Part shown: positions 1 through 64,000 of the stretch, piece after piece
How positions within the stretch are numbered: the first letter of the stretch is position 1
Layout: every line of letters begins with the position of its first letter
Assembly (NCBI RefSeq): GCF_034479635.1
Contig: NZ_CP140153.1
Location: 1,619,501-1,683,500 of the forward strand
Length of the DNA: 64,000 bases
Source of the DNA: Guyparkeria halophila
GTDB taxonomy: Bacteria; Pseudomonadota; Gammaproteobacteria; Halothiobacillales; Halothiobacillaceae
Reading direction: 5' to 3'
Translations under genes and position numbers: made by a program
The notes under the pieces: model-generated
Database searches by the model: none
The model's input: only the letters and a program-made list of their open reading frames with translations
What the model was told of the DNA's origin: nothing

Positions 1-78
1 CAGTTGCAAGGCGCAGTCCGCCGTGACTGCGGCGCCCCTTCACACGGGCTGCAACGTCGACAAATACCCCCTTGGCGA

Positions 79-187
79 CCCGCCCGGCCGGGCGGGGCTT
101 GCGGGTCTGTCCGCACTCGGCGTTCCCGCCCCTCGCCGGGCAATGAGCCCGCCTTCGGCTCGGCGCCTTGATTGCGAACAGACCCGC
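79..187. other. Structured non-coding region at left edge
   Basis: No convincing gene is seen in 1-272. Bases 79-96 form a perfect 18-base palindrome. Bases 101-110 pair with 178-187 (ten perfect pairs), and the stem extends inward through 112-115 with 173-176. Inside this lies a small hairpin (137-141 with 147-151, five-base loop). Together they could fold as a closed multi-stem RNA or DNA element. A further six-pair hairpin at 247-261, just past the hslO stop, may be a weak terminator. The upstream context lies outside the window, so the role is unknown. Confidence 0.4.
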
Positions 188-272
188 GAGCCAGAGGCAC
201 CATCGAATCGTGCAGCGCTTCCCTAGTATGGGGGCGATGGCGATTTCCGACCAGAGGTCGGCGGCATCGAAT

Positions 273-1238
273 TCAGTGGCGGGTAGACTCGGGCGGCTCG
301 ACACTGTCGCTGGTGAGCAATTGCTCGACGTCGACCCGATCGAAGCGGTACAGGCTGCCGCAGAAGTCACAGCGAATCTCGACCAGTCCCGGCGTCTCGT
401 CACTGTCGATCGTCGCCTCGAGTTCCTCTCGTCCCAGGCTGGCGAGCATCTGGCCGACACCCTCACGGGTGCAGCCACAATTGAACGAGACCCGCGCCAC
501 GTCATGGATGCGCAACGCCTCCTGGTGGAACAGGCGGTGCAGGAGCTCCGGGGCAGAGATGGCAAGCATCTCGGACCGGCCCTTGTCGCCCACGAGGGTA
601 TCGACCAGCTTACCGACGTGCTCGAACCCGCGGGCCGCCACCCCGGAAGCCGGCGCAATCCCACCGGTCTCGGGCATCTGCTGGACCAGCATGCCCGCGG
701 TCACCTCGCCGTCGGCCGCCAGGACCAGACGGGTCGGCAACTGCTCTGATTGCTGGAAATACCCCTCGATGGCGTTTTCCAGGCCGGCACCGGCGATCGG
801 CACCAGTGACTGGTAGCGCGCGCCCTCGTCGGGCTCGATCGTCAAGACCAACTGCCCGCGCCCGAGCTGATCCTCGAGATGGGCGCTCGTGCCCTCAAGA
901 CGCTCGTCCTCCCACTTGGCCATGCAGCGAAAGCGACGATCGGAGGTGACCTGCACCACCAGCAGGCTGATCGGACCGCGACCGGCGAACTGCAGCACCA
1001 GGCGCCCTTCGAACTTGAGACTCGCGACCATCAACACGGCCCCGGCAACGGCCTGCCCCAGCAGACTCGCCACCGCCGGCGGGTAGTCATGGTTCTCGAT
1101 CGCCGCCTGCCAGGTGGGCTCCAGGCGCAGGGACACCCCGCGCACCCGCCCATCCTCGAAGGAAAAGCGGAACAGTTCGTCGCCCTGCGGCAGGTTTTGC
1201 CAGTCGATCGATTCCGACTTGCCGGTCATCTCGCTCAT
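273..1238 (-). CDS. hslO: Hsp33 redox-regulated holdase chaperone
   Basis: Cytosolic chaperone that binds unfolding proteins under oxidative stress. The 321-residue product has the full Hsp33 layout: an N-terminal binding domain and a C-terminal zinc redox switch with Cys254-x-Cys256 and Cys290-x-x-Cys293, the family's CxC...CxxC arrangement. Known biochemistry is that these cysteines hold zinc when reduced and form disulfides when oxidised. A GGGGGA ribosome-binding site lies six bases before the ATG. It follows gatB by about 39 bases on the same strand and is probably the last gene of a gatCAB-hslO transcript. It is slightly longer than the E. coli protein, with an acidic tail. Confidence 0.95.
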   Translation of the reverse strand: MSEMTGKSESIDWQNLPQGDELFRFSFEDGRVRGVSLRLEPTWQAAIENHDYPPAVASLLGQAVAGAVLMVASLKFEGRLVLQFAGRGPISLLVVQVTSDRRFRCMAKWEDERLEGTSAHLEDQLGRGQLVLTIEPDEGARYQSLVPIAGAGLENAIEGYFQQSEQLPTRLVLAADGEVTAGMLVQQMPETGGIAPASGVAARGFEHVGKLVDTLVGDKGRSEMLAISAPELLHRLFHQEALRIHDVARVSFNCGCTREGVGQMLASLGREELEATIDSDETPGLVEIRCDFCGSLYRFDRVDVEQLLTSDSVEPPESTRH

Positions 1239-1277
1239 GGGATTCCCCCGGGTTGCTGCACGACGGTTCAGTCGCTC

Positions 1278-2747
1278 TCAGTTGCCATCGAGGCGGCGCT
1301 TGAGCACCTCGTTGACCGCCTGCGGATTGGCCTTGCCCTTGGCCGCCTTCATCACCTGGCCGACAAAGAAGCCGAACAGCTTGTCCTTGCCGCCCCGGTA
1401 GGCCTCGACCTGCCCCGGGTTGGCGGCGATCACCTCGTCGACCATCGCCTCGATCGCGCCGGTGTCCGAGATCTGCTTGAGACCACGTGCCTCGATGATC
1501 TCGTCGACCGATCCGCCCTGCTCGGCCAGCGCCTCGAACACCTCGCGGCCGAGCTTGTTCGACAGCGTGCCGTCGGCAATCCGCTCGAGCAGGTCGGCCA
1601 GCTTGTCGGCCGGCACCGGGCATTCGCCAATCTCGCACTCGAGCCGGTTCAAGAGCGCGGCGACCTCGCCCATCACCCAGTTGGCGGCCAGCTTGGCGTC
1701 GCTCCCCTCGCGGGCGATCACCGCCTCGAAGTACTCGGCGGTCGCGCGGCTGGCGGTGAGCACGCCGGCATCGTAGGCGCTCAGGCCGTACTCGGACTGG
1801 TAGCGTTCGGCCTTGGCATCGGGAAGTTCGGGCAACTCGGCGCGCCAGGACTCGATCGTCTCGTCGTCGATGACCACCGGCAGCAGGTCCGGGCACGGGA
1901 AGTAGCGGTAATCGTCCGCCTCTTCCTTGGTGCGCATCAGGCGGGTCTCGTCGCGGTCCGGGTCGTACAGGCGGGTGGCCTGCACCACCTCGCCGCCGGT
2001 CTCGAGCAGGTCGACCTGGCGCTCGATCTCGAACTCGATCGCCCGCTGCAGAAAGCGGAACGAGTTGACGTTCTTGACCTCGGTGCGGGTACCGAAGGCC
2101 TCGTCACCCTCGGGACGCACGGAGACGTTGGCATCCACCCGGAACGAGCCTTCCTGCATGTTGCCGTCACAAATGCCCAGATACTGGACGATTGCGTGCA
2201 CCTTGCGGGCGTAGGCGACCGCCTGCTCGGGACTGCGCATGTCCGGCTCGGAGACGATCTCGATCAGCGGCGTGCCCGCCCGGTTGAGATCGATGCCCGA
2301 CATGCCGTGGAAGTCCTCGTGCAGCGACTTGCCGGCATCCTCCTCCAGGTGGGCACGCGTCACATGGATGGTGTGCTCTTTGGCCTGCTTGCCCTCGCCG
2401 GTGGTCACGGTCACCGAGCCACCCACCACGATCGGGCGAGCGAGCTGCGTGGTCTGATAGCCCTTGGGCAAATCCGGGTAGAAGTAGTTCTTGCGGTCGA
2501 AGCTCGAGACCCGCGAGATGTCGGCGTCGATGGCCAGGCCGAAGAGCGAGGCCATGCGCACCGCGCCCTCGTTGAGCACGGGCAGCACGCCCGGCAGGCC
2601 GAGATCGACGGCACAGGCCTGCGCGTTGGGCTCGGCACCGAAGGCGGTCGATGCCCCGGAAAAGATCTTGGAACGGGTGGCCAGCTGGGCGTGGATCTCC
2701 AGACCGATGACCGCTTCCCAGCCCGAAGGGATTGCGAATTGACTCAT
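1278..2747 (-). CDS. gatB: Asp-tRNA(Asn)/Glu-tRNA(Gln) amidotransferase subunit B
   Basis: Subunit B of the GatCAB complex, which binds misacylated tRNA and phosphorylates the Glu or Asp side chain before amidation. The open frame continues upstream into gatA, but the family N terminus ([20 protein letters not shown]) sets the start at 2747, giving 489 residues, the usual GatB length. The conserved kinase core (GLEIHAQL), the tRNA-handling middle ([17 protein letters not shown]-like [19 protein letters not shown] stretch) and the C-terminal YqeY-like helical domain ending in VNEVLKRRL are all present. It starts 11 bases after the gatA stop, so the two are co-transcribed. GatCAB implies that this organism makes Gln-tRNA and/or Asn-tRNA by the indirect route. 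Confidence 0.96.
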
Positions 2748-2758
2748 GAGTGCTGTCC

Positions 2759-4249
2759 TTACCCTTCGCGGTTGTCGTTGGCGGAATCGGCAGCCATGGA
2801 CGGCATCCGCTCGTGCCAGTCCACGCGCTGCTGATACTGGTGCGCGACGTTGAGCAGGCGCGCCTCGTCGAAGTGGCGGCCGATCAACTGCAGGCCGACC
2901 GGGCGCCCCTCGACGAAACCGGCCGGCACCGACATGCCCGGCAGGCCGGCGAGGTTGACCGGGATGGTGAAGATGTCCTCGAGGTACATCTTGGCCGGAT
3001 CGGCGCTGTGCGCACCGCGATCGAACGCCGGGGTGGGCGTCACCGGCCCGGCGATCACGTCGCACTGCTCGAAGGCGCGCTGGAAGTGTTCGGTCACCAG
3101 CCGGCGCGCTTTCTGTGCACGACGGTAGAAGGCGTCGTAGTAGCCCGCCGAGAGCGCGTAGGTACCCACCAGGATGCGGCGCTTGACCTCCGAGCCGAAG
3201 CCCTCCGAGCGGGTGCGCTCGTAGAGGTCCTGCAGATCCTTGGGATCCTCGCAGCGGTAGCCGAAGCGCACGCCATCGAACCGCGACAGGTTCGAGGAGG
3301 CCTCGGCCGGCGCGAGCAGGTAGTAGGCCGCCAGGGCAATATCCGCGTCCGGCAGGTCGATCTCGACCGTTTCGGCGCCGGCGGCGCGCAACTCGTCGAT
3401 CGCCGCCGAGACGGCATCACCCACCGCCGGCTCGAGCGCATCGGAAAACCATTGCTTGGGAATGCCGACCCGCAGACCGCTGATCGACTCGTCCAGCCCG
3501 GCGACGTAATCCGGCACGGGGTGGTCGGCCGAGGTGGAATCGCGCTCATCGAACCCGGCCATCTCGCCGAGGACCAGCGCGCAGTCGGCGGCGGATTTCG
3601 CGATCACCCCACCCTGATCGAAGCTCGAGGCGTAGGCGATCATGCCGTAACGCGATACCCGCCCGTAAGTCGGCTTGATGCCGGTCACGCCACAGAAGGC
3701 GGCCGGCTGGCGAATCGAACCACCCGTGTCGGTCCCGGTGGCAAACGGCACGAGCCGCGCGGCAACCGCCGCGGCCGAACCGCCCGACGACCCGCCCGGC
3801 ACCGCGTTCGCATCCCAGGGGTTGGCAACCGCGCCGAAGTGGCTGTTCTCGTTGGACGAGCCCATGGCGAACTCGTCCATGTTGGCCTTGCCCAGCAACA
3901 CCGCCCCACTCTGGGTCAGGCGCTCGTGGACGGTCGAGTCGTAGGGCGCGACCCAATCGGCCAGCATGCGCGAGCCGCAGGTGGTGCGCGTGCCCTTGGC
4001 GCAGAAGATGTCCTTGTGGACATAGGGAATGCCGGCAAGCCGGCCGTTGGCCGATGCCGGCTCGATCGCCGCGACCCGACTGACCAGGCTGTTGAGGGAC
4101 GGATCGATCGTCTCGATGCGCTCGGCAAAGGCAGAGGCCAGGTCGGCGGCGGTGTACTCGCCGGCCGTCAGCGCGTCGCGCAACTGGGCAATCGAGGCAT
4201 TGATCAGGGCGGCATCCCCGCCGCGGTGCGGTGTATCACTCGTGGACAC
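2759..4249 (-). CDS. gatA: Asp/Glu-tRNA amidotransferase subunit A (amidase)
   Basis: Glutaminase/amidase subunit of GatCAB, which releases ammonia from glutamine and passes it to GatB. The amidase signature [10 protein letters not shown] is clear. The Ser-cisSer-Lys triad falls at Lys79, Ser154 and Ser178, the same numbering as in the characterised Staphylococcus aureus enzyme. At 496 residues it matches the family. The start is a GTG, preceded by an AAAGGGGAA stretch at ribosome-binding distance. It lies between gatC and gatB in the same orientation, 74 bases after gatC, in a normal gatCAB order. Confidence 0.96.
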
Positions 4250-4323
4250 GAAAGGTGTTCCCCTTTGCAGGCAATGTGGGCGTCGATCGGGACAGCGCCG
4301 GGCGGATGCCGGCGAGATACGAC

Positions 4324-4611
4324 TTACTCGATGACTTTCGGCACCAGGAAGAGACCCTGCTCCTGCGCCGGCGCACCATCCATCAGGGTCTCGCGCTGAT
4401 CGCTCTCGGTCACCGCATCGGGGCGCAGCCGCTGAACCTGGTCAAGCGGGTGGGCCATCGGCTCGAGGTCGTTGAGCCTCGGGTCGTCCAGCCGACTGGC
4501 CTGGTCGAGAATGCCGTTGATATCCGAGCGCAGCGCCTCGGTCCATTCCGGCTCGACGGCAATCCGGGCGAGATGGGCCACGGTTTGCAACTGCTCATTG
4601 GTCAACGACAT
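4324..4611 (-). CDS. gatC: Asp/Glu-tRNA amidotransferase subunit C
   Basis: Small GatC subunit that wraps around and stabilises the GatA-GatB pair. The 95-residue product has the family pattern: an N-terminal helix ([15 protein letters not shown]), a central [14 protein letters not shown] segment and a C-terminal [11 protein letters not shown] chose the ATG at 4611 because GAGGGG lies about eight bases upstream. A GTG at 4620 would add three residues. It is the first gene of the gatCAB-hslO set and is divergent from mreB. Its 5' side contains an inverted repeat (4658-4664 with 4672-4678). Confidence 0.93.
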
Positions 4612-4620
4612 CGTCGTCAC

Positions 4621-6050
<1,430 letters not shown>

Positions 6051-6061
6051 CGGCGCCGGTC

Positions 6062-7015
6062 ATGGCGCTTTTCGATTCCCACCGTCCCGGACTCAACCTG
6101 CTCCTGGTCCTGGCGGTGGTCTCGATCGTCCTGATGAGCCTCGACCGAATCGGCACCCGCTGGGTCAGTCAGCTCGATCAGGGACTCGGCGGCGCCACCG
6201 ACGGCATCGTCAAGGCCATCCACCAACCGGTGGTCATGGCCCGCGGGATCGGCCAGTGGTTTGTCGAGCGTCGCGAGCTCCATGCGGAGGTCGACCGCCT
6301 GCGTGAGGAGAACACGCTGCTCCGGGGCCAGATGCAGCAGTTTGTCGCCTTGCAGCGCGAGGTCGACGAATTGCGCGACATGCTCGACGGCGAGGCCAGC
6401 ACCATCCCGGGCGTGCTGCTTGCCCGTCGCGTCGGCCATCCCCCCAGCCAGCAGGGCAACCTCTTCACCATCGGCCGCGGACACGGTGACGACGTGCGTC
6501 CCGGCGACCCGGTCATCGATGCCCACGGGGTGGTCGGTCAGATCCTGCGCAGCACGCGCAACGGCGCTACCGTCATTCAGCTGACCTCGCGCGACCACAT
6601 CCTTTCGGTCGTCCTCGGCGATACCGGCCGCACCGCCCTGCTCCGCGGCACCGGCAACCGGCAGCTGATTGCCGAGCGCGTCCCCGAACGCACCGCCGTC
6701 AAACCGGGCGATCTGCTGACCACCTCCGGCATCGACACCGCCTTCCCGCGTGGCTACCCGGTCGCGCGTGTCACCGCCATCGAGATGGACGAGGCCCAGG
6801 GCTTTATCCGGCTGATCGCCGAACCGGTCGCCGATCTCGAGCGTCTCGATCACGTCCTGGTGATCACCGAGGCACCGGACGCAGCGGCCGGCGCGGAATC
6901 GGGGACGGAGACCACCCTGGAGCGTCCAGCGATCGTGCCCGCCGCCGATGGCGCCGCCGACGGGACCACGCCATCCGATGCCACGACGGGCACGGGAGCG
7001 ACCGATGACGACTAG
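6062..7015 (+). CDS. mreC: Rod shape-determining protein MreC
   Basis: Bitopic inner-membrane protein that links MreB to periplasmic cell-wall synthases. The 317-residue product has a short cytoplasmic start, one membrane helix (about residues 11-26), a coiled coil (about 70-110, rich in Glu/Leu/Arg) and the double beta-barrel periplasmic domain with motifs such as GDPVIDAHGVVGQI and PGDLLTTSGIDTAFPRGYPVA. The C-terminal 40 residues are Ala/Thr/Gly-rich and probably disordered. It overlaps mreD by 11 bases, which implies translational coupling. Confidence 0.94.
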   Translation: MALFDSHRPGLNLLLVLAVVSIVLMSLDRIGTRWVSQLDQGLGGATDGIVKAIHQPVVMARGIGQWFVERRELHAEVDRLREENTLLRGQMQQFVALQREVDELRDMLDGEASTIPGVLLARRVGHPPSQQGNLFTIGRGHGDDVRPGDPVIDAHGVVGQILRSTRNGATVIQLTSRDHILSVVLGDTGRTALLRGTGNRQLIAERVPERTAVKPGDLLTTSGIDTAFPRGYPVARVTAIEMDEAQGFIRLIAEPVADLERLDHVLVITEAPDAAAGAESGTETTLERPAIVPAADGAADGTTPSDATTGTGATDDD

Positions 7016-7478
7016 CTGGTTCGCCATCATCCTGACGAGCATCGCGGCACTGGCACTGACCCTGCTGCCCCTGCCCGCGAGCATGCAGGTGCACAACCCG
7101 CAGTGGCTGCTCCTCACGGTAATCTTCTGGTCACTCTACCGCCCGGCGCAGGCGGGGCTGATCTATGCCTGGATCGCCGGGCTGATGCTCGACGTGGCCA
7201 CCAATGGGCTGCTGGGCCTCAATGCCCTGCTGTTCACGATGACGGCCTTCCTCGTCCTGTCGTTGCGACAGCGGCTCGGGGTGGCCCCCCTGCTCTCTCA
7301 GGCCCTGCTGATCGCAGGCTTCACCCTGGTGTACCTGATCGTGGCGCTGTGGGTGGAAGGCGTGGCCACCGACCTGGTGTCCATGGCCACCTACCTGTCT
7401 CGGGCGCTGAGCAACCTGGCCGCCTGGCCCGTGGTGTTCTTCCTGCTCAGCCGGTTGGCGCGCATCTCGGAGCGTTGA
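7005..7478 (+). CDS. mreD: Rod shape-determining protein MreD
   Basis: Integral membrane partner of MreC. From the ATG at 7005 the product is 157 residues, almost entirely hydrophobic with about five to six membrane spans and a short basic tail (SRLARISER). It has the MreD-like pattern of a first helix ending in LLPLPASMQVHNPQWLLLTV and an internal GLMLDVATNGLLGLNAL segment. The start lies inside the 3' end of mreC, so ribosomes terminating on mreC can restart here. It converges with dgkA, whose stop is only eight bases away. Confidence 0.9.
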   Translation: MTTSWFAIILTSIAALALTLLPLPASMQVHNPQWLLLTVIFWSLYRPAQAGLIYAWIAGLMLDVATNGLLGLNALLFTMTAFLVLSLRQRLGVAPLLSQALLIAGFTLVYLIVALWVEGVATDLVSMATYLSRALSNLAAWPVVFFLLSRLARISER

Positions 7479-7486
7479 GAGCGGCC

Positions 7487-7849
7487 TCAGTCGAACAGCA
7501 GCAACCCCCAGACCACCGCAGCGATCACGATCGCCATCAGGACCGCCGCCGATCCGACATCCTTGGCGCGCCCCGAGAGCTTGTGTGGATCGTGGCCGAT
7601 GCGATCGACCACCGCCTCGATCCCGGTGTTGATCAATTCCACCATCAGCACCTGGAGCACCACCGCGATCAACACGGCTCGCTCCAGGGCGCTCTCGCCG
7701 ACGAACCACGCCACCGGCACGGCCACCATGGCGACCACGACCTCCTGCCGGAACGCCTCTTCCTTTCGCCAGGCCGCGTGCACCCCCTGCAGGGAATAAC
7801 GCAGCGCGTACCAGACGCGCCTCAGGCCGTAGTTGTGTTCGGATGCCAT
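7487..7849 (-). CDS. dgkA: Diacylglycerol kinase DgkA
   Basis: Small trimeric inner-membrane enzyme that phosphorylates diacylglycerol to phosphatidic acid, recycling the by-product of membrane-derived oligosaccharide synthesis. The 120-residue product has the amphipathic N-terminal helix, three membrane helices and the signature VELINTGIEAVVDRIG with its Glu/Asn active-site residues, then SGRAKDVGSAAV. A GGGAGA ribosome-binding site lies seven bases before the ATG. It sits 69 bases downstream of gcvH on the same strand and may share its transcript. Confidence 0.95.
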   Translation of the reverse strand: MASEHNYGLRRVWYALRYSLQGVHAAWRKEEAFRQEVVVAMVAVPVAWFVGESALERAVLIAVVLQVLMVELINTGIEAVVDRIGHDPHKLSGRAKDVGSAAVLMAIVIAAVVWGLLLFD

Positions 7850-7918
7850 GGGTTGGTCTCCCGGCTCAGGGGCGAGCGAACCACCGAGGGCGGCCCGCCG
7901 GTTCAGTGGCCATGGTGA

Positions 7919-8299
7919 TCAGTCGGTCGCCTCGAGCATCCGGCCGTACTCGTCCGGGTCCATCCACTCGGCCGGCTCGCCCTCCATGCGGATCTTGAGG
8001 ATCCAGCCCTCGTCGAGCGGATCGTCGTTGATCAGCTCCGGGCTGTCCTCGAGCGCCTCGTTGATCTCGAGCACCTCGCCATCGACCGGGCAGAGTACGT
8101 CGGACGCCGCCTTGACCGACTCGAGCGTGGCACAGGGCGCGCCCTCCGAGACCGCCTGACCCACGTCCGGCAGGTCTGCGAACACCACGTCGCCCAGCAT
8201 TTCCTGGCCCTGCTCGGTGACCCCCACCGTGATCACGTCGTCTTCCACCGTGTACCACTCGTGGGTTTCGCCGTAGCGCCGATCCTGCAGAATTTCCAT
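7919..8299 (-). CDS. gcvH: Glycine cleavage system H protein
   Basis: Lipoyl-carrier protein that shuttles the aminomethyl group between the P, T and L proteins of glycine cleavage. The 126-residue product has the lipoylation motif ESVKAASD with Lys63 as the modified residue and typical flanks (LGDVVFADLPDVGQAV and GWILKIRM). An AAGGAG site before the ATG at 8299 sets the start and excludes an 18-residue upstream extension. No gcvT or gcvP is nearby, so the gene is solitary. Sulfur oxidisers also carry lipoate-binding LbpA proteins, but the sequence reads closer to classical GcvH. Confidence 0.9.
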   Translation of the reverse strand: MEILQDRRYGETHEWYTVEDDVITVGVTEQGQEMLGDVVFADLPDVGQAVSEGAPCATLESVKAASDVLCPVDGEVLEINEALEDSPELINDDPLDEGWILKIRMEGEPAEWMDPDEYGRMLEATD

Positions 8300-8389
8300 G
8301 GGCGACTCCTTCGTCAGGTAAAGCGGGTAAACAGGCCCGCGATTCTGGCACAAACCGCCAACCTTCTCGATTGCCCGTTGCTGCCCGGC

Positions 8390-8426
8390 TGAGGCAAATG
8401 CCCCACTGGCTGCGGCATCTGCCTCA
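8390..8426 (+). promoter_or_regulatory. Candidate enhancer (UAS) for a sigma-54 activator
   Basis: Bases 8390-8402 (TGAGGCAAATGCC) and 8414-8426 (GGCATCTGCCTCA) form an inverted repeat with 12 of 13 positions paired and an 11-base spacer. Its centre lies about 86 bases upstream of the transcription start predicted from the -24/-12 element at 8468-8483, a typical distance for enhancer-binding protein sites. The likely binder is the PspF-like activator encoded at 10785-11756. That pairing is inference. Confidence 0.6.
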
Positions 8427-8467
8427 TTCCCCGGCGCCTCGGCGTCGTTGAATCAACGACTTGCGGA

Positions 8468-8483
8468 TGGCCCGTTTCCTGCT
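8468..8483 (+). promoter_or_regulatory. Sigma-54 promoter of the TonB-dependent receptor
   Basis: TGGCCCG, four bases, then CTGCT matches the sigma-54 consensus TGGCACG-N4-TTGCW. The invariant GG (8469-8470) and GC (8481-8482) are separated by exactly ten bases. Transcription would start near 8494, giving a leader of about 47 bases before the receptor ATG. Confidence 0.65.
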
Positions 8484-8540
8484 GTGCAGGGTGTCAACAC
8501 GCCACACCCTACCGACCACACAGTGAGGAACGATTCCCGC

Positions 8541-10592
8541 ATGACTGCCGCTCGCCCGCATCGCCGCCCCACCCGTCTCCATACCGCCATTCTCGCCAGC
8601 TTGGCCACGATGGCAGCCGGTGCCCAACCCGTCGCCGCTCAGGGCCTGGATACCATCCTGATTACCGCCCCGGAGCCGATGGCCATCGATCAACCCGTCA
8701 CGCTGACGGCCGACGACGCCGCGCCCCGCGCGGATCTGGCCGAGGTGCTGCGCGAGATCAGCGGCGTGGAGGCAGGACGCATGTCGGGACACGGCCTGGA
8801 CCCGGTCATCCGTGGCCAACGGGAACACCAGCTCAACGTACTGCTCGACGGGGCGGCCATCGCCAACGCCTGCCCGAATCGCATGGACCCGCCGACCAGC
8901 TTCGGCAACCTGGCCGGCTACGACGCGGTCGAGGTGCGCAAGGGCGTCACCACCCTGACCCGTGGCCCGGGCGGCAGCGGCGGCAGCATCGAGCTCACCC
9001 GCAATACCTTCGAGCGCGCCGCCGAGCCTGGTGTCCAGTCGCGCTTCGGTTTTGCCACCAGCAGCAACGGCCTGACCGATCAGAGCAGTGCCGACGTGCT
9101 GATGAGCAACGGCCATGCCTACGGGCGCGTCATCGGCCAGATCGCCAACGGCGAGAACTACGAGGACGGTGATGGCAACGAGGTGCCCTCGTCGTTCAAG
9201 CAGCGCAGCGGCACCATCATCGGCGGCTACCGCGTCTCTGATGCGACCGGGATCGAGGTCTCCATCGACCGCAACCGCATGCTCGACACCCGTTACGCCG
9301 GCACCGGCATGGATTCAATCTTCGACAACGCCACCATCTACCGCCTCGACGGCCGATTGGGTGATCTCGAAGGACCGGTCGATGGCGTGCGGCTGGAGGT
9401 CTCGCGGGCCAATGTCGACCACCTGATGGACAACTACAGCCTGCGCGAGCTGACCGCCCCCATGCCGATGGAGGCACCGGCGGAGTCGCACACCACCACG
9501 GCCCGACTGACCGCGTCATCACATATCAACCAAATCGAGATCGACTACGGCCTCGACTTCCAGCGCGTGGAGCAAAATGCCCAGGCGATCAACGCGATGA
9601 CCGACATGCTTGCATTCCGCCAGTGGCCGGATGGGCAGACCGACCAGTTCGGCGCGTTCGTCGAGAGTGACTGGGACCTGGGGGACAGCAACTCGCTGCG
9701 TGCCGGTCTGCGCCTTGATCGCTTCGAAAGCGAGATCGACACCGCTCTCGACAAGAGCATCGCCACGCACATGATGGTACCGGCCGACATCCGCGCCGCG
9801 GCGGCCGAGGCCAAGAGCGACACCGAGATTAGCGGCCTGCTTCGCTACAACCATGCCTTCAACGCCAACCTCTCGGGTCACGTTGGGCTCAGCCGGACGG
9901 CGGTCGCGCCCAACCTGACCCAGAAGTACATCACCTTGTTGATGAACGGCATGCTGGCGAAGGTGGGCAACCCGGACCTAGAGCCGGAGATCCACCACCA
10001 GATCGAGGCCGGGCTGGCGTGGCAGAACGAGCGGCTCGCGACGAGCGCCAACGTGTATATCGACCAGGTCGATGGCTACATCCTGCAGGACCGCCAAATC
10101 GCGGGCCTGATGCCGATGACCACGAGTTACCGCAATGTCGATGCCCGCCTTTATGGCGGCGAACTCGATCTGCGTTATGCCCTGACCGACTGGCTGGCGA
10201 CCGAGGCCCAGTTCAGTTACGTCCGCGGGCGCAACACCAGCGACTCGCGCGACCTGCCGCAGATCCCGCCGCTGTCCGGCAATCTCGGCGTGCGCGCCGA
10301 GCGAGGGGCGATCGATGGGGCCGTGGTGCTGCGCTGGGCCGCCCATGCCGAGGCCATCGACGAACAGAGCGGGCTCGACACCCGCGAGACCGCCGGCTAC
10401 GCGGTGCTCGACCTCAACGCCGGCTACGACATCACTCGTAACTGGCGGCTGGAAGCCGGTGTCGACAATGTCTTCGACCGGACTTATGCGCAGCACGTCA
10501 ATCGCGCCTACAGCGGCGCGTTCGGTGACCCGACCAGCCGCATCAACGAGCCGGGACGCACCGTCTGGGCACGCCTCACCGCCAGGTTCTGA
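8541..10592 (+). CDS. TonB-dependent outer-membrane receptor, copper-type
   Basis: Outer-membrane gated channel driven by TonB. From the ATG at 8541 (GAGG about ten bases upstream) it has 683 residues with a signal peptide (LASLATMAAGAQPVAAQ), a plug domain and a 22-strand barrel ending in the C-terminal aromatic ARLTARF. The plug segment ACPNRMDPPTSF matches the signature of OprC/NosA-type TonB-dependent copper receptors. Methionines cluster in predicted loops (PMPMEAP, HMMVPAD, LLMNGMLAK, LMPMTTS), which fits copper handling. It is monocistronic, with a sigma-54 promoter and enhancer upstream and a terminator downstream. Substrate assignment is by motif only. Confidence 0.8.
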   Translation: MTAARPHRRPTRLHTAILASLATMAAGAQPVAAQGLDTILITAPEPMAIDQPVTLTADDAAPRADLAEVLREISGVEAGRMSGHGLDPVIRGQREHQLNVLLDGAAIANACPNRMDPPTSFGNLAGYDAVEVRKGVTTLTRGPGGSGGSIELTRNTFERAAEPGVQSRFGFATSSNGLTDQSSADVLMSNGHAYGRVIGQIANGENYEDGDGNEVPSSFKQRSGTIIGGYRVSDATGIEVSIDRNRMLDTRYAGTGMDSIFDNATIYRLDGRLGDLEGPVDGVRLEVSRANVDHLMDNYSLRELTAPMPMEAPAESHTTTARLTASSHINQIEIDYGLDFQRVEQNAQAINAMTDMLAFRQWPDGQTDQFGAFVESDWDLGDSNSLRAGLRLDRFESEIDTALDKSIATHMMVPADIRAAAAEAKSDTEISGLLRYNHAFNANLSGHVGLSRTAVAPNLTQKYITLLMNGMLAKVGNPDLEPEIHHQIEAGLAWQNERLATSANVYIDQVDGYILQDRQIAGLMPMTTSYRNVDARLYGGELDLRYALTDWLATEAQFSYVRGRNTSDSRDLPQIPPLSGNLGVRAERGAIDGAVVLRWAAHAEAIDEQSGLDTRETAGYAVLDLNAGYDITRNWRLEAGVDNVFDRTYAQHVNRAYSGAFGDPTSRINEPGRTVWARLTARF

Positions 10593-10613
10593 CCTTTTCT
10601 TCTCTCCAGACTG

Positions 10614-10661
10614 CCACGCCTCGGCGTGGCCTTGCGGCAGCTTCAGGCTGCCGTTTTTTTT
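10614..10661 (+). terminator. Terminator of the TonB receptor gene
   Basis: A first hairpin pairs 10614-10620 with 10623-10629. A second pairs GGCAGC (10636-10641) with GCTGCC (10647-10652) and is followed by G and eight T, a classic intrinsic terminator just downstream of the receptor stop. Confidence 0.85.
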
Positions 10662-10722
10662 GCGCGACCGGATAGGCACTAGCCCCACCCACTGGGCTCC
10701 TCGGGTACATGACCAACGCAAA

Positions 10723-10754
10723 GGCCCCGTATCGAGACATGCCGATACGGGGCC
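10723..10754 (-). terminator. Probable terminator of the sigma-54 activator gene
   Basis: A perfect 12-pair stem (10723-10734 with 10743-10754) with an eight-base loop lies about 30 bases past the activator stop. On the minus strand it is followed by a short TTTG run. It separates two convergent genes. Confidence 0.65.
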
Positions 10755-10784
10755 TGACCATTCGGGACAAGGGGGCGTCAGTCG

Positions 10785-11756
<972 letters not shown>

Positions 11757-11863
11757 GGCGAGCATTCCAAAACGTGAAAGACTGGCCGGCAGTCTACCCC
11801 TGCCCGCCCTATCGATAAAGCAGGCTTTGCCGCCAAAACCCGACTCAATCACCCGGAGATACG

Positions 11864-13111
11864 ATGCCCGACACGGTCACCGACAACCTCGAGTGCTACA
11901 TCGTCGGCGGCGCCGTGCGCGACCGATTGCTGGGCCGCGAGGTGGTCGACCACGACTGGGTGGTCGTCGGCGCCACGCCCGAGGTCATGCTTGCACGCGG
12001 CTTCAAGCAGGTCGGTGCGGACTTCCCCGTGTTTCTTCACCCGGACACCGGCGAGGAGTACGCACTGGCCCGCACCGAGCGCAAGCAGGGACGCGGCTAC
12101 CACGGTTTTGCGGTGCACGCGGCCCCGGAGGTCACCCTCGAGGACGATCTGGCCCGGCGGGACCTGACCATCAACGCCATGGCCATGCGGGAAAACGGCG
12201 AGCTGGTCGATCCATTCGGCGGTCGCGACGACCTCGAGGCCCGCCGACTGCGCCATGTCGGCCCCGCCTTCGTCGAGGACCCCCTACGGGTGTTGCGCGT
12301 GGCGCGTTTCGCCGCGCAGCTGGGCGCCCATGGATTCGAGGTCGCCGACTCCACTGCCTCGCTGATGCGTCAGATGAGTGCCAGCGGGGAGCTTGCCGAT
12401 CTTGTCCCCGAACGCGTCTGGGCGGAGACGGTCAAGGCACTGGGCACCGAACGCCCCTCGCGCTACTTCGCGGTACTCCACGACGTCGATGCCCTGGCCG
12501 AGACCTTCCCCGAGGTCGAGGCGCTGTTCGGCGTGCCGCAACCGAAGGAATACCACCCCGAGGTGGACACGGGCATCCATACCCTGCTGGTGCTGGATGC
12601 CGCCGCCGGTCTGAGCGATTCGGTTGGCGTACGCTTTGCCGCGGTCTGCCACGACCTGGGCAAGGCTCTGACCCCGCCGGAGGAATGGCCCCGTCATATC
12701 GGTCACGAACGGCGTGGCGTGGAGCCGACACGGGTACTGTGCGAGCGCCTGCGCACCCCCAAGGCCATTCGCGAACTGGCCCTGACCGTCACCGCCCAGC
12801 ACGGCCGGATTCACCGTGCCCTGGAAATGCGCGACACCACCCTGGTCGACCTGATCGACGAGCTTGATGCCCTGCGACGCCCGGAGCGATTCGAACAGAT
12901 CCTGACCGTCTGTCACGCCGACTCGCGCGGCAAGCCCGGCAAGGAGTCGGTCGACTACCCGGAGGGGGATTGGCTACGCCGTGTCCGCGAAACGGTGGCC
13001 GCCATCTCGCCCCAGCCGCTGCTGGAACAGGGAATCAAGGGCAAGGCGCTGGGCGAGGCGCTCAGGCGCGAACGCATCCGCGCCGTCGCCGACCTGCCAC
13101 GTCCTGATTGA
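11864..13111 (+). CDS. cca: CCA-adding tRNA nucleotidyltransferase with HD domain
   Basis: Adds or repairs the 3'-CCA end of tRNAs. The 415-residue product is a bacterial class II enzyme. It opens with the nucleotidyltransferase motif [13 protein letters not shown], then DHDWVVVG with the metal-binding carboxylates, the [10 protein letters not shown] ribose-recognition motif and the [14 protein letters not shown] flexible loop. An HD phosphohydrolase domain follows ([11 protein letters not shown]), as in the E. coli-type long Cca, which also has phosphatase and phosphodiesterase activity. A CCGGAG site precedes the ATG. It is divergent from the sigma-54 activator gene. Confidence 0.95.
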
Positions 13112-13132
13112 CCGCAGCGCGGCAGCGGGCCC

Positions 13133-14017
13133 TTAGTCGGTCATTGCCTGCGCGGGCCCGGTCGGCGACACCCGATCGAGAAACCGCGATACCGTCGTCA
13201 GGATCTGGTCGTCGAAGGGGAAGACGTTCGACAGGCTGACCACGACCCCGGCATGACGCAGATTGTCGACCCGCAACAGCTCGACCGGCACCCCGGCCCG
13301 TTCCAGGCGCTCGGCCATCCGCTCGGTATTGCGTGGATCGACCACCGGGTCATCGGCACTGACGACCAGCAACGTCGGTGGTACCTCGCCGTCAACCCAG
13401 TTGACAGGCTGGCTCGACTCGAGCGGATCGGCGGGTTCGAAGATGCGCTCGAGCGTGGGGTCGTTCAGCGGCAGGAAGTCATAGGGTCCGGCGAGACCCG
13501 CCCAGGCCGTCACCCAGCCGCGTTCGCCGCCGACCGCCTCGAGGTAGCGATCGTCGCTCACCAGCATGGCCACGTTGTAGGCCCCCGCCGAATGCCCCAT
13601 CAGTGACAGGCGCGCCGGATCGGCGCCGTAATCGCGGGCGTGCGACCGTGCCCAGACCACCGCACGGGCCGAGTCATACAGAAATTCGGGGTAGCGCACC
13701 TCGGGATAGACGCGATAGTCGGGAATCATCACCACGAACCCCCGGCTGGCCAGCGTCCGGCCGAGGAAGGCATACGTGGAGCGATCCCCCGTCTGCCAGC
13801 TGCCGCCCCAGAAGAACACCACCAACGGTGCCCCTTCAACGCCGTTGGGGCGGTAGACATCCAGCGCCAGGTCACGCCCGACATCGAACACCACATCCCG
13901 GGTCACCGTGACCGAATCACTGGGCGCAAGCGATTCGAGCACCTTCGCCCCGGAACAGGCCGTCAGGTTCAGCAGGGTGACCGTCGCGGCGGTGAGTAGC
14001 GTCAGCAATCGTTTCAC
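13133..14017 (-). CDS. Lipoprotein alpha/beta-hydrolase (esterase)
   Basis: Predicted lipid-anchored esterase of the carboxylesterase/BD-FAE-like group. From the GTG at 14017, with CGGAG seven bases upstream, the 294-residue product has a lipoprotein signal ending in LNLTAC, an oxyanion-type motif (VVFFWGGSW in place of the common HGGGW), the nucleophile GHSAG, an acid in DDPVVD and a His in LRHAG. The open frame runs further upstream into metE, but only this start gives a lipobox. Substrate is not predictable. It sits 92 bases downstream of metE on the same strand. Confidence 0.82.
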   Translation of the reverse strand: MKRLLTLLTAATVTLLNLTACSGAKVLESLAPSDSVTVTRDVVFDVGRDLALDVYRPNGVEGAPLVVFFWGGSWQTGDRSTYAFLGRTLASRGFVVMIPDYRVYPEVRYPEFLYDSARAVVWARSHARDYGADPARLSLMGHSAGAYNVAMLVSDDRYLEAVGGERGWVTAWAGLAGPYDFLPLNDPTLERIFEPADPLESSQPVNWVDGEVPPTLLVVSADDPVVDPRNTERMAERLERAGVPVELLRVDNLRHAGVVVSLSNVFPFDDQILTTVSRFLDRVSPTGPAQAMTD

Positions 14018-14027
14018 GATGGGCTCC

Positions 14028-14049
14028 GGGGGCGAGGCGCCCCCTTTTT
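14028..14049 (+). terminator. Hairpin with T-run opposing the esterase start
   Basis: GGGGGCG (14028-14034) pairs with CGCCCCC (14038-14044) with a three-base loop, followed by five T on the plus strand. No plus-strand gene ends here, so it may stop antisense transcription. On the minus strand the same stem lies just upstream of the esterase ribosome-binding site and could limit its exposure. Confidence 0.35.
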
Positions 14050-14109
14050 CAATTGGGGCCGAGTCAGGGTGGGCCGAGTGTAGACCCCGCCTCGCCCCGA
14101 TGGATCGTT

Positions 14110-16404
14110 TTATTCGCGACGATGCTCGTGGCGCAGATCGCGCGCCGCCGCGACCAGGTTTCGCAGCCCGGCCCTCACCTCCTCCCAGCCGCGCGTCTTG
14201 AGACCGCAGTCGGGATTCACCCACAGGCGATCCACCGGCACCTTGTCCAGTGCCAGCCGCAGCCGGTCGCCAATCTCCGCCACGCTCGGCACCAACGGCG
14301 AGTGGATGTCCCAGACACCCGGGCCGATCTCGTTGGGGTATTCGAACTCGGCGAAGGCATCCAGCAGCTTCATGTTCGAGCGGGTCGTCTCGATGGTGAT
14401 CACGTCGGCATCCAGTGCGGCAATCGCGTCGATGATGTCGTTGAACTCGCTGTAGCACATGTGGGTGTGGATCTGGACGTCGTCCGGCGCCACCGCGGTC
14501 GCAAACCGAAAGGCACGCACCGCCCAGTCGAGATAGCCATCCCAGCCGACGCGACGCAGCGGCAGCCCCTCGCGAAACGCCGGCTCGTCGACCTGGATTG
14601 CGGCGATGCCCGCGGCGCACAGGTCGGCAACCTCTTCTCGCAATACGGCGGCGAGCTGATACGCAACCGCTTCACGGGACAGATCATCGCGAACGAACGA
14701 CCAGGAGAGCATCGTGACCGGGCCGGTGAGCATCCCCTTGACCGGCCGATCGGTGAGCGACTGCGCATACCGGCTCCAGTCCACGGTCAGGGAGCGCGGG
14801 CGGGCCACATCACCCCAGATGATCGGCGGCTTGACGCAGCGCGAGCCGTACGACTGCACCCAGCCGGCACGGGTGAAGGCAAAGCCATCGAGTTGCTGGC
14901 CGAAGTACTCGACCATGTCGTTGCGCTCGGGCTCGCCGTGCACCAGCAGATCCAGATCCAGCCTTTCCTGCTCACGGATGGTCTCGGCGATCGCCGCGCG
15001 CATTGCCTGCTCGTAGGCAGCGGTATCGATTTCCCCGCGGCGATGCGCTCGGCGTGTCGCCCGGATCTCGTCGGTCTGCGGAAACGAGCCGATGGTCGTG
15101 GTGGGCAGGATTGGCAGGTTCAGGCGGGCCTGCTGTGCCGTCGCCCGCTCGACATACGGACAAGCCCGTGTCGGCTCGTCGGCGAGCGACCGGGCCAACT
15201 GCTCGCGGCGCCCGGCATCGTGGCGACCATCCAGTGCCTCCAGCCGCCGACGCGCCGTGATGGTCGCCTCAAGTGCCTCGGCGATCGCCCCGCGCCCCTC
15301 GGCCAAGCCACGCGCCAGCGAGGTCAGCTCGTCGAGCTTTTGCCGGGCGAAGCTCAGGTTGGCGGCCAACGCGGGCGGCAAATCGGTTTCCTCGCCGGCA
15401 TCCAGCGGCAGGTGCAGCAGCGAACAGCTGGGGGCCAGCCAGAGACGCTCGCCCAGCCGCTCGTAGAGCGGCTCGAGTCGATCGAGCAGCGCCGACAGAT
15501 CCGCCCGCCAGACCGACCGGCCGTCCAACACGCCCGCGGAGAGCACCTTGAACGCCGGCAGTCGATCCCCCAGGGCCTCGAGATCATCCCCGGCGGCTAC
15601 GTCCACGTGCACACCATCGACCGGCAGGTTGGCCAGCAGGGACAAGCGCCCGTCCACCGGCGAGAAATAACTGGCCAGCAGCAGGCGCAGTCCCGGCGTT
15701 TTCAGGCGGTGATAGATCGGCTCGAAGGCCGCCAGCCAGACCGCGGGAAGATCCAGACCCAGGATCGGCTCGTCGAGCTGGACCCACTCGGCACCGAGGG
15801 CGGCAATCTCGCTCAACAGCGAGGCGTAAGCGGCGGCCAGCTCGGGGGCACGCTGCAGGCGTGCCTCGCGACTGACACCCCCACTCAGCCACAGGAAGGT
15901 CAGTGGGCCGATCAGCACCGGCTTGCTGGCCGGATCACCGGCCAGCGACTCGCGAATCTCCATCAACAGCCGCTCGGCATCGAGTCGAAACGGGCGATCC
16001 GCGTCCAGCTCGGGCACCAGGTAGTGGTAGTTGGTATCAAACCACTTGGTCATCGCCAACGGGGCGAGACTGCCCTGCGCCGACGATCTCCCGCGAGCCA
16101 GGGCAAACAGCGAATCGAGATCGTTGGGTAGATTGCCGAAACGGCCGGGCGCCTGCCCGAACAACAGGCACAGATCGGCCATGCCATCGTAAAAGCTGAA
16201 GTCGCCGCAGGCTGGCCGTGCGACACCCGCCTCGCGATGCCACTGGCGTGATTCGGCTCGCACGTCACACGCGGTTTTATGCAGGGCAGTGGTGTCGGCC
16301 TCGCCGCGCCAGTGGCTTTCCAGCGCCCATTTGACTGCGCGCTCGCGTCCGATACGGGGAAAACCCAGGGTGTGGGTAACGGGATGGTGAGTCGCTTGCG
16401 GCAT
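14110..16404 (-). CDS. metE: Cobalamin-independent methionine synthase
   Basis: Transfers methyl from 5-methyltetrahydropteroyltriglutamate to homocysteine in the cytosol, using zinc. The 764-residue product has the two-barrel MetE layout: an N-terminal half beginning HTLGFPRIGRERAVKWALE, and a C-terminal half with TTTIGSFPQTDEIR, the zinc ligands in IHTHMCYSEF (His and Cys) and PDCGLKTRGW (Cys), and VDEPAFREGLPLR. Length matches the family. An AGAGGA site lies six bases before the ATG. Two inverted repeats lie in its leader. It follows the diguanylate cyclase gene after 89 bases. Confidence 0.97.
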   Translation of the reverse strand: MPQATHHPVTHTLGFPRIGRERAVKWALESHWRGEADTTALHKTACDVRAESRQWHREAGVARPACGDFSFYDGMADLCLLFGQAPGRFGNLPNDLDSLFALARGRSSAQGSLAPLAMTKWFDTNYHYLVPELDADRPFRLDAERLLMEIRESLAGDPASKPVLIGPLTFLWLSGGVSREARLQRAPELAAAYASLLSEIAALGAEWVQLDEPILGLDLPAVWLAAFEPIYHRLKTPGLRLLLASYFSPVDGRLSLLANLPVDGVHVDVAAGDDLEALGDRLPAFKVLSAGVLDGRSVWRADLSALLDRLEPLYERLGERLWLAPSCSLLHLPLDAGEETDLPPALAANLSFARQKLDELTSLARGLAEGRGAIAEALEATITARRRLEALDGRHDAGRREQLARSLADEPTRACPYVERATAQQARLNLPILPTTTIGSFPQTDEIRATRRAHRRGEIDTAAYEQAMRAAIAETIREQERLDLDLLVHGEPERNDMVEYFGQQLDGFAFTRAGWVQSYGSRCVKPPIIWGDVARPRSLTVDWSRYAQSLTDRPVKGMLTGPVTMLSWSFVRDDLSREAVAYQLAAVLREEVADLCAAGIAAIQVDEPAFREGLPLRRVGWDGYLDWAVRAFRFATAVAPDDVQIHTHMCYSEFNDIIDAIAALDADVITIETTRSNMKLLDAFAEFEYPNEIGPGVWDIHSPLVPSVAEIGDRLRLALDKVPVDRLWVNPDCGLKTRGWEEVRAGLRNLVAAARDLRHEHRRE

Positions 16405-16423
16405 GTCGATTCCTCTCTGATTC

Positions 16424-16460
16424 GGGTGATGGATTCACCCTATCGGAATGCAACATGCAT
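16424..16460 (-). promoter_or_regulatory. Two inverted repeats upstream of metE
   Basis: GGGTGA (16424-16429) pairs with TCACCC (16435-16440) across five bases, and ATGCA (16448-16452) pairs with TGCAT (16456-16460) across three. They lie 20-56 bases before the metE ATG in otherwise AT-rich DNA. Neither fits the MetR consensus TGAA-N5-TTCA exactly. They could be operator half-sites or small hairpins. Confidence 0.3.
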
Positions 16461-16493
16461 TTCGTCGAACCTTATTCCTTACTTACATTATTT

Positions 16494-18743
16494 TCATTCA
16501 TCATCGGGCGATTCGGTGGCGTCGACCAGGTCCCGATGGAAAACGACGGTGTCATCCTTGGTTTCCTTCGCACGGTACATCGCCGCATCCGCCCGCCTCA
16601 TCAGGCCATCCAGGGTGTCGGCATCATCCGGAAAGCGGGCGAAACCGATCGAAGCCTGGACGTGAACCAGTTGGGCCGTGCCACTGAGCACCATGGGTTC
16701 GCGTAGCCGCTCAAGGAGCGAGGCGCCCAAGCGGACCATGTCCTCGTTGCTGCGCACACCGTAGAAGGCCACCACGAACTCGTCGCCCCCCAGGCGGGCG
16801 ACAATGTCCTCTCGCCGCCCCACACGGGACAGCCGCCGGGCGACCTCGCGCAATACCTCGTCACCGACGTGGTGGCCGAGGGTGTCGTTGATGGGCTTGA
16901 AACCGTTCAGATCGACAAAGGCCAACGCGATACCCGTTCCCTCACGCAGCGCGTGCAGGCGGGCCTGCTCGAACCGCTCGTCGAGCCCCGAGCGGTTGAG
17001 CGTATCGGTCAACGGGTCATGGAGTGCGCGGTGGTGCATGGCCTGCATGCGGCGGTGCCGGGTGGTGACATCACTGATGACGGCGACGTAACGACTCACA
17101 CGGCGGCGGTCGTCACGTATCAGGTCCACCGACCAACCGAGAACGCGCTCGCGGCCATCCGGCAACCGGCAGGCCAGTTCTTCGGTCCAGCGGCCACGCT
17201 GCCGCAGCCCACGCGCGCAGGCCTCCAGCCGCCGATGGCTGCGGTCGAGCGGCTCGGGGGTGGTCAACCGTCCACCCACCAGCTCCTTGGATGATTGCCC
17301 CACCAGCCGCTCGAAAGCCGGATTGACGGCCAACACGCGGCGATAGCGATCAAGAATGACGATGGCATCCCCGGCGCCCTCGAACACCGCCGTGGCCAGT
17401 CCCTCGAGTTGTTCGAACGCCTGGCGATCCGAAAGATCGGTCATCGTGCCGACCAGCCCCGCCCCCCCCTGACCGGCCAGGATCACCGGTTCGACCCGCA
17501 CCTCGGCCGGGATTTCCGTCCCGTCGCTGCGCGTGAGACGAACGGCCAGGACCACCCGAGCACCGTGCGAGGCACCGGACGGGGCCCGATTGGGTTGCTG
17601 CATCCTTTCAGCGGCCTCGCGAATTCGGCGACGCTCGTCTTCGGGGAACAGATTCAGCCATGAGGCGCCGATTACGCCTCGAGCCGCGGGGCCGACCATG
17701 CGCTCGTAGGCCGGGCTGACGTAGACAAGTTGGCCGACATTGTTTGTGCGAAAGACCACGTCACTCACGTTGGACGTGACGTCGCGCAGGAGACGTTCTG
17801 AGTCGATCATCAGGTGCTGCTGGGCCTGCCAGCGCACGGCAAGCCACATCACCAGCAGCCCCGCGAGCAGTGCCATTACCTCCGCGAATCGGATCAGCCC
17901 CGTGACCATCGCGCTTGGTTCACTGGGCTGCATGGCAAGCTGCCAGCGTCCGTCCAGCGCAATCACCGGCGACTTGAGGGTATCGCCTTGCTGGAACAAG
18001 CCGGGGTGGCCGAGAAAGACCGCCCCCTCCGCTCCCAGGCCGTCCATTCCACGAACGGCCAGCGTCCCCTCGCTGAGCTTCTTGCCCACCCCGGCCGCCT
18101 CGAAGAGGCGCATGATGTCGATCGGCGTGGAGACCACCCCCCAATACTCGTCCGCCCCGTCACCGTCGCGGTCGAAGCGTACCGGCACCCGGTGGATGAC
18201 CGCGTAGCCACCCTGCACCAGTTCGTAAGGCCCGCCCAGGACCGGCTCACCCGTCTGCATCGCGCGGCGCAACGAGCCGCCCTGCTCCGGGTGGGCGGCG
18301 AGATCCACGCCAATGGCCGCCTCGTTCCCTTCCAGCGGAATGCTGACCCGGATGACGTTGTCCGGTGCGATGGCGATCGAGCGGATCACCGGCGTGCGTT
18401 CGAGCATCCGCTCGGCTACGGGACGCAAGCTAAGCTCATCCAACCCTTGGTTGACCTCGATCATGGCCCCGACCCCGTCAGACACGTTGGAGGCCTGATT
18501 GAGCTGGGACTCGATGCGGGTGCGGATCTGGGCCAGGTTATCGAGATCGGCCTGCAGGACGGCCGTGGTCAATTGTCGCTCGACCACCCAAGTGGTCGTA
18601 AGCAACACGCCACTGACCACGAGGCCCGCCGCCAATGGCGGGAGAACCCGTTTCAGGCGGGCAAAGAAGGACCAGCTCCCGGGAGGGAACGGCTCCGACT
18701 TATGCTGGTTCTCGGCCGACCGGCCGGCATGCAGACCACCCAC
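16494..18743 (-). CDS. CHASE-PAS-PAS-GGDEF diguanylate cyclase
   Basis: Membrane sensor that makes cyclic di-GMP. The 749-residue product has a membrane helix (about 28-50), a periplasmic CHASE-like domain (motif IPLEGNEAAIGVDLAAHPE near 155-175), a second membrane helix (about 285-305), two PAS domains (about 315-430 and 440-560) and a C-terminal GGDEF domain with an intact GGDEF active site. An RRED inhibitory site lies five residues before it, so product feedback is likely. No EAL domain follows. It starts with GTG, with GGGAGA six bases upstream. The ligand is unknown. Confidence 0.9.
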   Translation of the reverse strand: MGGLHAGRSAENQHKSEPFPPGSWSFFARLKRVLPPLAAGLVVSGVLLTTTWVVERQLTTAVLQADLDNLAQIRTRIESQLNQASNVSDGVGAMIEVNQGLDELSLRPVAERMLERTPVIRSIAIAPDNVIRVSIPLEGNEAAIGVDLAAHPEQGGSLRRAMQTGEPVLGGPYELVQGGYAVIHRVPVRFDRDGDGADEYWGVVSTPIDIMRLFEAAGVGKKLSEGTLAVRGMDGLGAEGAVFLGHPGLFQQGDTLKSPVIALDGRWQLAMQPSEPSAMVTGLIRFAEVMALLAGLLVMWLAVRWQAQQHLMIDSERLLRDVTSNVSDVVFRTNNVGQLVYVSPAYERMVGPAARGVIGASWLNLFPEDERRRIREAAERMQQPNRAPSGASHGARVVLAVRLTRSDGTEIPAEVRVEPVILAGQGGAGLVGTMTDLSDRQAFEQLEGLATAVFEGAGDAIVILDRYRRVLAVNPAFERLVGQSSKELVGGRLTTPEPLDRSHRRLEACARGLRQRGRWTEELACRLPDGRERVLGWSVDLIRDDRRRVSRYVAVISDVTTRHRRMQAMHHRALHDPLTDTLNRSGLDERFEQARLHALREGTGIALAFVDLNGFKPINDTLGHHVGDEVLREVARRLSRVGRREDIVARLGGDEFVVAFYGVRSNEDMVRLGASLLERLREPMVLSGTAQLVHVQASIGFARFPDDADTLDGLMRRADAAMYRAKETKDDTVVFHRDLVDATESPDDE

Positions 18744-18855
18744 AACCGATCTCCCTGTTGATACGAATTACCCTATAAAAACAGTCTAGCTTAGAGTGCC
18801 GGTCGCGCTGATAGGCAACCTAATAAAGTTGAGGTGGGCTGCCCCGCCAGCAATA

Positions 18856-18886
18856 ACAAAGCCGACGCCTGAGGCGTCGGCTTTGT
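18856..18886 (-). terminator. Perfect 14-pair hairpin downstream of the small membrane gene
   Basis: Bases 18856-18869 pair perfectly with 18873-18886 around a three-base loop. It lies between the 50-residue membrane-protein gene and the downstream cyclase gene, both on the minus strand. There is no long T-run, so termination efficiency is uncertain. Confidence 0.6.
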
Positions 18887-18954
18887 CGACTCGTGACCTG
18901 AACAATGGCCCAGCAGAGTGGCCTAGCAATGAGGGTCTGGCAGAGCTGACGCGC

Positions 18955-18981
18955 TCAGGCCATTCAGGCCATTCAGGCCAA
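18955..18981. repeat. Three-copy 9-base tandem repeat
   Basis: TCAGGCCAT is repeated three times in tandem (the last copy ends A instead of T), just past the stop codon of the small membrane-protein gene. No function is evident. Confidence 0.7.
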
Positions 18982-18998
18982 TTTTTGTTTTGCTGGCG

Positions 18999-19151
18999 TC
19001 AGCCGTGCTGGTGTCGGTGTTGTTTCTCTTCCTGGGCATGCTTGGCATCGCCAGACTTCTTCCAGAGCATCCAGAATGCGTATAGCGGCATGCCAACGAT
19101 GCCGATCATGGCGACGATGCTGATAAGCACGATTTGCAGCTCAATGTCCAT
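18999..19151 (-). CDS. 50-residue single-span membrane protein, His-rich tail
   Basis: Not recognised as a named family. The frame starts at an ATG (19151) with a near-perfect GGAGGT ribosome-binding site eight bases upstream, which strongly supports translation. The product has an acidic start (MDIELQ), one hydrophobic helix (about residues 7-29, IVLISIVAMIGIVGMPLYAFWML), then a charged cytoplasmic-looking tail (WKKSGDAKHAQEEKQ) ending HRHQHG, a possible metal-binding cluster. It resembles in size and plan the small accessory subunits of membrane oxidases, but no partner gene is adjacent. It is followed by a repeat and a strong hairpin and sits in relatively AT-rich DNA. Confidence 0.7.
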   Translation of the reverse strand: MDIELQIVLISIVAMIGIVGMPLYAFWMLWKKSGDAKHAQEEKQHRHQHG

Positions 19152-19283
19152 GACAATCAACCTCCGGTTGTTTGATCGCATGACCGCGACAGTCGGTACG
19201 GGTCACCAAGCCGACTTTAGACCTTACTTATATCCCCATCAACCCAGAAGATTGCTTTAGTATTTGCTTTTTTACTTAAACAC

Positions 19284-20207
19284 TTAGCCCATGTGCCGAC
19301 CGAGCGAATCATTGAGGAATGCCGCCCCGCGCACCCCGCTGGAATCCCCGAAGCGCGGCGCCACCAATCGGGTGGTGATCGGGTCGGAAAAGACGAACTC
19401 GTCCCACTGTCGGGGCACGCTCTCGTAAAGCCGTTCGACGTTCGACATCCCGCCGCCGAGCACGATCACGTCCGGGTCGAACAGGTTGATCACGTGCGCG
19501 AGTGCGCGGGCCAGCCGCCGCTCGTAGCGAGCGAGGCTCGCATGGGCCGCCTCGTCGCCGGCCTGCGCACGGGACACGATGATCTCTCCGGAAAGAGACT
19601 CGCCGGTACGCTCGGCATGATCGCGCTCGAATGCTGGGCCGGAGAGCCACTGCTCGATGCAGCCGCTCAGACCGCACCAGCAGGCAGGCCCGGGGGACTC
19701 GTCGGTCGCCGCCCAGGGCAACGGATTGTGCCCCCACTCGCCGGCAATCGCGTTGCGGCCCACCAGTACGCGACCATCGACCACCAGCCCGCCACCCACA
19801 CCGGTACCCAGGATCACGCCGAACACCGAATCGGCGCCCGAGGCGGCCCCGTCGACGGCCGATTCGGACAGCGCGAGACAGTTGGCGTCGTTGGCCATCA
19901 GCACCTCGCGCCCGAGGCGGGCCTCGAGATCCGCCTTGAGCGGCCGGTCGTTGAGCACCACCGAGTTGGCGTTCTTGACCAGGCCGGTGCGCGGCGAAAT
20001 CGTGCCGGGCGTGCCCACCCCGATGCCGCCGGCTCGTCCGCACTCGCGCTCGGCGCGCTCGATCAACGCGGCCATGGTCTCGACCGTGCCGGCGTAGTCG
20101 CCCTTCGGCGTGGGTTCACGCTCCCGCCAGCGAATGTGATTGTCGGGGGCAAGCACCGCGACCTCGATCTTGGTCCCGCCCAGGTCGACGCCCAGTCGAT
20201 TGCTCAT
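19284..20207 (-). CDS. ROK-family sugar kinase (fructokinase-like)
   Basis: ATP-dependent hexose kinase of the ROK family. The 307-residue product has the N-terminal ATP motif GVDLGGTKIEV, the sugar-binding NDANCLALSE, the ILGTGVGGGLV phosphate loop and the ROK zinc motif GHNPLPW...CWCGLSGCIEQWLSG with its three cysteines. Layout and length are closest to E. coli Mak-type fructokinases or NagK. Exact substrate cannot be set from sequence. An AAGGAA ribosome-binding site precedes the ATG. It follows tpx on the same strand after 113 bases. Confidence 0.88.
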   Translation of the reverse strand: MSNRLGVDLGGTKIEVAVLAPDNHIRWREREPTPKGDYAGTVETMAALIERAERECGRAGGIGVGTPGTISPRTGLVKNANSVVLNDRPLKADLEARLGREVLMANDANCLALSESAVDGAASGADSVFGVILGTGVGGGLVVDGRVLVGRNAIAGEWGHNPLPWAATDESPGPACWCGLSGCIEQWLSGPAFERDHAERTGESLSGEIIVSRAQAGDEAAHASLARYERRLARALAHVINLFDPDVIVLGGGMSNVERLYESVPRQWDEFVFSDPITTRLVAPRFGDSSGVRGAAFLNDSLGRHMG

Positions 20208-20286
20208 CGGCTCGTTCCTTAAAAAGTCGGCCCGGGCGCGACGCGAATTGTCATCCGCTCACGCACCGGGCCGAGGATCAATCAAC

Positions 20287-20306
20287 CGCCCGGTGGCAAC
20301 CGGGCG
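20287..20306 (-). terminator. Hairpin downstream of tpx
   Basis: CGCCCGGT (20287-20294) pairs perfectly with ACCGGGCG (20299-20306) around a four-base loop, 15 bases past the tpx stop. The minus-strand tail is only mildly T-rich (GTTGATTGAT), so it may be a weak terminator between tpx and the kinase gene. Confidence 0.45.
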
Positions 20307-20320
20307 CCTTGCCGTTCAAA

Positions 20321-20818
20321 TCAGAGCGCGCCAAGGGCGGCCTCGTAATCCGGCTGGTCGGCAATCTCATCGACCAGCTCGACATGGCGCACCGTGTTGT
20401 CGGCATCCAGCACCACGACGGTACGGGCCGCCAGGCCCGCCAGCGGGCCATCGGCGATGCGCAGGCCGTAATCGTCCAGGAATTCCGGGTGACGGAAGGC
20501 CGACAACATGGCGATGTTGTCGATCCCCTCCGCCTCGGCGAACCGGGCCTGGGCAAACGGCAGGTCCATGGAGATGCCAAGCACCACCGCATCACCATGC
20601 TCGCCGGCACGACGGTTGAACTCGCGCACCGATTTGGCACAGGTGCCGGTATCCAGGCTCGGGAAGATGTTCAGCACCTTCTTCTTGCCCGCAAAGGCGT
20701 CCAGCCCCTTGTCGGAGAGATCGCTCGCGGTCAGCGAGAAAGCGGGGGCCTTCTCACCCACGGACGGCAGCGTGCCGGCGACGTTGACGGGCGTGCCCTT
20801 GAATGTGACCTGGGACAT
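20321..20818 (-). CDS. tpx: Thiol peroxidase Tpx, single-cysteine variant
   Basis: Peroxiredoxin that reduces lipid and hydrogen peroxides. The 165-residue product has the Tpx peroxidatic site PSLDTGTCAKSVREFN with Cys60, and closely follows E. coli Tpx throughout (ADGPLAGLAARTVVVLD, PDYEAAL). E. coli uses Cys95 in RFCGAEG as resolving cysteine; here that segment reads RFAEAEG, with Ala94, and Cys60 is the only cysteine. The protein therefore cannot form the usual intramolecular disulfide and probably depends on an external thiol, a 1-Cys mechanism. It is upstream of the ROK kinase gene and downstream of the HAD gene. Confidence 0.93.
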   Translation of the reverse strand: MSQVTFKGTPVNVAGTLPSVGEKAPAFSLTASDLSDKGLDAFAGKKKVLNIFPSLDTGTCAKSVREFNRRAGEHGDAVVLGISMDLPFAQARFAEAEGIDNIAMLSAFRHPEFLDDYGLRIADGPLAGLAARTVVVLDADNTVRHVELVDEIADQPDYEAALGAL

Positions 20819-20915
20819 GGATTGCCTCCTTTGTCTTGACCAGTTGAACTGGCTGAAATGACTGTCGAAATCGTTCGAATGGGCGGCGGCCGGGGTGTCG
20901 GGCCGCCGACGGGTG

Positions 20916-21386
20916 TCAGTTGCGTAGCGTCGCGATCAATCGCTTGGGTTTCAAGAGTAGATCAAGGGCGCTGTTGATGTCCGGGCAGACCACGTCGCAG
21001 GCATCCAGCGCGTGCCGCGAGAGCCCCTCGGGCTGCATCACACCGAGCCCCAGCACCGCTTCGGCCAGCATCAGGGCATCGTTGCGACCATTGCCGATGG
21101 TGACGCATTCGCGCGCCGAGAGCGTACGCACGTAACGCTGCTTCGCCTCGTCCTGCAGGTGGTCGGACAAGGTCGAGAGCGTCACCGGCAGATCAACCAG
21201 TCGCCCCTCGACGTCACCGTAGGTATCGGCGGTGATCACGTGCACGTCGACGTGCTTGGCCAGTTCACGCAGGCGTTCGCCCACACCTTCGACCAGGGCA
21301 CCGTCGAGCGCCAGCGTGCCGTTGTAGTCGAGTACCAGGTGCGACAAATGCAAGACGCCCCGACTGGGGATAGTGATTTCCAGCAT
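20916..21386 (-). CDS. HAD-superfamily hydrolase-like protein
   Basis: Small HAD-fold protein of 156 residues. Motif I is LDYNGTLALDG, with Asn replacing the usual second Asp (DxDGT becomes DYNGT), as in a subgroup of HAD proteins with P-type ATPase-like cores. Motif II-like VITADTYG and motif IV-like TIGNGRNDALML are present. Function is probably a phosphatase; the substrate is unknown. It begins only three bases after the mrp stop codon, its ribosome-binding site GAGGAG lies in the last mrp codons, and the two are almost certainly translated together. Confidence 0.82.
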   Translation of the reverse strand: MLEITIPSRGVLHLSHLVLDYNGTLALDGALVEGVGERLRELAKHVDVHVITADTYGDVEGRLVDLPVTLSTLSDHLQDEAKQRYVRTLSARECVTIGNGRNDALMLAEAVLGLGVMQPEGLSRHALDACDVVCPDINSALDLLLKPKRLIATLRN

Positions 21387-21389
21387 GGT

Positions 21390-22502
21390 TTACTCCTCGA
21401 TGACGATTTCGGGGCCGGCCTGTTCCTCGGCGCGCACGGCACGCCCGAGGCCCGCCGCCAGTCGCCGCGCGGCCTGGCGGTAGGTGCCGGCCAGCGCGCC
21501 GGTGGGGTCCTTGGCAACCGTCGGGGTACCGGCATCCAGATCCTCGCGGATCCGCAGGTCCAGCGGCAGACGACCCAGCAACTCGGTGTCGTACCGGCGG
21601 GCGATCGATTCACCGCCACCCTCACCGAAGATCGCCTCGACGTGTCCGCAGTTCGAACAGACGTGGGTCGCCATGTTCTCGATCACGCCGAGGATCGGCA
21701 CGTTCACCTTGTTGAACATGTTGATCGCCTTGCGCGCATCCAGCGTGGCGATCTCCTGGGGCGTGGTCACGATCACGCTGCCCGCCACCGGCACCTTCTG
21801 CGCCAGTGTCAGCTGCACGTCACCGGTGCCCGGCGGCATGTCGACGACCAGGTAATCCAGGCCGTCCCAGCGGGTGTCGTTGAGCAGTTGCATCAGGGCC
21901 GAGGTGACCATCGGGCCGCGCCAGACCATGGCCGATTCCTCGTCCACCAGATAGCCGATCGACATGGTCTGCAGGCCGTGGGCCTCGACCGGCGCCATCG
22001 ACTTGTCGTCGACCTGGCGCGGCTTTTCATGGCTACCGAGCATGCTCGGCTGGCTGGGGCCATAGATGTCGGCATCCAGCAGCCCCACCTTCGCCCCATC
22101 CGCCGCCAGGGCCAGCGCGAGGTTGATGCTGGTACTGGACTTGCCCACGCCGCCCTTGCCCGAGGCCACCGCGATGATGTTCTTCACGCCGGGCAACGGC
22201 TTGCCATGCATCGCCGACCCCTCCGGGGCGACAAACGCCACCGTGACGTCAGGATCCAGCGAGGCATCGACGGTCGTCACTGCCTCACGCACCCGACTGG
22301 TCAGCTCGGCCTCCCAGTCGCCCGGCGGGTAATCGAGGACGATATCGATCTGACACGAAGAATTGCGGCACTCGACACGCTCGATCGCCCCCGATTCGGC
22401 CAGCGTCTGCCCGTTATTGGGGTCGCAAATCGCCTCCACCGCACGCTGGATATCGGCGTTTCGTTCATCGTTCGCGTTGCGCTTCTTGCCGAACAGGCCC
22501 AT
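21390..22502 (-). CDS. mrp: Mrp/ApbC iron-sulfur cluster carrier ATPase
   Basis: P-loop NTPase that binds and transfers iron-sulfur clusters to apoproteins. From the ATG at 22502 the 370-residue product has an N-terminal MIP18-like domain (about 12-90), the deviant Walker A GKGGVGKSS, DADIYGPSQPSMLG, VVDMPPGTGDVQLTL and the cluster-binding CSNCG motif. It has the acidic C-terminal tail (GPEIVIEE) typical of proteobacterial ApbC. A GGGGAGAG site lies upstream. A TTG at 22505 could add one residue. It is followed immediately by the HAD gene. Confidence 0.94.
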   Translation of the reverse strand: MGLFGKKRNANDERNADIQRAVEAICDPNNGQTLAESGAIERVECRNSSCQIDIVLDYPPGDWEAELTSRVREAVTTVDASLDPDVTVAFVAPEGSAMHGKPLPGVKNIIAVASGKGGVGKSSTSINLALALAADGAKVGLLDADIYGPSQPSMLGSHEKPRQVDDKSMAPVEAHGLQTMSIGYLVDEESAMVWRGPMVTSALMQLLNDTRWDGLDYLVVDMPPGTGDVQLTLAQKVPVAGSVIVTTPQEIATLDARKAINMFNKVNVPILGVIENMATHVCSNCGHVEAIFGEGGGESIARRYDTELLGRLPLDLRIREDLDAGTPTVAKDPTGALAGTYRQAARRLAAGLGRAVRAEEQAGPEIVIEE

Positions 22503-22607
22503 CAAGCTCGTCTCTCCCCTTGGTTTATTTGGCCACAGAGCCGGCTCTCGACCGACTTAGCCCACTAGGGTAGCAAAATCGGACCATTCTGGTCTGGTTA
22601 GGGAGCA

Positions 22608-25001
22608 TCAGGCCAGTCGTCTCTCGGCCTCGATCACCGTCTGCTGCATGGGCAGAAGGCTGTCGGGATTCAGGGACAGGCTCGAGATGCCCTGCTCGAC
22701 CAGCCACTCGCTGATCTCGGGGAAATCCGAGGGGGCCTGACCGCAGATCCCGATGTACTTGCCCTGCTCGCGGCAGGCGGCAATCGCCATCGCCATCAGC
22801 TTCTTGACCGCCGGGTTGCGCTCGTCCAGCCCCTCGATCAGCGAGGAGTCGCGATCCACCCCCAGGGTCAGCTGGGTGAGATCGTTCGAGCCGATGGAAA
22901 AACCGTCGACATGTTCGAGAAATTCCTCGGCCAACAGCGCATTGGCCGGGATTTCGCACATGAGATACACCTTGAGGTCATGCCGTCCCCGCTCCAGTCC
23001 CGCCTGGGTCATCAGGGCGAGCACCCGGTCGACCTCCTCGACGCTGCGCACGAACGGCAGCATCACCTGGGCATTGGTCAGGCCCATCCCCTCGCGCACC
23101 CGTCGCAGGGCCTCGCACTCGAGCGCGAAGGCCTCGGCGAACGACTCGGCGTAGTACCGCGAGGCGCCGCGAAACCCGAGCATGGGGTTTTCCTCGTGGG
23201 GCTCGAAACCCGCCCCACCGACCATCGCGGCGTACTCGTTGGACTTGAAGTCAGACAGGCGCACGATCACCGGGCGCGGGTGGAAGGCCGCCGCGATCGT
23301 GCCCACGCCCTCGGCGAGCTTGCGGATATAGAACTCGCGGCGATCATCGAACCCCGCGGTATGCCGATCGATCTCGGCCTGCGTCTGGGCGTCGAGCTGG
23401 TCGTATTCCAGCAACGCCCGGGGATGAATCCCGATGCGGTTGTTGATGATGAATTCCAGGCGCGCCAGCCCCACGCCCGCCGCCGGCAAGGAGGACAGGC
23501 GAAACGCCTGCTCGGGATCGCCGAGATTGATCATCAGATCGGTGCGCGTGGTTTCCGTCACCGAGTGGTCGATCCGCTCGACCGTGAACGGCAACACGCC
23601 ACGATAGACGTGTCCGGTGCTGCCCTCGGCGCAGGAGACGGTCACCTCTTCGCCGTCGGCAACCCGCTCGGTGGCATCACCGCAGCCGACGATTGCCGGG
23701 ATGCCCAGCTCACGGGCGATGATCGCGGCGTGGCAGGTCCGTCCGCCCCGGTTGGTGACGATGGCACCGGCGCGTTTCATGATCGGCTCCCAATCGGGAT
23801 CGGTCATGTCGGTAATCAGGATCTCACCGTCGTCGAGCTTCGCCATTTCGGCCGAGGATTCGATCGTGCGGGCGCGGCCGGCGGCAATACGCTCGCCGAC
23901 GCTCTTGCCCTCCACCAGCACCTCGCCCCGTTCCTCGAGCCGGTAGGTGGCATGGGTGGCCGCCTCGCGTTGCGAGTGAACCGTCTCGGGGCGCGCCTGC
24001 AGGATGAACAACTCCCCGCTGTCGCCGTCCTTGGCCCACTCGATGTCCATCGGGCGGAATTCGCCGGCCTGCTCGCTGTAGTGGCGCTCGATCTCCACGG
24101 CGAACCGTGCCAGCGTCAGCACCTCCTCGTCGCTGATCGCGAAACGTTGGCGCTGCTCGAGCGGCACGTCGACATTGCGGGTCGAGGCACCATGGCGGGC
24201 ATCCTCGGTGTAGATCATGCGGATCGCCTTTTCGCCCAGCTGGCGCGAGACGATCGGGCACAGCCCTTCCTTGAGCATCGGCTTGAAGACGTAGAACTCG
24301 TCGGGATTGACGGCCCCCTGCACCACGTTCTCGCCCAGCCCGTAGGCGGCGGTAATGAATACTGCTTCCCGGAACCCGGATTCGGTATCGATGCTGAACA
24401 TCACCCCCGAGGCGGCCTTGTCGGAACGCACCATCTTCTGCACCCCGGCGGACAGGGCCACGGCCATGTGATCGAAGCCCTGGTGCACGCGGTAGGAGAT
24501 CGCCCGATCGGTGAACAGGGAAGCGAACACGTGCCGGATGCTGTCGATCAGGGCCTCTTCGCCGGCGATGTTGAGGTAGCTTTCCTGCTGGCCGGCGAAC
24601 GATGCGGTGGGCAGATCCTCGGCGGTGGCCGAGCTGCGCACGGCGACGTCGGTGTTCCCGCCGTATTCCCGGCCCAGTTCCCGGTAGGCGGCAACGATCT
24701 CCTCGGCAAGATCCGCCGGCATCTCACCCTCGGCAATCCAGCTGCGGATCTGCCGACCCGCCTTCTCCAGTGCGGTGACGTCGTTGGTGTCGAGCGGGCC
24801 GAGCACGCCGCTGATCCGGTCAACCAGGTGGTTGTGCCGCAGGTAATGGCGATAGGCCTCGGCGGTGGTGGCAAAACCGTCGGGCACCCGCACACCCCGC
24901 TCGCCCAGCTGGGCCACCATCTCGCCCAGCGAGGCGTTCTTGCCACCCACCGTGGCCACATCGTTCATACCCAGTTCGGAAAATCGACGCACAAAGCGCA
25001 T
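22608..25001 (-). CDS. ppsA: Phosphoenolpyruvate synthase
   Basis: Converts pyruvate and ATP to phosphoenolpyruvate, AMP and phosphate for gluconeogenesis. The open frame is longer, but a GGGAGAGG ribosome-binding site directly before the ATG at 25001 sets a 797-residue product, close to the E. coli length. It has the N-terminal ATP-binding domain (VGGKNASLGEM), the swivelling domain with the phosphorylated His in NRGGRTCHAAIIARELG, and the C-terminal barrel with the catalytic Cys in GICGQAPSD. It is divergent from the beta-lactamase-fold gene. Confidence 0.96.
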   Translation of the reverse strand: MRFVRRFSELGMNDVATVGGKNASLGEMVAQLGERGVRVPDGFATTAEAYRHYLRHNHLVDRISGVLGPLDTNDVTALEKAGRQIRSWIAEGEMPADLAEEIVAAYRELGREYGGNTDVAVRSSATAEDLPTASFAGQQESYLNIAGEEALIDSIRHVFASLFTDRAISYRVHQGFDHMAVALSAGVQKMVRSDKAASGVMFSIDTESGFREAVFITAAYGLGENVVQGAVNPDEFYVFKPMLKEGLCPIVSRQLGEKAIRMIYTEDARHGASTRNVDVPLEQRQRFAISDEEVLTLARFAVEIERHYSEQAGEFRPMDIEWAKDGDSGELFILQARPETVHSQREAATHATYRLEERGEVLVEGKSVGERIAAGRARTIESSAEMAKLDDGEILITDMTDPDWEPIMKRAGAIVTNRGGRTCHAAIIARELGIPAIVGCGDATERVADGEEVTVSCAEGSTGHVYRGVLPFTVERIDHSVTETTRTDLMINLGDPEQAFRLSSLPAAGVGLARLEFIINNRIGIHPRALLEYDQLDAQTQAEIDRHTAGFDDRREFYIRKLAEGVGTIAAAFHPRPVIVRLSDFKSNEYAAMVGGAGFEPHEENPMLGFRGASRYYAESFAEAFALECEALRRVREGMGLTNAQVMLPFVRSVEEVDRVLALMTQAGLERGRHDLKVYLMCEIPANALLAEEFLEHVDGFSIGSNDLTQLTLGVDRDSSLIEGLDERNPAVKKLMAMAIAACREQGKYIGICGQAPSDFPEISEWLVEQGISSLSLNPDSLLPMQQTVIEAERRLA

Positions 25002-25105
25002 CACTGCCTCTCCCTTGCTCATTTGCAGTTGCCATCTCGGGGGATGCCACCTTGGTTCGAGCTTAGCACCGGCCGAGAATCCGTTGGCGGAACCTTTACG
25101 CAAAT

Positions 25106-25128
25106 ATTCGGTCCATCGAATGTATACT
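25106..25128 (+). promoter_or_regulatory. Candidate promoter and inverted repeat before the MBL-fold gene
   Basis: ATTCG (25106-25110) and CGAAT (25117-25121) form an inverted repeat with a six-base spacer, directly followed by TATACT (25123-25128), a good -10 element 28 bases before the ATG. No clear -35 is seen, which with the repeat suggests activator control. Inference only. Confidence 0.4.
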
Positions 25129-25155
25129 TGGGCGCCGCCCTCACAGGAGACCCCC

Positions 25156-26121
25156 ATGCAACGACTCACTGCCCTGCTTGCCGGCACCCTTTCCATGCTG
25201 GCCGGCACCCTGGCCCTGCTGGCCACGACCCTCGGTCATGCCGATGCCGAGACCCTCTACCAGCCAACCGCCGAGCCGGTCACCGATTCGGTGTACGCCA
25301 TCATCGGTCCGACCGATGCGCGCACCTATGAGAACCACGGCATGAATGCCAACTACGGGGTGATCGTGACCGATGAGGGTGTCATCCTGATCGATTCCGG
25401 CCCGGGCGCCTTCAGCGGCCCCAATATCGAGCGGGCCGTCGCCGCGGTCAGTGACCAGCCGATCCGCTGGGTGATCAATATCGGCGTACAGGACCATCGC
25501 TGGCTGGGCAACGACTATTTCAAGAAACAGGGGGCGGAGGTGATCGCCTTCGAGGCGACGGTCGAGTCGCAGAAGGCATTCGCCGACCAGCACATGGAAG
25601 GCCGCCTGCCCGAGGCGCTGGGCGAACGCTTCGAGGGCACCCAGCCGGCCTACGCCGACCGCCTGCTCGAAGGCGACACCGCCAGCATTACCCTGGGTGG
25701 CACCGAGCTCGAACTCTCGCTCACCAACGCCCACTTTCCGGGGGACGCGATGGCCTATCTGCCGCAAAGCGACGTGGTGTTTACCGGTGACCTAGTCTAC
25801 GTCGACCGGTTGCTGGGCATCCACCCGTGGTCGAACCCCAAAAATGGACTGGAGGCCTTCGCTCGACTCGACGCAATCGACCCGGACCACGTCGTCCCGG
25901 GCCACGGCCGCGTCAGTGACATGGAGCGCGCGCGACGCGACTCCGGCGACTACTACGACTTCCTGGTCAACACGATCGGCGAGGCGGCTCGCAACTTCGA
26001 GGCCATGAGCGAGGTGATGAATGCCCACCAGGACATGGAGCAATTCAAGCACCTCGAACACTACGACAGCTGGCACGGCACCAACATGAACCGCACCTTC
26101 ATCCTGTTCGAAGGCATGTAA
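25156..26121 (+). CDS. Periplasmic metallo-beta-lactamase-fold protein, degenerate metal site
   Basis: Secreted protein of 321 residues with a signal peptide (about 1-31, LLATTLGHADA) and the fold of SoxH-like metallo-hydrolases. Later metal motifs are intact: His193 in NAHFPGD, Asp212 in FTGDL and His250 in VPGHGR. At the place of the usual HxHxDH motif the sequence is IGVQDH (109-114), so only Asp113 and His114 remain. Metal site 1 is thus probably lost and catalysis altered or absent. AGGAG lies before the ATG at 25156. SoxH-type proteins accompany sulfur oxidation in some bacteria, but no sox genes are seen here. Confidence 0.82.
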   Translation: MQRLTALLAGTLSMLAGTLALLATTLGHADAETLYQPTAEPVTDSVYAIIGPTDARTYENHGMNANYGVIVTDEGVILIDSGPGAFSGPNIERAVAAVSDQPIRWVINIGVQDHRWLGNDYFKKQGAEVIAFEATVESQKAFADQHMEGRLPEALGERFEGTQPAYADRLLEGDTASITLGGTELELSLTNAHFPGDAMAYLPQSDVVFTGDLVYVDRLLGIHPWSNPKNGLEAFARLDAIDPDHVVPGHGRVSDMERARRDSGDYYDFLVNTIGEAARNFEAMSEVMNAHQDMEQFKHLEHYDSWHGTNMNRTFILFEGM

Positions 26122-26170
26122 CGCGAACGGCAAGCCGCCCACCATTGGATCGGTGGGCCGCCTGCAACCG

Positions 26171-26201
26171 AAAAAAAACGGGGCATGCGCCCCGTTTTTT
26201 T
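26171..26201. terminator. Bidirectional intrinsic terminator
   Basis: Eight A, then CGGGGC pairing with GCCCCG across a short ATG-centred loop, then seven T. The structure can end transcription of the MBL-fold gene from the left and of the hypothetical minus-strand gene from the right. Confidence 0.9.
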
Positions 26202-26225
26202 GTGCCTTCTTCTTCCCGCTCGGTT

Positions 26226-26477
26226 TCAGTCCGACACAGGACGGGCCATCTCGATCCGGCCCACGGCCAGCCGTTCATCGCCGTCAAGGATCACCCAGTC
26301 CTCGCCGTGATCGGTAGCCACGTCGATCACCCTGACACGCCGCCAACGGCCATCCACATGAACCTCGGCGTGGCGCTGGTGCAGCGCGGCGGCCTCGAGC
26401 ACATCGAGGATGCCGCAGCGAAAATCGACGTCGGAGGACCCGGGGCCAGACTCGTCAACCATGCGGTTGTCAGCCAT
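26226..26477 (-). CDS. Small hypothetical protein, possibly Rof-like
   Basis: An 83-residue acidic protein from the ATG at 26477 (an upstream start at 26507 is possible). Residues from about 20 onward (FRCGILDVLEAAALHQRHAEVHVDGRW..., then GEDWVILDGDERLAVGRI) follow the pattern of Rho-binding antiterminators of the Rof family: a Cys before a D-x-LE helix, an Sm-like strand with dG, and a final I/L-x-R-I strand. This is a weak, motif-level match. The start overlaps the stop of the upstream membrane-protein gene by eight bases, so translation is probably coupled. Confidence 0.6.
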   Translation of the reverse strand: MADNRMVDESGPGSSDVDFRCGILDVLEAAALHQRHAEVHVDGRWRRVRVIDVATDHGEDWVILDGDERLAVGRIEMARPVSD

Positions 26478-27135
26478 GGAAGGCCATAGCGCCCGAGCGT
26501 CGATCAATCAGGTACAGCCCCAGGGCCACCAGGAACAGTACCGGCAAGGCCGATTCCATGCCCTCCTCCAAGGCGAGCATCACCATGTCGATATTCTCCG
26601 GCAGGGTAATGTCGAATTGCACCCGCAGGATCGACGGGCCGCGATCGACCGCCTTGAGAAGCGGCGAGATCGCCACCGCGAACAGCGCCAGCCACCCCCA
26701 GGGACGACGCCAGCCACCGCGGGCGAACACCTCGCGCCCACCCAGCACCAGCAGCCAGATCAGCGTGATCGTCAGTCCCACCGCAACGGCACCCGCGATC
26801 AGCTTTTCGGCCATGGGCACGCCGGCCATCTGGTAATAGTCCGACTTGAACAGGCTGTCGGTGGTGAACTTCTTGTGCCAGCCCTCTTCCCGGGCCGCCA
26901 GCGCGGCGGCAACCACGGCCATGCCGATCCGCTTACCAAGCCCGATCGGTCGCGCGAACAGCAGCACCGCCGCCAATACCAGCCAAAGCACCGCACTGAG
27001 ATCCTCGAACCAGCCCGTTTCGCTGAACAAGACATCGGCGCGCTCGGCAGGCAGAACGAGACCCAAGTAGACAAGCCAAGCGGCGTAGGCCACCAGCACC
27101 AAGCCTGTCAGGGCAACGAGGGAACGTTGATTCAT
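26470..27135 (-). CDS. Hypothetical integral membrane protein
   Basis: Not recognised. The 221-residue product (ATG at 27135; an ATG at 27150 adds five residues) has about five to six predicted membrane helices: near the start (LVALTGLVLVAYAAWLVYLG), LSAVLWLVLAAVLLF, MAVVAAALAA, LIAGAVAVGLTITLIWLLVLG, WGWLALFAVAISPLL and ALPVLFLVALGLYLI. A conserved-looking loop REEGWHKKFTTDSLFKSDYY lies after the third helix. It shares an eight-base overlap with the small protein downstream and probably forms a two-gene unit with it. Confidence 0.75.
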   Translation of the reverse strand: MNQRSLVALTGLVLVAYAAWLVYLGLVLPAERADVLFSETGWFEDLSAVLWLVLAAVLLFARPIGLGKRIGMAVVAAALAAREEGWHKKFTTDSLFKSDYYQMAGVPMAEKLIAGAVAVGLTITLIWLLVLGGREVFARGGWRRPWGWLALFAVAISPLLKAVDRGPSILRVQFDITLPENIDMVMLALEEGMESALPVLFLVALGLYLIDRRSGAMAFHG

Positions 27136-27196
27136 GGAACGGTCATCCAAAAAATCGCCATGCTACCCAGCCGCGCGCGGAGCGGCAATGCGACGA

Positions 27197-27925
27197 TCAA
27201 TCCACATAGGGACCGCGCTGGCGGATCGGCTCGCCGTGTGGATGGCCGGCGACCACCATCAACTCGCTGCCCTCACTCGCCTCCAGCTCGATGCGCGCCT
27301 CGCCCTCCAGGAAGGCGGCCTGCGCCACGGCGAGCGTCTGGCCATTGACCCGCACGGCCCCGTCCTTGAGATAGACGATCGCCCGCCAGCCGGCCGGCGG
27401 TTCGATGGCATGCCGACCGCCGGCATCCAGCATCACGTGGCGGTACAGCGCGTCGGTCTTCAGGGAGACTCGACCGCCCTCACCGGCAATGCGCCGCTCG
27501 CGTCCGCCGTCGAACGCCACCTCGGGCACGGTCTCGGCAGGGGCCTCCTCGTAGGCCGGTTCGCTGGCCTTCAGTCGACGCGGCAGGTTCACCCAGAGCT
27601 GGATACCGCTGGTGGTCTCTTCGACCGAGGGCATTTCCGAGTGGACGATGCCGGAGCCGGCCGTGAAACGCTGGGCCCCGCCCGGCCCCACGGTCGAGAC
27701 ATTGCCCAGGTTGTCGCGGTGCTCGATCTCGCCACTGAACAGGTAGGTAATCGCCTCGAAGCCGCGATGGGGGTGCTCGGGAAACCCCGTGCCCGCGCCA
27801 AGCTCGAAGTGATCGAACATCACGAACGGATCGAAGTTCATGAACGTCGGCAACGGCAGGTGCCGCTTGACCCGCGCCCCGGCGCCCTCGGCCATCACGG
27901 TGGCATGCCGAATCTCGATGCTCAC
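27197..27925 (-). CDS. Pirin-family bicupin
   Basis: Metal-binding bicupin. Some pirins act as quercetin 2,3-dioxygenases, others as redox-sensing regulators. The 242-residue product has the Pirin N-terminal signature FDPFVMFDHFELGAGTGFPEHPHRGFEAITY with the metal ligands in HPHRGFE, and the second ligand pair in GIVHSEMP. It starts with GTG inside the stop of the upstream reductase gene (GTGA overlap), so the two are translationally coupled. The pairing fits joint defence against quinone or aromatic stress. Confidence 0.9.
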   Translation of the reverse strand: MSIEIRHATVMAEGAGARVKRHLPLPTFMNFDPFVMFDHFELGAGTGFPEHPHRGFEAITYLFSGEIEHRDNLGNVSTVGPGGAQRFTAGSGIVHSEMPSVEETTSGIQLWVNLPRRLKASEPAYEEAPAETVPEVAFDGGRERRIAGEGGRVSLKTDALYRHVMLDAGGRHAIEPPAGWRAIVYLKDGAVRVNGQTLAVAQAAFLEGEARIELEASEGSELMVVAGHPHGEPIRQRGPYVD

Positions 27926-28923
27926 AGCAGCACCTCGCGCTCATCGCGATGCACACCCCGATGGTGGGGTTGGTCGAAGGCGATCTTCGGTCCACGCGGC
28001 ACGATCCCCGTCGGGTTGATCCAGTCGTGGCTGACGTAATAATGGTGCTTGATGTGGTCGAGCCGCACCGTCTCGGCCACGCCGGGCCACTGGTACAACT
28101 CGCGGGTAAACGCCCACAGGTTGGGGAAATCCGTCAGCCGGTGACGGTTACACTTGAAGTGGCCGTAGTAGACCGCATCGAACCGCACCAGGGTGGTGAA
28201 CAATCGCCAGTCCGCCTCGGTGATCCGCGCCCCCGTCAGGAAACGTTGCCGGGAGAGACGTTTCTCCAGCTCGTCGAGCGTCTCGAACAACCGGTCGAAC
28301 GCCGCCTCATAGGCATCCTGCGTGGTCGCGAACCCCGCCCGGTAGACCCCGTTGTTGACCTGCTCGTACACGGTGGCGTTGATCGCATCGATCGCCTCGT
28401 GCAATTCCGTCGGGTAGTAATCGTCACGATTACCGGTCAGGTCATCGAACGCCGAATTGAACATGCGGATGATCTCGGACGACTCGTTGTTGACGATCGT
28501 CTGGCGCTGCTTGTCCCAGAGCACCGGCACGGTAACGATGCCGCTGACCTTGGGGTCCGCACGGGTGTAGAGCTGATGGAGGTGATGCGCACCCATCTGG
28601 CTGTCCGGGGTGGTGCCGGGGAAGTCACCGAAGTGCCAGCCCTCCGCGCGCATGTGCGGATGGACCACGTCCACGCTGATCAAGTCCTCGAGCCCCTTGA
28701 TCGCGCGAAAGATCAGGGTGCGATGCGCCCAGGGACAGGCGTAGGAGACGTACAAGTGGTACCGCCCGGCCTCGGCGGGAAAGCCGCCCTCGCCACTCGG
28801 TCCCGGCGAACCGTCGGGCGTGATCCAGTGACGGAACATCGAGTCCTTGCGGACGAATTCGCCGCCCTCGGTTTCCGATTCGAACCAATCGGTGTGCAAC
28901 TTCCCCTCGACCAGCAGACTCAT
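27922..28923 (-). CDS. yqjG: Glutathionyl-hydroquinone reductase (YqjG/ECM4 family)
   Basis: Omega/Xi-class glutathione transferase that reduces glutathionyl-hydroquinones to hydroquinones. The 333-residue product has the catalytic SYACPWAHRT with Cys63, the same position as in E. coli YqjG, and conserved stretches such as DPKVSGIVTVPVLWD, NNESSEIIRMFN and TEADWRLFTTLVRFDAVY. A GGAGG site seven bases before the ATG at 28923 sets the start. It is co-transcribed with the pirin gene, which overlaps its stop. Confidence 0.95.
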   Translation of the reverse strand: MSLLVEGKLHTDWFESETEGGEFVRKDSMFRHWITPDGSPGPSGEGGFPAEAGRYHLYVSYACPWAHRTLIFRAIKGLEDLISVDVVHPHMRAEGWHFGDFPGTTPDSQMGAHHLHQLYTRADPKVSGIVTVPVLWDKQRQTIVNNESSEIIRMFNSAFDDLTGNRDDYYPTELHEAIDAINATVYEQVNNGVYRAGFATTQDAYEAAFDRLFETLDELEKRLSRQRFLTGARITEADWRLFTTLVRFDAVYYGHFKCNRHRLTDFPNLWAFTRELYQWPGVAETVRLDHIKHHYYVSHDWINPTGIVPRGPKIAFDQPHHRGVHRDEREVLL

Positions 28924-29172
28924 CACTTCCTCCGTTCCCATGTCCCACCGGGGTTCTCCCCGAAATCAAGCGCCGGAGTATGGACCAAACACAGCATCAT
29001 GTTGTCGCACTATTCATGATCGGTCATTCAATTCCGTCACACCTTTCCCAGGCTCACCCGACCACCCGACTTATGCCCCGATCACGAGATTCTGTGGCGA
29101 AAACAACGTCCTGACGGGCATTTGGCCCTACCATGAAGGCTCATCCGCTTTCCACGACTCGACGACCGCCTC

Positions 29173-30423
29173 ATGCCCCTGCTGTTCGACAATCCCTGGC
29201 TCACCCTGCTGGCCGGCGCCGCACTCGTCGGACTGGCCTTCGGCGCCATCGCCGCGGCCACCCGCTACTGCAATATGGGGGCGGTCTCCGACTGGGTCCT
29301 GACCGGTGACCCGGGGCGGATGCGCGCCTGGCTGCTGTCGATCGCTGTAGCCGTCGCGGGCGTCGCGTTGCTGGAGGCCGGCGGGGTGTTCGATCTGGAC
29401 CAGACCCGGGTCAACTATCGTGCCGCCGAGTTCCCTTGGCTTCGCTACCTGCTCGGGGGACTGCTGTTCGGCGTGGGCATGGTGCTGGCGGGCGGCTGCA
29501 CGACCAAGACGCTGGTCAACATCGGCCAGGGCGACATGAAATCGCTGTGGGCCTATGTCGTGGTGGGCATCACCGCCGCCGTGCTGCTGTATTGGTCCGA
29601 GGCGCGCTGGTTCATCGATCAGACCCTGGCCTGGCCACAACTGAGCTTCGAGACCGTGGGCATAGCCCACCAGGACCTGGGCGCCCTGCTCGCGGGCATC
29701 CCCTGGGGCGGCACACGGGAACACTGGCGACTGGCCACCGCCCTGACCGTGACTGCCGGGCTGATCGCCTGGCTGTGGCGGATGGACCACGGGCAGCGCA
29801 TGCGGCGTGCCGACCTGATCGGCGGGCTGGGCATCGGCCTGGTGATCACCGCCGGCTGGCTGTGGACCGGCTCACCGGCGGGGCAGGCCCTGATGGGCGA
29901 GGCGGCACTGGCCTTCGAGCCACCCAAGGGCACCGGCACCCAGTCGCTGAGCTTTGTTGCCCCCGCCGCCGAGGTGCTACGACTCGCCGAGTCACCGGCG
30001 TTGGGCCTGGTCACCTTCGGCATGGTGGCGATGCTCGGGGTGATCGTCGGCGCCGGCATCTGGGCCGTGTTGCGCGGCCATTTCCGCCTCCAGGGCTTTC
30101 GCGCCTGGTCGCAGTTCGCCTCCTACTCGGCCGGCGGGCTGCTGATGGGCGCGGGCGGGATCATCGCCATGGGCTGCTCGGTCGGCCAGGGGCTTTCGGG
30201 CACATCGACGCTCGCCGTGGGAAGCCTGATCGCGGTGGGCGGCATCGTGCTGGGCGCATTCGTGACGCTCAAGATCATGCTCTACCGTGCGCTCTATCCG
30301 GAAAGCCGCCGGCGCTCGCTGGCCTGCGCGCTACTGGCCGACCTGCGCCTGATCCCACGCCGTTGCCACCCCTTCCGCGACGAGGCTCCCACCGGCGAAC
30401 GTCCTGCCGGCTGCTCACGCTAG
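29173..30423 (+). CDS. YeeE/YedE-family sulfur-compound transporter
   Basis: Inner-membrane channel-like transporter for thiosulfate or related sulfur species. The 416-residue product has about ten to eleven membrane helices and the three family cysteine motifs: RYCNMGAVSDW, LAGGCTTKTLVNIGQG and IAMGCSVGQGLSGTST, which in characterised TsuA relay thiosulfate through the membrane. The C-terminal tail is basic and Cys-containing (RRCHPFRDEAP...GCSR). It has no strong ribosome-binding site. It supports sulfur-based metabolism, although a role in assimilation is also possible. Confidence 0.88.
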   Translation: MPLLFDNPWLTLLAGAALVGLAFGAIAAATRYCNMGAVSDWVLTGDPGRMRAWLLSIAVAVAGVALLEAGGVFDLDQTRVNYRAAEFPWLRYLLGGLLFGVGMVLAGGCTTKTLVNIGQGDMKSLWAYVVVGITAAVLLYWSEARWFIDQTLAWPQLSFETVGIAHQDLGALLAGIPWGGTREHWRLATALTVTAGLIAWLWRMDHGQRMRRADLIGGLGIGLVITAGWLWTGSPAGQALMGEAALAFEPPKGTGTQSLSFVAPAAEVLRLAESPALGLVTFGMVAMLGVIVGAGIWAVLRGHFRLQGFRAWSQFASYSAGGLLMGAGGIIAMGCSVGQGLSGTSTLAVGSLIAVGGIVLGAFVTLKIMLYRALYPESRRRSLACALLADLRLIPRRCHPFRDEAPTGERPAGCSR

Positions 30424-30721
30424 CCCTACCGCAAAGCCCGAACTGCTCCTTTTTGGAGCAAAAAACCATTCCGTACCGGGCACCCCGGCCCAAACTCGGC
30501 GTTCTCACGCACCCGCGCAACCGCCTCGTTTTGGTGCGCCGAGAGAATGAGCGCACCAAATGAATACCGCTCATACTAATAATAAGCCACGTCCATAAGC
30601 ATGCTCTGATAAAGAAAAAACTTTGAATGCATAAATAGCTGTTCTGGGCGTATGTTTTGCGGAATTATTTCCTTGACCAAGGGCAACTCCAGACCCGAGG
30701 CGCGCCAAGGAAATGAATCCT
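30424..30721. other. AT-rich leader of the autotransporter gene
   Basis: This 298-base gap contains TGCTCC/GGAGCA (30444-30459, five-base loop) and a perfect ten-base inverted repeat TTTGGTGCGC/GCGCACCAAA (30530-30539 with 30551-30560, 11-base spacer), a plausible operator. From about 30560 to 30700 the DNA is clearly more AT-rich than the rest of the window and must contain the autotransporter promoter. I cannot define a confident -35/-10. AAGGA precedes the start at 30722. Confidence 0.45.
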
Positions 30722-32956
30722 ATGAAAAACGTGAGCCGGTTTCGCAGAACCTTCCTCTCCGCCTTTGTCGCCATGAGCTGCTCCGCAATTGCGGTGCAAC
30801 TTCAGGCGGGGGAAGTACTTGATCTCGATTACACCACCGGTGACGGCTTTGTCTTTTACGACGAGGCCGACGGCCTGTTTGAGCCGGGCCTGAAAATCAT
30901 TACCGGGCAGGAGAACAACGACGAGGCCAACGGCACCACACCGTCCGAGGCATTAAACTGCATCCTCTCCAACCGGCTTGGGGTGACTTGCGGCGGCGAA
31001 CCGCGCTCGAGCAAGCGAGTCAAGAACCACCTGACCGGCATGGGGGCGTTCGACACGGTCTACACCACCGCCCCGACCGGCGGCACTACCGAATACTTCA
31101 ATTTCGGCAAAATCACCAACGACACCGGCGCCCGCCTCACCGGTTTCAAGGTGATCGTCGGCACGGGCACCGGCAGCGACTTCGTCGCCGCAGACAACTC
31201 CAGCCTGGCTGGCCTGCTGAACATGGATGACATCGACGGCGACAATCAGGATCCGCGAGCCCAGGTACCTTGCGGCCTGTTCGGCAACAACTGCGCCAAC
31301 ACCGGCCAGGTCGGTTACTTCGACACCAACGGCAGCAACGACGGCTTCGCCTTCGTCCTCGACGGCACCGACACCCTGGTTGCGAGCACCCTCGGTGGTG
31401 ACTACCTGACCATCGTCGGCGACGGCCTGCTTTCCTCGAACCAGGTGCCGGACGGCCTGTTCCTGGATGACGGCGACCCGAACACCGAGGATGAACTACT
31501 CTACTGGTACACCGGCACCGAGTGGCGCGACGGCGACAACAACACCGTCGACCAGGCGACCATCGATGCGGCGAAGGCCCAGTCGAACACCTACGTGTCC
31601 GAGATCGAGGACATGGCGAACGTCAACCTCAACTACTCCTTCGACATTGCCGACATCAACGGCTTCACCGTTCGCTTCGTGCCGGTCTTCTCGCCGATCG
31701 TCACCGTCGCCGCCTCCCAGTACCAGTTCGGTGTCGCGGCGGGTCTCGACAGCAGCGAGATCGCCTTCCTGGATGCCGATCCCGAGTACGCCACCATCAT
31801 TAGCGACGTGCTTGCCCTGCCGACGACCGCCGAGCAACAGCAGGCGCTCGAGCGCATCGGTACCAGCTACCTGCGCAACTTCGGCACGCAGTCCTTCCTG
31901 ATCGGTCGCGACCAGTTCGACCAGGTGCTCAGCCACCTCGCGCGTGCTCGCATGGGCATGACCAGCACGGCCAGCGGGCAGATGAACGCCAGAGCCACCT
32001 CCGTCGAGGACATCAGCGCGATCCGTCTGGCCTCGGCCGACTCCTCGCCGCAGGCGCTCGCCGGCCTGATGGCAGGCACCGGCTCGGACGGCAGCATGGC
32101 GATCACCGATCGCTTCTCGCTGTTCTTCGGCGGCAGCATCTCGCAGGGCGAGATGGACAGCACCAGCAACGGCGCGGGCGCCGACTACGACGGCTACAGC
32201 CTCACCGGTGGCGCGGACTATCGCTTGTTCGAGAACACCCGACTGGGTGCGGCCATCGGTTACGGCGAGAACGATGCCAGCGTGGTCGACGGACGCGGCG
32301 ACCTGACGGTCGACGGCACCACCGCCATGCTCTATGGCAGCTACGGCGAGGAGACCGGTGTGTTCGTCGACGCGGTGGCCGGCTACTCGTGGCTCGACTA
32401 CGATAACGACCGCTACATCGTCTTCGGCGACTATAACCGCATGGCCGAAAGCGGTACCGACGGCACCCAGAAGAGCTTCACGCTCGGCGGTGGCTACAAC
32501 GTCGAGTTGGGCCGCTTAATCGTCGGGCCGAGCGCACGCTTCGAGTACCACAACCTTGATGTGGATGGCTACGAGGAAACCGGTGCCGGTGTGCTCTCGA
32601 TGTCGGTCGAGGACATGGAATTCAAGTCCCGTACCATGTGGTTCGGTGGCCAGGTCGCCATGCCGATGGAACTGGACAACGGCGGCTCGATCCGCCCGCA
32701 CGCCTCGCTGCACCTGGTGAAGGAACTCGAGAATAGCGGTAACTCGGTGCAAACAAACTTCACCGGCGGCACCCTGCCCTTCAGCACCCCGCTTGACGGT
32801 CGTGACGACGAGTACTTCCGCGCCGGGCTGGGTCTGGATGCCAACTTCACCTCGTTCGGTCAGCCGATGACCGTGTCGCTCAGCTACGACGGCACACTCG
32901 ACAACGACGACTACGACGAGCACCGCGGCAGCGTCAGCGTCAGCATGTACTTCTGA
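30722..32956 (+). CDS. Autotransporter with choice-of-anchor-F-like passenger
   Basis: Surface or secreted type V protein of 744 residues. It has a signal peptide (about 1-28, ending in QLQAG), an acidic passenger rich in Asp, Asn and Thr with paired cysteines (NCILSNRLGVTCGG and VPCGLFGNNC), a linker (SSPQALAGLMAGTGSDG) and a C-terminal 12-strand autotransporter barrel of about 270 residues ending in the aromatic VSVSMYF. The passenger resembles choice-of-anchor-F domains found in other gammaproteobacteria. Function is unknown. The gene stands alone, with an AT-rich leader before it and a strong terminator after it. High acidity fits a saline habitat. Confidence 0.85.
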   Translation: MKNVSRFRRTFLSAFVAMSCSAIAVQLQAGEVLDLDYTTGDGFVFYDEADGLFEPGLKIITGQENNDEANGTTPSEALNCILSNRLGVTCGGEPRSSKRVKNHLTGMGAFDTVYTTAPTGGTTEYFNFGKITNDTGARLTGFKVIVGTGTGSDFVAADNSSLAGLLNMDDIDGDNQDPRAQVPCGLFGNNCANTGQVGYFDTNGSNDGFAFVLDGTDTLVASTLGGDYLTIVGDGLLSSNQVPDGLFLDDGDPNTEDELLYWYTGTEWRDGDNNTVDQATIDAAKAQSNTYVSEIEDMANVNLNYSFDIADINGFTVRFVPVFSPIVTVAASQYQFGVAAGLDSSEIAFLDADPEYATIISDVLALPTTAEQQQALERIGTSYLRNFGTQSFLIGRDQFDQVLSHLARARMGMTSTASGQMNARATSVEDISAIRLASADSSPQALAGLMAGTGSDGSMAITDRFSLFFGGSISQGEMDSTSNGAGADYDGYSLTGGADYRLFENTRLGAAIGYGENDASVVDGRGDLTVDGTTAMLYGSYGEETGVFVDAVAGYSWLDYDNDRYIVFGDYNRMAESGTDGTQKSFTLGGGYNVELGRLIVGPSARFEYHNLDVDGYEETGAGVLSMSVEDMEFKSRTMWFGGQVAMPMELDNGGSIRPHASLHLVKELENSGNSVQTNFTGGTLPFSTPLDGRDDEYFRAGLGLDANFTSFGQPMTVSLSYDGTLDNDDYDEHRGSVSVSMYF

Positions 32957-32975
32957 CACGTCGCTCGCTCAAAGG

Positions 32976-33009
32976 AAAAGCCCTTGCCATCTCGGCAAGG
33001 GCTTTTTTT
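32976..33009 (+). terminator. Terminator of the autotransporter gene
   Basis: AAGCCCTTGCC pairs with GGCAAGGGCTT around a five-base loop, followed by a run of T. A textbook intrinsic terminator 20 bases past the stop. Confidence 0.92.
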
Positions 33010-33118
33010 GTTCAGGTGCATATAACCCGAAGACAATCAATCACTGAGCGACGTCAGCCAGGGCGCCGTCTCTCGATGGGCTTTGCCCGTAAGTTTTTGC
33101 GGAAGATTAAGAGCGCCA

Positions 33119-33796
33119 TCACGGCGCGATCCACAGCAGTGGCGCGCGACCATCGGCAAACACCCGTTCGGCCAATGCCGGCGGATAGTCCAGCGAAACT
33201 CGAGCGTTGGCCTCGAGCACTTGCGGCTCACCCCACTCGATATCGTCCTCGGCAGGCTCACCTTGGCCGTCGTAACGGGCCAACCGGTAGCCGAATGGTT
33301 GCTCCTCGTTGTTGACCAAGGTCAGTCGCGTGGTGATCTCGGGTTGACCCTCAAGTCCGGCCTGTTCGCGCACCCGCTCGATGTTGCCCTGCACGTAGGG
33401 CGGCAAGCCGAGGGACAAAATCCGGTCATGGAGCTTGATATTGACGTGCGAGAGGCCACTGAATGCCGCATCCGGCATGGCGTCGAACACGATCATGTTG
33501 CGGAACGTCGTCACCGCACCCGCGTCGGTCTGGCGACAGGAGCGGTAGCGCGTGTCCGGGAACACCCCGGAGAGCACCCAGGTCGTCCAGCCCGCGCTAC
33601 CCTCGCGTTCCATGCTTCGGGTGCCGCGGTCGCAATCCTCGCTGCGTACCTGACTGGTAGCAAACAGCCCTTGCGTCTCGCGCTCGCGGATGTCGCCGAT
33701 CTCGAGCTCGGCCTCGACCTCGGCCTGGCAGCCGGTCAGCAAGGGGGTCAGACCCATGCCGGCGAGAAGCAGGGGAATCAGGACAATACGTCGCAT
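33119..33796 (-). CDS. Hypothetical lipoprotein
   Basis: Not recognised. The 225-residue product has a lipoprotein signal with lipobox LLTGC (Cys about 23), then an acidic stretch (QAEVEAELEIGDIRERE), a region with cysteines at EDCDRG and YRSCRQT that could form a disulfide, a central NMIVFDAMPDAAFSGLSHVNIKLHD segment and a C-terminal strand-rich part. It is probably periplasmic or outer-membrane-anchored. It is a single gene, divergent from the phosphate transporter. Confidence 0.75.
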   Translation of the reverse strand: MRRIVLIPLLLAGMGLTPLLTGCQAEVEAELEIGDIRERETQGLFATSQVRSEDCDRGTRSMEREGSAGWTTWVLSGVFPDTRYRSCRQTDAGAVTTFRNMIVFDAMPDAAFSGLSHVNIKLHDRILSLGLPPYVQGNIERVREQAGLEGQPEITTRLTLVNNEEQPFGYRLARYDGQGEPAEDDIEWGEPQVLEANARVSLDYPPALAERVFADGRAPLLWIAP

Positions 33797-33945
33797 GGTT
33801 CAGTCTCTCGGGGTTTGCCCACCCACACGGGCTCACCGGGTGTGCAGGGGGTGCGGATCCAATCAGGGGATCGAAGTCTAGCACTCGGTCGGAGAGTCAT
33901 TGATGCGCGCAAACGCCACGGGATGGCCGACACACCCGGCGCAAG

Positions 33946-35760
33946 ATGGCTATCATGAACGGCATGAACCTCCATCTGGCACTCACCTTCCTCGGCGGCG
34001 TCGGCCTGTTCCTGTTGGGCATGCGCCTGATGACCGATGGCCTCAAGGTCGCCGCCGGTGACGCGCTGCGCGAGATTCTGGCCCGCGGCACGGCCACTAC
34101 CCCCCGCGGCATCATCTCGGGGATCGGCATCACGGCGGTGGTGCAGTCGTCCTCGGCGGTGATCTTCGCCACGGTCGGCTTTGTCAACGCGGGGCTGTTG
34201 ACGCTGTTCCAGGCCATCGGGGTGATCATCGGCAGCAATATCGGCACCACCGCCACCTCCTGGCTGGTGGCGCTGGTCGGCTTCAAGGTCGACCTGCAGG
34301 CCCTGGCCCTGCCGGCCGTGGCCATCGGCATGCTGCTGCGCGTGACCGGTCAGGGCAAGCGGCGGGCGTATCTTGGCGACGCGCTGACCGGCTTTGGCAT
34401 CTTCTTTCTGGGCCTGGATGTCCTGAAGGCGAGCTTCGGGGATTTCGGCGAGGGCTTCGACCTCGCCGAGCACACCGGCAACGGCGTGTGGAGCCTGCTG
34501 ATGTTCACGGCCATCGGCGTGATCATGACCGTGGTGATGAACTCGTCGAGTGCCTCGCTGGCGATCACGCTGACGGCCGCCGGCACCGGCCTGATCCCGC
34601 TGACTTCGGCTGCCGCCATGGTGATCGGCGCGAATGTCGGCACCACCTCCACCGCCCTGTTCGCGGTGATCGGCGCCACCTCGTCGGCCAAGCGAGCGGC
34701 AATGGCCCACGTGCTGTTCAACGTGGTGGTCGGCATCGTGGCGTTCATCGGCCTGCCCGCCCTGCTCTGGCTGGTCGCGCAGGCCACCCAGTTGATGCGT
34801 CTCGAACCGGGACCGGCCACCTCGCTTGCCATCTTCCATACCACCACCAAACTGTTGGGCATGGCGATCTTCTGGCCACTGACGCCCCGGCTGGTCGGAT
34901 TTCTCGAACGCCGATTCCGCAGCGCCGAGGAGGACGAAGGCCAACCACGCCACCTGGACCGCAACATCGCCAGCACCCCGGACCTCGCGCTTGACGCGCT
35001 GAACATGGAGTTGAAGCGCATTGGCGAGATCGCACGCCGCGGCGCCCGCGACGTGGTGAGCATGGAAGGCTCGGCGGCCATCGCGCGCCTGAGGCAGGAT
35101 CGTGCGATCGTCGACCGGCTGATTCTCGCCACCGCCGAGTTCAGCAACCGCGCCCAGTACGGCGACATACCGGCCTCGATTGCCGACGGCTTCCCACTGG
35201 CCATGCGCATTGGCCGCTACTACGGCGATATCGTCGAGCACGTCGAGGAGATTGCGAAACTCGAAGCCACGCTGTCGAGCCCGACCGATCCGGCGATTAG
35301 CGAGGCGCTCACCGAATTCCGGCGCGAGACCGCGCACTTCCTCGCCCTGGCCGACCCGGACGCCGAGGGCTTCGAGATGAAGCCGATCAAGCATGCGATC
35401 AAGGACTTCGCCGACGATTACCAGTCACTCAAGAACCTGCTGCTGCGGGCCGGCGCCGATGATCGTCTGCCCGTGCGTCAGATGGTCGCCCGCCTGGATG
35501 AGCTCAGCCACGTCCGACGTATCGTCGACCAGGCCTACAAGGCGGCCAAGTACACCCGTCGGCTGCGCAAGCAGCTCTACCAGCACCGCGACGAGCCGCC
35601 GACCACCGAGGACAGCGACACCTACCGGGACGAGGCCGTGATGGAGATGACCGGCGCCCCGACCCCGTCGGCCATCCAGAACGAGGATGAACGAAGCGAG
35701 GCGACTTACCGGACAGCCTCCGCGGACGCCGACGAGGCCCAGCCGAAATCACCGGGCTGA
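33946..35760 (+). CDS. Na/Pi cotransporter family protein (YjbB/NptA type)
   Basis: Sodium-phosphate symporter-like membrane protein with a C-terminal PhoU-like domain. The 604-residue product has two inverted repeats carrying the family's QSSSAV (about 67-72) and NSSSASLA motifs, with GSNIGTTAT and GANVGTTSTA partners and about eight to ten membrane helices up to residue 315. The cytoplasmic part (about 340-570) is helical and PhoU-like, followed by a short disordered tail. In E. coli the homologue YjbB exports phosphate. Three in-frame ATGs (33946, 33955, 33964) are possible starts. Confidence 0.9.
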   Translation: MAIMNGMNLHLALTFLGGVGLFLLGMRLMTDGLKVAAGDALREILARGTATTPRGIISGIGITAVVQSSSAVIFATVGFVNAGLLTLFQAIGVIIGSNIGTTATSWLVALVGFKVDLQALALPAVAIGMLLRVTGQGKRRAYLGDALTGFGIFFLGLDVLKASFGDFGEGFDLAEHTGNGVWSLLMFTAIGVIMTVVMNSSSASLAITLTAAGTGLIPLTSAAAMVIGANVGTTSTALFAVIGATSSAKRAAMAHVLFNVVVGIVAFIGLPALLWLVAQATQLMRLEPGPATSLAIFHTTTKLLGMAIFWPLTPRLVGFLERRFRSAEEDEGQPRHLDRNIASTPDLALDALNMELKRIGEIARRGARDVVSMEGSAAIARLRQDRAIVDRLILATAEFSNRAQYGDIPASIADGFPLAMRIGRYYGDIVEHVEEIAKLEATLSSPTDPAISEALTEFRRETAHFLALADPDAEGFEMKPIKHAIKDFADDYQSLKNLLLRAGADDRLPVRQMVARLDELSHVRRIVDQAYKAAKYTRRLRKQLYQHRDEPPTTEDSDTYRDEAVMEMTGAPTPSAIQNEDERSEATYRTASADADEAQPKSPG

Positions 35761-35800
35761 TCACCGCCGGCGCGGCCCACTCCTTTAGCGGCAACCATAA

Positions 35801-35835
35801 AAAGGCCACCGACCCCGGGCGGGATCGGTGGCCTT
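35801..35835 (-). terminator. Terminator of katG
   Basis: AAGGCCACCGA pairs with TCGGTGGCCTT. On the minus strand the stem is followed by a TTTTTAT run, about 50 bases past the katG stop. On the plus strand it may also serve the phosphate transporter gene. Confidence 0.88.
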
Positions 35836-35882
35836 GTTGATGCGGGGCGTGCCCGTCGAGCGTGCCGACGGACTGGACGACC

Positions 35883-38261
<2,379 letters not shown>

Positions 38262-38270
38262 TCAGCTCTC

Positions 38271-38299
38271 AAAGTAGGCCCCCCACTAACCGGCTGCAA
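38271..38299 (-). promoter_or_regulatory. Candidate sigma-70 promoter of katG
   Basis: Reading the minus strand, TTGCAG (38299-38294), 17 bases, then TACTTT (38276-38271). The -35 is directly preceded by the OxyR-like site. The remaining leader to the ATG at 38102 is about 160 bases. The rest of the 395-base katG-phospholipase gap shows no other clear feature. Confidence 0.5.
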
Positions 38300-38336
38300 A
38301 TTGATTTTTCACCGCCTTTTCATAGTGAATGCCTAT
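38300..38336 (-). promoter_or_regulatory. Candidate OxyR binding site upstream of katG
   Basis: ATAG-N7-CTAT occurs exactly at 38336-38322 on the minus strand. The OxyR consensus repeats this 15-base unit after seven bases. The second unit here (38314-38300) is degenerate but keeps the A at position 10, the C at 12 and the final AT. The full 37-base window ends at the base before the -35 hexamer, the activator position expected for OxyR. Confidence 0.5.
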
Positions 38337-38497
38337 CAGGCACCCGCGCAGGAGCCGCACCGCTCCCATGACTAAGTCGCGGCCATACTTGGCGGGATTC
38401 ATCTGCGCCGCGCCACGCGTTGCGTGTAGGATTCCAGGCAGCGAACGGCCAACCCGACGGCCGCGCATCAAACCCGCCTCTCCCGAAGCACAACGCC

Positions 38498-39961
38498 ATG
38501 CGCCAACACCGCTACCGTCCCGGCAAACGCACGTTGATGATCCTGCTGTCGATCGGCCTGTTCGCCTGGCTGATTGTCGGCAGCTGGCACGTCTACAAGC
38601 CGATGCCGGGTGGGCTGGACGTGGCGACCCCGTGGGTGCCCGCCACGGAGGTGACCTTCCTCGCCGATACCACCTACACCGGCCCCGACGGCAAACGCGT
38701 CAGCGACCAGCAGATCTTCGATGCGATTGTCGAGATGGTGGACGGGACAAGGGAACGGCTCGTGCTCGACATGTTCCTGTTCAACGACTTTGCCGGCGAG
38801 GTCACTGACGGTCACCGCCCGCTATCGGCCGAACTGACCACGGCGTTGGTCGAACAGAAGCGCCGTCATCCCGATCTCGATGCGGCGCTGATCACCGACC
38901 CGGTCAATACCGTCTACGGCAGCATCGACTCCGCCCATCTCGAGCGACTGCGGTCTGCCGGCGTGCGGGTCATCATCACCGACCTGGACCGATTGCGCGA
39001 TCCCAATCCGCTGTGGTCGGGGCTGTGGCGACTGTGCTGCGGCTGGCTGGAAAGCGAGCCCGGCTCCGGCTGGCTACCCAATCCACTGACCGAGGATCGC
39101 GCCTCGACCCTGGCCGCCTGGATGCGATTGCTCAACTTCAAGGCCAACCATCGCAAGACCGTGGTTGCCGACCGGGGCGACAACTGGATCGGGCTGGTCA
39201 CCTCGGCCAACCCGCATGATGCCAGCAGCCGTCACGGCAATGTGGCGCTGCGGTTCGCCGGCCCCGCCGCCCTCGACCTGCTGTCAACCGAGGCGGCCGC
39301 CGCACGCCTCTCGGGGGCCGAACGGGCCATCACCCTGCCCTCGCCTCCCCGAGGCGACTATTTCGAGGCGACCGAGGGGCGCCTGCGTGTGCTCACCGAG
39401 GCACGCATCCGTGAGGCCGCCGTGTCGATCATCGAGGCGGCCGAAGACGGCGAGCGACTGGACCTGGCGATGTTCTACCTCGCGCATAGAGAGATCATCG
39501 AGGCGCTCAAGCGCGCCGCGGCGCGCGGGGTGAACCTGCGCGTCCTGCTCGACCCGAACCACGACGCCTTCGGCCGACAGAAAAGCGGCATCCCCAATCG
39601 CCCCGTCGGCATGGAACTGCATCGGGCGGGCGTGGAGGTGCGCTGGTGCCATACCGATGGCGAGCAGTGTCACAGCAAGCTGCTGCTCCATCACGCCGCT
39701 GATGGCTCGGCCCGCCTGCTGCTCGGCTCGGCGAATTTCACCCGCCGCAATCTCGACAACTTCAACATGGAGACCAATGTCGAGTGGCAGGCGCCTCCCA
39801 ATCACCCCGCGCTTCGCGCGGCCACCGGTTTTTTCGACACCCGTTGGAACAACCCCGATGGCGAGCGTCACAGCCTGCCCTTCGAAGACTACGCCGACGA
39901 CTCGTCGTGGCGTTATTGGCGCTACCGGGTCATGGAGGCCACCGGGCTGTCGACCTTCTGA
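38498..39961 (+). CDS. Phospholipase D-like membrane protein (cardiolipin synthase-like)
   Basis: Phosphatidyltransferase or phosphodiesterase of the PLD superfamily. The 487-residue product has one N-terminal membrane helix (about 14-30) and two HKD motifs: NHRKTVVAD (about residue 220) and CHSKLLLHHAAD followed by GSANFTRRN (about 390-420). Two motifs in one chain is the pattern of cardiolipin synthases and related enzymes, but overall sequence diverges from ClsA/B/C, so the substrate is open. I chose the ATG at 38498; the frame continues upstream only through a TTG without a membrane segment. Confidence 0.82.
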   Translation: MRQHRYRPGKRTLMILLSIGLFAWLIVGSWHVYKPMPGGLDVATPWVPATEVTFLADTTYTGPDGKRVSDQQIFDAIVEMVDGTRERLVLDMFLFNDFAGEVTDGHRPLSAELTTALVEQKRRHPDLDAALITDPVNTVYGSIDSAHLERLRSAGVRVIITDLDRLRDPNPLWSGLWRLCCGWLESEPGSGWLPNPLTEDRASTLAAWMRLLNFKANHRKTVVADRGDNWIGLVTSANPHDASSRHGNVALRFAGPAALDLLSTEAAAARLSGAERAITLPSPPRGDYFEATEGRLRVLTEARIREAAVSIIEAAEDGERLDLAMFYLAHREIIEALKRAAARGVNLRVLLDPNHDAFGRQKSGIPNRPVGMELHRAGVEVRWCHTDGEQCHSKLLLHHAADGSARLLLGSANFTRRNLDNFNMETNVEWQAPPNHPALRAATGFFDTRWNNPDGERHSLPFEDYADDSSWRYWRYRVMEATGLSTF

Positions 39962-39977
39962 GCAGCCGCCGGTCCGG

Positions 39978-40862
39978 TCAGACCGGCGAGAAGATCGTCT
40001 CGAAACCGGTCTGGTCGACTTGGGAAAGGCCCATGCGATGGAACTGCTGCCACATCGCCCGCCAGCGCTCGGCGTCCGGCACGACAGGGGCCACCAGGCG
40101 ATGGCAGGTGTCCAGAACGATCGCATCCATCAGATCACTTCGTTGTTCGCCGCTAAAGCGGTACCAGAGCTGTTTGGCCTCCTCCGGATCGTCGCGGCAG
40201 AGCGTCGCCCCCTCCGAGGCGATGCGCGTGACCGACTCGATCACCTCGGGGTATTCCCGGCGGAAGGCCTCACCGGTAAAGAGTTCGAGCGCCGAGAAGT
40301 TGGGCAGTCCCACCTCGACGCTGGAGATCAGACGCGCGGCCACGCCCAGCTCGTGGGCCTCGACCCCTTCGAAGTTCGCAAAACACAGCCACGCGCCATG
40401 AAATCCCGCCTGAAGGTTCTTGAGATGCTCGAAACCGGCTGCCTCGATCTGCAGCTGCGATGACTCGAAGCGGATACCCTCGCGTTCGCACCAGCGGGCG
40501 ACGATCAATCGGGCAAGGTCATCGGTCACCTCGCCGGCCACCGGTGAGGCCACCCGGATCGTTTCGCCGCGCGCGAGCGCCTGCTCGCCTTCCGGCGTCA
40601 ACATCACCCCGCCCTCGGTCTCGAAGAAACACCCCAGCGCCCGCAGTCCCGGCCGGGCCTCGTCGATCATGTGCAGTGGCTCGTTGCAGGCAAACGCCAG
40701 CTTGCCCCTGGCGACGTCGGCGAGACCATCGTAGTGACCCTCGGGCTCGATCAAGGTCAGCTCCAGCCCCGCGTCACGGAACCAGCCCTTCTCGATGCCG
40801 GCGATGAATGGCAGGTGGTCCGGGTTGAGAAACCACTCCAGTCCCAGTTCGATCGATTTCAT
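39978..40862 (-). CDS. NMT1/THI5-like solute-binding-fold protein without signal peptide
   Basis: Periplasmic-binding-protein type II fold of the SsuA/NMT1/THI5 group. The 294-residue product begins directly with the fold (MKSIELGLEWFLNPDHLPFIAGIEKGWF) after a strong AGGAGA ribosome-binding site. No signal peptide or lipobox is present, so it should stay in the cytosol. No ABC permease or ATPase gene is nearby. Yeast THI5, a thiamine-pyrimidine synthase, has this fold and a CCCFC motif that is absent here. It could be a ligand sensor or an enzyme; the function is unknown. It is followed 23 bases upstream of the phospholipase-like stop in convergent orientation. Confidence 0.75.
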   Translation of the reverse strand: MKSIELGLEWFLNPDHLPFIAGIEKGWFRDAGLELTLIEPEGHYDGLADVARGKLAFACNEPLHMIDEARPGLRALGCFFETEGGVMLTPEGEQALARGETIRVASPVAGEVTDDLARLIVARWCEREGIRFESSQLQIEAAGFEHLKNLQAGFHGAWLCFANFEGVEAHELGVAARLISSVEVGLPNFSALELFTGEAFRREYPEVIESVTRIASEGATLCRDDPEEAKQLWYRFSGEQRSDLMDAIVLDTCHRLVAPVVPDAERWRAMWQQFHRMGLSQVDQTGFETIFSPV

Positions 40863-40901
40863 GGGGTCTCCTGATGACGTGATAATGCGTTGGCGAACAG
40901 T

Positions 40902-42905
40902 CTAGAGGCCAAACGGATAGGTGTCGGGGGCACCCGCAAGCTCCCGGCTGTCGAGCGGCGTGACCGCCCGGCTGCGATCAACCCAGACGTACTCGTCGAA
41001 CTGCGCCGGCAACTCGGCGTGAAAGTAGTGGCTGGCGCGTTCGGTTTCCGGGCGGTAGATCACCCCGACGGCGCGCTCCAGGCGTGGCTCGGCCAGGCCC
41101 TCACGCACCCGGGCATCAGCATCCCTGCCCAACGGCAACAGGAAACCGGCCCGCCCGGCCTCGTGGCAGAGACGCTCGTAGCTGTCGGGCAGTGACGCGC
41201 GCAGGGTCTTGACCTCCATCGGCTCGTCCCAGTTGGAGGCGGCCGCCACCGTGCCGGTGTCCGTGCCAAAGCCGATCGTGTAGGCGTCATCGCCGAAACG
41301 CGCCCGGCACAGCTGGCCGATATTGAATTCGCCGCGGCGCGACATGTCGGTGGCCCGCGCATCCCCGACGTGGGAGTTGTGCGCCCAGATAATGCCCCGG
41401 CTACCCTCACCGTGGTGGGCCAGCAGCGTCTCGAGGGTCTCGAACATGTGGCCGTCGCGCAGGTTCCAGGCACTGCGTGAACCGTAGAACATCGAGCGGT
41501 AGTACTCCTCGGCATTGGCGACCAGGCGCGCGTTCTGCACCGCGTCGAGAAAGCGATCGCCGTCCTGCTCGGCGTACTGGCGGTGACGTTGCTGCAGGTC
41601 GCGCAGCATCTCGACCACCGGGGTCTCGCAGCCGGCATAACCCGGGCTCAGCGACATCCGGGCATAGGCGGCCGGGTCGGGCTCGAACGGGGTCAGGCAA
41701 CCGTAACGCTCGCGCGCGACGACCGCCGCCACGGGATCGACGTCGTCGAGGTATTCCAGTACCGAGGCGATCGAGTTGTAGAGGCTGTAGAGGTCCAGGC
41801 CGTGAAAGGCGACACGCTCGGCGGGCGCCCGATCGGCATTGTGCTCGCGCAGCCAGTCGACAAACCCGCACACCTCCTCGTTGCGCCACATCCAGGTGGG
41901 AAACCGGGCGAAGGCGGTCCATTCGGACGGCGGATACTCGGCGTGGCGCACGTAGTGATCGATCCGGGCGGCATCCGGCCAGTCGCCCTCGATGGCGACG
42001 AAATCGAAGCCCTTTTGCTCGATCAGCGCCCGGGTAATCCGTTGGCGGGCCCGGTAGAACTCCGAGGTGCCGTGCGTGGCCTCGCCGATCAACACCAGGC
42101 GCGAATCACCGATGCGATCCAGCAGGCCGTCCAGCGGCAGGTCGTCGACCGAATCGAACCCCTCGGCCACCTCGGCAATGCGGCGACTGAGCGACTGATC
42201 GCGTGTGGAGGTCGTGCGCCGGCCGAACCCCCGCTGCGGACGGGCGCGAGCCTTGTCCCAGCCGGCCTCCCCCAGCAGCGGGACGAAGCGCACATCGGCC
42301 AGATCCTCGGCGCGATACTCGTTCTCGCCCAGACGCGTGATCCGCACCAGCTCCTGTGCCTCATCATCCTCGCCCACCGGGATCACCAGTCGGCCGCCAA
42401 TCGCCAGCTGGCGCTTGAGTTGTTCCGGGACACGGGGGCTCGCCGCGGCCACCATGATGGCATCGAAGGGCGCCGCCTCGGGCCAGCCCAGCGACCCGTC
42501 ACCCTCGCGCACCTCGACATTCCCAATCCCCTGGTCGCTCAACGCGCGACGCGCCTGGTCGGCGAGCTCACCGATGCGCTCGATGCTGTGCACCGCTCCG
42601 GCAATACGCGCCAATAGCGCGGCGGCGTAACCCGAGCCGGTACCCACGTCGAGCACCCGCTCGCCCCCCTGAAGATCGAGCGCCTCGATCATCATCGCGA
42701 CGACCCAGGGCTGGGTGATGGTCTGGCCGGCGGCAATCGGCAGCGCGGTGTCATCGTAGGCGAACTCGCGCAGATCCCTGGGCACGAACGCCTCGCGTGG
42801 CACCTGCCGCATCGCCTCGAGCAACCTCGGCGATCGAACGCCCCGCGCACGCACCTGGTAGTCCACCATCGCCTCGCGACGGGCCTGCTGGTCTGGATCG
42901 GTCAT
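40902..42905 (-). CDS. Protein-isoaspartate methyltransferase fused to erythromycin esterase domain
   Basis: Two-domain protein of 667 residues. Residues about 1-215 are a PCMT (Pcm) domain that methylates isoaspartyl residues for repair: QVPREAFVP, the AdoMet motif VLDVGTGSGYAAALLA and RLVIPVGED. A linker (RPQRGFGRRTTSTRDQSL) leads to an erythromycin-esterase-family domain (about 240-660) with GEATHGTSEF, FVAIEGDWPDA, AFHGLDLYSL and the WAHNSHVGDA catalytic-His motif. The GGGGGAG site before the ATG at 42905 sets the start. Such fusions occur in other bacteria. Whether the second domain hydrolyses macrolides or an endogenous ester is unknown. Confidence 0.88.
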   Translation of the reverse strand: MTDPDQQARREAMVDYQVRARGVRSPRLLEAMRQVPREAFVPRDLREFAYDDTALPIAAGQTITQPWVVAMMIEALDLQGGERVLDVGTGSGYAAALLARIAGAVHSIERIGELADQARRALSDQGIGNVEVREGDGSLGWPEAAPFDAIMVAAASPRVPEQLKRQLAIGGRLVIPVGEDDEAQELVRITRLGENEYRAEDLADVRFVPLLGEAGWDKARARPQRGFGRRTTSTRDQSLSRRIAEVAEGFDSVDDLPLDGLLDRIGDSRLVLIGEATHGTSEFYRARQRITRALIEQKGFDFVAIEGDWPDAARIDHYVRHAEYPPSEWTAFARFPTWMWRNEEVCGFVDWLREHNADRAPAERVAFHGLDLYSLYNSIASVLEYLDDVDPVAAVVARERYGCLTPFEPDPAAYARMSLSPGYAGCETPVVEMLRDLQQRHRQYAEQDGDRFLDAVQNARLVANAEEYYRSMFYGSRSAWNLRDGHMFETLETLLAHHGEGSRGIIWAHNSHVGDARATDMSRRGEFNIGQLCRARFGDDAYTIGFGTDTGTVAAASNWDEPMEVKTLRASLPDSYERLCHEAGRAGFLLPLGRDADARVREGLAEPRLERAVGVIYRPETERASHYFHAELPAQFDEYVWVDRSRAVTPLDSRELAGAPDTYPFGL

Positions 42906-42983
42906 CACTCCCCCCGTGGTTAAGGAATACGAGGTGAGGAGAGCATAGCCAATGCGCAACCGAGGGTGCTTGCTTGCGCCCAT

Positions 42984-43031
42984 TGCACCCCGACTGTGCG
43001 TTCGCGGGCCTGAATGCACCACCGTGATGCA
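42984..43031 (+). promoter_or_regulatory. Two NtrC-type enhancer sites upstream of amt
   Basis: TGCACC-N5-TGTGCG at 42984-43000 and TGCACC-N5-GATGCA at 43015-43031 match the NtrC consensus TGCACC-N5-GGTGCA (10 and 11 of 12 positions). Their centres are 31 bases apart, three helical turns, so NtrC dimers would bind on one face. They lie about 107 and 76 bases before the predicted sigma-54 transcription start. Confidence 0.65.
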
Positions 43032-43072
43032 CACACGTCGGGATTATTGCCCCGCCATGCGGCATACGGCCA

Positions 43073-43088
43073 TGGAACGATTCCTGCT
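43073..43088 (+). promoter_or_regulatory. Sigma-54 promoter of amt
   Basis: TGGAACG, four bases, CTGCT: 11 of 12 to the -24/-12 consensus positions TGGCACG-N4-TTGCW apart from single changes in each box. GG (43074-43075) and GC (43086-43087) are exactly ten bases apart. Transcription is expected near 43099, 25 bases before the amt ATG. Confidence 0.7.
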
Positions 43089-43123
43089 CATGGTGCAGTC
43101 AGCAATTCTGACGGGAGACTTCG

Positions 43124-44317
43124 ATGGAAACGTTTCAGGACGGTGCGAACACCTTCTTTCTCTTGATCGGCGCGGCCATGGTGCTCGCCATGCATGCCGG
43201 CTTCGCCTTTCTCGAGGTGGGCACGGTGCGCGAAAAGAACCAGGTCAACGCCCTGGTGAAGATTATCGGCGACTTTGCCGTCGCGACGATCGCCTACTTC
43301 TTCATCGGCTACTCGATCGCCTACGGCATGGACTTCTATGCCGCGGCGGCGGAACTCAACGTCGGCAACGGCTACGAGCTGGTGAAGTTCTTCTTCCTGC
43401 TCACCTTCGCGGCGGCCATCCCGGCGATCATCTCCGGCGGCATCGCCGAGCGGGCCAAGTTCTACCCGGTGCTCGCGGCCACCTTCCTGATCGTGGCGTT
43501 CATCTACCCGGTCTACGAGGGCATGATCTGGAATGGGCGCTTCGGCCTGCAGGGCTGGCTGGAATCGACCTTCGGCGCCGGCTTCCACGACTTCGCGGGC
43601 TCGATGGTAGTGCACGGCATGGGCGGCTGGATCGCGCTGGCCGCCGTCCTGTTGCTGGGCGCCCGCCGCGGTCGCTACAACAAGAACGGCATGGCGGCAC
43701 ACCCGCCGTCGAGCATCCCGTTTCTGGCCCTGGGCGCGTGGATACTGACCGTGGGCTGGTTCGGCTTTAACGTCATGTCCGCCCAGTCGGTCGAGGCGGT
43801 CTCCGGCCTGGTGGCGCTCAATTCGCTGATGGCCATGGTGGGCGGCGTGCTCGCCGCGCTGTTCGTCGGACGCAACGACCCGGGCTTCGTCCATAACGGC
43901 CCGCTCGCCGGCCTGGTCGCCATCTGTGCTGGCTCGGACATCGTGCATCCGCTCGGTGCGCTCGCCATCGGGGCGATTGCCGGGGCGCTGTTCGTCGCGA
44001 CCTTCATCCTGACGCAGAACCGCTGGAAGATCGACGACGTGCTGGGTGTCTGGCCGTTGCACGGCCTCTGCGGTGCCTGGGGGGCGATTGCCGCCGGCAT
44101 CTTCGGTCTCGAGGCGCTGGGCGGCATGGGAGGGGTGAGTATCCTCTCGCAGCTGATCGGCACCGCTGTGGGGATTACCATCGCGCTGGCCGGCGGCTTT
44201 CTGGTCTACTGGCTGCTCAAGCGCAGCGTGGGCATCCGCCTGACCGAGGAACAGGAGTTCGAAGGCGCCGACCTGTCGATCCACCGGATCAGCGCCACGC
44301 CGCCGAACGGCAGCTGA
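43124..44317 (+). CDS. amt: Ammonium transporter Amt
   Basis: Trimeric inner-membrane ammonium channel. The 397-residue product has eleven predicted membrane helices and the twin pore histidines in DFAGSMVVHGMGG and LGVWPLHGLCGAWG, plus conserved ISGGIAERAKF and GWFGFNVMSA. No cleavable signal peptide is evident (METFQDGANTFFLLIGAAMVLA). GGGAG precedes the ATG. Two NtrC-like sites and a sigma-54 promoter upstream indicate nitrogen-limitation control. No glnK is adjacent, unlike the common glnK-amtB pair. Confidence 0.96.
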   Translation: METFQDGANTFFLLIGAAMVLAMHAGFAFLEVGTVREKNQVNALVKIIGDFAVATIAYFFIGYSIAYGMDFYAAAAELNVGNGYELVKFFFLLTFAAAIPAIISGGIAERAKFYPVLAATFLIVAFIYPVYEGMIWNGRFGLQGWLESTFGAGFHDFAGSMVVHGMGGWIALAAVLLLGARRGRYNKNGMAAHPPSSIPFLALGAWILTVGWFGFNVMSAQSVEAVSGLVALNSLMAMVGGVLAALFVGRNDPGFVHNGPLAGLVAICAGSDIVHPLGALAIGAIAGALFVATFILTQNRWKIDDVLGVWPLHGLCGAWGAIAAGIFGLEALGGMGGVSILSQLIGTAVGITIALAGGFLVYWLLKRSVGIRLTEEQEFEGADLSIHRISATPPNGS

Positions 44318-44340
44318 TCACGGGTCGCTCGAACCGCTAA

Positions 44341-46713
44341 TCAGCCCACCTCCGGCCCGGCGGCGCCCTCGCGTCGCCGGGCCTTTTCCTGGTACATGGC
44401 CTCGTCGGCGACCTGCAGCAAGGCATCCGCGGTCACGCCATCGGCGGGATAGACCGCCGGTCCAATGCTGACCCTCACGCGAAGCGTGCCTTCCGCCACC
44501 GAGACGGGCCGCTCGATCTCCTCGCGCAGCTTCTCCGCCACCATCCGGACATCGTCGGCATCGGTCGGCCGCACCAGCAGCACCGCGAACTCATCGCCGC
44601 CCAGACGGGCGACACTGTCCGTCTCGCGGGTCGCCTCCTGCAAGCGGCGCACCAGGGTCACGAGCATCTGGTCACCGACGTCATGACCGTAGGTGTCATT
44701 GATTGGCTTGAACCCATCCAGGTCGAGATAGAGCACCGCCGCCAGATCACCATGACGTTCGGCCTCGGCAATCACCCGGTTGAGGCGTTCGTGGAACAGC
44801 ACTCGGTTGGCCGCCCCGGTGAGTGGGTCGTGATGGGCCCGGTGCCACATGTGCCGCTCACGGTCATGGATGTCGGAGATGTCACTGAACAGACCCACCA
44901 TGCGCCGCTCGCCCCAATCGAGCGTCAACGCGGTCAACGACAACAGGACCGGGGTACCCGCATCCTGCCGGTCGATCAACGACAGTTCCCCCTCCCAGTA
45001 ACCCTGCTCGCGTGCCTCACGCCAGGCCACATCGAAATCGTCGGCATCCTCCCGGCCGGTCGCCCGAAAGAGCGTCTGGATCGTCAACGACTCCGCCTCG
45101 GTCTCGTCGACCCCGGCAAGACGCCGGAAGGAGGCGTTGCAGCGCTGCAGCCGTCCCTCGGTGTCACAGACGAAGATCGCCTCGTGGGCCGACTCGATGA
45201 TCGCCTCGGCCTCCAGTCGGGTCTCCGCCAGCTCGCGCTGCTCACTAACATCCTGGACCGTGCCGATCATGCGTCGCCGACCGTCCTCACTGGTCTCGAC
45301 CACGCCACGCTCGAGCACATGGCGCACCTGCCCATCCGGGCACAGGACGCGGTGCTCGATCACATACGGGGCGTCGGTGGCAAACGACCGACTTGCCGCC
45401 TGTTCGACACGCTCACGGTCGGCCGGATGCACCAGCGCCATGAACGACTCGTGTGTGGGACGGAAGGTGCTCGGCGAGACGCCGAAGATGTCGTACACCT
45501 GGTCCGACCATTGGATCTCACCTTCCGGCCCGTCCGATTCCCAGCTGCCCAGCCGGGCGATCCATTGCGCCTGCTCAAGGCGCTGATGCTCTGCATGCAG
45601 ATCGGCCAGCAAACGTGCTCGCATTCGGTTGCCGAGGTAATCGCGGCGGTCGAGCACCACCAACGTGCCGAGCACCAGCAGCAGCAACCCCAGCGCGATC
45701 CCTATCTTCAGCCACATCCAGCGCCAGGACATCGCCACGTCGGGCGCACGCTGGTAACGCAGGACCCAGGCGGAGGTATCACCCAGGGTGTTCTCGACCG
45801 GCAGGGCCGAGATGACTACCGGGCTCGGGTGCAGGGAAATCAAGGAGAACGGGCGCCCGGCGGCCAATTTCCCGGCAGCCCGTCCGGCAACCGCTGCCTC
45901 CAGGGCATCCACCTCGTCCGAGGACCAATCACCCGCCGGTGGCAGCAACGCCGGATTGCTGAAGGGATCGGCCTCCTGATCACGCAGGTAGTCCGGGTGG
46001 AGCGGCGTGATTTCGTAGTAACGCTCGCGCGCCTCGCCCCAGACCTTTGCATCGACCAGCGACCGCCGCAGGATCAGCCGATAGAGGCTGTCATCGAGAT
46101 CGACGTGGTGCATCAGGAAGGTGCGAAACGAGAACGAGGCCTCGACCGAGCCGACAAACTCGCCCTCGAACATCAGCGGATAGATGTGCCGAAAGCCGTT
46201 GTATACCCGCCCTTCCTCAAAGCCGAAGACCGGCCGGTGCGTCTCGTTGACCAGCCGCAGGCCGGCCCGCACGTCCCAGAGGTCGTCACCGAACGACGCC
46301 GGCCGGTGAAAGCGCAGGAAACTCACCGCGCCGGGCAGATGAAAGTGCAACTGGCGAAAGCCGTTGCCCTTCATGCGCTCGTAGATCGGCAGGAGCCGGG
46401 CATGCAGTCGCTCACGCAACCGCGCACGCTCGCTCTCCTGCGTGGTCGTCGCGGCCTGGTGCATCAGTTCGACCACCGCGGGAGTGCGCAGGTGATCGAT
46501 CACCACCTCCTCGGCCAGCGTGCGCTGGTAACTCTTGAGGAGGTCGTACTCCATGGTCAGGTGACTCAAGGCTTCCTTGCCGAGCGATCGCTTGAGGTCA
46601 CGATGCGAATCGACGAACGTCCACACCAGCACCGAAAACCCCACCAGCACGGTCAGGATGACCAGCGCATGGCGGAGGTAGAGGCGTCTGATGGGGGTGT
46701 GACTCTGCGGCAT
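44341..46713 (-). CDS. Membrane-bound Cache-PAS-PAS-GGDEF diguanylate cyclase
   Basis: Cyclic di-GMP synthase of 790 residues. A membrane helix (about 13-30) is followed by a large periplasmic Cache-type sensor (about 35-325; FRQLHFHLPGAVSFLRFHRP and FEEGRVYNGFRHIYPLMFEGEFVGSVEAS), a second helix (about 335-352), two PAS domains (about 385-490 and 505-620) and a C-terminal GGDEF domain. The active site GGDEF and an RETD inhibitory site five residues upstream are intact. There is no EAL domain. The sensor resembles the double-Cache domains that bind small organic ligands. It converges on amt. Confidence 0.9.
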   Translation of the reverse strand: MPQSHTPIRRLYLRHALVILTVLVGFSVLVWTFVDSHRDLKRSLGKEALSHLTMEYDLLKSYQRTLAEEVVIDHLRTPAVVELMHQAATTTQESERARLRERLHARLLPIYERMKGNGFRQLHFHLPGAVSFLRFHRPASFGDDLWDVRAGLRLVNETHRPVFGFEEGRVYNGFRHIYPLMFEGEFVGSVEASFSFRTFLMHHVDLDDSLYRLILRRSLVDAKVWGEARERYYEITPLHPDYLRDQEADPFSNPALLPPAGDWSSDEVDALEAAVAGRAAGKLAAGRPFSLISLHPSPVVISALPVENTLGDTSAWVLRYQRAPDVAMSWRWMWLKIGIALGLLLLVLGTLVVLDRRDYLGNRMRARLLADLHAEHQRLEQAQWIARLGSWESDGPEGEIQWSDQVYDIFGVSPSTFRPTHESFMALVHPADRERVEQAASRSFATDAPYVIEHRVLCPDGQVRHVLERGVVETSEDGRRRMIGTVQDVSEQRELAETRLEAEAIIESAHEAIFVCDTEGRLQRCNASFRRLAGVDETEAESLTIQTLFRATGREDADDFDVAWREAREQGYWEGELSLIDRQDAGTPVLLSLTALTLDWGERRMVGLFSDISDIHDRERHMWHRAHHDPLTGAANRVLFHERLNRVIAEAERHGDLAAVLYLDLDGFKPINDTYGHDVGDQMLVTLVRRLQEATRETDSVARLGGDEFAVLLVRPTDADDVRMVAEKLREEIERPVSVAEGTLRVRVSIGPAVYPADGVTADALLQVADEAMYQEKARRREGAAGPEVG

Positions 46714-46864
46714 CCGTCGTCCGTCGGTGATCCGTTGCCAGAAGAAAGATCGGCACCGGATACGAGACGACCCGCCCCGGTGGCTGGCACTGGGACGAGC
46801 TTACAACATGTGGGCCGATGGGGCCTGAGCCGACCGGCCGTGAAGCCGTTAGCGGTTCGGGTGG

Positions 46865-48166
46865 TTAACCGCGTGGAATCGACGATACCGAATCGAGGAC
46901 GTGGGTAGCGCCCTCGCGAATCTCGTCGACGATCGCCTCGACCGAGCGCACCTGCTCCCGGCCGAGATCGGCGACCCGGCTGGCGTTCTCGATCCGCTGG
47001 ACGATGTCGCCGGTGTAATCGAGGTTGCCGCGAATCACCTCGGCGATCTCGCCGGTGGCGGCACTGGTGCGCGCGGCCAGCTGGCGGACTTCGTCCGCGA
47101 CCACTGCGAAGCCCCGTCCCTGCTCGCCGGCGCGGGCCGCCTCGATGGCGGCATTCAGGGCCAGCAGGTTGGTTTGATCGGCCACCGCACTGATGGTGGC
47201 GACGATGGTCTCGATGTTCTTGGACTCGTCGTTGAGATTGCCGATCACCGCCTTGGCCTCCGCAATCAGATCGCGGATCTGCTCCGAGGTCTCGATCGAG
47301 GTGCGCAACGAGTCGGCGCCCCGGGCGGCGATGTCGGCGGTCTGCTGCGCGGTGGTGTAGGCGACCGACGAGGCATCCCGGGTCTGCTCGGCGGCCAGCA
47401 CCGACTCGGTGATGTCGGACGCAAACTTGATCACCTTCTCCACCCGCCCGTCCTCGTCGAAGATCGGGTTATAGGTGGCCTCAAGCCAGACCTCCTGGCC
47501 GTTGGAACGCAACCGGCGGAATTTGCCCGAGCGAAACACCCCGTCGGCCAGCTCCGACCAGAAATCCGGATGCTCGCGGTAGAAGGCCTCGTCACAGAAC
47601 AGGCGGTGGTGCTTGCCGCGCACCTGGTCGAGTGAGTAGCCCACCGTGTCGAGGAAATTGCGGTTGGCATCGATGATCGTGCCGTCGGGGGTGAACGAGA
47701 TCACCGCCATGGAACGATCCAGCGCCTTGAACACCGCCTCGTGGTCGCGGAGCTCTTCGGCCCGCTCGGTGACGTCCGAGGCGATCTTGACCACCCGTTC
47801 TACCCGGCCGTCTTCGGACTTAACCGGGAAATACGTCGCCTCCAGCCACAGGCGGTCGCCATTGGCCGTTACCCGCGGGAAGGTCCCCGAATGGGATTCC
47901 CCGCTACGCAGGATGTCCCAGAAACGCCGATAGGCATTCGACTCGGCGTAGTCGCCATCGCAGAACAACCGGTGATGTGCCCCCATCACGTCGCCACGCG
48001 CACGGCCGACCGTCTCCAGGAAGCGCTCGTTGACGTCCAGCACGTAGCCGTCCGGGCTGAACTCGATGTAGGCGACCGAGCCGCGCACCGCATCCAACAC
48101 GGCATTGCGCTGGCGTAATTGGTCCTGGCAATCGGCCAGTTCGTTGTGCAGACGACGGTTGAACAT
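46865..48166 (-). CDS. Soluble PAS-PAS methyl-accepting chemotaxis protein
   Basis: Cytoplasmic chemoreceptor of 433 residues, without membrane helices. A short coiled N terminus (FNRRLHNELADCQDQLRQRN) leads to two similar PAS domains (about 35-150 and 155-275), each with the FSPDG/FTPDG start and HHRLFCD motif, then a signalling domain with the conserved hairpin tip VADQTNLLALNAAIEAARAGEQGRGFAVVADEVR. The repeated LFCD segment resembles BdlA/Aer2-like receptors that signal energy state or oxygen. The signalling module is short. GGGAGGA before the ATG at 48166 sets the start. No other che genes are in the window. Confidence 0.9.
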   Translation of the reverse strand: MFNRRLHNELADCQDQLRQRNAVLDAVRGSVAYIEFSPDGYVLDVNERFLETVGRARGDVMGAHHRLFCDGDYAESNAYRRFWDILRSGESHSGTFPRVTANGDRLWLEATYFPVKSEDGRVERVVKIASDVTERAEELRDHEAVFKALDRSMAVISFTPDGTIIDANRNFLDTVGYSLDQVRGKHHRLFCDEAFYREHPDFWSELADGVFRSGKFRRLRSNGQEVWLEATYNPIFDEDGRVEKVIKFASDITESVLAAEQTRDASSVAYTTAQQTADIAARGADSLRTSIETSEQIRDLIAEAKAVIGNLNDESKNIETIVATISAVADQTNLLALNAAIEAARAGEQGRGFAVVADEVRQLAARTSAATGEIAEVIRGNLDYTGDIVQRIENASRVADLGREQVRSVEAIVDEIREGATHVLDSVSSIPRG

Positions 48167-48189
48167 CTTCGCTTCCTCCCGGCCGGCTC

Positions 48190-48278
48190 GCCCCCGACCG
48201 AAAGGTCGGGGCACGGCCGCCGTATTTGTATCGCTATTGTACATACCTTGTATAACTATGCGCACTTTAGTTCATCAA
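48190..48278 (-). promoter_or_regulatory. Leader hairpin and candidate promoter of the chemoreceptor gene
   Basis: A stem at 48190-48212 (CCCCCGACC/GGTCGGGG with a four-base loop) lies just before the ribosome-binding site. Reading the minus strand, TTGATG (48278-48273), 18 bases, TATACA (48254-48249) is a possible sigma-70 promoter in an AT-rich patch. No flagellar sigma-28 element was found. Confidence 0.35.
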
Positions 48279-48419
48279 CCCCGAACGTGCTGCATTTCGG
48301 GCCAAAAACGGTCCGGCAGCGGCTGTCGGTTGAGCCGGATCGCCGAGGTGGGCTTGGCAACGCCTCTCCGGCGTTGGATCATGCAGACACGCAACACAAT
48401 CATCTGGCAGGGAGTTTGA

Positions 48420-49613
48420 ATGTCTTATCTAAAGGACTTTCCGAACAAAGAGGGCTACTTCGGTGAATTTGGGGGCGCTTTTCTCCCCCCGGAACTCGAG
48501 CCGCATTTCGCCGAAATCGAACAGGCCTACCTGCGCCTGATGCGCTCGGCGGACTTTCTCAACGAGTTGCGCTACATCCGCAAGCACTACCAGGGCCGCC
48601 CCACCCCCGTTTACTACGCCCACAACCTCAGCGCCGATGTCGGCGCGCACATCTACTTCAAGCGCGAGGACCTCAACCACTCCGGCGCGCACAAGCTCAA
48701 CCACTGCATGGGCGAGGCCCTGCTCGCCAAGCACATGGGCAAGAAGAAACTGATCGCCGAAACCGGTGCCGGCCAGCACGGGGTGGCACTGGCCACGGCC
48801 GCGGCCTATTTCGGCATGGAGTGCGAGATCCACATGGGCGAGATCGATATCGCCAAGGAAGCGCCCAATGTCACCCGCATGAAGCTGCTTGGGGCGAACG
48901 TGGTGCCGGTGGGCTTCGGTGGCCGCAGTCTCAAGGAGGCGGTCGACTCGGCCTTCCAGAGCTATCTCTCACAGGCCGACGAGGCGATCTTCGCGATCGG
49001 CTCGGTGGTCGGGCCGCACCCCTTCCCCAAGATGGTGCGCAATTTCCAGTCGGTCATGGGCATCGAGGCGCGCGAGCAGTACCGGGAGATGACCGGTGAA
49101 TTGCCGGACCACGTCGCCGCCTGCGTCGGTGGCGGCTCCAACGCCCTGGGCCTGTTTGCCGGCTTTATCGACGATGACGACGTCCAGCTCCACGGCGTCG
49201 AGCCTCTGGGCCGCGGCACCGAGCTCGGCCAGCACTCGGCCACCATGACCTACGGCAAGCCGGGGATGATCCACGGCTTCAAGTGCCTGCTCTTGAGCGA
49301 CGAGGAAGGCAACCCGGCCCCGGTGCACTCGATCGCCTCGGGACTGGACTACCCGGGCGTCGGTCCCGAGCACTCGCATCTCAAGACCTCCGGGCGGGTG
49401 AACTACCACGCCATCAGTGACGACGAAACGCTGGATGCCTTCTACAAGATCTCGCGCCGCGAAGGCATCATCCCGGCGCTCGAATCCGCCCACGCGATCG
49501 CCTGGGCCATGAAGTTCGGCCGCGAGAACCCCGGCACCACCATCCTGGCCAACCTCTCGGGGCGTGGCGACAAGGACATCGACTACGTCACGGAGCACTT
49601 TGGCCATGGCTGA
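48420..49613 (+). CDS. TrpB-like tryptophan synthase beta protein, divergent active-site motif
   Basis: PLP-dependent beta-replacing enzyme of 397 residues. The PLP lysine Lys92, catalytic Glu114 in AETGAGQHG and phosphate loop GGGSNALG are conserved. The lysine motif is HSGAHKLNH, with Ser for Thr and Leu-Asn-His for the usual Ile/Val-Asn-Asn; the stretch [19 protein letters not shown] also differs from canonical TrpB. No trpA or trpF is near, so this looks like a stand-alone second TrpB that may make tryptophan from free indole and serine or act on another nucleophile. GCAGGGAG precedes the ATG. The stop overlaps purT by eight bases. Confidence 0.82.
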
Positions 49614-50814
49614 TCACGGCAGCATCGACACGCGTGCGGCGAGGATCGGCGCCCCCGGTTCGCCCGAGGCGCTGCGGCTGATGCTGCTGGGTGCCGGCGA
49701 GCTGGGCAAGGAGGTCGCCATCGAGGCCCAGCGGCTGGGCCTGGAGGTGATCGCGGTCGACCGCTACGCCAACGCCCCGGCGATGCAGGTCGCGCACCGC
49801 TCGCACGTGATCGACATGCTCGACGGCGCGGCGCTGAAAAGCGTGATCACCCAGGAGATGCCGGCGTTGATCGTCCCGGAGATCGAGGCGATCGCGACCC
49901 AAACCCTGATCGAGCTGGAGGCGCAGGGTTTCGTGGTCACCCCGAACGCGCGCGCCGCACGACTGACCATGGATCGCGAAGGCATCCGCCGGCTGGCCGC
50001 CGAGACGCTCTCGCTGCCGACCAGCCGCTTTGCCTTCGCCGAGACCGAGGCGCAATTTCTGACCGCCATCGACGAGATCGGCACGCCCTGCGTGGTCAAG
50101 CCGGTGACGAGTTCGTCCGGCAAGGGCCAGTCGCTCGTGCGCGAGCCGGGCGCGGCACTGCGCGCCTGGGAATTCGCCCAGTCCGGCGGTCGGGCGGGTC
50201 GTGGCCGCGTCATCGTCGAGTCGTTCATCGACTTCGACTACGAGATCACCCTGCTGACCATCCGTCACCGTGACGGCATCACCCTCTGTCCGCCGATCGG
50301 CCACACCCAGGTCGACGGCGACTACCGCGAGAGCTGGCAACCGCACCCGATGAGCGAGACGGCACTGGCACGGGCCGGTGAGATCGCGCGGGCGATCGTC
50401 GATGAACTGGGCGGTTACGGCATTTTCGGGGTGGAACTGTTCGTCAAGGACGACCAGGTGTGGTTCAGCGAGGTCTCGCCGCGCCCGCACGACACCGGGC
50501 TGGTCACCCTGGTTTCCCAGGATCTGTCGGAATTCGCCCTGCACCTGCGGGCGATGCTAGGCCTGCCCGTCCACGAGATCACCCAGCGCGGCCCGTCGGC
50601 CTCCTGCGCCATTGTCCGCGAGGGTGAGACCAGTCACCCTGCCCTGACCGGCACGAGCGCCGCGTTGGCCGAACCGGGCACCGAGCTGCGCCTGTTCGGC
50701 AAGCCCTCGTTGACCGGCAAGCGGCGGTTGGGCGTCGCCCTGGCGCGGGCGGAAAGCATCGAGCTGGCCCGGAAACGCGCCCGTCGTGCGGCCGGTTCGG
50801 TGCAGCTCAAGTGA
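49606..50814 (+). CDS. purT: Formate-dependent GAR transformylase
   Basis: ATP-grasp enzyme that converts glycinamide ribonucleotide, formate and ATP to formyl-GAR in purine synthesis, independent of folate. The 402-residue product has the N-terminal [22 protein letters not shown]-grasp motifs [15 protein letters not shown] and [24 protein letters not shown], and a C-terminal [10 protein letters not shown] strand. The start (ATG at 49606) lies within the end of the TrpB-like gene, so they are coupled. That pairing is unusual and metabolically unexplained. Confidence 0.95.
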
Positions 50815-50860
50815 TGACGGCACGCCGTTCCACAACCACGTCGAGGGAGGACGGCCACGG

Positions 50861-51799
50861 ATGAGCACGCGTCAGGGGATTCGCCTGGATGGCAGCGGCG
50901 GCCGGGTCGGGCCGCATCAAAAGCCCGCCGGCACCTGGATTCGATTCAACTGGGAGGACGCCGACGACCGGGAATGGCTCGAGCGGGAGGCCGGCGTCGA
51001 CGAGCTGGTCGCCGACAGCCTGCTGGCCGAGGACACCCGTCCCAGGGTGGTCGAGCACGACAACGGCCTGCTCCTGATCCTGCGGGGTGTGAACCTCAAC
51101 GCCGGCAGCCGCCCCGAGGACATGATCTCGCTGCGACTGTGGTTCGACGGCGAGCGCCTGATCAGCACCTCGCGTTTCCCGCTGCGTACCGTCGAGGGGA
51201 TCGTGCAACAATTGGAGCAAGGCACCGGCCCGGCCACGCTGGCCGACCTGATGATGGCGTTGATGGAGGGGCTGGCCGAGCGCACCGACGAGCTGATCGA
51301 ATCGATCGAAGAGGAAATCGACGAGTTGGAGGCGCAGCTTCTCGATGGGGCCGATCGAAAGCTACGGGGCCGCATTGGCGAAATCCGCCGCACGATCATC
51401 GTCATTCGCCGCTATCTTGCCCCGCAACGGGACGCGCTGGCCCGCCTGTCATCGATCAACCGCCCCCTGCTCGCCGGCCTGGATGGGCGCCGCATCCGCG
51501 AACAGGCCGATGCCCTCACCCGCCTGGTCGAAGATCTCGACATGGCCCGCGAGCGTGGTGCGATGATCCACGAACAATTGCTCACGCGGCTGTCGGACCA
51601 GCTCAACGCCCGCATGTATCTGCTCTCGATCGTCGCCGCCATCTTCCTGCCGCTGGGCTTTGTCACCGGGTTGTTCGGCATCAACGTCGGCGGCATGCCC
51701 TGGGTGGAGACCCCGATGGGGTTCTGGTGGGTCATGCTGGTGATCGTCGGCATCGGTGCCGGGCTGGGCATCTGGCTCAAGCGACGGCGCTGGTTCTAG
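50861..51799 (+). CDS. zntB: ZntB/CorA-family metal ion transporter
   Basis: Pentameric inner-membrane divalent-metal transporter. The 312-residue product has a long cytoplasmic N-terminal domain (about 1-250) with long helices, then two C-terminal membrane helices. The loop between them reads GINVGGMPW, the ZntB-type variant of the CorA GMN motif, and the tail is basic (KRRRWF). ZntB in enteric bacteria moves zinc. GGGAGG lies 11 bases before the ATG. It follows purT by 46 bases and converges with the ZIP gene, putting two metal transporters side by side. Confidence 0.88.
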   Translation: MSTRQGIRLDGSGGRVGPHQKPAGTWIRFNWEDADDREWLEREAGVDELVADSLLAEDTRPRVVEHDNGLLLILRGVNLNAGSRPEDMISLRLWFDGERLISTSRFPLRTVEGIVQQLEQGTGPATLADLMMALMEGLAERTDELIESIEEEIDELEAQLLDGADRKLRGRIGEIRRTIIVIRRYLAPQRDALARLSSINRPLLAGLDGRRIREQADALTRLVEDLDMARERGAMIHEQLLTRLSDQLNARMYLLSIVAAIFLPLGFVTGLFGINVGGMPWVETPMGFWWVMLVIVGIGAGLGIWLKRRRWF

Positions 51800-51813
51800 C
51801 CGAGGCGGGAGTA

Positions 51814-52647
51814 TTAACCCAGGGCCACGTCCAGCACCATCATCAGGATAAACCCGCCGATGACGCCCAGCGTGGCGTCATCGGCGTGACCGCTGCGCTG
51901 GGCCTCGGGAATCACCTCCTCGACCACCACGAAGATCATCGCCCCGGCGGCAAAGGCCAGCGCGTAGGGCAGGATGGGTTGCCAGAACAGCACCGCGGCC
52001 GCGCCGATCACCCCCGCGATCGGTTCGACCACCCCGGATAGCTGGCCGTACCAGAAACTCTTTCTCCGGCTCATCCCCTCGCGGCGCAGCGGCATGGCCA
52101 CGGCCATGCCCTCGGGAAAATTCTGAATCCCGATGCCCACGGCCAAGGCAATCGCGCCGCCAAGGCTCGCGTGATCAAAGCCGTAGGCCAGCGCGCCGAA
52201 GGCCACCCCGACGGCGAGGCCTTCGGGAATGTTGTGCAGCGTGATTGCGAGAACCAGCAAGGTCGTCCGCCGCCAGGTGGTCGGCACGCCCTCTGCCTCG
52301 TGCATCGGCGCATTGAGGTGCAGATGCGGCAGGACCAGGTCTGCGCCGCGCAGGAACGCCGCGCCCAATGCAAACCCGACCGCCGCCGGGAACCAGGCCG
52401 GCACGGACAAGTCACCGGCCATCTCGATCGACGGGGCCAGCAAGGACCAGAAACTGGCGGCAATCATCACCCCGCCGGTGAAACCCAACAGGATATCGAG
52501 CAGACGTCGATTTTCCCGGTCGGTGAAGAAGACGGGCAGCGCACCGGCAGCGGTCATGCCCCATGTAAACAGGGTGGCGACCAGTGCCTGCATGACCGGC
52601 GAGGCGCTCAGGAAGGCCTGCCACGGCGCGAGCAACCAGTCGATCAC
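51814..52647 (-). CDS. ZIP-family (GufA/ZupT type) metal transporter
   Basis: Inner-membrane divalent-metal uptake protein of 277 residues with eight predicted helices. Metal-site motifs are in helix IV ([14 protein letters not shown]) and helix V ([13 protein letters not shown]), and a His-containing loop ([12 protein letters not shown]) lies between helices III and IV, as in GufA-type ZIP proteins. Helix V carries Gln in place of the common His. Probable substrates are zinc, iron or manganese. It converges with zntB. Confidence 0.9.
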
Positions 52648-52830
52648 GCCGATCTTCCCTGATTCGTTTCACACCCGACCTGGCCGCGCATCAATTCCCT
52701 CCTCACGTTAGCCGGGAAATGATAGCCCAGCGACCGGATGCCGCGCGACCACACGCTCTCGTACGACACCCGGCTTCGTTGTCTAAGCTACTGATGGTAG
52801 GAGCCAAACCCGACAGACAGGAGGTGAGCC

Positions 52831-53037
52831 ATGAGCAACGACATGTTGAAGGTCATCGAGGTCCTCGCCGAATCCGACAAGTCCTGGGAGGATGCGGCCG
52901 ACCAGGCGATTGCCAAGGCGAGTCGCAGTGTCCACGGCATCAAGTCGATCTACATCAAGGACTTCGAGGCCAAGGTCGAGGACAACCGCATCACCAAGTA
53001 CCGCATCAACGCCAAGATCACCTTCGAACTCGACTGA
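52831..53037 (+). CDS. Dodecin-family flavin-binding protein
   Basis: Small protein of 68 residues that assembles into dodecameric shells which store or quench riboflavin, FMN or CoA in characterised members. It follows the dodecin pattern: KVIEVLAESDKSWEDAADQAIAKASRSVHGIKSIYIKDFEAKVED, then a final strand YRINAKITFELD. A near-perfect AGGAGGTGA site precedes the ATG, implying strong translation, and a strong terminator follows, so it is a single-gene unit. Confidence 0.95.
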   Translation: MSNDMLKVIEVLAESDKSWEDAADQAIAKASRSVHGIKSIYIKDFEAKVEDNRITKYRINAKITFELD

Positions 53038-53060
53038 TCGAGACGTTGGTCGAACCGGAA

Positions 53061-53097
53061 AACCGGCCCGGCGCATAGCGAGCCGGCCGGTTTTTTT
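53061..53097 (+). terminator. Terminator of the dodecin gene
   Basis: AACCGGC...CGGC pairs with GCCGGCCGGTT, followed by seven T, 25 bases past the dodecin stop. Confidence 0.9.
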
Positions 53098-53134
53098 GAT
53101 CGACCCATCGCACTACTAGCCAAGCGGTCCGCGC

Positions 53135-53482
53135 CTAGTGCTCGGTGGCCAGCTTGTCGGTGCGCGCGGCCATGATGAAGTCGTTGCGATGCAGGCCGCG
53201 AATCTTGTGGCTCCACCAGGTGACGGTCGCCCGACCCCACTCGGTCAGCAGAGCGGGGTGATGGCCTTCCGCCTCGGCAATTTCGCCCACGGCGTTGGTA
53301 AACGCCAGGGCACTCGCAAAATCGTCAAAACGAAACACGCGCTCGAGCTGACGCACCCCGTCGCGGGTGATCACCTGCCAGTCATCCTGCAGTTCCTTCT
53401 GCAGTGCGGTGATTTCGTCATCGTCCAGCTTCGGCGCATCGGCCCGGCAGGCCTCACAGCGATTCGTAGCCAGTTCGCTCAT
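53135..53482 (-). CDS. phhB: Pterin-4a-carbinolamine dehydratase
   Basis: Dehydrates 4a-hydroxytetrahydropterin to recycle the cofactor of phenylalanine hydroxylase; in some bacteria it works in molybdopterin-type metabolism instead. The 115-residue product has the active-site motif [21 protein letters not shown] with His74, His75 and His92. The N terminus CEACRADAP is typical of proteobacterial members. No phhA is nearby. It stands alone, convergent with dodecin. Confidence 0.93.
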
Positions 53483-53624
53483 TTCGGTCTGATCTCCTCG
53501 ATATCAATGCTCAGGGCCCACGTCGTCCCGGCATGAGATCGGCGTCGGGCAGGTAAAGGTTCTCACTGGACTGTAGGCAACGAGCACAAGCACGTCTATC
53601 GGTGTCCTTATTCGACCCGGCGTG

Positions 53625-53649
53625 TTAGTTTGTATAGCTACCTAACTAA
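53625..53649. promoter_or_regulatory. AT-rich palindrome upstream of the EamA transporter gene
   Basis: TTAGTT (53625-53630) pairs with AACTAA (53644-53649) around a central TAGCTA (53635-53640), and the region includes TATAGC. It looks like an operator overlapping a promoter about 100 bases before the ATG. Downstream, a 15-base sequence (GGACACCGTTgCCGG) is repeated with one change at 53669-53683 and 53687-53701. Confidence 0.4.
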
Positions 53650-53752
53650 AACCGCACGAACCCGCCAAGGACACCGTTGCCGGCATGGACACCGTTACCG
53701 GGCTTACGTGACACCGGGCTCGTGCAGAGCCGTCCCGATACAAAGGTGCACC

Positions 53753-54649
53753 ATGACCGAGAACCAACACCATCACCGCCTGGGCCTGATCCTGATGGCC
53801 CTTGCCGTGTTGACCATCCCGATGTCGGACACCATCGCCAAGTGGCTGTCGACCGCGTTGTCCGTGGGCGAGATTGCGTGGCTACGGTTCGTGTTCCAGA
53901 CCCTCTTCCTGCTGCCCTTTGTTGCCATGTACTGGCGCGGTGGGCGACTGCAGCCAATCCATCTCTTACTGGGTGCGCTGATTGCCGCCTCGATCCTGTT
54001 CCTCTTCTGGGGGCTGGCCCATTTGCCGCTGGCCAACAATATCGCGCTGTTCTTCGTCGAACCCCTGATCCTGGTCATCTTCTCCGCCCTGTTCCTGGGC
54101 GAGCGCATCACCGCCAGGCGCTGGATCGGCGTCCTTGGCGGGCTGGTCGGTGCCGTGGTCATCCTGCGTCCCAACTGGAGTGCCTACGGGCTCGCCTCCC
54201 TACTGCCGATCGCCGCGGCCGCCTGCTATGCCGGCTACCTGACCGCAACGCGGGCCTGGGCCGACGCACCTCGGCCCCGCGATGCCCTGGTGCTTCAATT
54301 CTGGGTCGGGGCCGCCGCCTCGCTGGTCATGCTGGCCTTCATGCTCCTGGGCGCCGGCCTGGACTGGTCGCTCGCCCGCTGGGACATGCCGGCCACGCAT
54401 GAATGGTTCTGGCTGGCCATCGCCGGGCTGCTCGCCGCGTTCGCTCACGTCCTGATCGCGATGGCCTTCGCCCGCAGCGATGCCAGCCTGCTCGCCCCGC
54501 TGCAATACCTCGAGATCTTCGGCGCCACGTTGCTCGGCTGGTTGATATTCGCCGAGTGGCCGGACGCGTTCACCATCCTCGGCGGCCTGATCATCATTGC
54601 CGCAGGGCTGATCGTGATCCGCGAACGGCCGTACGATGCCCACCCCTGA
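53753..54649 (+). CDS. EamA/DMT-family transporter
   Basis: Drug/metabolite transporter superfamily permease of 298 residues with ten predicted membrane helices arranged as two EamA repeats (about 12-135 and 155-290). Typical motifs are NNIALFFVEPLILVIFSALFLGERIT at the end of repeat one and SLLAPLQYLEIFGATLLGWLIFAEWPD at the end of repeat two. Substrate is unknown; members export amino acids or other metabolites. The ATG at 53753 follows AAGGTG and gives the proper cytosolic start MTENQHHHRLG. Confidence 0.9.
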   Translation: MTENQHHHRLGLILMALAVLTIPMSDTIAKWLSTALSVGEIAWLRFVFQTLFLLPFVAMYWRGGRLQPIHLLLGALIAASILFLFWGLAHLPLANNIALFFVEPLILVIFSALFLGERITARRWIGVLGGLVGAVVILRPNWSAYGLASLLPIAAAACYAGYLTATRAWADAPRPRDALVLQFWVGAAASLVMLAFMLLGAGLDWSLARWDMPATHEWFWLAIAGLLAAFAHVLIAMAFARSDASLLAPLQYLEIFGATLLGWLIFAEWPDAFTILGGLIIIAAGLIVIRERPYDAHP

Positions 54650-54691
54650 GGTGGGCAACCGGGACGTCGCCGGAACGGCAATCCGGAAACC

Positions 54692-54720
54692 AAAAAAATC
54701 CCGCCGAGTCGGCGGGATCC
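54692..54720 (-). terminator. Terminator of the aldolase gene
   Basis: ATCCCGCC pairs with GGCGGGAT around a five-base loop. On the minus strand the stem is followed by seven T, about 30 bases past the aldolase stop. Confidence 0.9.
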
Positions 54721-54747
54721 TTGTGTCCATTCGGCTGGCTGCCGGAA

Positions 54748-55794
54748 TCAGGCGCTTTCCATGTCCTCGCTGTACTTGCCGAGGCTTGCCAGGCCGTTGA
54801 ACTTGGCCCGCTCGAGCGCACGCTGCTGGGCCTCCGCCACGTTACCCGGCTCGCCCTTCCAGTAGTCGAGCGCCGGACCCTGGATGGCGCGGGCGTAGGA
54901 GAAGGTCAGCGGCCACGGCAGGCGATCGCCGTGGCGGGTGTGCATGGCGTTGAGATGCGCGCTCGATTCCTCGACGCCCTGCCCGCCGGAGAGGAACACC
55001 ACGCCACCCAGCGCCGCCGGGACGGTACGCAACAGGGTCTCGACCGTGCGGTCGGCCACTTCGTCGACGCCCGCCCGGTTCGAGGCATTCTTGGCCGAGA
55101 TCACCATGCTGGTCTTGAGGATCACGCCCTCGAGCATGACGTTCTGGTGATAAAGCTGACGGAAGACCTCGTTGAGCTCCTCCTCGGTGACCCGCTCGCA
55201 GGTGGCGATGTCGTGATCACCGTCGATCAGCACCTCCGGCTCGATAATCGGCACCAGACCAGCCTCCTGGCACAAGGCAGCATAGCGCGCCAAGGCGTGG
55301 GCATTGGCCTCGATGCAGCCTCGGGTCGGCAGGCCCTTGGCGGTGTCGATCGCGATCACCGCCCGCCACTTGGCAAAGCGCGCGCCCATCCCGTAGTACT
55401 CGGCCAGACGCTCACGCAAGCCGTCGAGGCCCTCGGTGACCTTCTCGCCATCCGAGCCCGCCAGCGGCTTGGCACCGGTGTCGACCTTGATGCCGACCAC
55501 CTGGCCGCGCTCGCGCATCACGTCGATGAACGACTTGCCGTCGCCGGTGGACTGGCGGATGGTCTCGTCGTAGAGGATCGCGCCGCTGACGTATTCCTCC
55601 AGGCTCGGCGTGGTCAGCAGCAGTTCACGGTACTCGCGCCGCTTTTGCTCGGTGGCGTCGATGCCGACGGCCTCGAACCGCTTGTTGCAGGTGCCGTTGC
55701 TCTCGTCGATGGCCAGGATGCCCTTGCCGGGGGCGACCATCGCCTGGGCGGTCCGGATCAACTCATCGGCTTTCTCGGGACGATACATGGTCAT
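54748..55794 (-). CDS. fba: Class I fructose-bisphosphate aldolase
   Basis: Schiff-base aldolase of glycolysis, gluconeogenesis and the Calvin cycle. The 348-residue product is of the eukaryotic-like class I type: KGILAIDESNGTCNKRF, KVDTGAKPLAG, and the Schiff-base Lys227 in EGVILKTSMV, matching Lys229 of rabbit aldolase. No metal-binding class II motifs are present. AAGGAG before the ATG at 55794 excludes a 20-residue upstream extension. It is a single gene with its own terminator. Confidence 0.95.
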   Translation of the reverse strand: MTMYRPEKADELIRTAQAMVAPGKGILAIDESNGTCNKRFEAVGIDATEQKRREYRELLLTTPSLEEYVSGAILYDETIRQSTGDGKSFIDVMRERGQVVGIKVDTGAKPLAGSDGEKVTEGLDGLRERLAEYYGMGARFAKWRAVIAIDTAKGLPTRGCIEANAHALARYAALCQEAGLVPIIEPEVLIDGDHDIATCERVTEEELNEVFRQLYHQNVMLEGVILKTSMVISAKNASNRAGVDEVADRTVETLLRTVPAALGGVVFLSGGQGVEESSAHLNAMHTRHGDRLPWPLTFSYARAIQGPALDYWKGEPGNVAEAQQRALERAKFNGLASLGKYSEDMESA

Positions 55795-55893
55795 GCGCGA
55801 ACTCCTTGATTCCGTATGTGAAATCGTGTCGTGAAAAGAGACCACCCAACACAATAGCCCCTAGCCCGGCGCACTTTCAAACGGTAGCGATCA

Positions 55894-56346
55894 TCACAGG
55901 AAGGCACCGCCCCCACCGATCGCGATGCTCACCAGGCCCAGCCACATGATGATGTGCACCAGCCGACGTATGCGCGGAATCATCTCCCCGCCGCGCGACC
56001 AGTCCTCGGCCGCCACCGCGAGATGCAGTTGCCGGTAGGGCCCGAAGGCAAGCACGGCGAACGTGATGATCGTCAGCCAACCGAACAGCTGCATTCCGTG
56101 CAGGTAGCCCGGCGAGCCGAACCCGCCGAAGCTCGAGAACAGCATCCCGTAGCCACTGATCAACAGGGCGGCAATCAGTACCCACACCCAGCGGAAAAAG
56201 CGCGTAAACACCCGATCCCAGAGCGATATCCGCTCGGGGCCGGAAAGAAACCCTACCGACGGGCGCAGGATCACGTAGGCGTAGAAGACCCCACCGATCC
56301 ACAGAACCGCGGACAGCAGGTGGATTACCATCAGCAAACCGGTCAT
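55894..56346 (-). CDS. CopD-like small membrane protein
   Basis: Four-helix membrane protein of 150 residues. The first helix (IHLLSAVLWIGGVFYAYVILRP) with an early His and WIGG, and a later helix (RLVHIIMWLGLVSIAIGG) with another His, resemble the CopD-superfamily membrane proteins of unknown or copper/haem-related role. GGAGTGACG precedes the ATG at 56346, which also gives the proper hydrophobic start. It begins 31 bases after the djlA stop on the same strand and is probably co-transcribed with it. Confidence 0.8.
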   Translation of the reverse strand: MTGLLMVIHLLSAVLWIGGVFYAYVILRPSVGFLSGPERISLWDRVFTRFFRWVWVLIAALLISGYGMLFSSFGGFGSPGYLHGMQLFGWLTIITFAVLAFGPYRQLHLAVAAEDWSRGGEMIPRIRRLVHIIMWLGLVSIAIGGGGAFL

Positions 56347-56377
56347 CACGTCACTCCTTTCTTGTAAAAACGCGTTT

Positions 56378-57160
56378 TCAGCCTTGTGCCTGCCGCGAAC
56401 GACGGACGGTCTCGTAGGCGTTCTGGATTTCCTGGCTGCGCTCCTTGGCCAGTTCGACCATCGAATCCGGCAGCCCCTTGGCAATCAGCTTGTCCGGGTG
56501 ATGCTCGCTCATCAACTTGCGATAGGCCCGCTTGACCTCGGCATCGGTCGCCGAGCGCTCCACTCCCAGCGCCTGATAGGCATTGTCCAGGGCCGCGGCC
56601 GTGGTCGGGGCGCCGGGGCCACGCTGGTAGTGCCCGGCCAACAGCGCCTCCAGCCGGGAGAAGTCGGCATCCGACACCCCCAGCGCATGGGCGATACGCA
56701 GCAACGCCTCGCGCTCGGCTGGCGCAATCTGGCCATCGGCGAACGCCGCCTGGATCTGAATCTCGAGAAAGACGCGCAGCAACGTCGGCTGGCTGCCGCA
56801 AACGCGCACGAAGCGACGAATGATCTCGTCCGGATCAAAATCACTGGCCTTGCCCCGATTGAAGGCCTCGATCGCCTGTCTGCGCCTCACCTTGGTCAGG
56901 CGCATCTGCGTCATGATCTGCTCGGCGGCGCGAATCTCCGCCTGCGTGACCTGTCCATCGGCCTTGCAGACATAACCGAGCACGGTGAAGGTCGTCTCGA
57001 AGAAGGTTTTCTGCACCTCCAGCAAGCGCCCACCGACCCGCTTGATCCGGCCGAGGAATCGGTCGAGAAAGTGGCCGAGCAGCAGTCCGATCCCGGCCCC
57101 GATCCAACCGAATATCCAGAAGCCCAGCCCGGCCCCCACCGCTTTACCAATCCAGGACAT
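56378..57160 (-). CDS. djlA: Membrane-anchored DnaJ-like co-chaperone DjlA
   Basis: Type III J-protein that stimulates DnaK at the inner membrane. The 260-residue product has an N-terminal Gly-rich membrane helix (WIGKAVGAGLGFWIFGWIGAGIGLLLGHFLD) typical of DjlA, a TerB-like helical domain (about 45-170), and a C-terminal J domain (about 190-255) with the essential HPD in SEHHPDKL. I chose the ATG at 57160 because the product then begins as E. coli DjlA does; GGGA lies six bases upstream. ATGs at 57172 and 57199 are alternatives. Confidence 0.93.
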   Translation of the reverse strand: MSWIGKAVGAGLGFWIFGWIGAGIGLLLGHFLDRFLGRIKRVGGRLLEVQKTFFETTFTVLGYVCKADGQVTQAEIRAAEQIMTQMRLTKVRRRQAIEAFNRGKASDFDPDEIIRRFVRVCGSQPTLLRVFLEIQIQAAFADGQIAPAEREALLRIAHALGVSDADFSRLEALLAGHYQRGPGAPTTAAALDNAYQALGVERSATDAEVKRAYRKLMSEHHPDKLIAKGLPDSMVELAKERSQEIQNAYETVRRSRQAQG

Positions 57161-57225
57161 GCGTATTCCCATCAATGAACCAAGCGTGCAGTGTGCCAAA
57201 AACCACCGGGCGACAGGCGATCACG

Positions 57226-58986
57226 TCACCGTGGCGATCGCCCGAACCTCATGAAAACCAGCATCGCCAGGACCACCAGCAGCCATCCGCCGTACCAGGG
57301 ATTGATGCCGCCCACGATCAACGCCATGCCAAGCGTCCCGGCCGCCAGGACATAGTATCCCAGTGGGATCAGGGCCTTGCGGATCAGGTCGCCCTCCCGA
57401 CCCACCAGCCCCACGGTCGCCGAGGCGGCGACGACGTTGTGGACACAGATCATGTTGCCTGCCGCCCCGCCGACCACCTGCAAGGCAACGACCCAGGCCG
57501 CCCCCGCCGATCCCAGGCCGATCGAATCGGCCGAGGCAAACTGGAACAGCGAGAACATCATGTTGCTGATCGTCGCCGATCCCGCCATGAACGATCCGGT
57601 GGCGCCGATCAACGGCGCGAACAGCGGCCAGAACGGTCCGGCCAGCCACGAGACCCCCTCGGCAAGCACCAAGGGCATGCTGGCGTAGGGTGAGGCCTGC
57701 CCCGAGTGTATGAAGACCTGAACCATGGGCACGGCGAACGCCAGGGCCAGCGCCGCAGAGAACAGCACACGCCCCGACTGACGCCACGCTCGCGCGTACG
57801 AGCCGGGGCGTTGATGCATGCGGTGAAGGAAAAAGGTCAGCAGGGAGACCACGACCAGGATGAAACCGGGCAGGTAGAACGGCTGCGCCGACGTCCCAAC
57901 CTCGGTGCCGAAGATACCTGGCCACTCCAGCGTCAGGGCCGGTGATTGCAGCCACTCGCGCAGGGGCGTCACGGCACGACTCAACACCAGCAAGCCGACC
58001 ACGAGGACGTAGGGCAGCCATGCCTGCCAAAGGGGCATCCGTGACCCAATCGGCAAGGCCTGGAGCTCGTCCTGAAGGCGGCTGACCCAGTCCGGCTGCC
58101 ATCGATCGCGCGGCTCGAAGTCGAACACGTGCCGTGGCACCAGAAACCCCCGTCGGGCGGCCGTCACCACGATCAACAGGCCGACCATTCCGCCCACCAA
58201 CGAGGGAAACTCGGGGCCCAGCCATGCCGCGACGGCCAGGTGAGGCACGGTGAACGCCAATCCGGCGAACAGCGCGAACGGCCAGGCCGCCAGGCCTTCG
58301 CGAAACGAGCGCGAGGCACCGAAGAATCGGGTAAGGACGGCCACCATGATCAACGGCATCAGCACACCCACCACCGTGTTGATCACGGCCGCATACAGGG
58401 TGATTTGATCGAGATAGTCCGGAAACAGGGGCACATCGAGCAGTGCTTCGACCGACGGATGCCCCGTCAGCCCTGCATTCACGCCCACGAGCAGCGGCGT
58501 GCCCACCGCACCGAAGGAGACCGGGGTCGACTGGACGATCAGTGCAGAGAGCACCGCGGCCATGGCGGGAAAACCGATCGCCACCAGCAGCGGTGCCGCG
58601 ATGGCCGCCGGCGTGCCGAATCCGGCGGCGCCCTCCAGCAACCCGCCGAACAGCCACGCCACGATGATCGCCTGCACGCGACGATCGGGCGAGATGCTCA
58701 CGAACCCCGCCCGGATCGACTCGATCGCGCCGGATTCCCGCAAGGTGTAGAGCAGCAGGATGGCGCCGAACACAATCGTGAGGATGTTCAGCGCCGTCAC
58801 CACGCCATGCATGCTCGCCGCGGCCGCAACGGCCGGCTCGGTTCGCCAGACCAGCAGCGCGAGGACGACCGTCATCAGCCAGGCGACCGGCATCGCTCGC
58901 CAGGCGGGCCATCGCCGCACGACCAGCAGCACGAAGACCGTCGCCAGCGGCAACAGCGCCAATGTGAACAAGGCTCCCAGCGGCAT
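57226..58986 (-). CDS. L-lactate permease family transporter
   Basis: LctP-family proton symporter for lactate or glycolate, 586 residues with about 13-14 membrane helices. Family motifs include [61 protein letters not shown] and [22 protein letters not shown]. No lactate dehydrogenase or LldR gene is adjacent, so the physiological substrate is uncertain; in autotrophs glycolate is an alternative. GGAGAG lies before the ATG. It is divergent from the amino-acid permease gene. Confidence 0.92.
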
Positions 58987-59117
58987 CCCGACGAACCCTC
59001 TCCTGGTGACTGCCGCCCTGATGACGACGTTATATCTTTGCGACGTCTAGGATGGGTATAGCAGTCCTTGCGCGTTTTGCGTCAGAAAGGGTTTCCGGAC
59101 GCTTTTTCGAGGTGTTC

Positions 59118-60434
59118 ATGGTGGACCACGACGACCGAACCCCGCAGTACCGCGAGAACAGCCTCAGCCTGATCGGGGCCATCGCACTCGGCACCGGGGT
59201 GATGATCGGGGCCGGGATATTCGCGCTGACCGGTCAGATGGCCGAAATCGCCGGCCCATTGTTCCCGCTCGCCTTTATCGCCGCCGCGGTAATCGTCGGA
59301 TTCAGTGCCTACAGCTACGTCAAGATGTCGAACGCGTTCCCCTCGGCGGGCGGTATCGCCATGTACCTCGAGAAGGCCTACGGCAAGGGCCTGACGACTG
59401 CGTTTCACGCCCTGCTGATGTACTTCTCGATGGTTATCGCGCAGAGCTTCCTGGCGCGCACCTTCGGCTCCTATACGTTGCAGCTGTTCGACGTCGCCAA
59501 CATCGACATGTTGGTCCCGACGCTCGGCGTGGGATTGCTGCTGTTCGCCTTCCTGATCAATCTCTCCGGCAATCGGCTGATCGAGGAATTCGCCTCCTGG
59601 ATCGGTCTGATCAAGATCGGCGGCATCGTGCTCTTCGGGGTGGTGGGGGTGCTCGCTGCCGACACCTTCTCCATCCCTGACGGCAGCGGCGGCGGCCCCG
59701 AAGCCAGCATCAGCGGCTTTCTCGCCGCCACCGCGCTGGGCATTCTCGCCTTCAAGGGCTTTACCACCATCACCAACAGCGGCTCGGAAATCACCGATCC
59801 GCACCGCAATGTCGGTCGGGCCATCGTGATTTCGATCCTGCTCTGCGTTGGCATCTACGCCCTGGTCGGAACCGCCGTGGCCATCAACCTCTCCCTGCCG
59901 GAGATCATCGAGAGTCGCGACTACTCGCTCGCGGCCGCCGCCCGCCCGGTCGCTGGCGAATGGGGGCTTTGGTTCACGGTCATCCTCGCGATCATCGCCA
60001 CGGCCGGCGGGATCGTCGCCAGCATCTTCGCCGTCTCGCGCATGCTGGCGATGCTCACCGAAATGAAGCTGGTGCCGCACAGCCATTTCGGCATGCCCGG
60101 CAGCATCCAGAAGCACACCCTCGTCTACACCGTCGTGCTGGGCCTGATCCTGACCGCGTTTTTCGACCTCTCACGGATCGCCTCGCTCGGCATTATCTTC
60201 TACCTCGTGATGGACATCGCGATCCACTGGGGCGTGCTGCGACACCTGCATCGCGAGGTAAAGGCCAATCGCGGCATCCTCGCCGTGGCCATCGGCCTCG
60301 ATTTGCTCGCGCTGGGCGGCTTTCTCTGGGTCAAGATCGAGAACGATCCGCTGGTCGTCGCCATCGCCGTGGCGGGCATGCTCATCATTCTCGCCGGCGA
60401 GGCGTTGTTCCTTCGGCATCGGCGGACCGACTGA
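59118..60434 (+). CDS. APC-superfamily amino-acid permease
   Basis: Amino-acid/polyamine/organocation transporter of 438 residues with twelve predicted helices. It has the APC start NSLSLIGAIALGTGVMIGAGIFALTGQMAEIAGPLFPLAF, FPSAGGIAMYLEKAYG in helix III, and a conserved ILAFKGFTTITNSGSEITDPHRNVGRAI in helices VI-VII. Substrate cannot be set from sequence. The ATG at 59118 follows GAGGTG. An upstream start at 59052 would add a basic, non-family N terminus. Confidence 0.9.
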   Translation: MVDHDDRTPQYRENSLSLIGAIALGTGVMIGAGIFALTGQMAEIAGPLFPLAFIAAAVIVGFSAYSYVKMSNAFPSAGGIAMYLEKAYGKGLTTAFHALLMYFSMVIAQSFLARTFGSYTLQLFDVANIDMLVPTLGVGLLLFAFLINLSGNRLIEEFASWIGLIKIGGIVLFGVVGVLAADTFSIPDGSGGGPEASISGFLAATALGILAFKGFTTITNSGSEITDPHRNVGRAIVISILLCVGIYALVGTAVAINLSLPEIIESRDYSLAAAARPVAGEWGLWFTVILAIIATAGGIVASIFAVSRMLAMLTEMKLVPHSHFGMPGSIQKHTLVYTVVLGLILTAFFDLSRIASLGIIFYLVMDIAIHWGVLRHLHREVKANRGILAVAIGLDLLALGGFLWVKIENDPLVVAIAVAGMLIILAGEALFLRHRRTD

Positions 60435-60497
60435 CCCCCTCTGCGACATTACCTCGGAAATGTTGACCGGGGACTGGACGCCCGCGCGGCACCGGAG

Positions 60498-60550
60498 TCA
60501 GCCCCGGATCAGCCCCGGATCAGCCCCGGATCAGCCCGGATCAGCCTCGG
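60498..60550. repeat. Tandem repeat of an 11-base unit
   Basis: TCAGCCCCGGA occurs three times exactly (from 60498, 60509 and 60520), then once shortened (TCAGCCCGGA) and once degenerate. It lies in the 325-base gap between the amino-acid permease and lemA genes. The rest of the gap shows no gene; the lemA promoter probably lies near 60660-60740, where TACACT could be a -10. Confidence 0.85.
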
Positions 60551-60759
60551 GAAGAACGGCCCACCATCCCGCCACCCGTCTTTATCGCCAACGCGGGCTG
60601 GCACGGCCAGGGCGAGAGCGAGCGTCACCGCGTCCGACAATACGACCTTCAGACAAAGCCGCCTCGTGAGCAATCAGCGCGGTACACTGCCCCGGTCCAT
60701 CCAAATAGGGTCAGCCGGCCCGCGACCATCCGTCGCGCTCAGCCAAGGAGAATGCCGCC

Positions 60760-61356
60760 ATGGGAATCGAAACCTGGATCGTGATCGCGCTGGTAGCGAT
60801 TGCCGTCATCTATGTGATTTACGTCTACAACAAGCTCACCTCCTACCAGACCCAGTACGAGAACGGCTTCGCGCAGATCGAGACGCAGCTCAAGCGCCGC
60901 CACGACCTGATTCCCAACCTGGTCAACACGGCCAAGGGTTACATGGACCACGAAGCCTCGGTCCTCAAGGAAGTCACCGAGGCACGCGCCGCGGCCGAGA
61001 AGGCCGTCGACGCCGCCCATGACCGACCGGGCAACGCGGAGACCATGGATCTGCTTTCCCAGGCGGAATCGGCGCTCACCAGCGGCCTGGGCCGATTAAA
61101 CGCCACCTTCGAGGCCTACCCGGACCTCAAGGCCGATGCCAACATGCGCCAATTGTCAGAGGAACTGGCGACCACCGAAAACCGCGTCGCCTACGCACGC
61201 CAGGCCTTCAACGACCTGGTCCAGAAGTACAACGAGTACCGACGCTCCTTCCCGCCGGTGATGATCGGCAAGCTCGTCGGCCATGGCGAGGATGCCCAGC
61301 TGCTCGAGTTCGAGGACAGCGAGGCCATCCAGAAAGCCCCCGAAGTGAGTTTCTGA
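60760..61356 (+). CDS. lemA: LemA-family membrane protein
   Basis: LemA proteins have one N-terminal membrane helix and a helical bundle outside the cytosol; function is poorly known. The 198-residue product has the helix at about 4-25 ([22 protein letters not shown]), then the LemA core with [30 protein letters not shown]-like sequence (here [20 protein letters not shown]), [12 protein letters not shown] and [29 protein letters not shown] lies before the ATG. It is followed after 11 bases by an HtpX-type protease gene, a recurrent genomic pairing. Confidence 0.94.
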   Translation: [198 protein letters not shown]

Positions 61357-61367
61357 GCTGATCTGCC

Positions 61368-62372
61368 ATGGACTTTCGCGAACAGCAGGATCTGGCTAGA
61401 CGCCAGACACGGATACTGGTCGGCCTTTACGTGCTGCTCCTGATCGTCGCCGCAGCGGCCGTGGGCGGGCTGATGTGGCTCGGGCTGACGCTCGGTGAAC
61501 AAGCCCAGGCAAACCAGGCGACCGGCTCGGCCACGATCCCGGCAGAGGCCACCTGGCAGGCCTTCGCCTGGGCCGCCGGCCTCACCGGCGGCGGCATTCT
61601 CCTGGTCACCCTCTTTCGCTGGTTCACCCGATCGGACGGCGCCAAGGTGGCCAAGTCGCTGGGCGGTCGCGAGCTGACCGGCGCGGGCGAGACCAATCTC
61701 AGCCCGGCCGAAAGGCAGTACCTGAACGTGGTCGACGAGATGGCGATCGCCTCCTCCCTACCCCGACCGCGGGTGTTCGTGCTCGATCAGGAGTCGGGTA
61801 TCAATGCCTTTGCCGCCGGCACCAAGCCGGAGAACGCCGCGGTGGCCGTGACACAGGGGGCACTCGACCATCTCAGCCGTGACGAGCTGGCCGGGGTGGT
61901 CGCCCACGAGTTCGGTCACATCGCCAACAGCGATATCAAGCTGTCGGTGCGCGTGGCGGCGATGGTGTTCGGCTTTACCTTCCTGTTCTTCGTCGCCCGC
62001 TGGTGGTTCCACGTCGGCGTCGGGCCCGGACGACGGGATGCCCGCCTGCGCATCGCCATGCTGGTTGGGGCGGCGGCCATCGCGTTGGTGGGCCTCTTGA
62101 CCGTGTTCTTCGGTCGGATCCTGCAGGCGGCCGTCAGCCGCCAGCGCGAATTCCTAGCCGACGCCTCCGCCGTGCAGTTCACCCGCTATCCGGACGGGCT
62201 GAAGAGCGCCTTCGAGAAGCTCAAGGGCGGCGCGTCTTCCCGCGTGGAGTCCGATGCCGCCGCGGAGATGAACCACGCCTTTCTGTTCCGTGCCGGCGGC
62301 GCGCGCCTGTTCGACACCCACCCGCCGCTCGAGGAACGGATTCGCCGACTGGAAGGCCAGCCGTCAGCGTAG
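61368..62372 (+). CDS. M48-family (HtpX-like) membrane metalloprotease
   Basis: Zinc endopeptidase of 334 residues, with two N-terminal membrane helices (about 17-40 and 67-85), the active site VVAHEFGHIANSD (HExxH), two further helices and a downstream Glu in REFLADASAVQF as third zinc ligand. Such proteins degrade misfolded membrane proteins. It is in tandem with lemA. The final TAG codon (62370-62372) lies inside the first REP unit, so the REP begins exactly at the end of the gene. Confidence 0.93.
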   Translation: MDFREQQDLARRQTRILVGLYVLLLIVAAAAVGGLMWLGLTLGEQAQANQATGSATIPAEATWQAFAWAAGLTGGGILLVTLFRWFTRSDGAKVAKSLGGRELTGAGETNLSPAERQYLNVVDEMAIASSLPRPRVFVLDQESGINAFAAGTKPENAAVAVTQGALDHLSRDELAGVVAHEFGHIANSDIKLSVRVAAMVFGFTFLFFVARWWFHVGVGPGRRDARLRIAMLVGAAAIALVGLLTVFFGRILQAAVSRQREFLADASAVQFTRYPDGLKSAFEKLKGGASSRVESDAAAEMNHAFLFRAGGARLFDTHPPLEERIRRLEGQPSA

Positions 62373-62438
62373 GAGCGGCTTTAGCCGCGAAGCGCGCGAC
62401 TGCCAACATCAAGCCATCGCGCCTGAAGGCGCTCCTAC
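62369..62438. repeat. REP unit 1 (70 bases)
   Basis: A 70-base element with terminal inverted repeats GTAGGAGCG and CGCTCCTAC. It has two internal hairpins, GCGGCTTTAGCCGC near one end and GCGCCTGAAGGCGC near the other. It contributes the stop codon of the HtpX-like gene. Confidence 0.92.
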
Positions 62439-62455
62439 ATCGATGACCAACCCCC

Positions 62456-62525
62456 GTAGGAGCGGCTTTAGCCGCGAAACGCACGGCTGCCAACATCCAG
62501 CCATCGCGCCTGAAGGCGCTCCTAC
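62456..62525. repeat. REP unit 2 (70 bases)
   Basis: Same length, ends and internal hairpins as unit 1, with a variable centre. It is separated from unit 1 by 17 bases. Confidence 0.92.
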
Positions 62526-62539
62526 AACAATCACCCCCC

Positions 62540-62609
62540 GTAGGAGCGGCTTTAGCCACGAAACACAGGGATGGCAACATCAACCCATTGCACCTCAAGC
62601 CGCTCCTTC
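62540..62609. repeat. REP unit 3, degenerate
   Basis: Same 70-base register, with an intact left end but substitutions in the left hairpin (AGCCACG) and right half (CACCTCAAGCCGCTCCTTC). It appears to be an older, decayed copy next to the transposase 3' end. Confidence 0.85.
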
Positions 62610-62624
62610 GGCGACCCTGGCGGA

Positions 62625-63074
62625 TCACAACCAGACCGCATCCCAATGCGGATACTCGCCCACACGACGGACCAGACCCGCGCGAACGGGATTGGAAACA
62701 ATGTAGCGAGCCAGTCGCCGCAGATCCTCGTCATTGCGCACCGCATGATCGTGAAAGCCACGCTGCCAGCGCAACAGCGGGATATGACGTGCACTGCGGC
62801 CCTTCAACTGTCCAACCACCACAGACAGATCATCGCCGTGTCCTAGTCGAAACCGCCAGTGCAGGTGATCCGGCATCAGGCAAAAGGCCAACGTTTCCGA
62901 ATGGCCCATCTCCTCCATGTCGCGCAGACAGCCGATGACGCGCCGCGCCACCGATATATCCGCCAGCCCGGGCCATCGTCCGTGGGTAACGAGGGTCACC
63001 GAATACACCTGCCCGGGGATCGACACGCGACCACGACGCAAACGCCATCCATGGCGCATTTGCTCAGTAGGCAT
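62625..63074 (-). CDS. REP-associated tyrosine transposase (RAYT)
   Basis: Single-strand HUH nuclease of the Y1/TnpA-REP family, thought to mobilise or maintain REP elements. The 149-residue product has the catalytic metal motif LMPDHLHW with His70 and His72, and the nucleophile Tyr124 in LARYIVSNPVRAGL. An RRGRVSIPGQVYSVTLVT start is typical of the group. AAGGAGG before the ATG supports expression. Three REP units lie on its 3' side and one on its 5' side, so the gene is framed by its probable substrates. Confidence 0.94.
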   Translation of the reverse strand: MPTEQMRHGWRLRRGRVSIPGQVYSVTLVTHGRWPGLADISVARRVIGCLRDMEEMGHSETLAFCLMPDHLHWRFRLGHGDDLSVVVGQLKGRSARHIPLLRWQRGFHDHAVRNDEDLRRLARYIVSNPVRAGLVRRVGEYPHWDAVWL

Positions 63075-63160
63075 CCTTGCCTCCTTCGTCCTACGTCAGA
63101 ATTTCCGCGAAACGAATCCATCCTAAATTTCGCGTCCCCACGAGTCCGAGCACCTAGATT

Positions 63161-63230
63161 GCAGGAGCGGCTTTAGCCGCGAAACCCACGGGTCGCAGCA
63201 TCAGGCCATCGCGCCTGAAGGCGCTCCTAC
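63161..63230. repeat. REP unit 4 (70 bases)
   Basis: A 70-base copy with right end CGCTCCTAC, left end GCAGGAGCG (one change from GTAGGAGCG), and both internal hairpins. It lies between the transposase start and the stop of the right-edge gene. Confidence 0.92.
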
Positions 63231-63262
63231 GCGGCGCGATGGCCCAACGACCGCCGCCGTTC

Positions 63263-64000
63263 TTAGTGGATCGGCTCGTGGGTAAACTCGATCACCGCGC
63301 GGGCGTCGTCGGCGGCTTGGGCGAAGGCATCGGCGCCGGTGCCGCTGTAACCCGAGCCGCCGAACACGGCATCCAGTATCGACTGGGTCCGCTCGACGTA
63401 GACCCCATCGCCATCCGGGTCGGTCAGGTAGGTGATGCTGCCGGTGTGAACCCCGCTGCGGTCGTAATTGAATCCCGACAAGTCGTAGTAGCCGTCCTCG
63501 GGGTTGTTGATGCCAAGGATGGTGTTCAGGTAGACCACCGTGTCCGTGGTGATCGCCTTGGTCTTGGACGAGGCACCCCCGAGGAACACCGCGGCATCCT
63601 GCAGTGTCCAGCTGCCATCGGTCAGCGCCGCCCGATAGAGCGACAGGTTCGCCAGCGGCGAATCAATGGTGTACTCGTTGCCCTCGGCGTCCACCACCAC
63701 GAGACGGCCGGCGGCGTCGGTCTCCAGTTCGCCATCGGCATCCAGTGACAGTGTGCGCAGCGCCTCTTCGAAGGCGTGGTCGAGCACGGATGGCGGGGCG
63801 CGACCGACGTTCAGCCGCTCGAACTCGACCTCCTGCAATGCCGACTCGTCGACCACCTCGGTAAAGCCTTCCGCGTCGGGGTCGTTCGAGGCGTAGGCAA
63901 TCACGTTGCCGGCGGCATCGATGAACTGCACGCGGCCGAGATCGTCCAGGTCAGGCGAGCCGTCGGCTTCACGCAGGATCACGTACAGATCGCCGTACAG
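63263..64000 (-). CDS. Unrecognised acidic protein, 3' part only
   Basis: The frame is open to the window edge (codons continue past 63982 as L-Y-G-D-L-Y), so the start lies outside. The visible 245 residues are strongly acidic, with repeated Asp/Gly-rich turns (DADGELETDAAG, DPDGDGVYV) and no cysteines. A segment QFIDAAGNVIAYASNDPDAEG and one with YDLSGFNYDRSGVHTGSI suggest an extracellular, strand-rich, possibly calcium-binding structure, but I do not recognise a family. The C terminus (ARAVIEFTHEPIH) has no barrel or sorting signal that I can see. Confidence 0.7.
   Translation of the reverse strand: MYGDLYVILREADGSPDLDDLGRVQFIDAAGNVIAYASNDPDAEGFTEVVDESALQEVEFERLNVGRAPPSVLDHAFEEALRTLSLDADGELETDAAGRLVVVDAEGNEYTIDSPLANLSLYRAALTDGSWTLQDAAVFLGGASSKTKAITTDTVVYLNTILGINNPEDGYYDLSGFNYDRSGVHTGSITYLTDPDGDGVYVERTQSILDAVFGGSGYSGTGADAFAQAADDARAVIEFTHEPIH

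Follow-up and report, generated by a model that had tools for sequence, protein, structure and literature searches.

Results

Gene pair in the window

The window analyzed in the present study is a stretch of 64,000 nucleotides from Guyparkeria halophila (contig NZ_CP140153.1, positions 1,619,501 to 1,683,500 of the forward strand). It contains a trpB paralog that overlaps purT, followed by a transporter gene (Table 1). The TrpB protein scored 518.2 bits against the NCBIfam model TIGR00263 (trpB; cutoff 392.45), and PurT scored 581.6 bits against TIGR01142 (cutoff 502.15). The eight-base overlap of the two genes, as given in the preliminary description, was confirmed. Downstream of the HSGAHKLNH motif, the protein carries Glu99, which corresponds to position 94 of the Escherichia coli enzyme.

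A promoter scan reported the sigma-70-type site in Table 1 as the sole promoter-like site over 48150-51000 (mean of 0.4 in shuffled sequences). Its hexamers and 17-base spacing were identical 5' of the gene in all nine copies of the genus and in G248, and an upstream comparison did not reveal the site in G217. From this arrangement, a single promoter likely transcribes trpB and purT. Repeated TTGTA words were also observed at 48219-48262, 5' of a divergent chemoreceptor-like gene; they are partly conserved in the genus alignment and are possibly an operator.

Table 1. Positions of the genes and signals of the trpB-purT locus in the window
Feature	Position	Strand	Basis or remark
Sigma-70-type site TTGGCA-N17-GATCAT, probable trpB-purT promoter	48354..48382	+	Promoter scan
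Shine-Dalgarno AGGGAG of the TrpB paralog	48409..48414	+	Sequence reading
Stand-alone TrpB1-type paralog, 397 aa	48420..49613	+	ORF, profile, alignment
HSGAHKLNH codons (residues 87-95)	48678..48704	+	PLP lysine is residue 92; clade-marking His95 (E. coli 90)
GGAG, probable purT Shine-Dalgarno, within trpB	49592..49595	+	Sequence reading
ATGGCTGA, eight-base overlap of trpB stop and purT start	49606..49613	+	Sequence
purT, formate-dependent GAR transformylase, 402 aa	49606..50814 (ATG 49606, stop ends 50814)	+	Profile search
CorA/ZntB-like membrane transporter, next gene	50861..51799	+	Named by eye; present in 9/9 genus loci

The trpB paralog, purT, and the CorA-like gene were consecutive at all nine loci found in the genus, each with the same eight-base overlap (by match coordinates, including the frameshifted copy of G001; six junctions were read directly). 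Neither the trpB paralog nor purT was present in two genomes of the genus, which are 64% and 85% complete. Seven other intact genus copies were 94-98% identical to the window TrpB. In the genus member G001, a frameshift places residues 1-172 of the paralog (L012) in one frame and residues 165-397 in another, and purT is open; either this copy is a pseudogene or the assembly is erroneous here.

No purT was found in the flank of any examined locus outside the genus that belongs to the TrpB clade described below, many of these flanks being only 1.5 kb long. The clade trpB and purT of G011 were on different contigs, and purT followed a purD-like gene (named by eye) in three other members of the family. 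The conservation of gene order suggested as a check was, thus, found at all nine genus loci and nowhere else among the loci examined. We read the trpB-purT pair as a putative genus-specific operon, namely, a local arrangement. PurT as the sole GAR transformylase of the cell was rejected because PurN is also encoded in the window genome.

A second, canonical trpB

One TrpA and two TrpBs are encoded in the window genome (one contig, 2.45 Mb). The trpB outside the window is part of a truA-trpF-trpB-trpA cluster (truA and trpF named by eye) located approximately 380 kb from the window gene. Its product is canonical, with the motif HTGAHKINN, and is 54% identical to the window TrpB. The single TrpA match of the genome (C1:1289738) adjoins this canonical trpB, and the window trpB adjoins no trpA. 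The lack of a nearby trpA described previously was borne out, and the second trpB that was to be sought beside trpA was found. The preliminary description had also considered that the window gene may be the only trpB of the genome and that the gene pair may not be conserved; the gene is one of two, and the pair is unconserved outside the genus among the loci examined.

A distinct clade within TrpB1

The divergent stand-alone TrpB that had been proposed was corroborated: the sequence and tree data place the window gene in a distinct clade inside TrpB1. The clade is marked by His instead of Asn or Gln at position 90 and Glu instead of Gln at position 94 (E. coli numbering is used hereafter), and its markers are His90, Glu94, Lys141, Ala301, and Ser302. 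The HSGAHKLNH motif is present as described; however, its Ser and Leu are not diagnostic because many members of the clade have HTGAHKINH. Ninety proteins with both His90 and Glu94 define the clade. Among 86 other TrpBs, 84 combine Gln94 with Asn90, Ser90, or Gln90; of the remaining two, the first has His90 with Gln94 and the second was unreadable. Since the 90 rows were selected by the motif itself, their uniformity at positions 90 and 94 is by definition. The copies of G001 and G106 (no single open frame with the motifs), cores shorter than 340 aa, and repeated cores had been dropped from both row sets.

Two tests of the clade are independent of the motif. The first is the identity gap (60% vs 55%): a copy with 60-100% identity was detected in 29 of 369 gammaproteobacterial genomes, three of them from the window's genus, and the next best match was 55% identical. 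The second is a tree constructed without the motif columns, in which 53 of the 90 clade rows and 32 of the 86 others, hand-picked for breadth, were split by a branch with 100/99 support. The split was found in all of the 200 bootstrap trees examined. The phylogeny suggested for HSGAHKLNH-type TrpBs accordingly resolved them as a separate group.

Clade rows were sampled in nine phyla (NCBI labels), with several phyla represented by a single MAG, and many of the carriers are MAGs. In a quick tree, the window copy fell within a 35-row set (support of 99) with Bacteroidota, Clostridia, and Campylobacterota, apart from most other gammaproteobacterial copies, which favors lateral transfer; this 35-row set was not starred in the careful tree. 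Several further sequences were noted. The clade trpB of G106 (L055/L160) contains an in-frame TAA. G404, G558, and G485 each have two full-length clade trpB matches, and one of the G485 copies has an in-frame TAA. TrpBs with 55-57% identity to the window protein occur in the Clostridia genomes G534, G693, G480, G466, and others, some of which have a second TrpB; this could be a sister group.

Residues of the clade proteins

In the alignment, the window TrpB retains Lys87, Glu109, Ser377, the GGGSN loop, and Asp305. Leu166 is also retained, and the other sampled active-site positions are mildly changed. At the cut used, the clade differs from other TrpBs at 14 positions. Three are located beside the PLP lysine (90, 91, and 94) and five ahead of Asp305 (282, 294, 297, 301, and 302), and the others are 119, 141, 171, and 177, in addition to 28 and 385. 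The clade-wide changes are R141K, N171D, W177Y, S301A, and A302S, with Arg141 being present in all of the 86 other TrpBs. Based on the available part of a study on the Salmonella enzyme, a salt bridge between Arg141 and Asp305 stabilizes the closed state (PMC9512447). Since the catalytic residues are kept and the clade-specific changes include Arg141 to Lys, ordinary chemistry under changed control would be expected. The AlphaFold model was set aside because of its mean pLDDT of 73 (ten sequences), which was low near the Asp305 loop.

Clade proteins contain an average of 0.23 Trp residues (71 of 90 have none) vs 2.2 in the 86 others, and 0.28 vs 1.5 in the broader tree set; the window TrpB has one. 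Since the rows are related, this avoidance of Trp represents one or a few events, and may be a single inherited event.

Distribution of trpA and trpC

A scan of named genomes retained the best 80 of 590 confirmed loci, comprising 27 clade loci (the clade, therefore, has at least 27) and 53 others. Within these best 80, none of the 27 clade genes was paired with trpA, and trpA was present in the flank of 1/27 clade loci vs 38/53 others. The one exception is L070, in which a trp operon with its own canonical trpB beside trpA precedes the clade gene. Among the 27 named carriers, again within the best 80 of 590, 12 had no TrpA over the cutoff, and 11 of these 12 also lacked TrpC. Assembly gaps matter because three of the 12 (G394, G399, and G407) have extra TrpB pieces at contig edges.

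Based on match strength, 48 of 393 Clostridia genomes carry the clade, in a sample for which a completeness of 90 was the setting asked for, unconfirmed. The clade call required at least 61% identity (the next group reached 57%), and the motif was read for the fetched loci, not for the group at 55-57%. Match counts in Clostridia are lower bounds, four candidates being scored per genome. TrpA over the cutoff was absent in 36 of the 48 carriers, TrpC in 36, and both in 35. TrpB of other kinds was present in at least 183 of 345 non-carriers vs TrpA in 12 of 48 carriers (Fisher p 0.0003), which is a comparison of two different markers. G404 and G408 are common to the named and Clostridia sets. Among the gammaproteobacterial carriers tested, TrpA was present in 11 of 13.

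Signals of probable tryptophan-responsive control

A T-box was detected shortly 5' of the clade gene at 15 of 35 distinct Clostridia loci at a relaxed Rfam threshold (L222 and L073 are one locus, giving 35 rather than 36), and none was detected at the other 20 at that threshold. Three of the 15 matches passed the Rfam gathering score and 12 fell below it. The specifier, six bases before GAG, was an unambiguous UGG (Trp) in 12 of the 15. It was either UGG or UAC in L076; in L233, UGG occupies the aligned position with the spacing to GAG off, and the L229 T-box is cut off. At the same place, the comparison T-boxes of the L070 trp operon and of pheST in L074 (named by eye) read UGG and UUC, respectively. 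In L070, the trp operon and the clade gene have separate Trp-type T-boxes. The available text of a T-box survey (PMC2494555) records a trpB-like Dehalococcoides gene with a T-box.

Immediately 5' of the clade gene, L078 and L082 (from Fermentibacterota and Gastranaerophilales MAGs) carry a TrpR-like gene; the two products scored 51.7 and 57.1 bits, below the curated cutoff of 67.25. There was no Rfam match at 47900-51000 of the window and no known RNA leader at the gathering score in G001. TrpR was not found in any of the six genomes of the window's genus that were tried, using a model that matched only 1 of 14 controls. Trp control was, therefore, not detected in this genus, and the regulatory case comes from distant members of the clade.

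Other neighbors of clade genes

In L061 (11286-14058), L067 (11246-15042), and L079 (7559-9870), which belong to three phyla, the clade trpB is immediately adjacent to a molybdenum or tungsten uptake operon. These operons encode molybdate modABC or tungstate tupABC, and L067 has a moeA-like gene. Among the best 80 of 590 loci, such operons adjoined the clade gene at 3 of 27 loci and trpB at none of the 53 others (Fisher 0.036, post hoc; the pattern was seen before testing and the queries were taken from the three loci themselves). The canonical loci L110 and L122 have a modB-like match approximately 9 kb away. In G011, a gene for a ZnuA-like metal-binding protein (named by eye) is located just 5' of the clade trpB (L011, 402-1352); a link to zinc was dropped after a protein search found this gene beside no other clade locus examined.

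Discussion

The most probable explanation of these sequence comparisons is that the window gene encodes an autonomous, TrpB1-derived enzyme that converts free indole and L-serine to Trp without TrpA, as a Trp-sparing salvage route. Indole would be derived from the surroundings or from leakage of the cell's own TrpAB, and its condensation with L-serine would follow the usual PLP aminoacrylate mechanism, with TrpA taking no part. The reaction would serve under Trp shortage. We infer that the enzyme is active on indole alone and that the window copy keeps the role of its relatives in Clostridia. Counting against salvage are the separate trpFBA of the window genome, the presence of TrpA in 11 of the 13 gammaproteobacterial carriers tested, and the 20 of 35 Clostridia loci at which no T-box was detected. 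Free indole or a different nucleophile had previously been proposed as the substrate. The clade distribution and Trp-type regulation point to free indole as the best-supported substrate, and the different nucleophile is disfavored because Lys87, Glu109, Ser377, and GGGSN are kept and many Clostridia members are behind Trp-type T-boxes.

We consider it unlikely that the window protein is a spare TrpB1 that still functions in the TrpA complex, either for dosage or as a second assembly with the canonical TrpA. The window genome does encode TrpA, and the protein exceeds the equivalog cutoff for trpB and keeps Lys167, a residue located at the alpha interface. However, the clade-wide substitutions R141K, N171D, W177Y, S301A, and A302S argue against this explanation, as do the 36 of 48 Clostridia carriers and 12 of 27 named carriers (best 80 of 590) that have no TrpA over the cutoff.

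A beta-replacement with a nucleophile other than indole, yielding a non-proteinogenic or modified amino acid, appears improbable. Such a reaction is compatible with the residues around the PLP helix and the Asp305 loop that are specific to the clade and invariant within it, and with the Mo/W transport operons adjoining 3 of the 27 named loci (best 80 of 590). However, Glu109 and Leu166 are kept with only mild changes at the other sampled active-site positions, and the Trp-type T-boxes and TrpR-like neighbors connect some clade members with the supply of Trp. It is equally doubtful that the gene is a lateral acquisition of no present importance that persists by chance because it overlaps purT; the scattered distribution (29 of 369 gammaproteobacterial genomes) and the frameshift in the G001 copy would fit, and the 94-98% identity among the seven other intact genus copies and the conservation of clade residues speak against it. 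The trpB-purT pair as a functional one-carbon/serine module, the link entertained previously, is highly improbable even though every genus locus found shares the overlap, the gene order, and the probable promoter: a general link is unsupported because the coupling was found only in the window's genus, with no purT flanking the clade loci examined elsewhere (many flanks of 1.5 kb), purT is elsewhere in G011 and the three other family members, and PurN means that PurT is not the only such enzyme.

The autonomous, indole-using enzyme may extend to a broader proposal, to which we give about an even chance. The clade would represent a third functional class of TrpB that is TrpB1-derived, TrpA-independent, and Trp-poor, that is induced by uncharged tRNA-Trp in many Clostridia, and that has spread laterally across at least nine phyla. 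It would allow Trp auxotrophs to live on the indole of their neighbors, for example, in the gut, and would have been recruited to the purT transcript in the window's genus. If so, some genomes scored as simple Trp auxotrophs could be indole cross-feeders, and labeling the clade gene as plain trpB would misread them. In the accessible part of a reconstruction of gut amino acid pathways, TrpA with TrpB is the shortest salvage form (PMC9026213). The clade also offers natural TrpBs that have apparently lost TrpA and that share a small number of substitutions across the clade, which makes the escape of TrpB from TrpA control directly testable. R141K is foremost among them because, in the portion of the Salmonella study at hand, Arg141-Asp305 stabilizes the closed state (PMC9512447).

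In the open-access literature, from which subscription papers are mostly missing, no description was found of this TrpB1 clade and its T-boxes or of the trpB-purT pair. The activity of stand-alone TrpB1 enzymes is known from plTrpB and LBCA-TrpB, according to the part of the source available (PMC11917138). The closest PDB sequence to the window TrpB is that of LBCA-TrpB (5ey5). However, the window protein has only two of the six stand-alone residues, Res6, of LBCA-TrpB (Thr and Ser; a hand count using an inferred numbering offset and a partly available source); therefore, any autonomy would rest on other changes. In contrast to plTrpB, which has a TrpA partner in the available text (PMC11917138), the window gene has none beside it. 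The TrpR-like gene adjoining TrpB in L078 and L082 resembles the trpRBA operon for indole salvage in Chlamydia. However, the Chlamydia operon includes trpA, as far as the accessible text describes it (PMC7755916), and the L078 and L082 genomes have no TrpA match.

The window protein resembles TrpB1 (TIGR00263; E. coli TrpB) in scoring over the cutoff and in having the PLP lysine, Glu109, Ser377, GGGSN, and Asp305. It differs from operon-borne TrpB1 in that its gene is not partnered with trpA, in having almost no Trp residues, and at H90, E94, K141, D171, Y177, A301, and S302. From the available portions of three studies (PMC1854888, PMC11535334, PMC11085991), an additional TrpB outside the operon is known to provide indole rescue in the case of TrpB2; for BT_RS23500, such rescue was proposed from a cross-feeding test (PMC11535334, available in part). 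The window gene is similarly an extra copy outside the trp operon, as is TrpB2_o in the accessible text of Merkl (2007; PMC1854888). However, the window protein scored only 172.0 bits against the TrpB2 model trpB_rel TIGR01415 (cutoff 518.85) and 179.9 against PRK12391 (cutoff 366). According to the same partial source on TrpB2_o, the mean in species that have both types is 3.7 Trp codons per TrpB2 gene (PMC1854888), in contrast to 0.23 Trp residues per protein in the clade. In function, the window enzyme would resemble TrpB2, yet its sequence falls within TrpB1.
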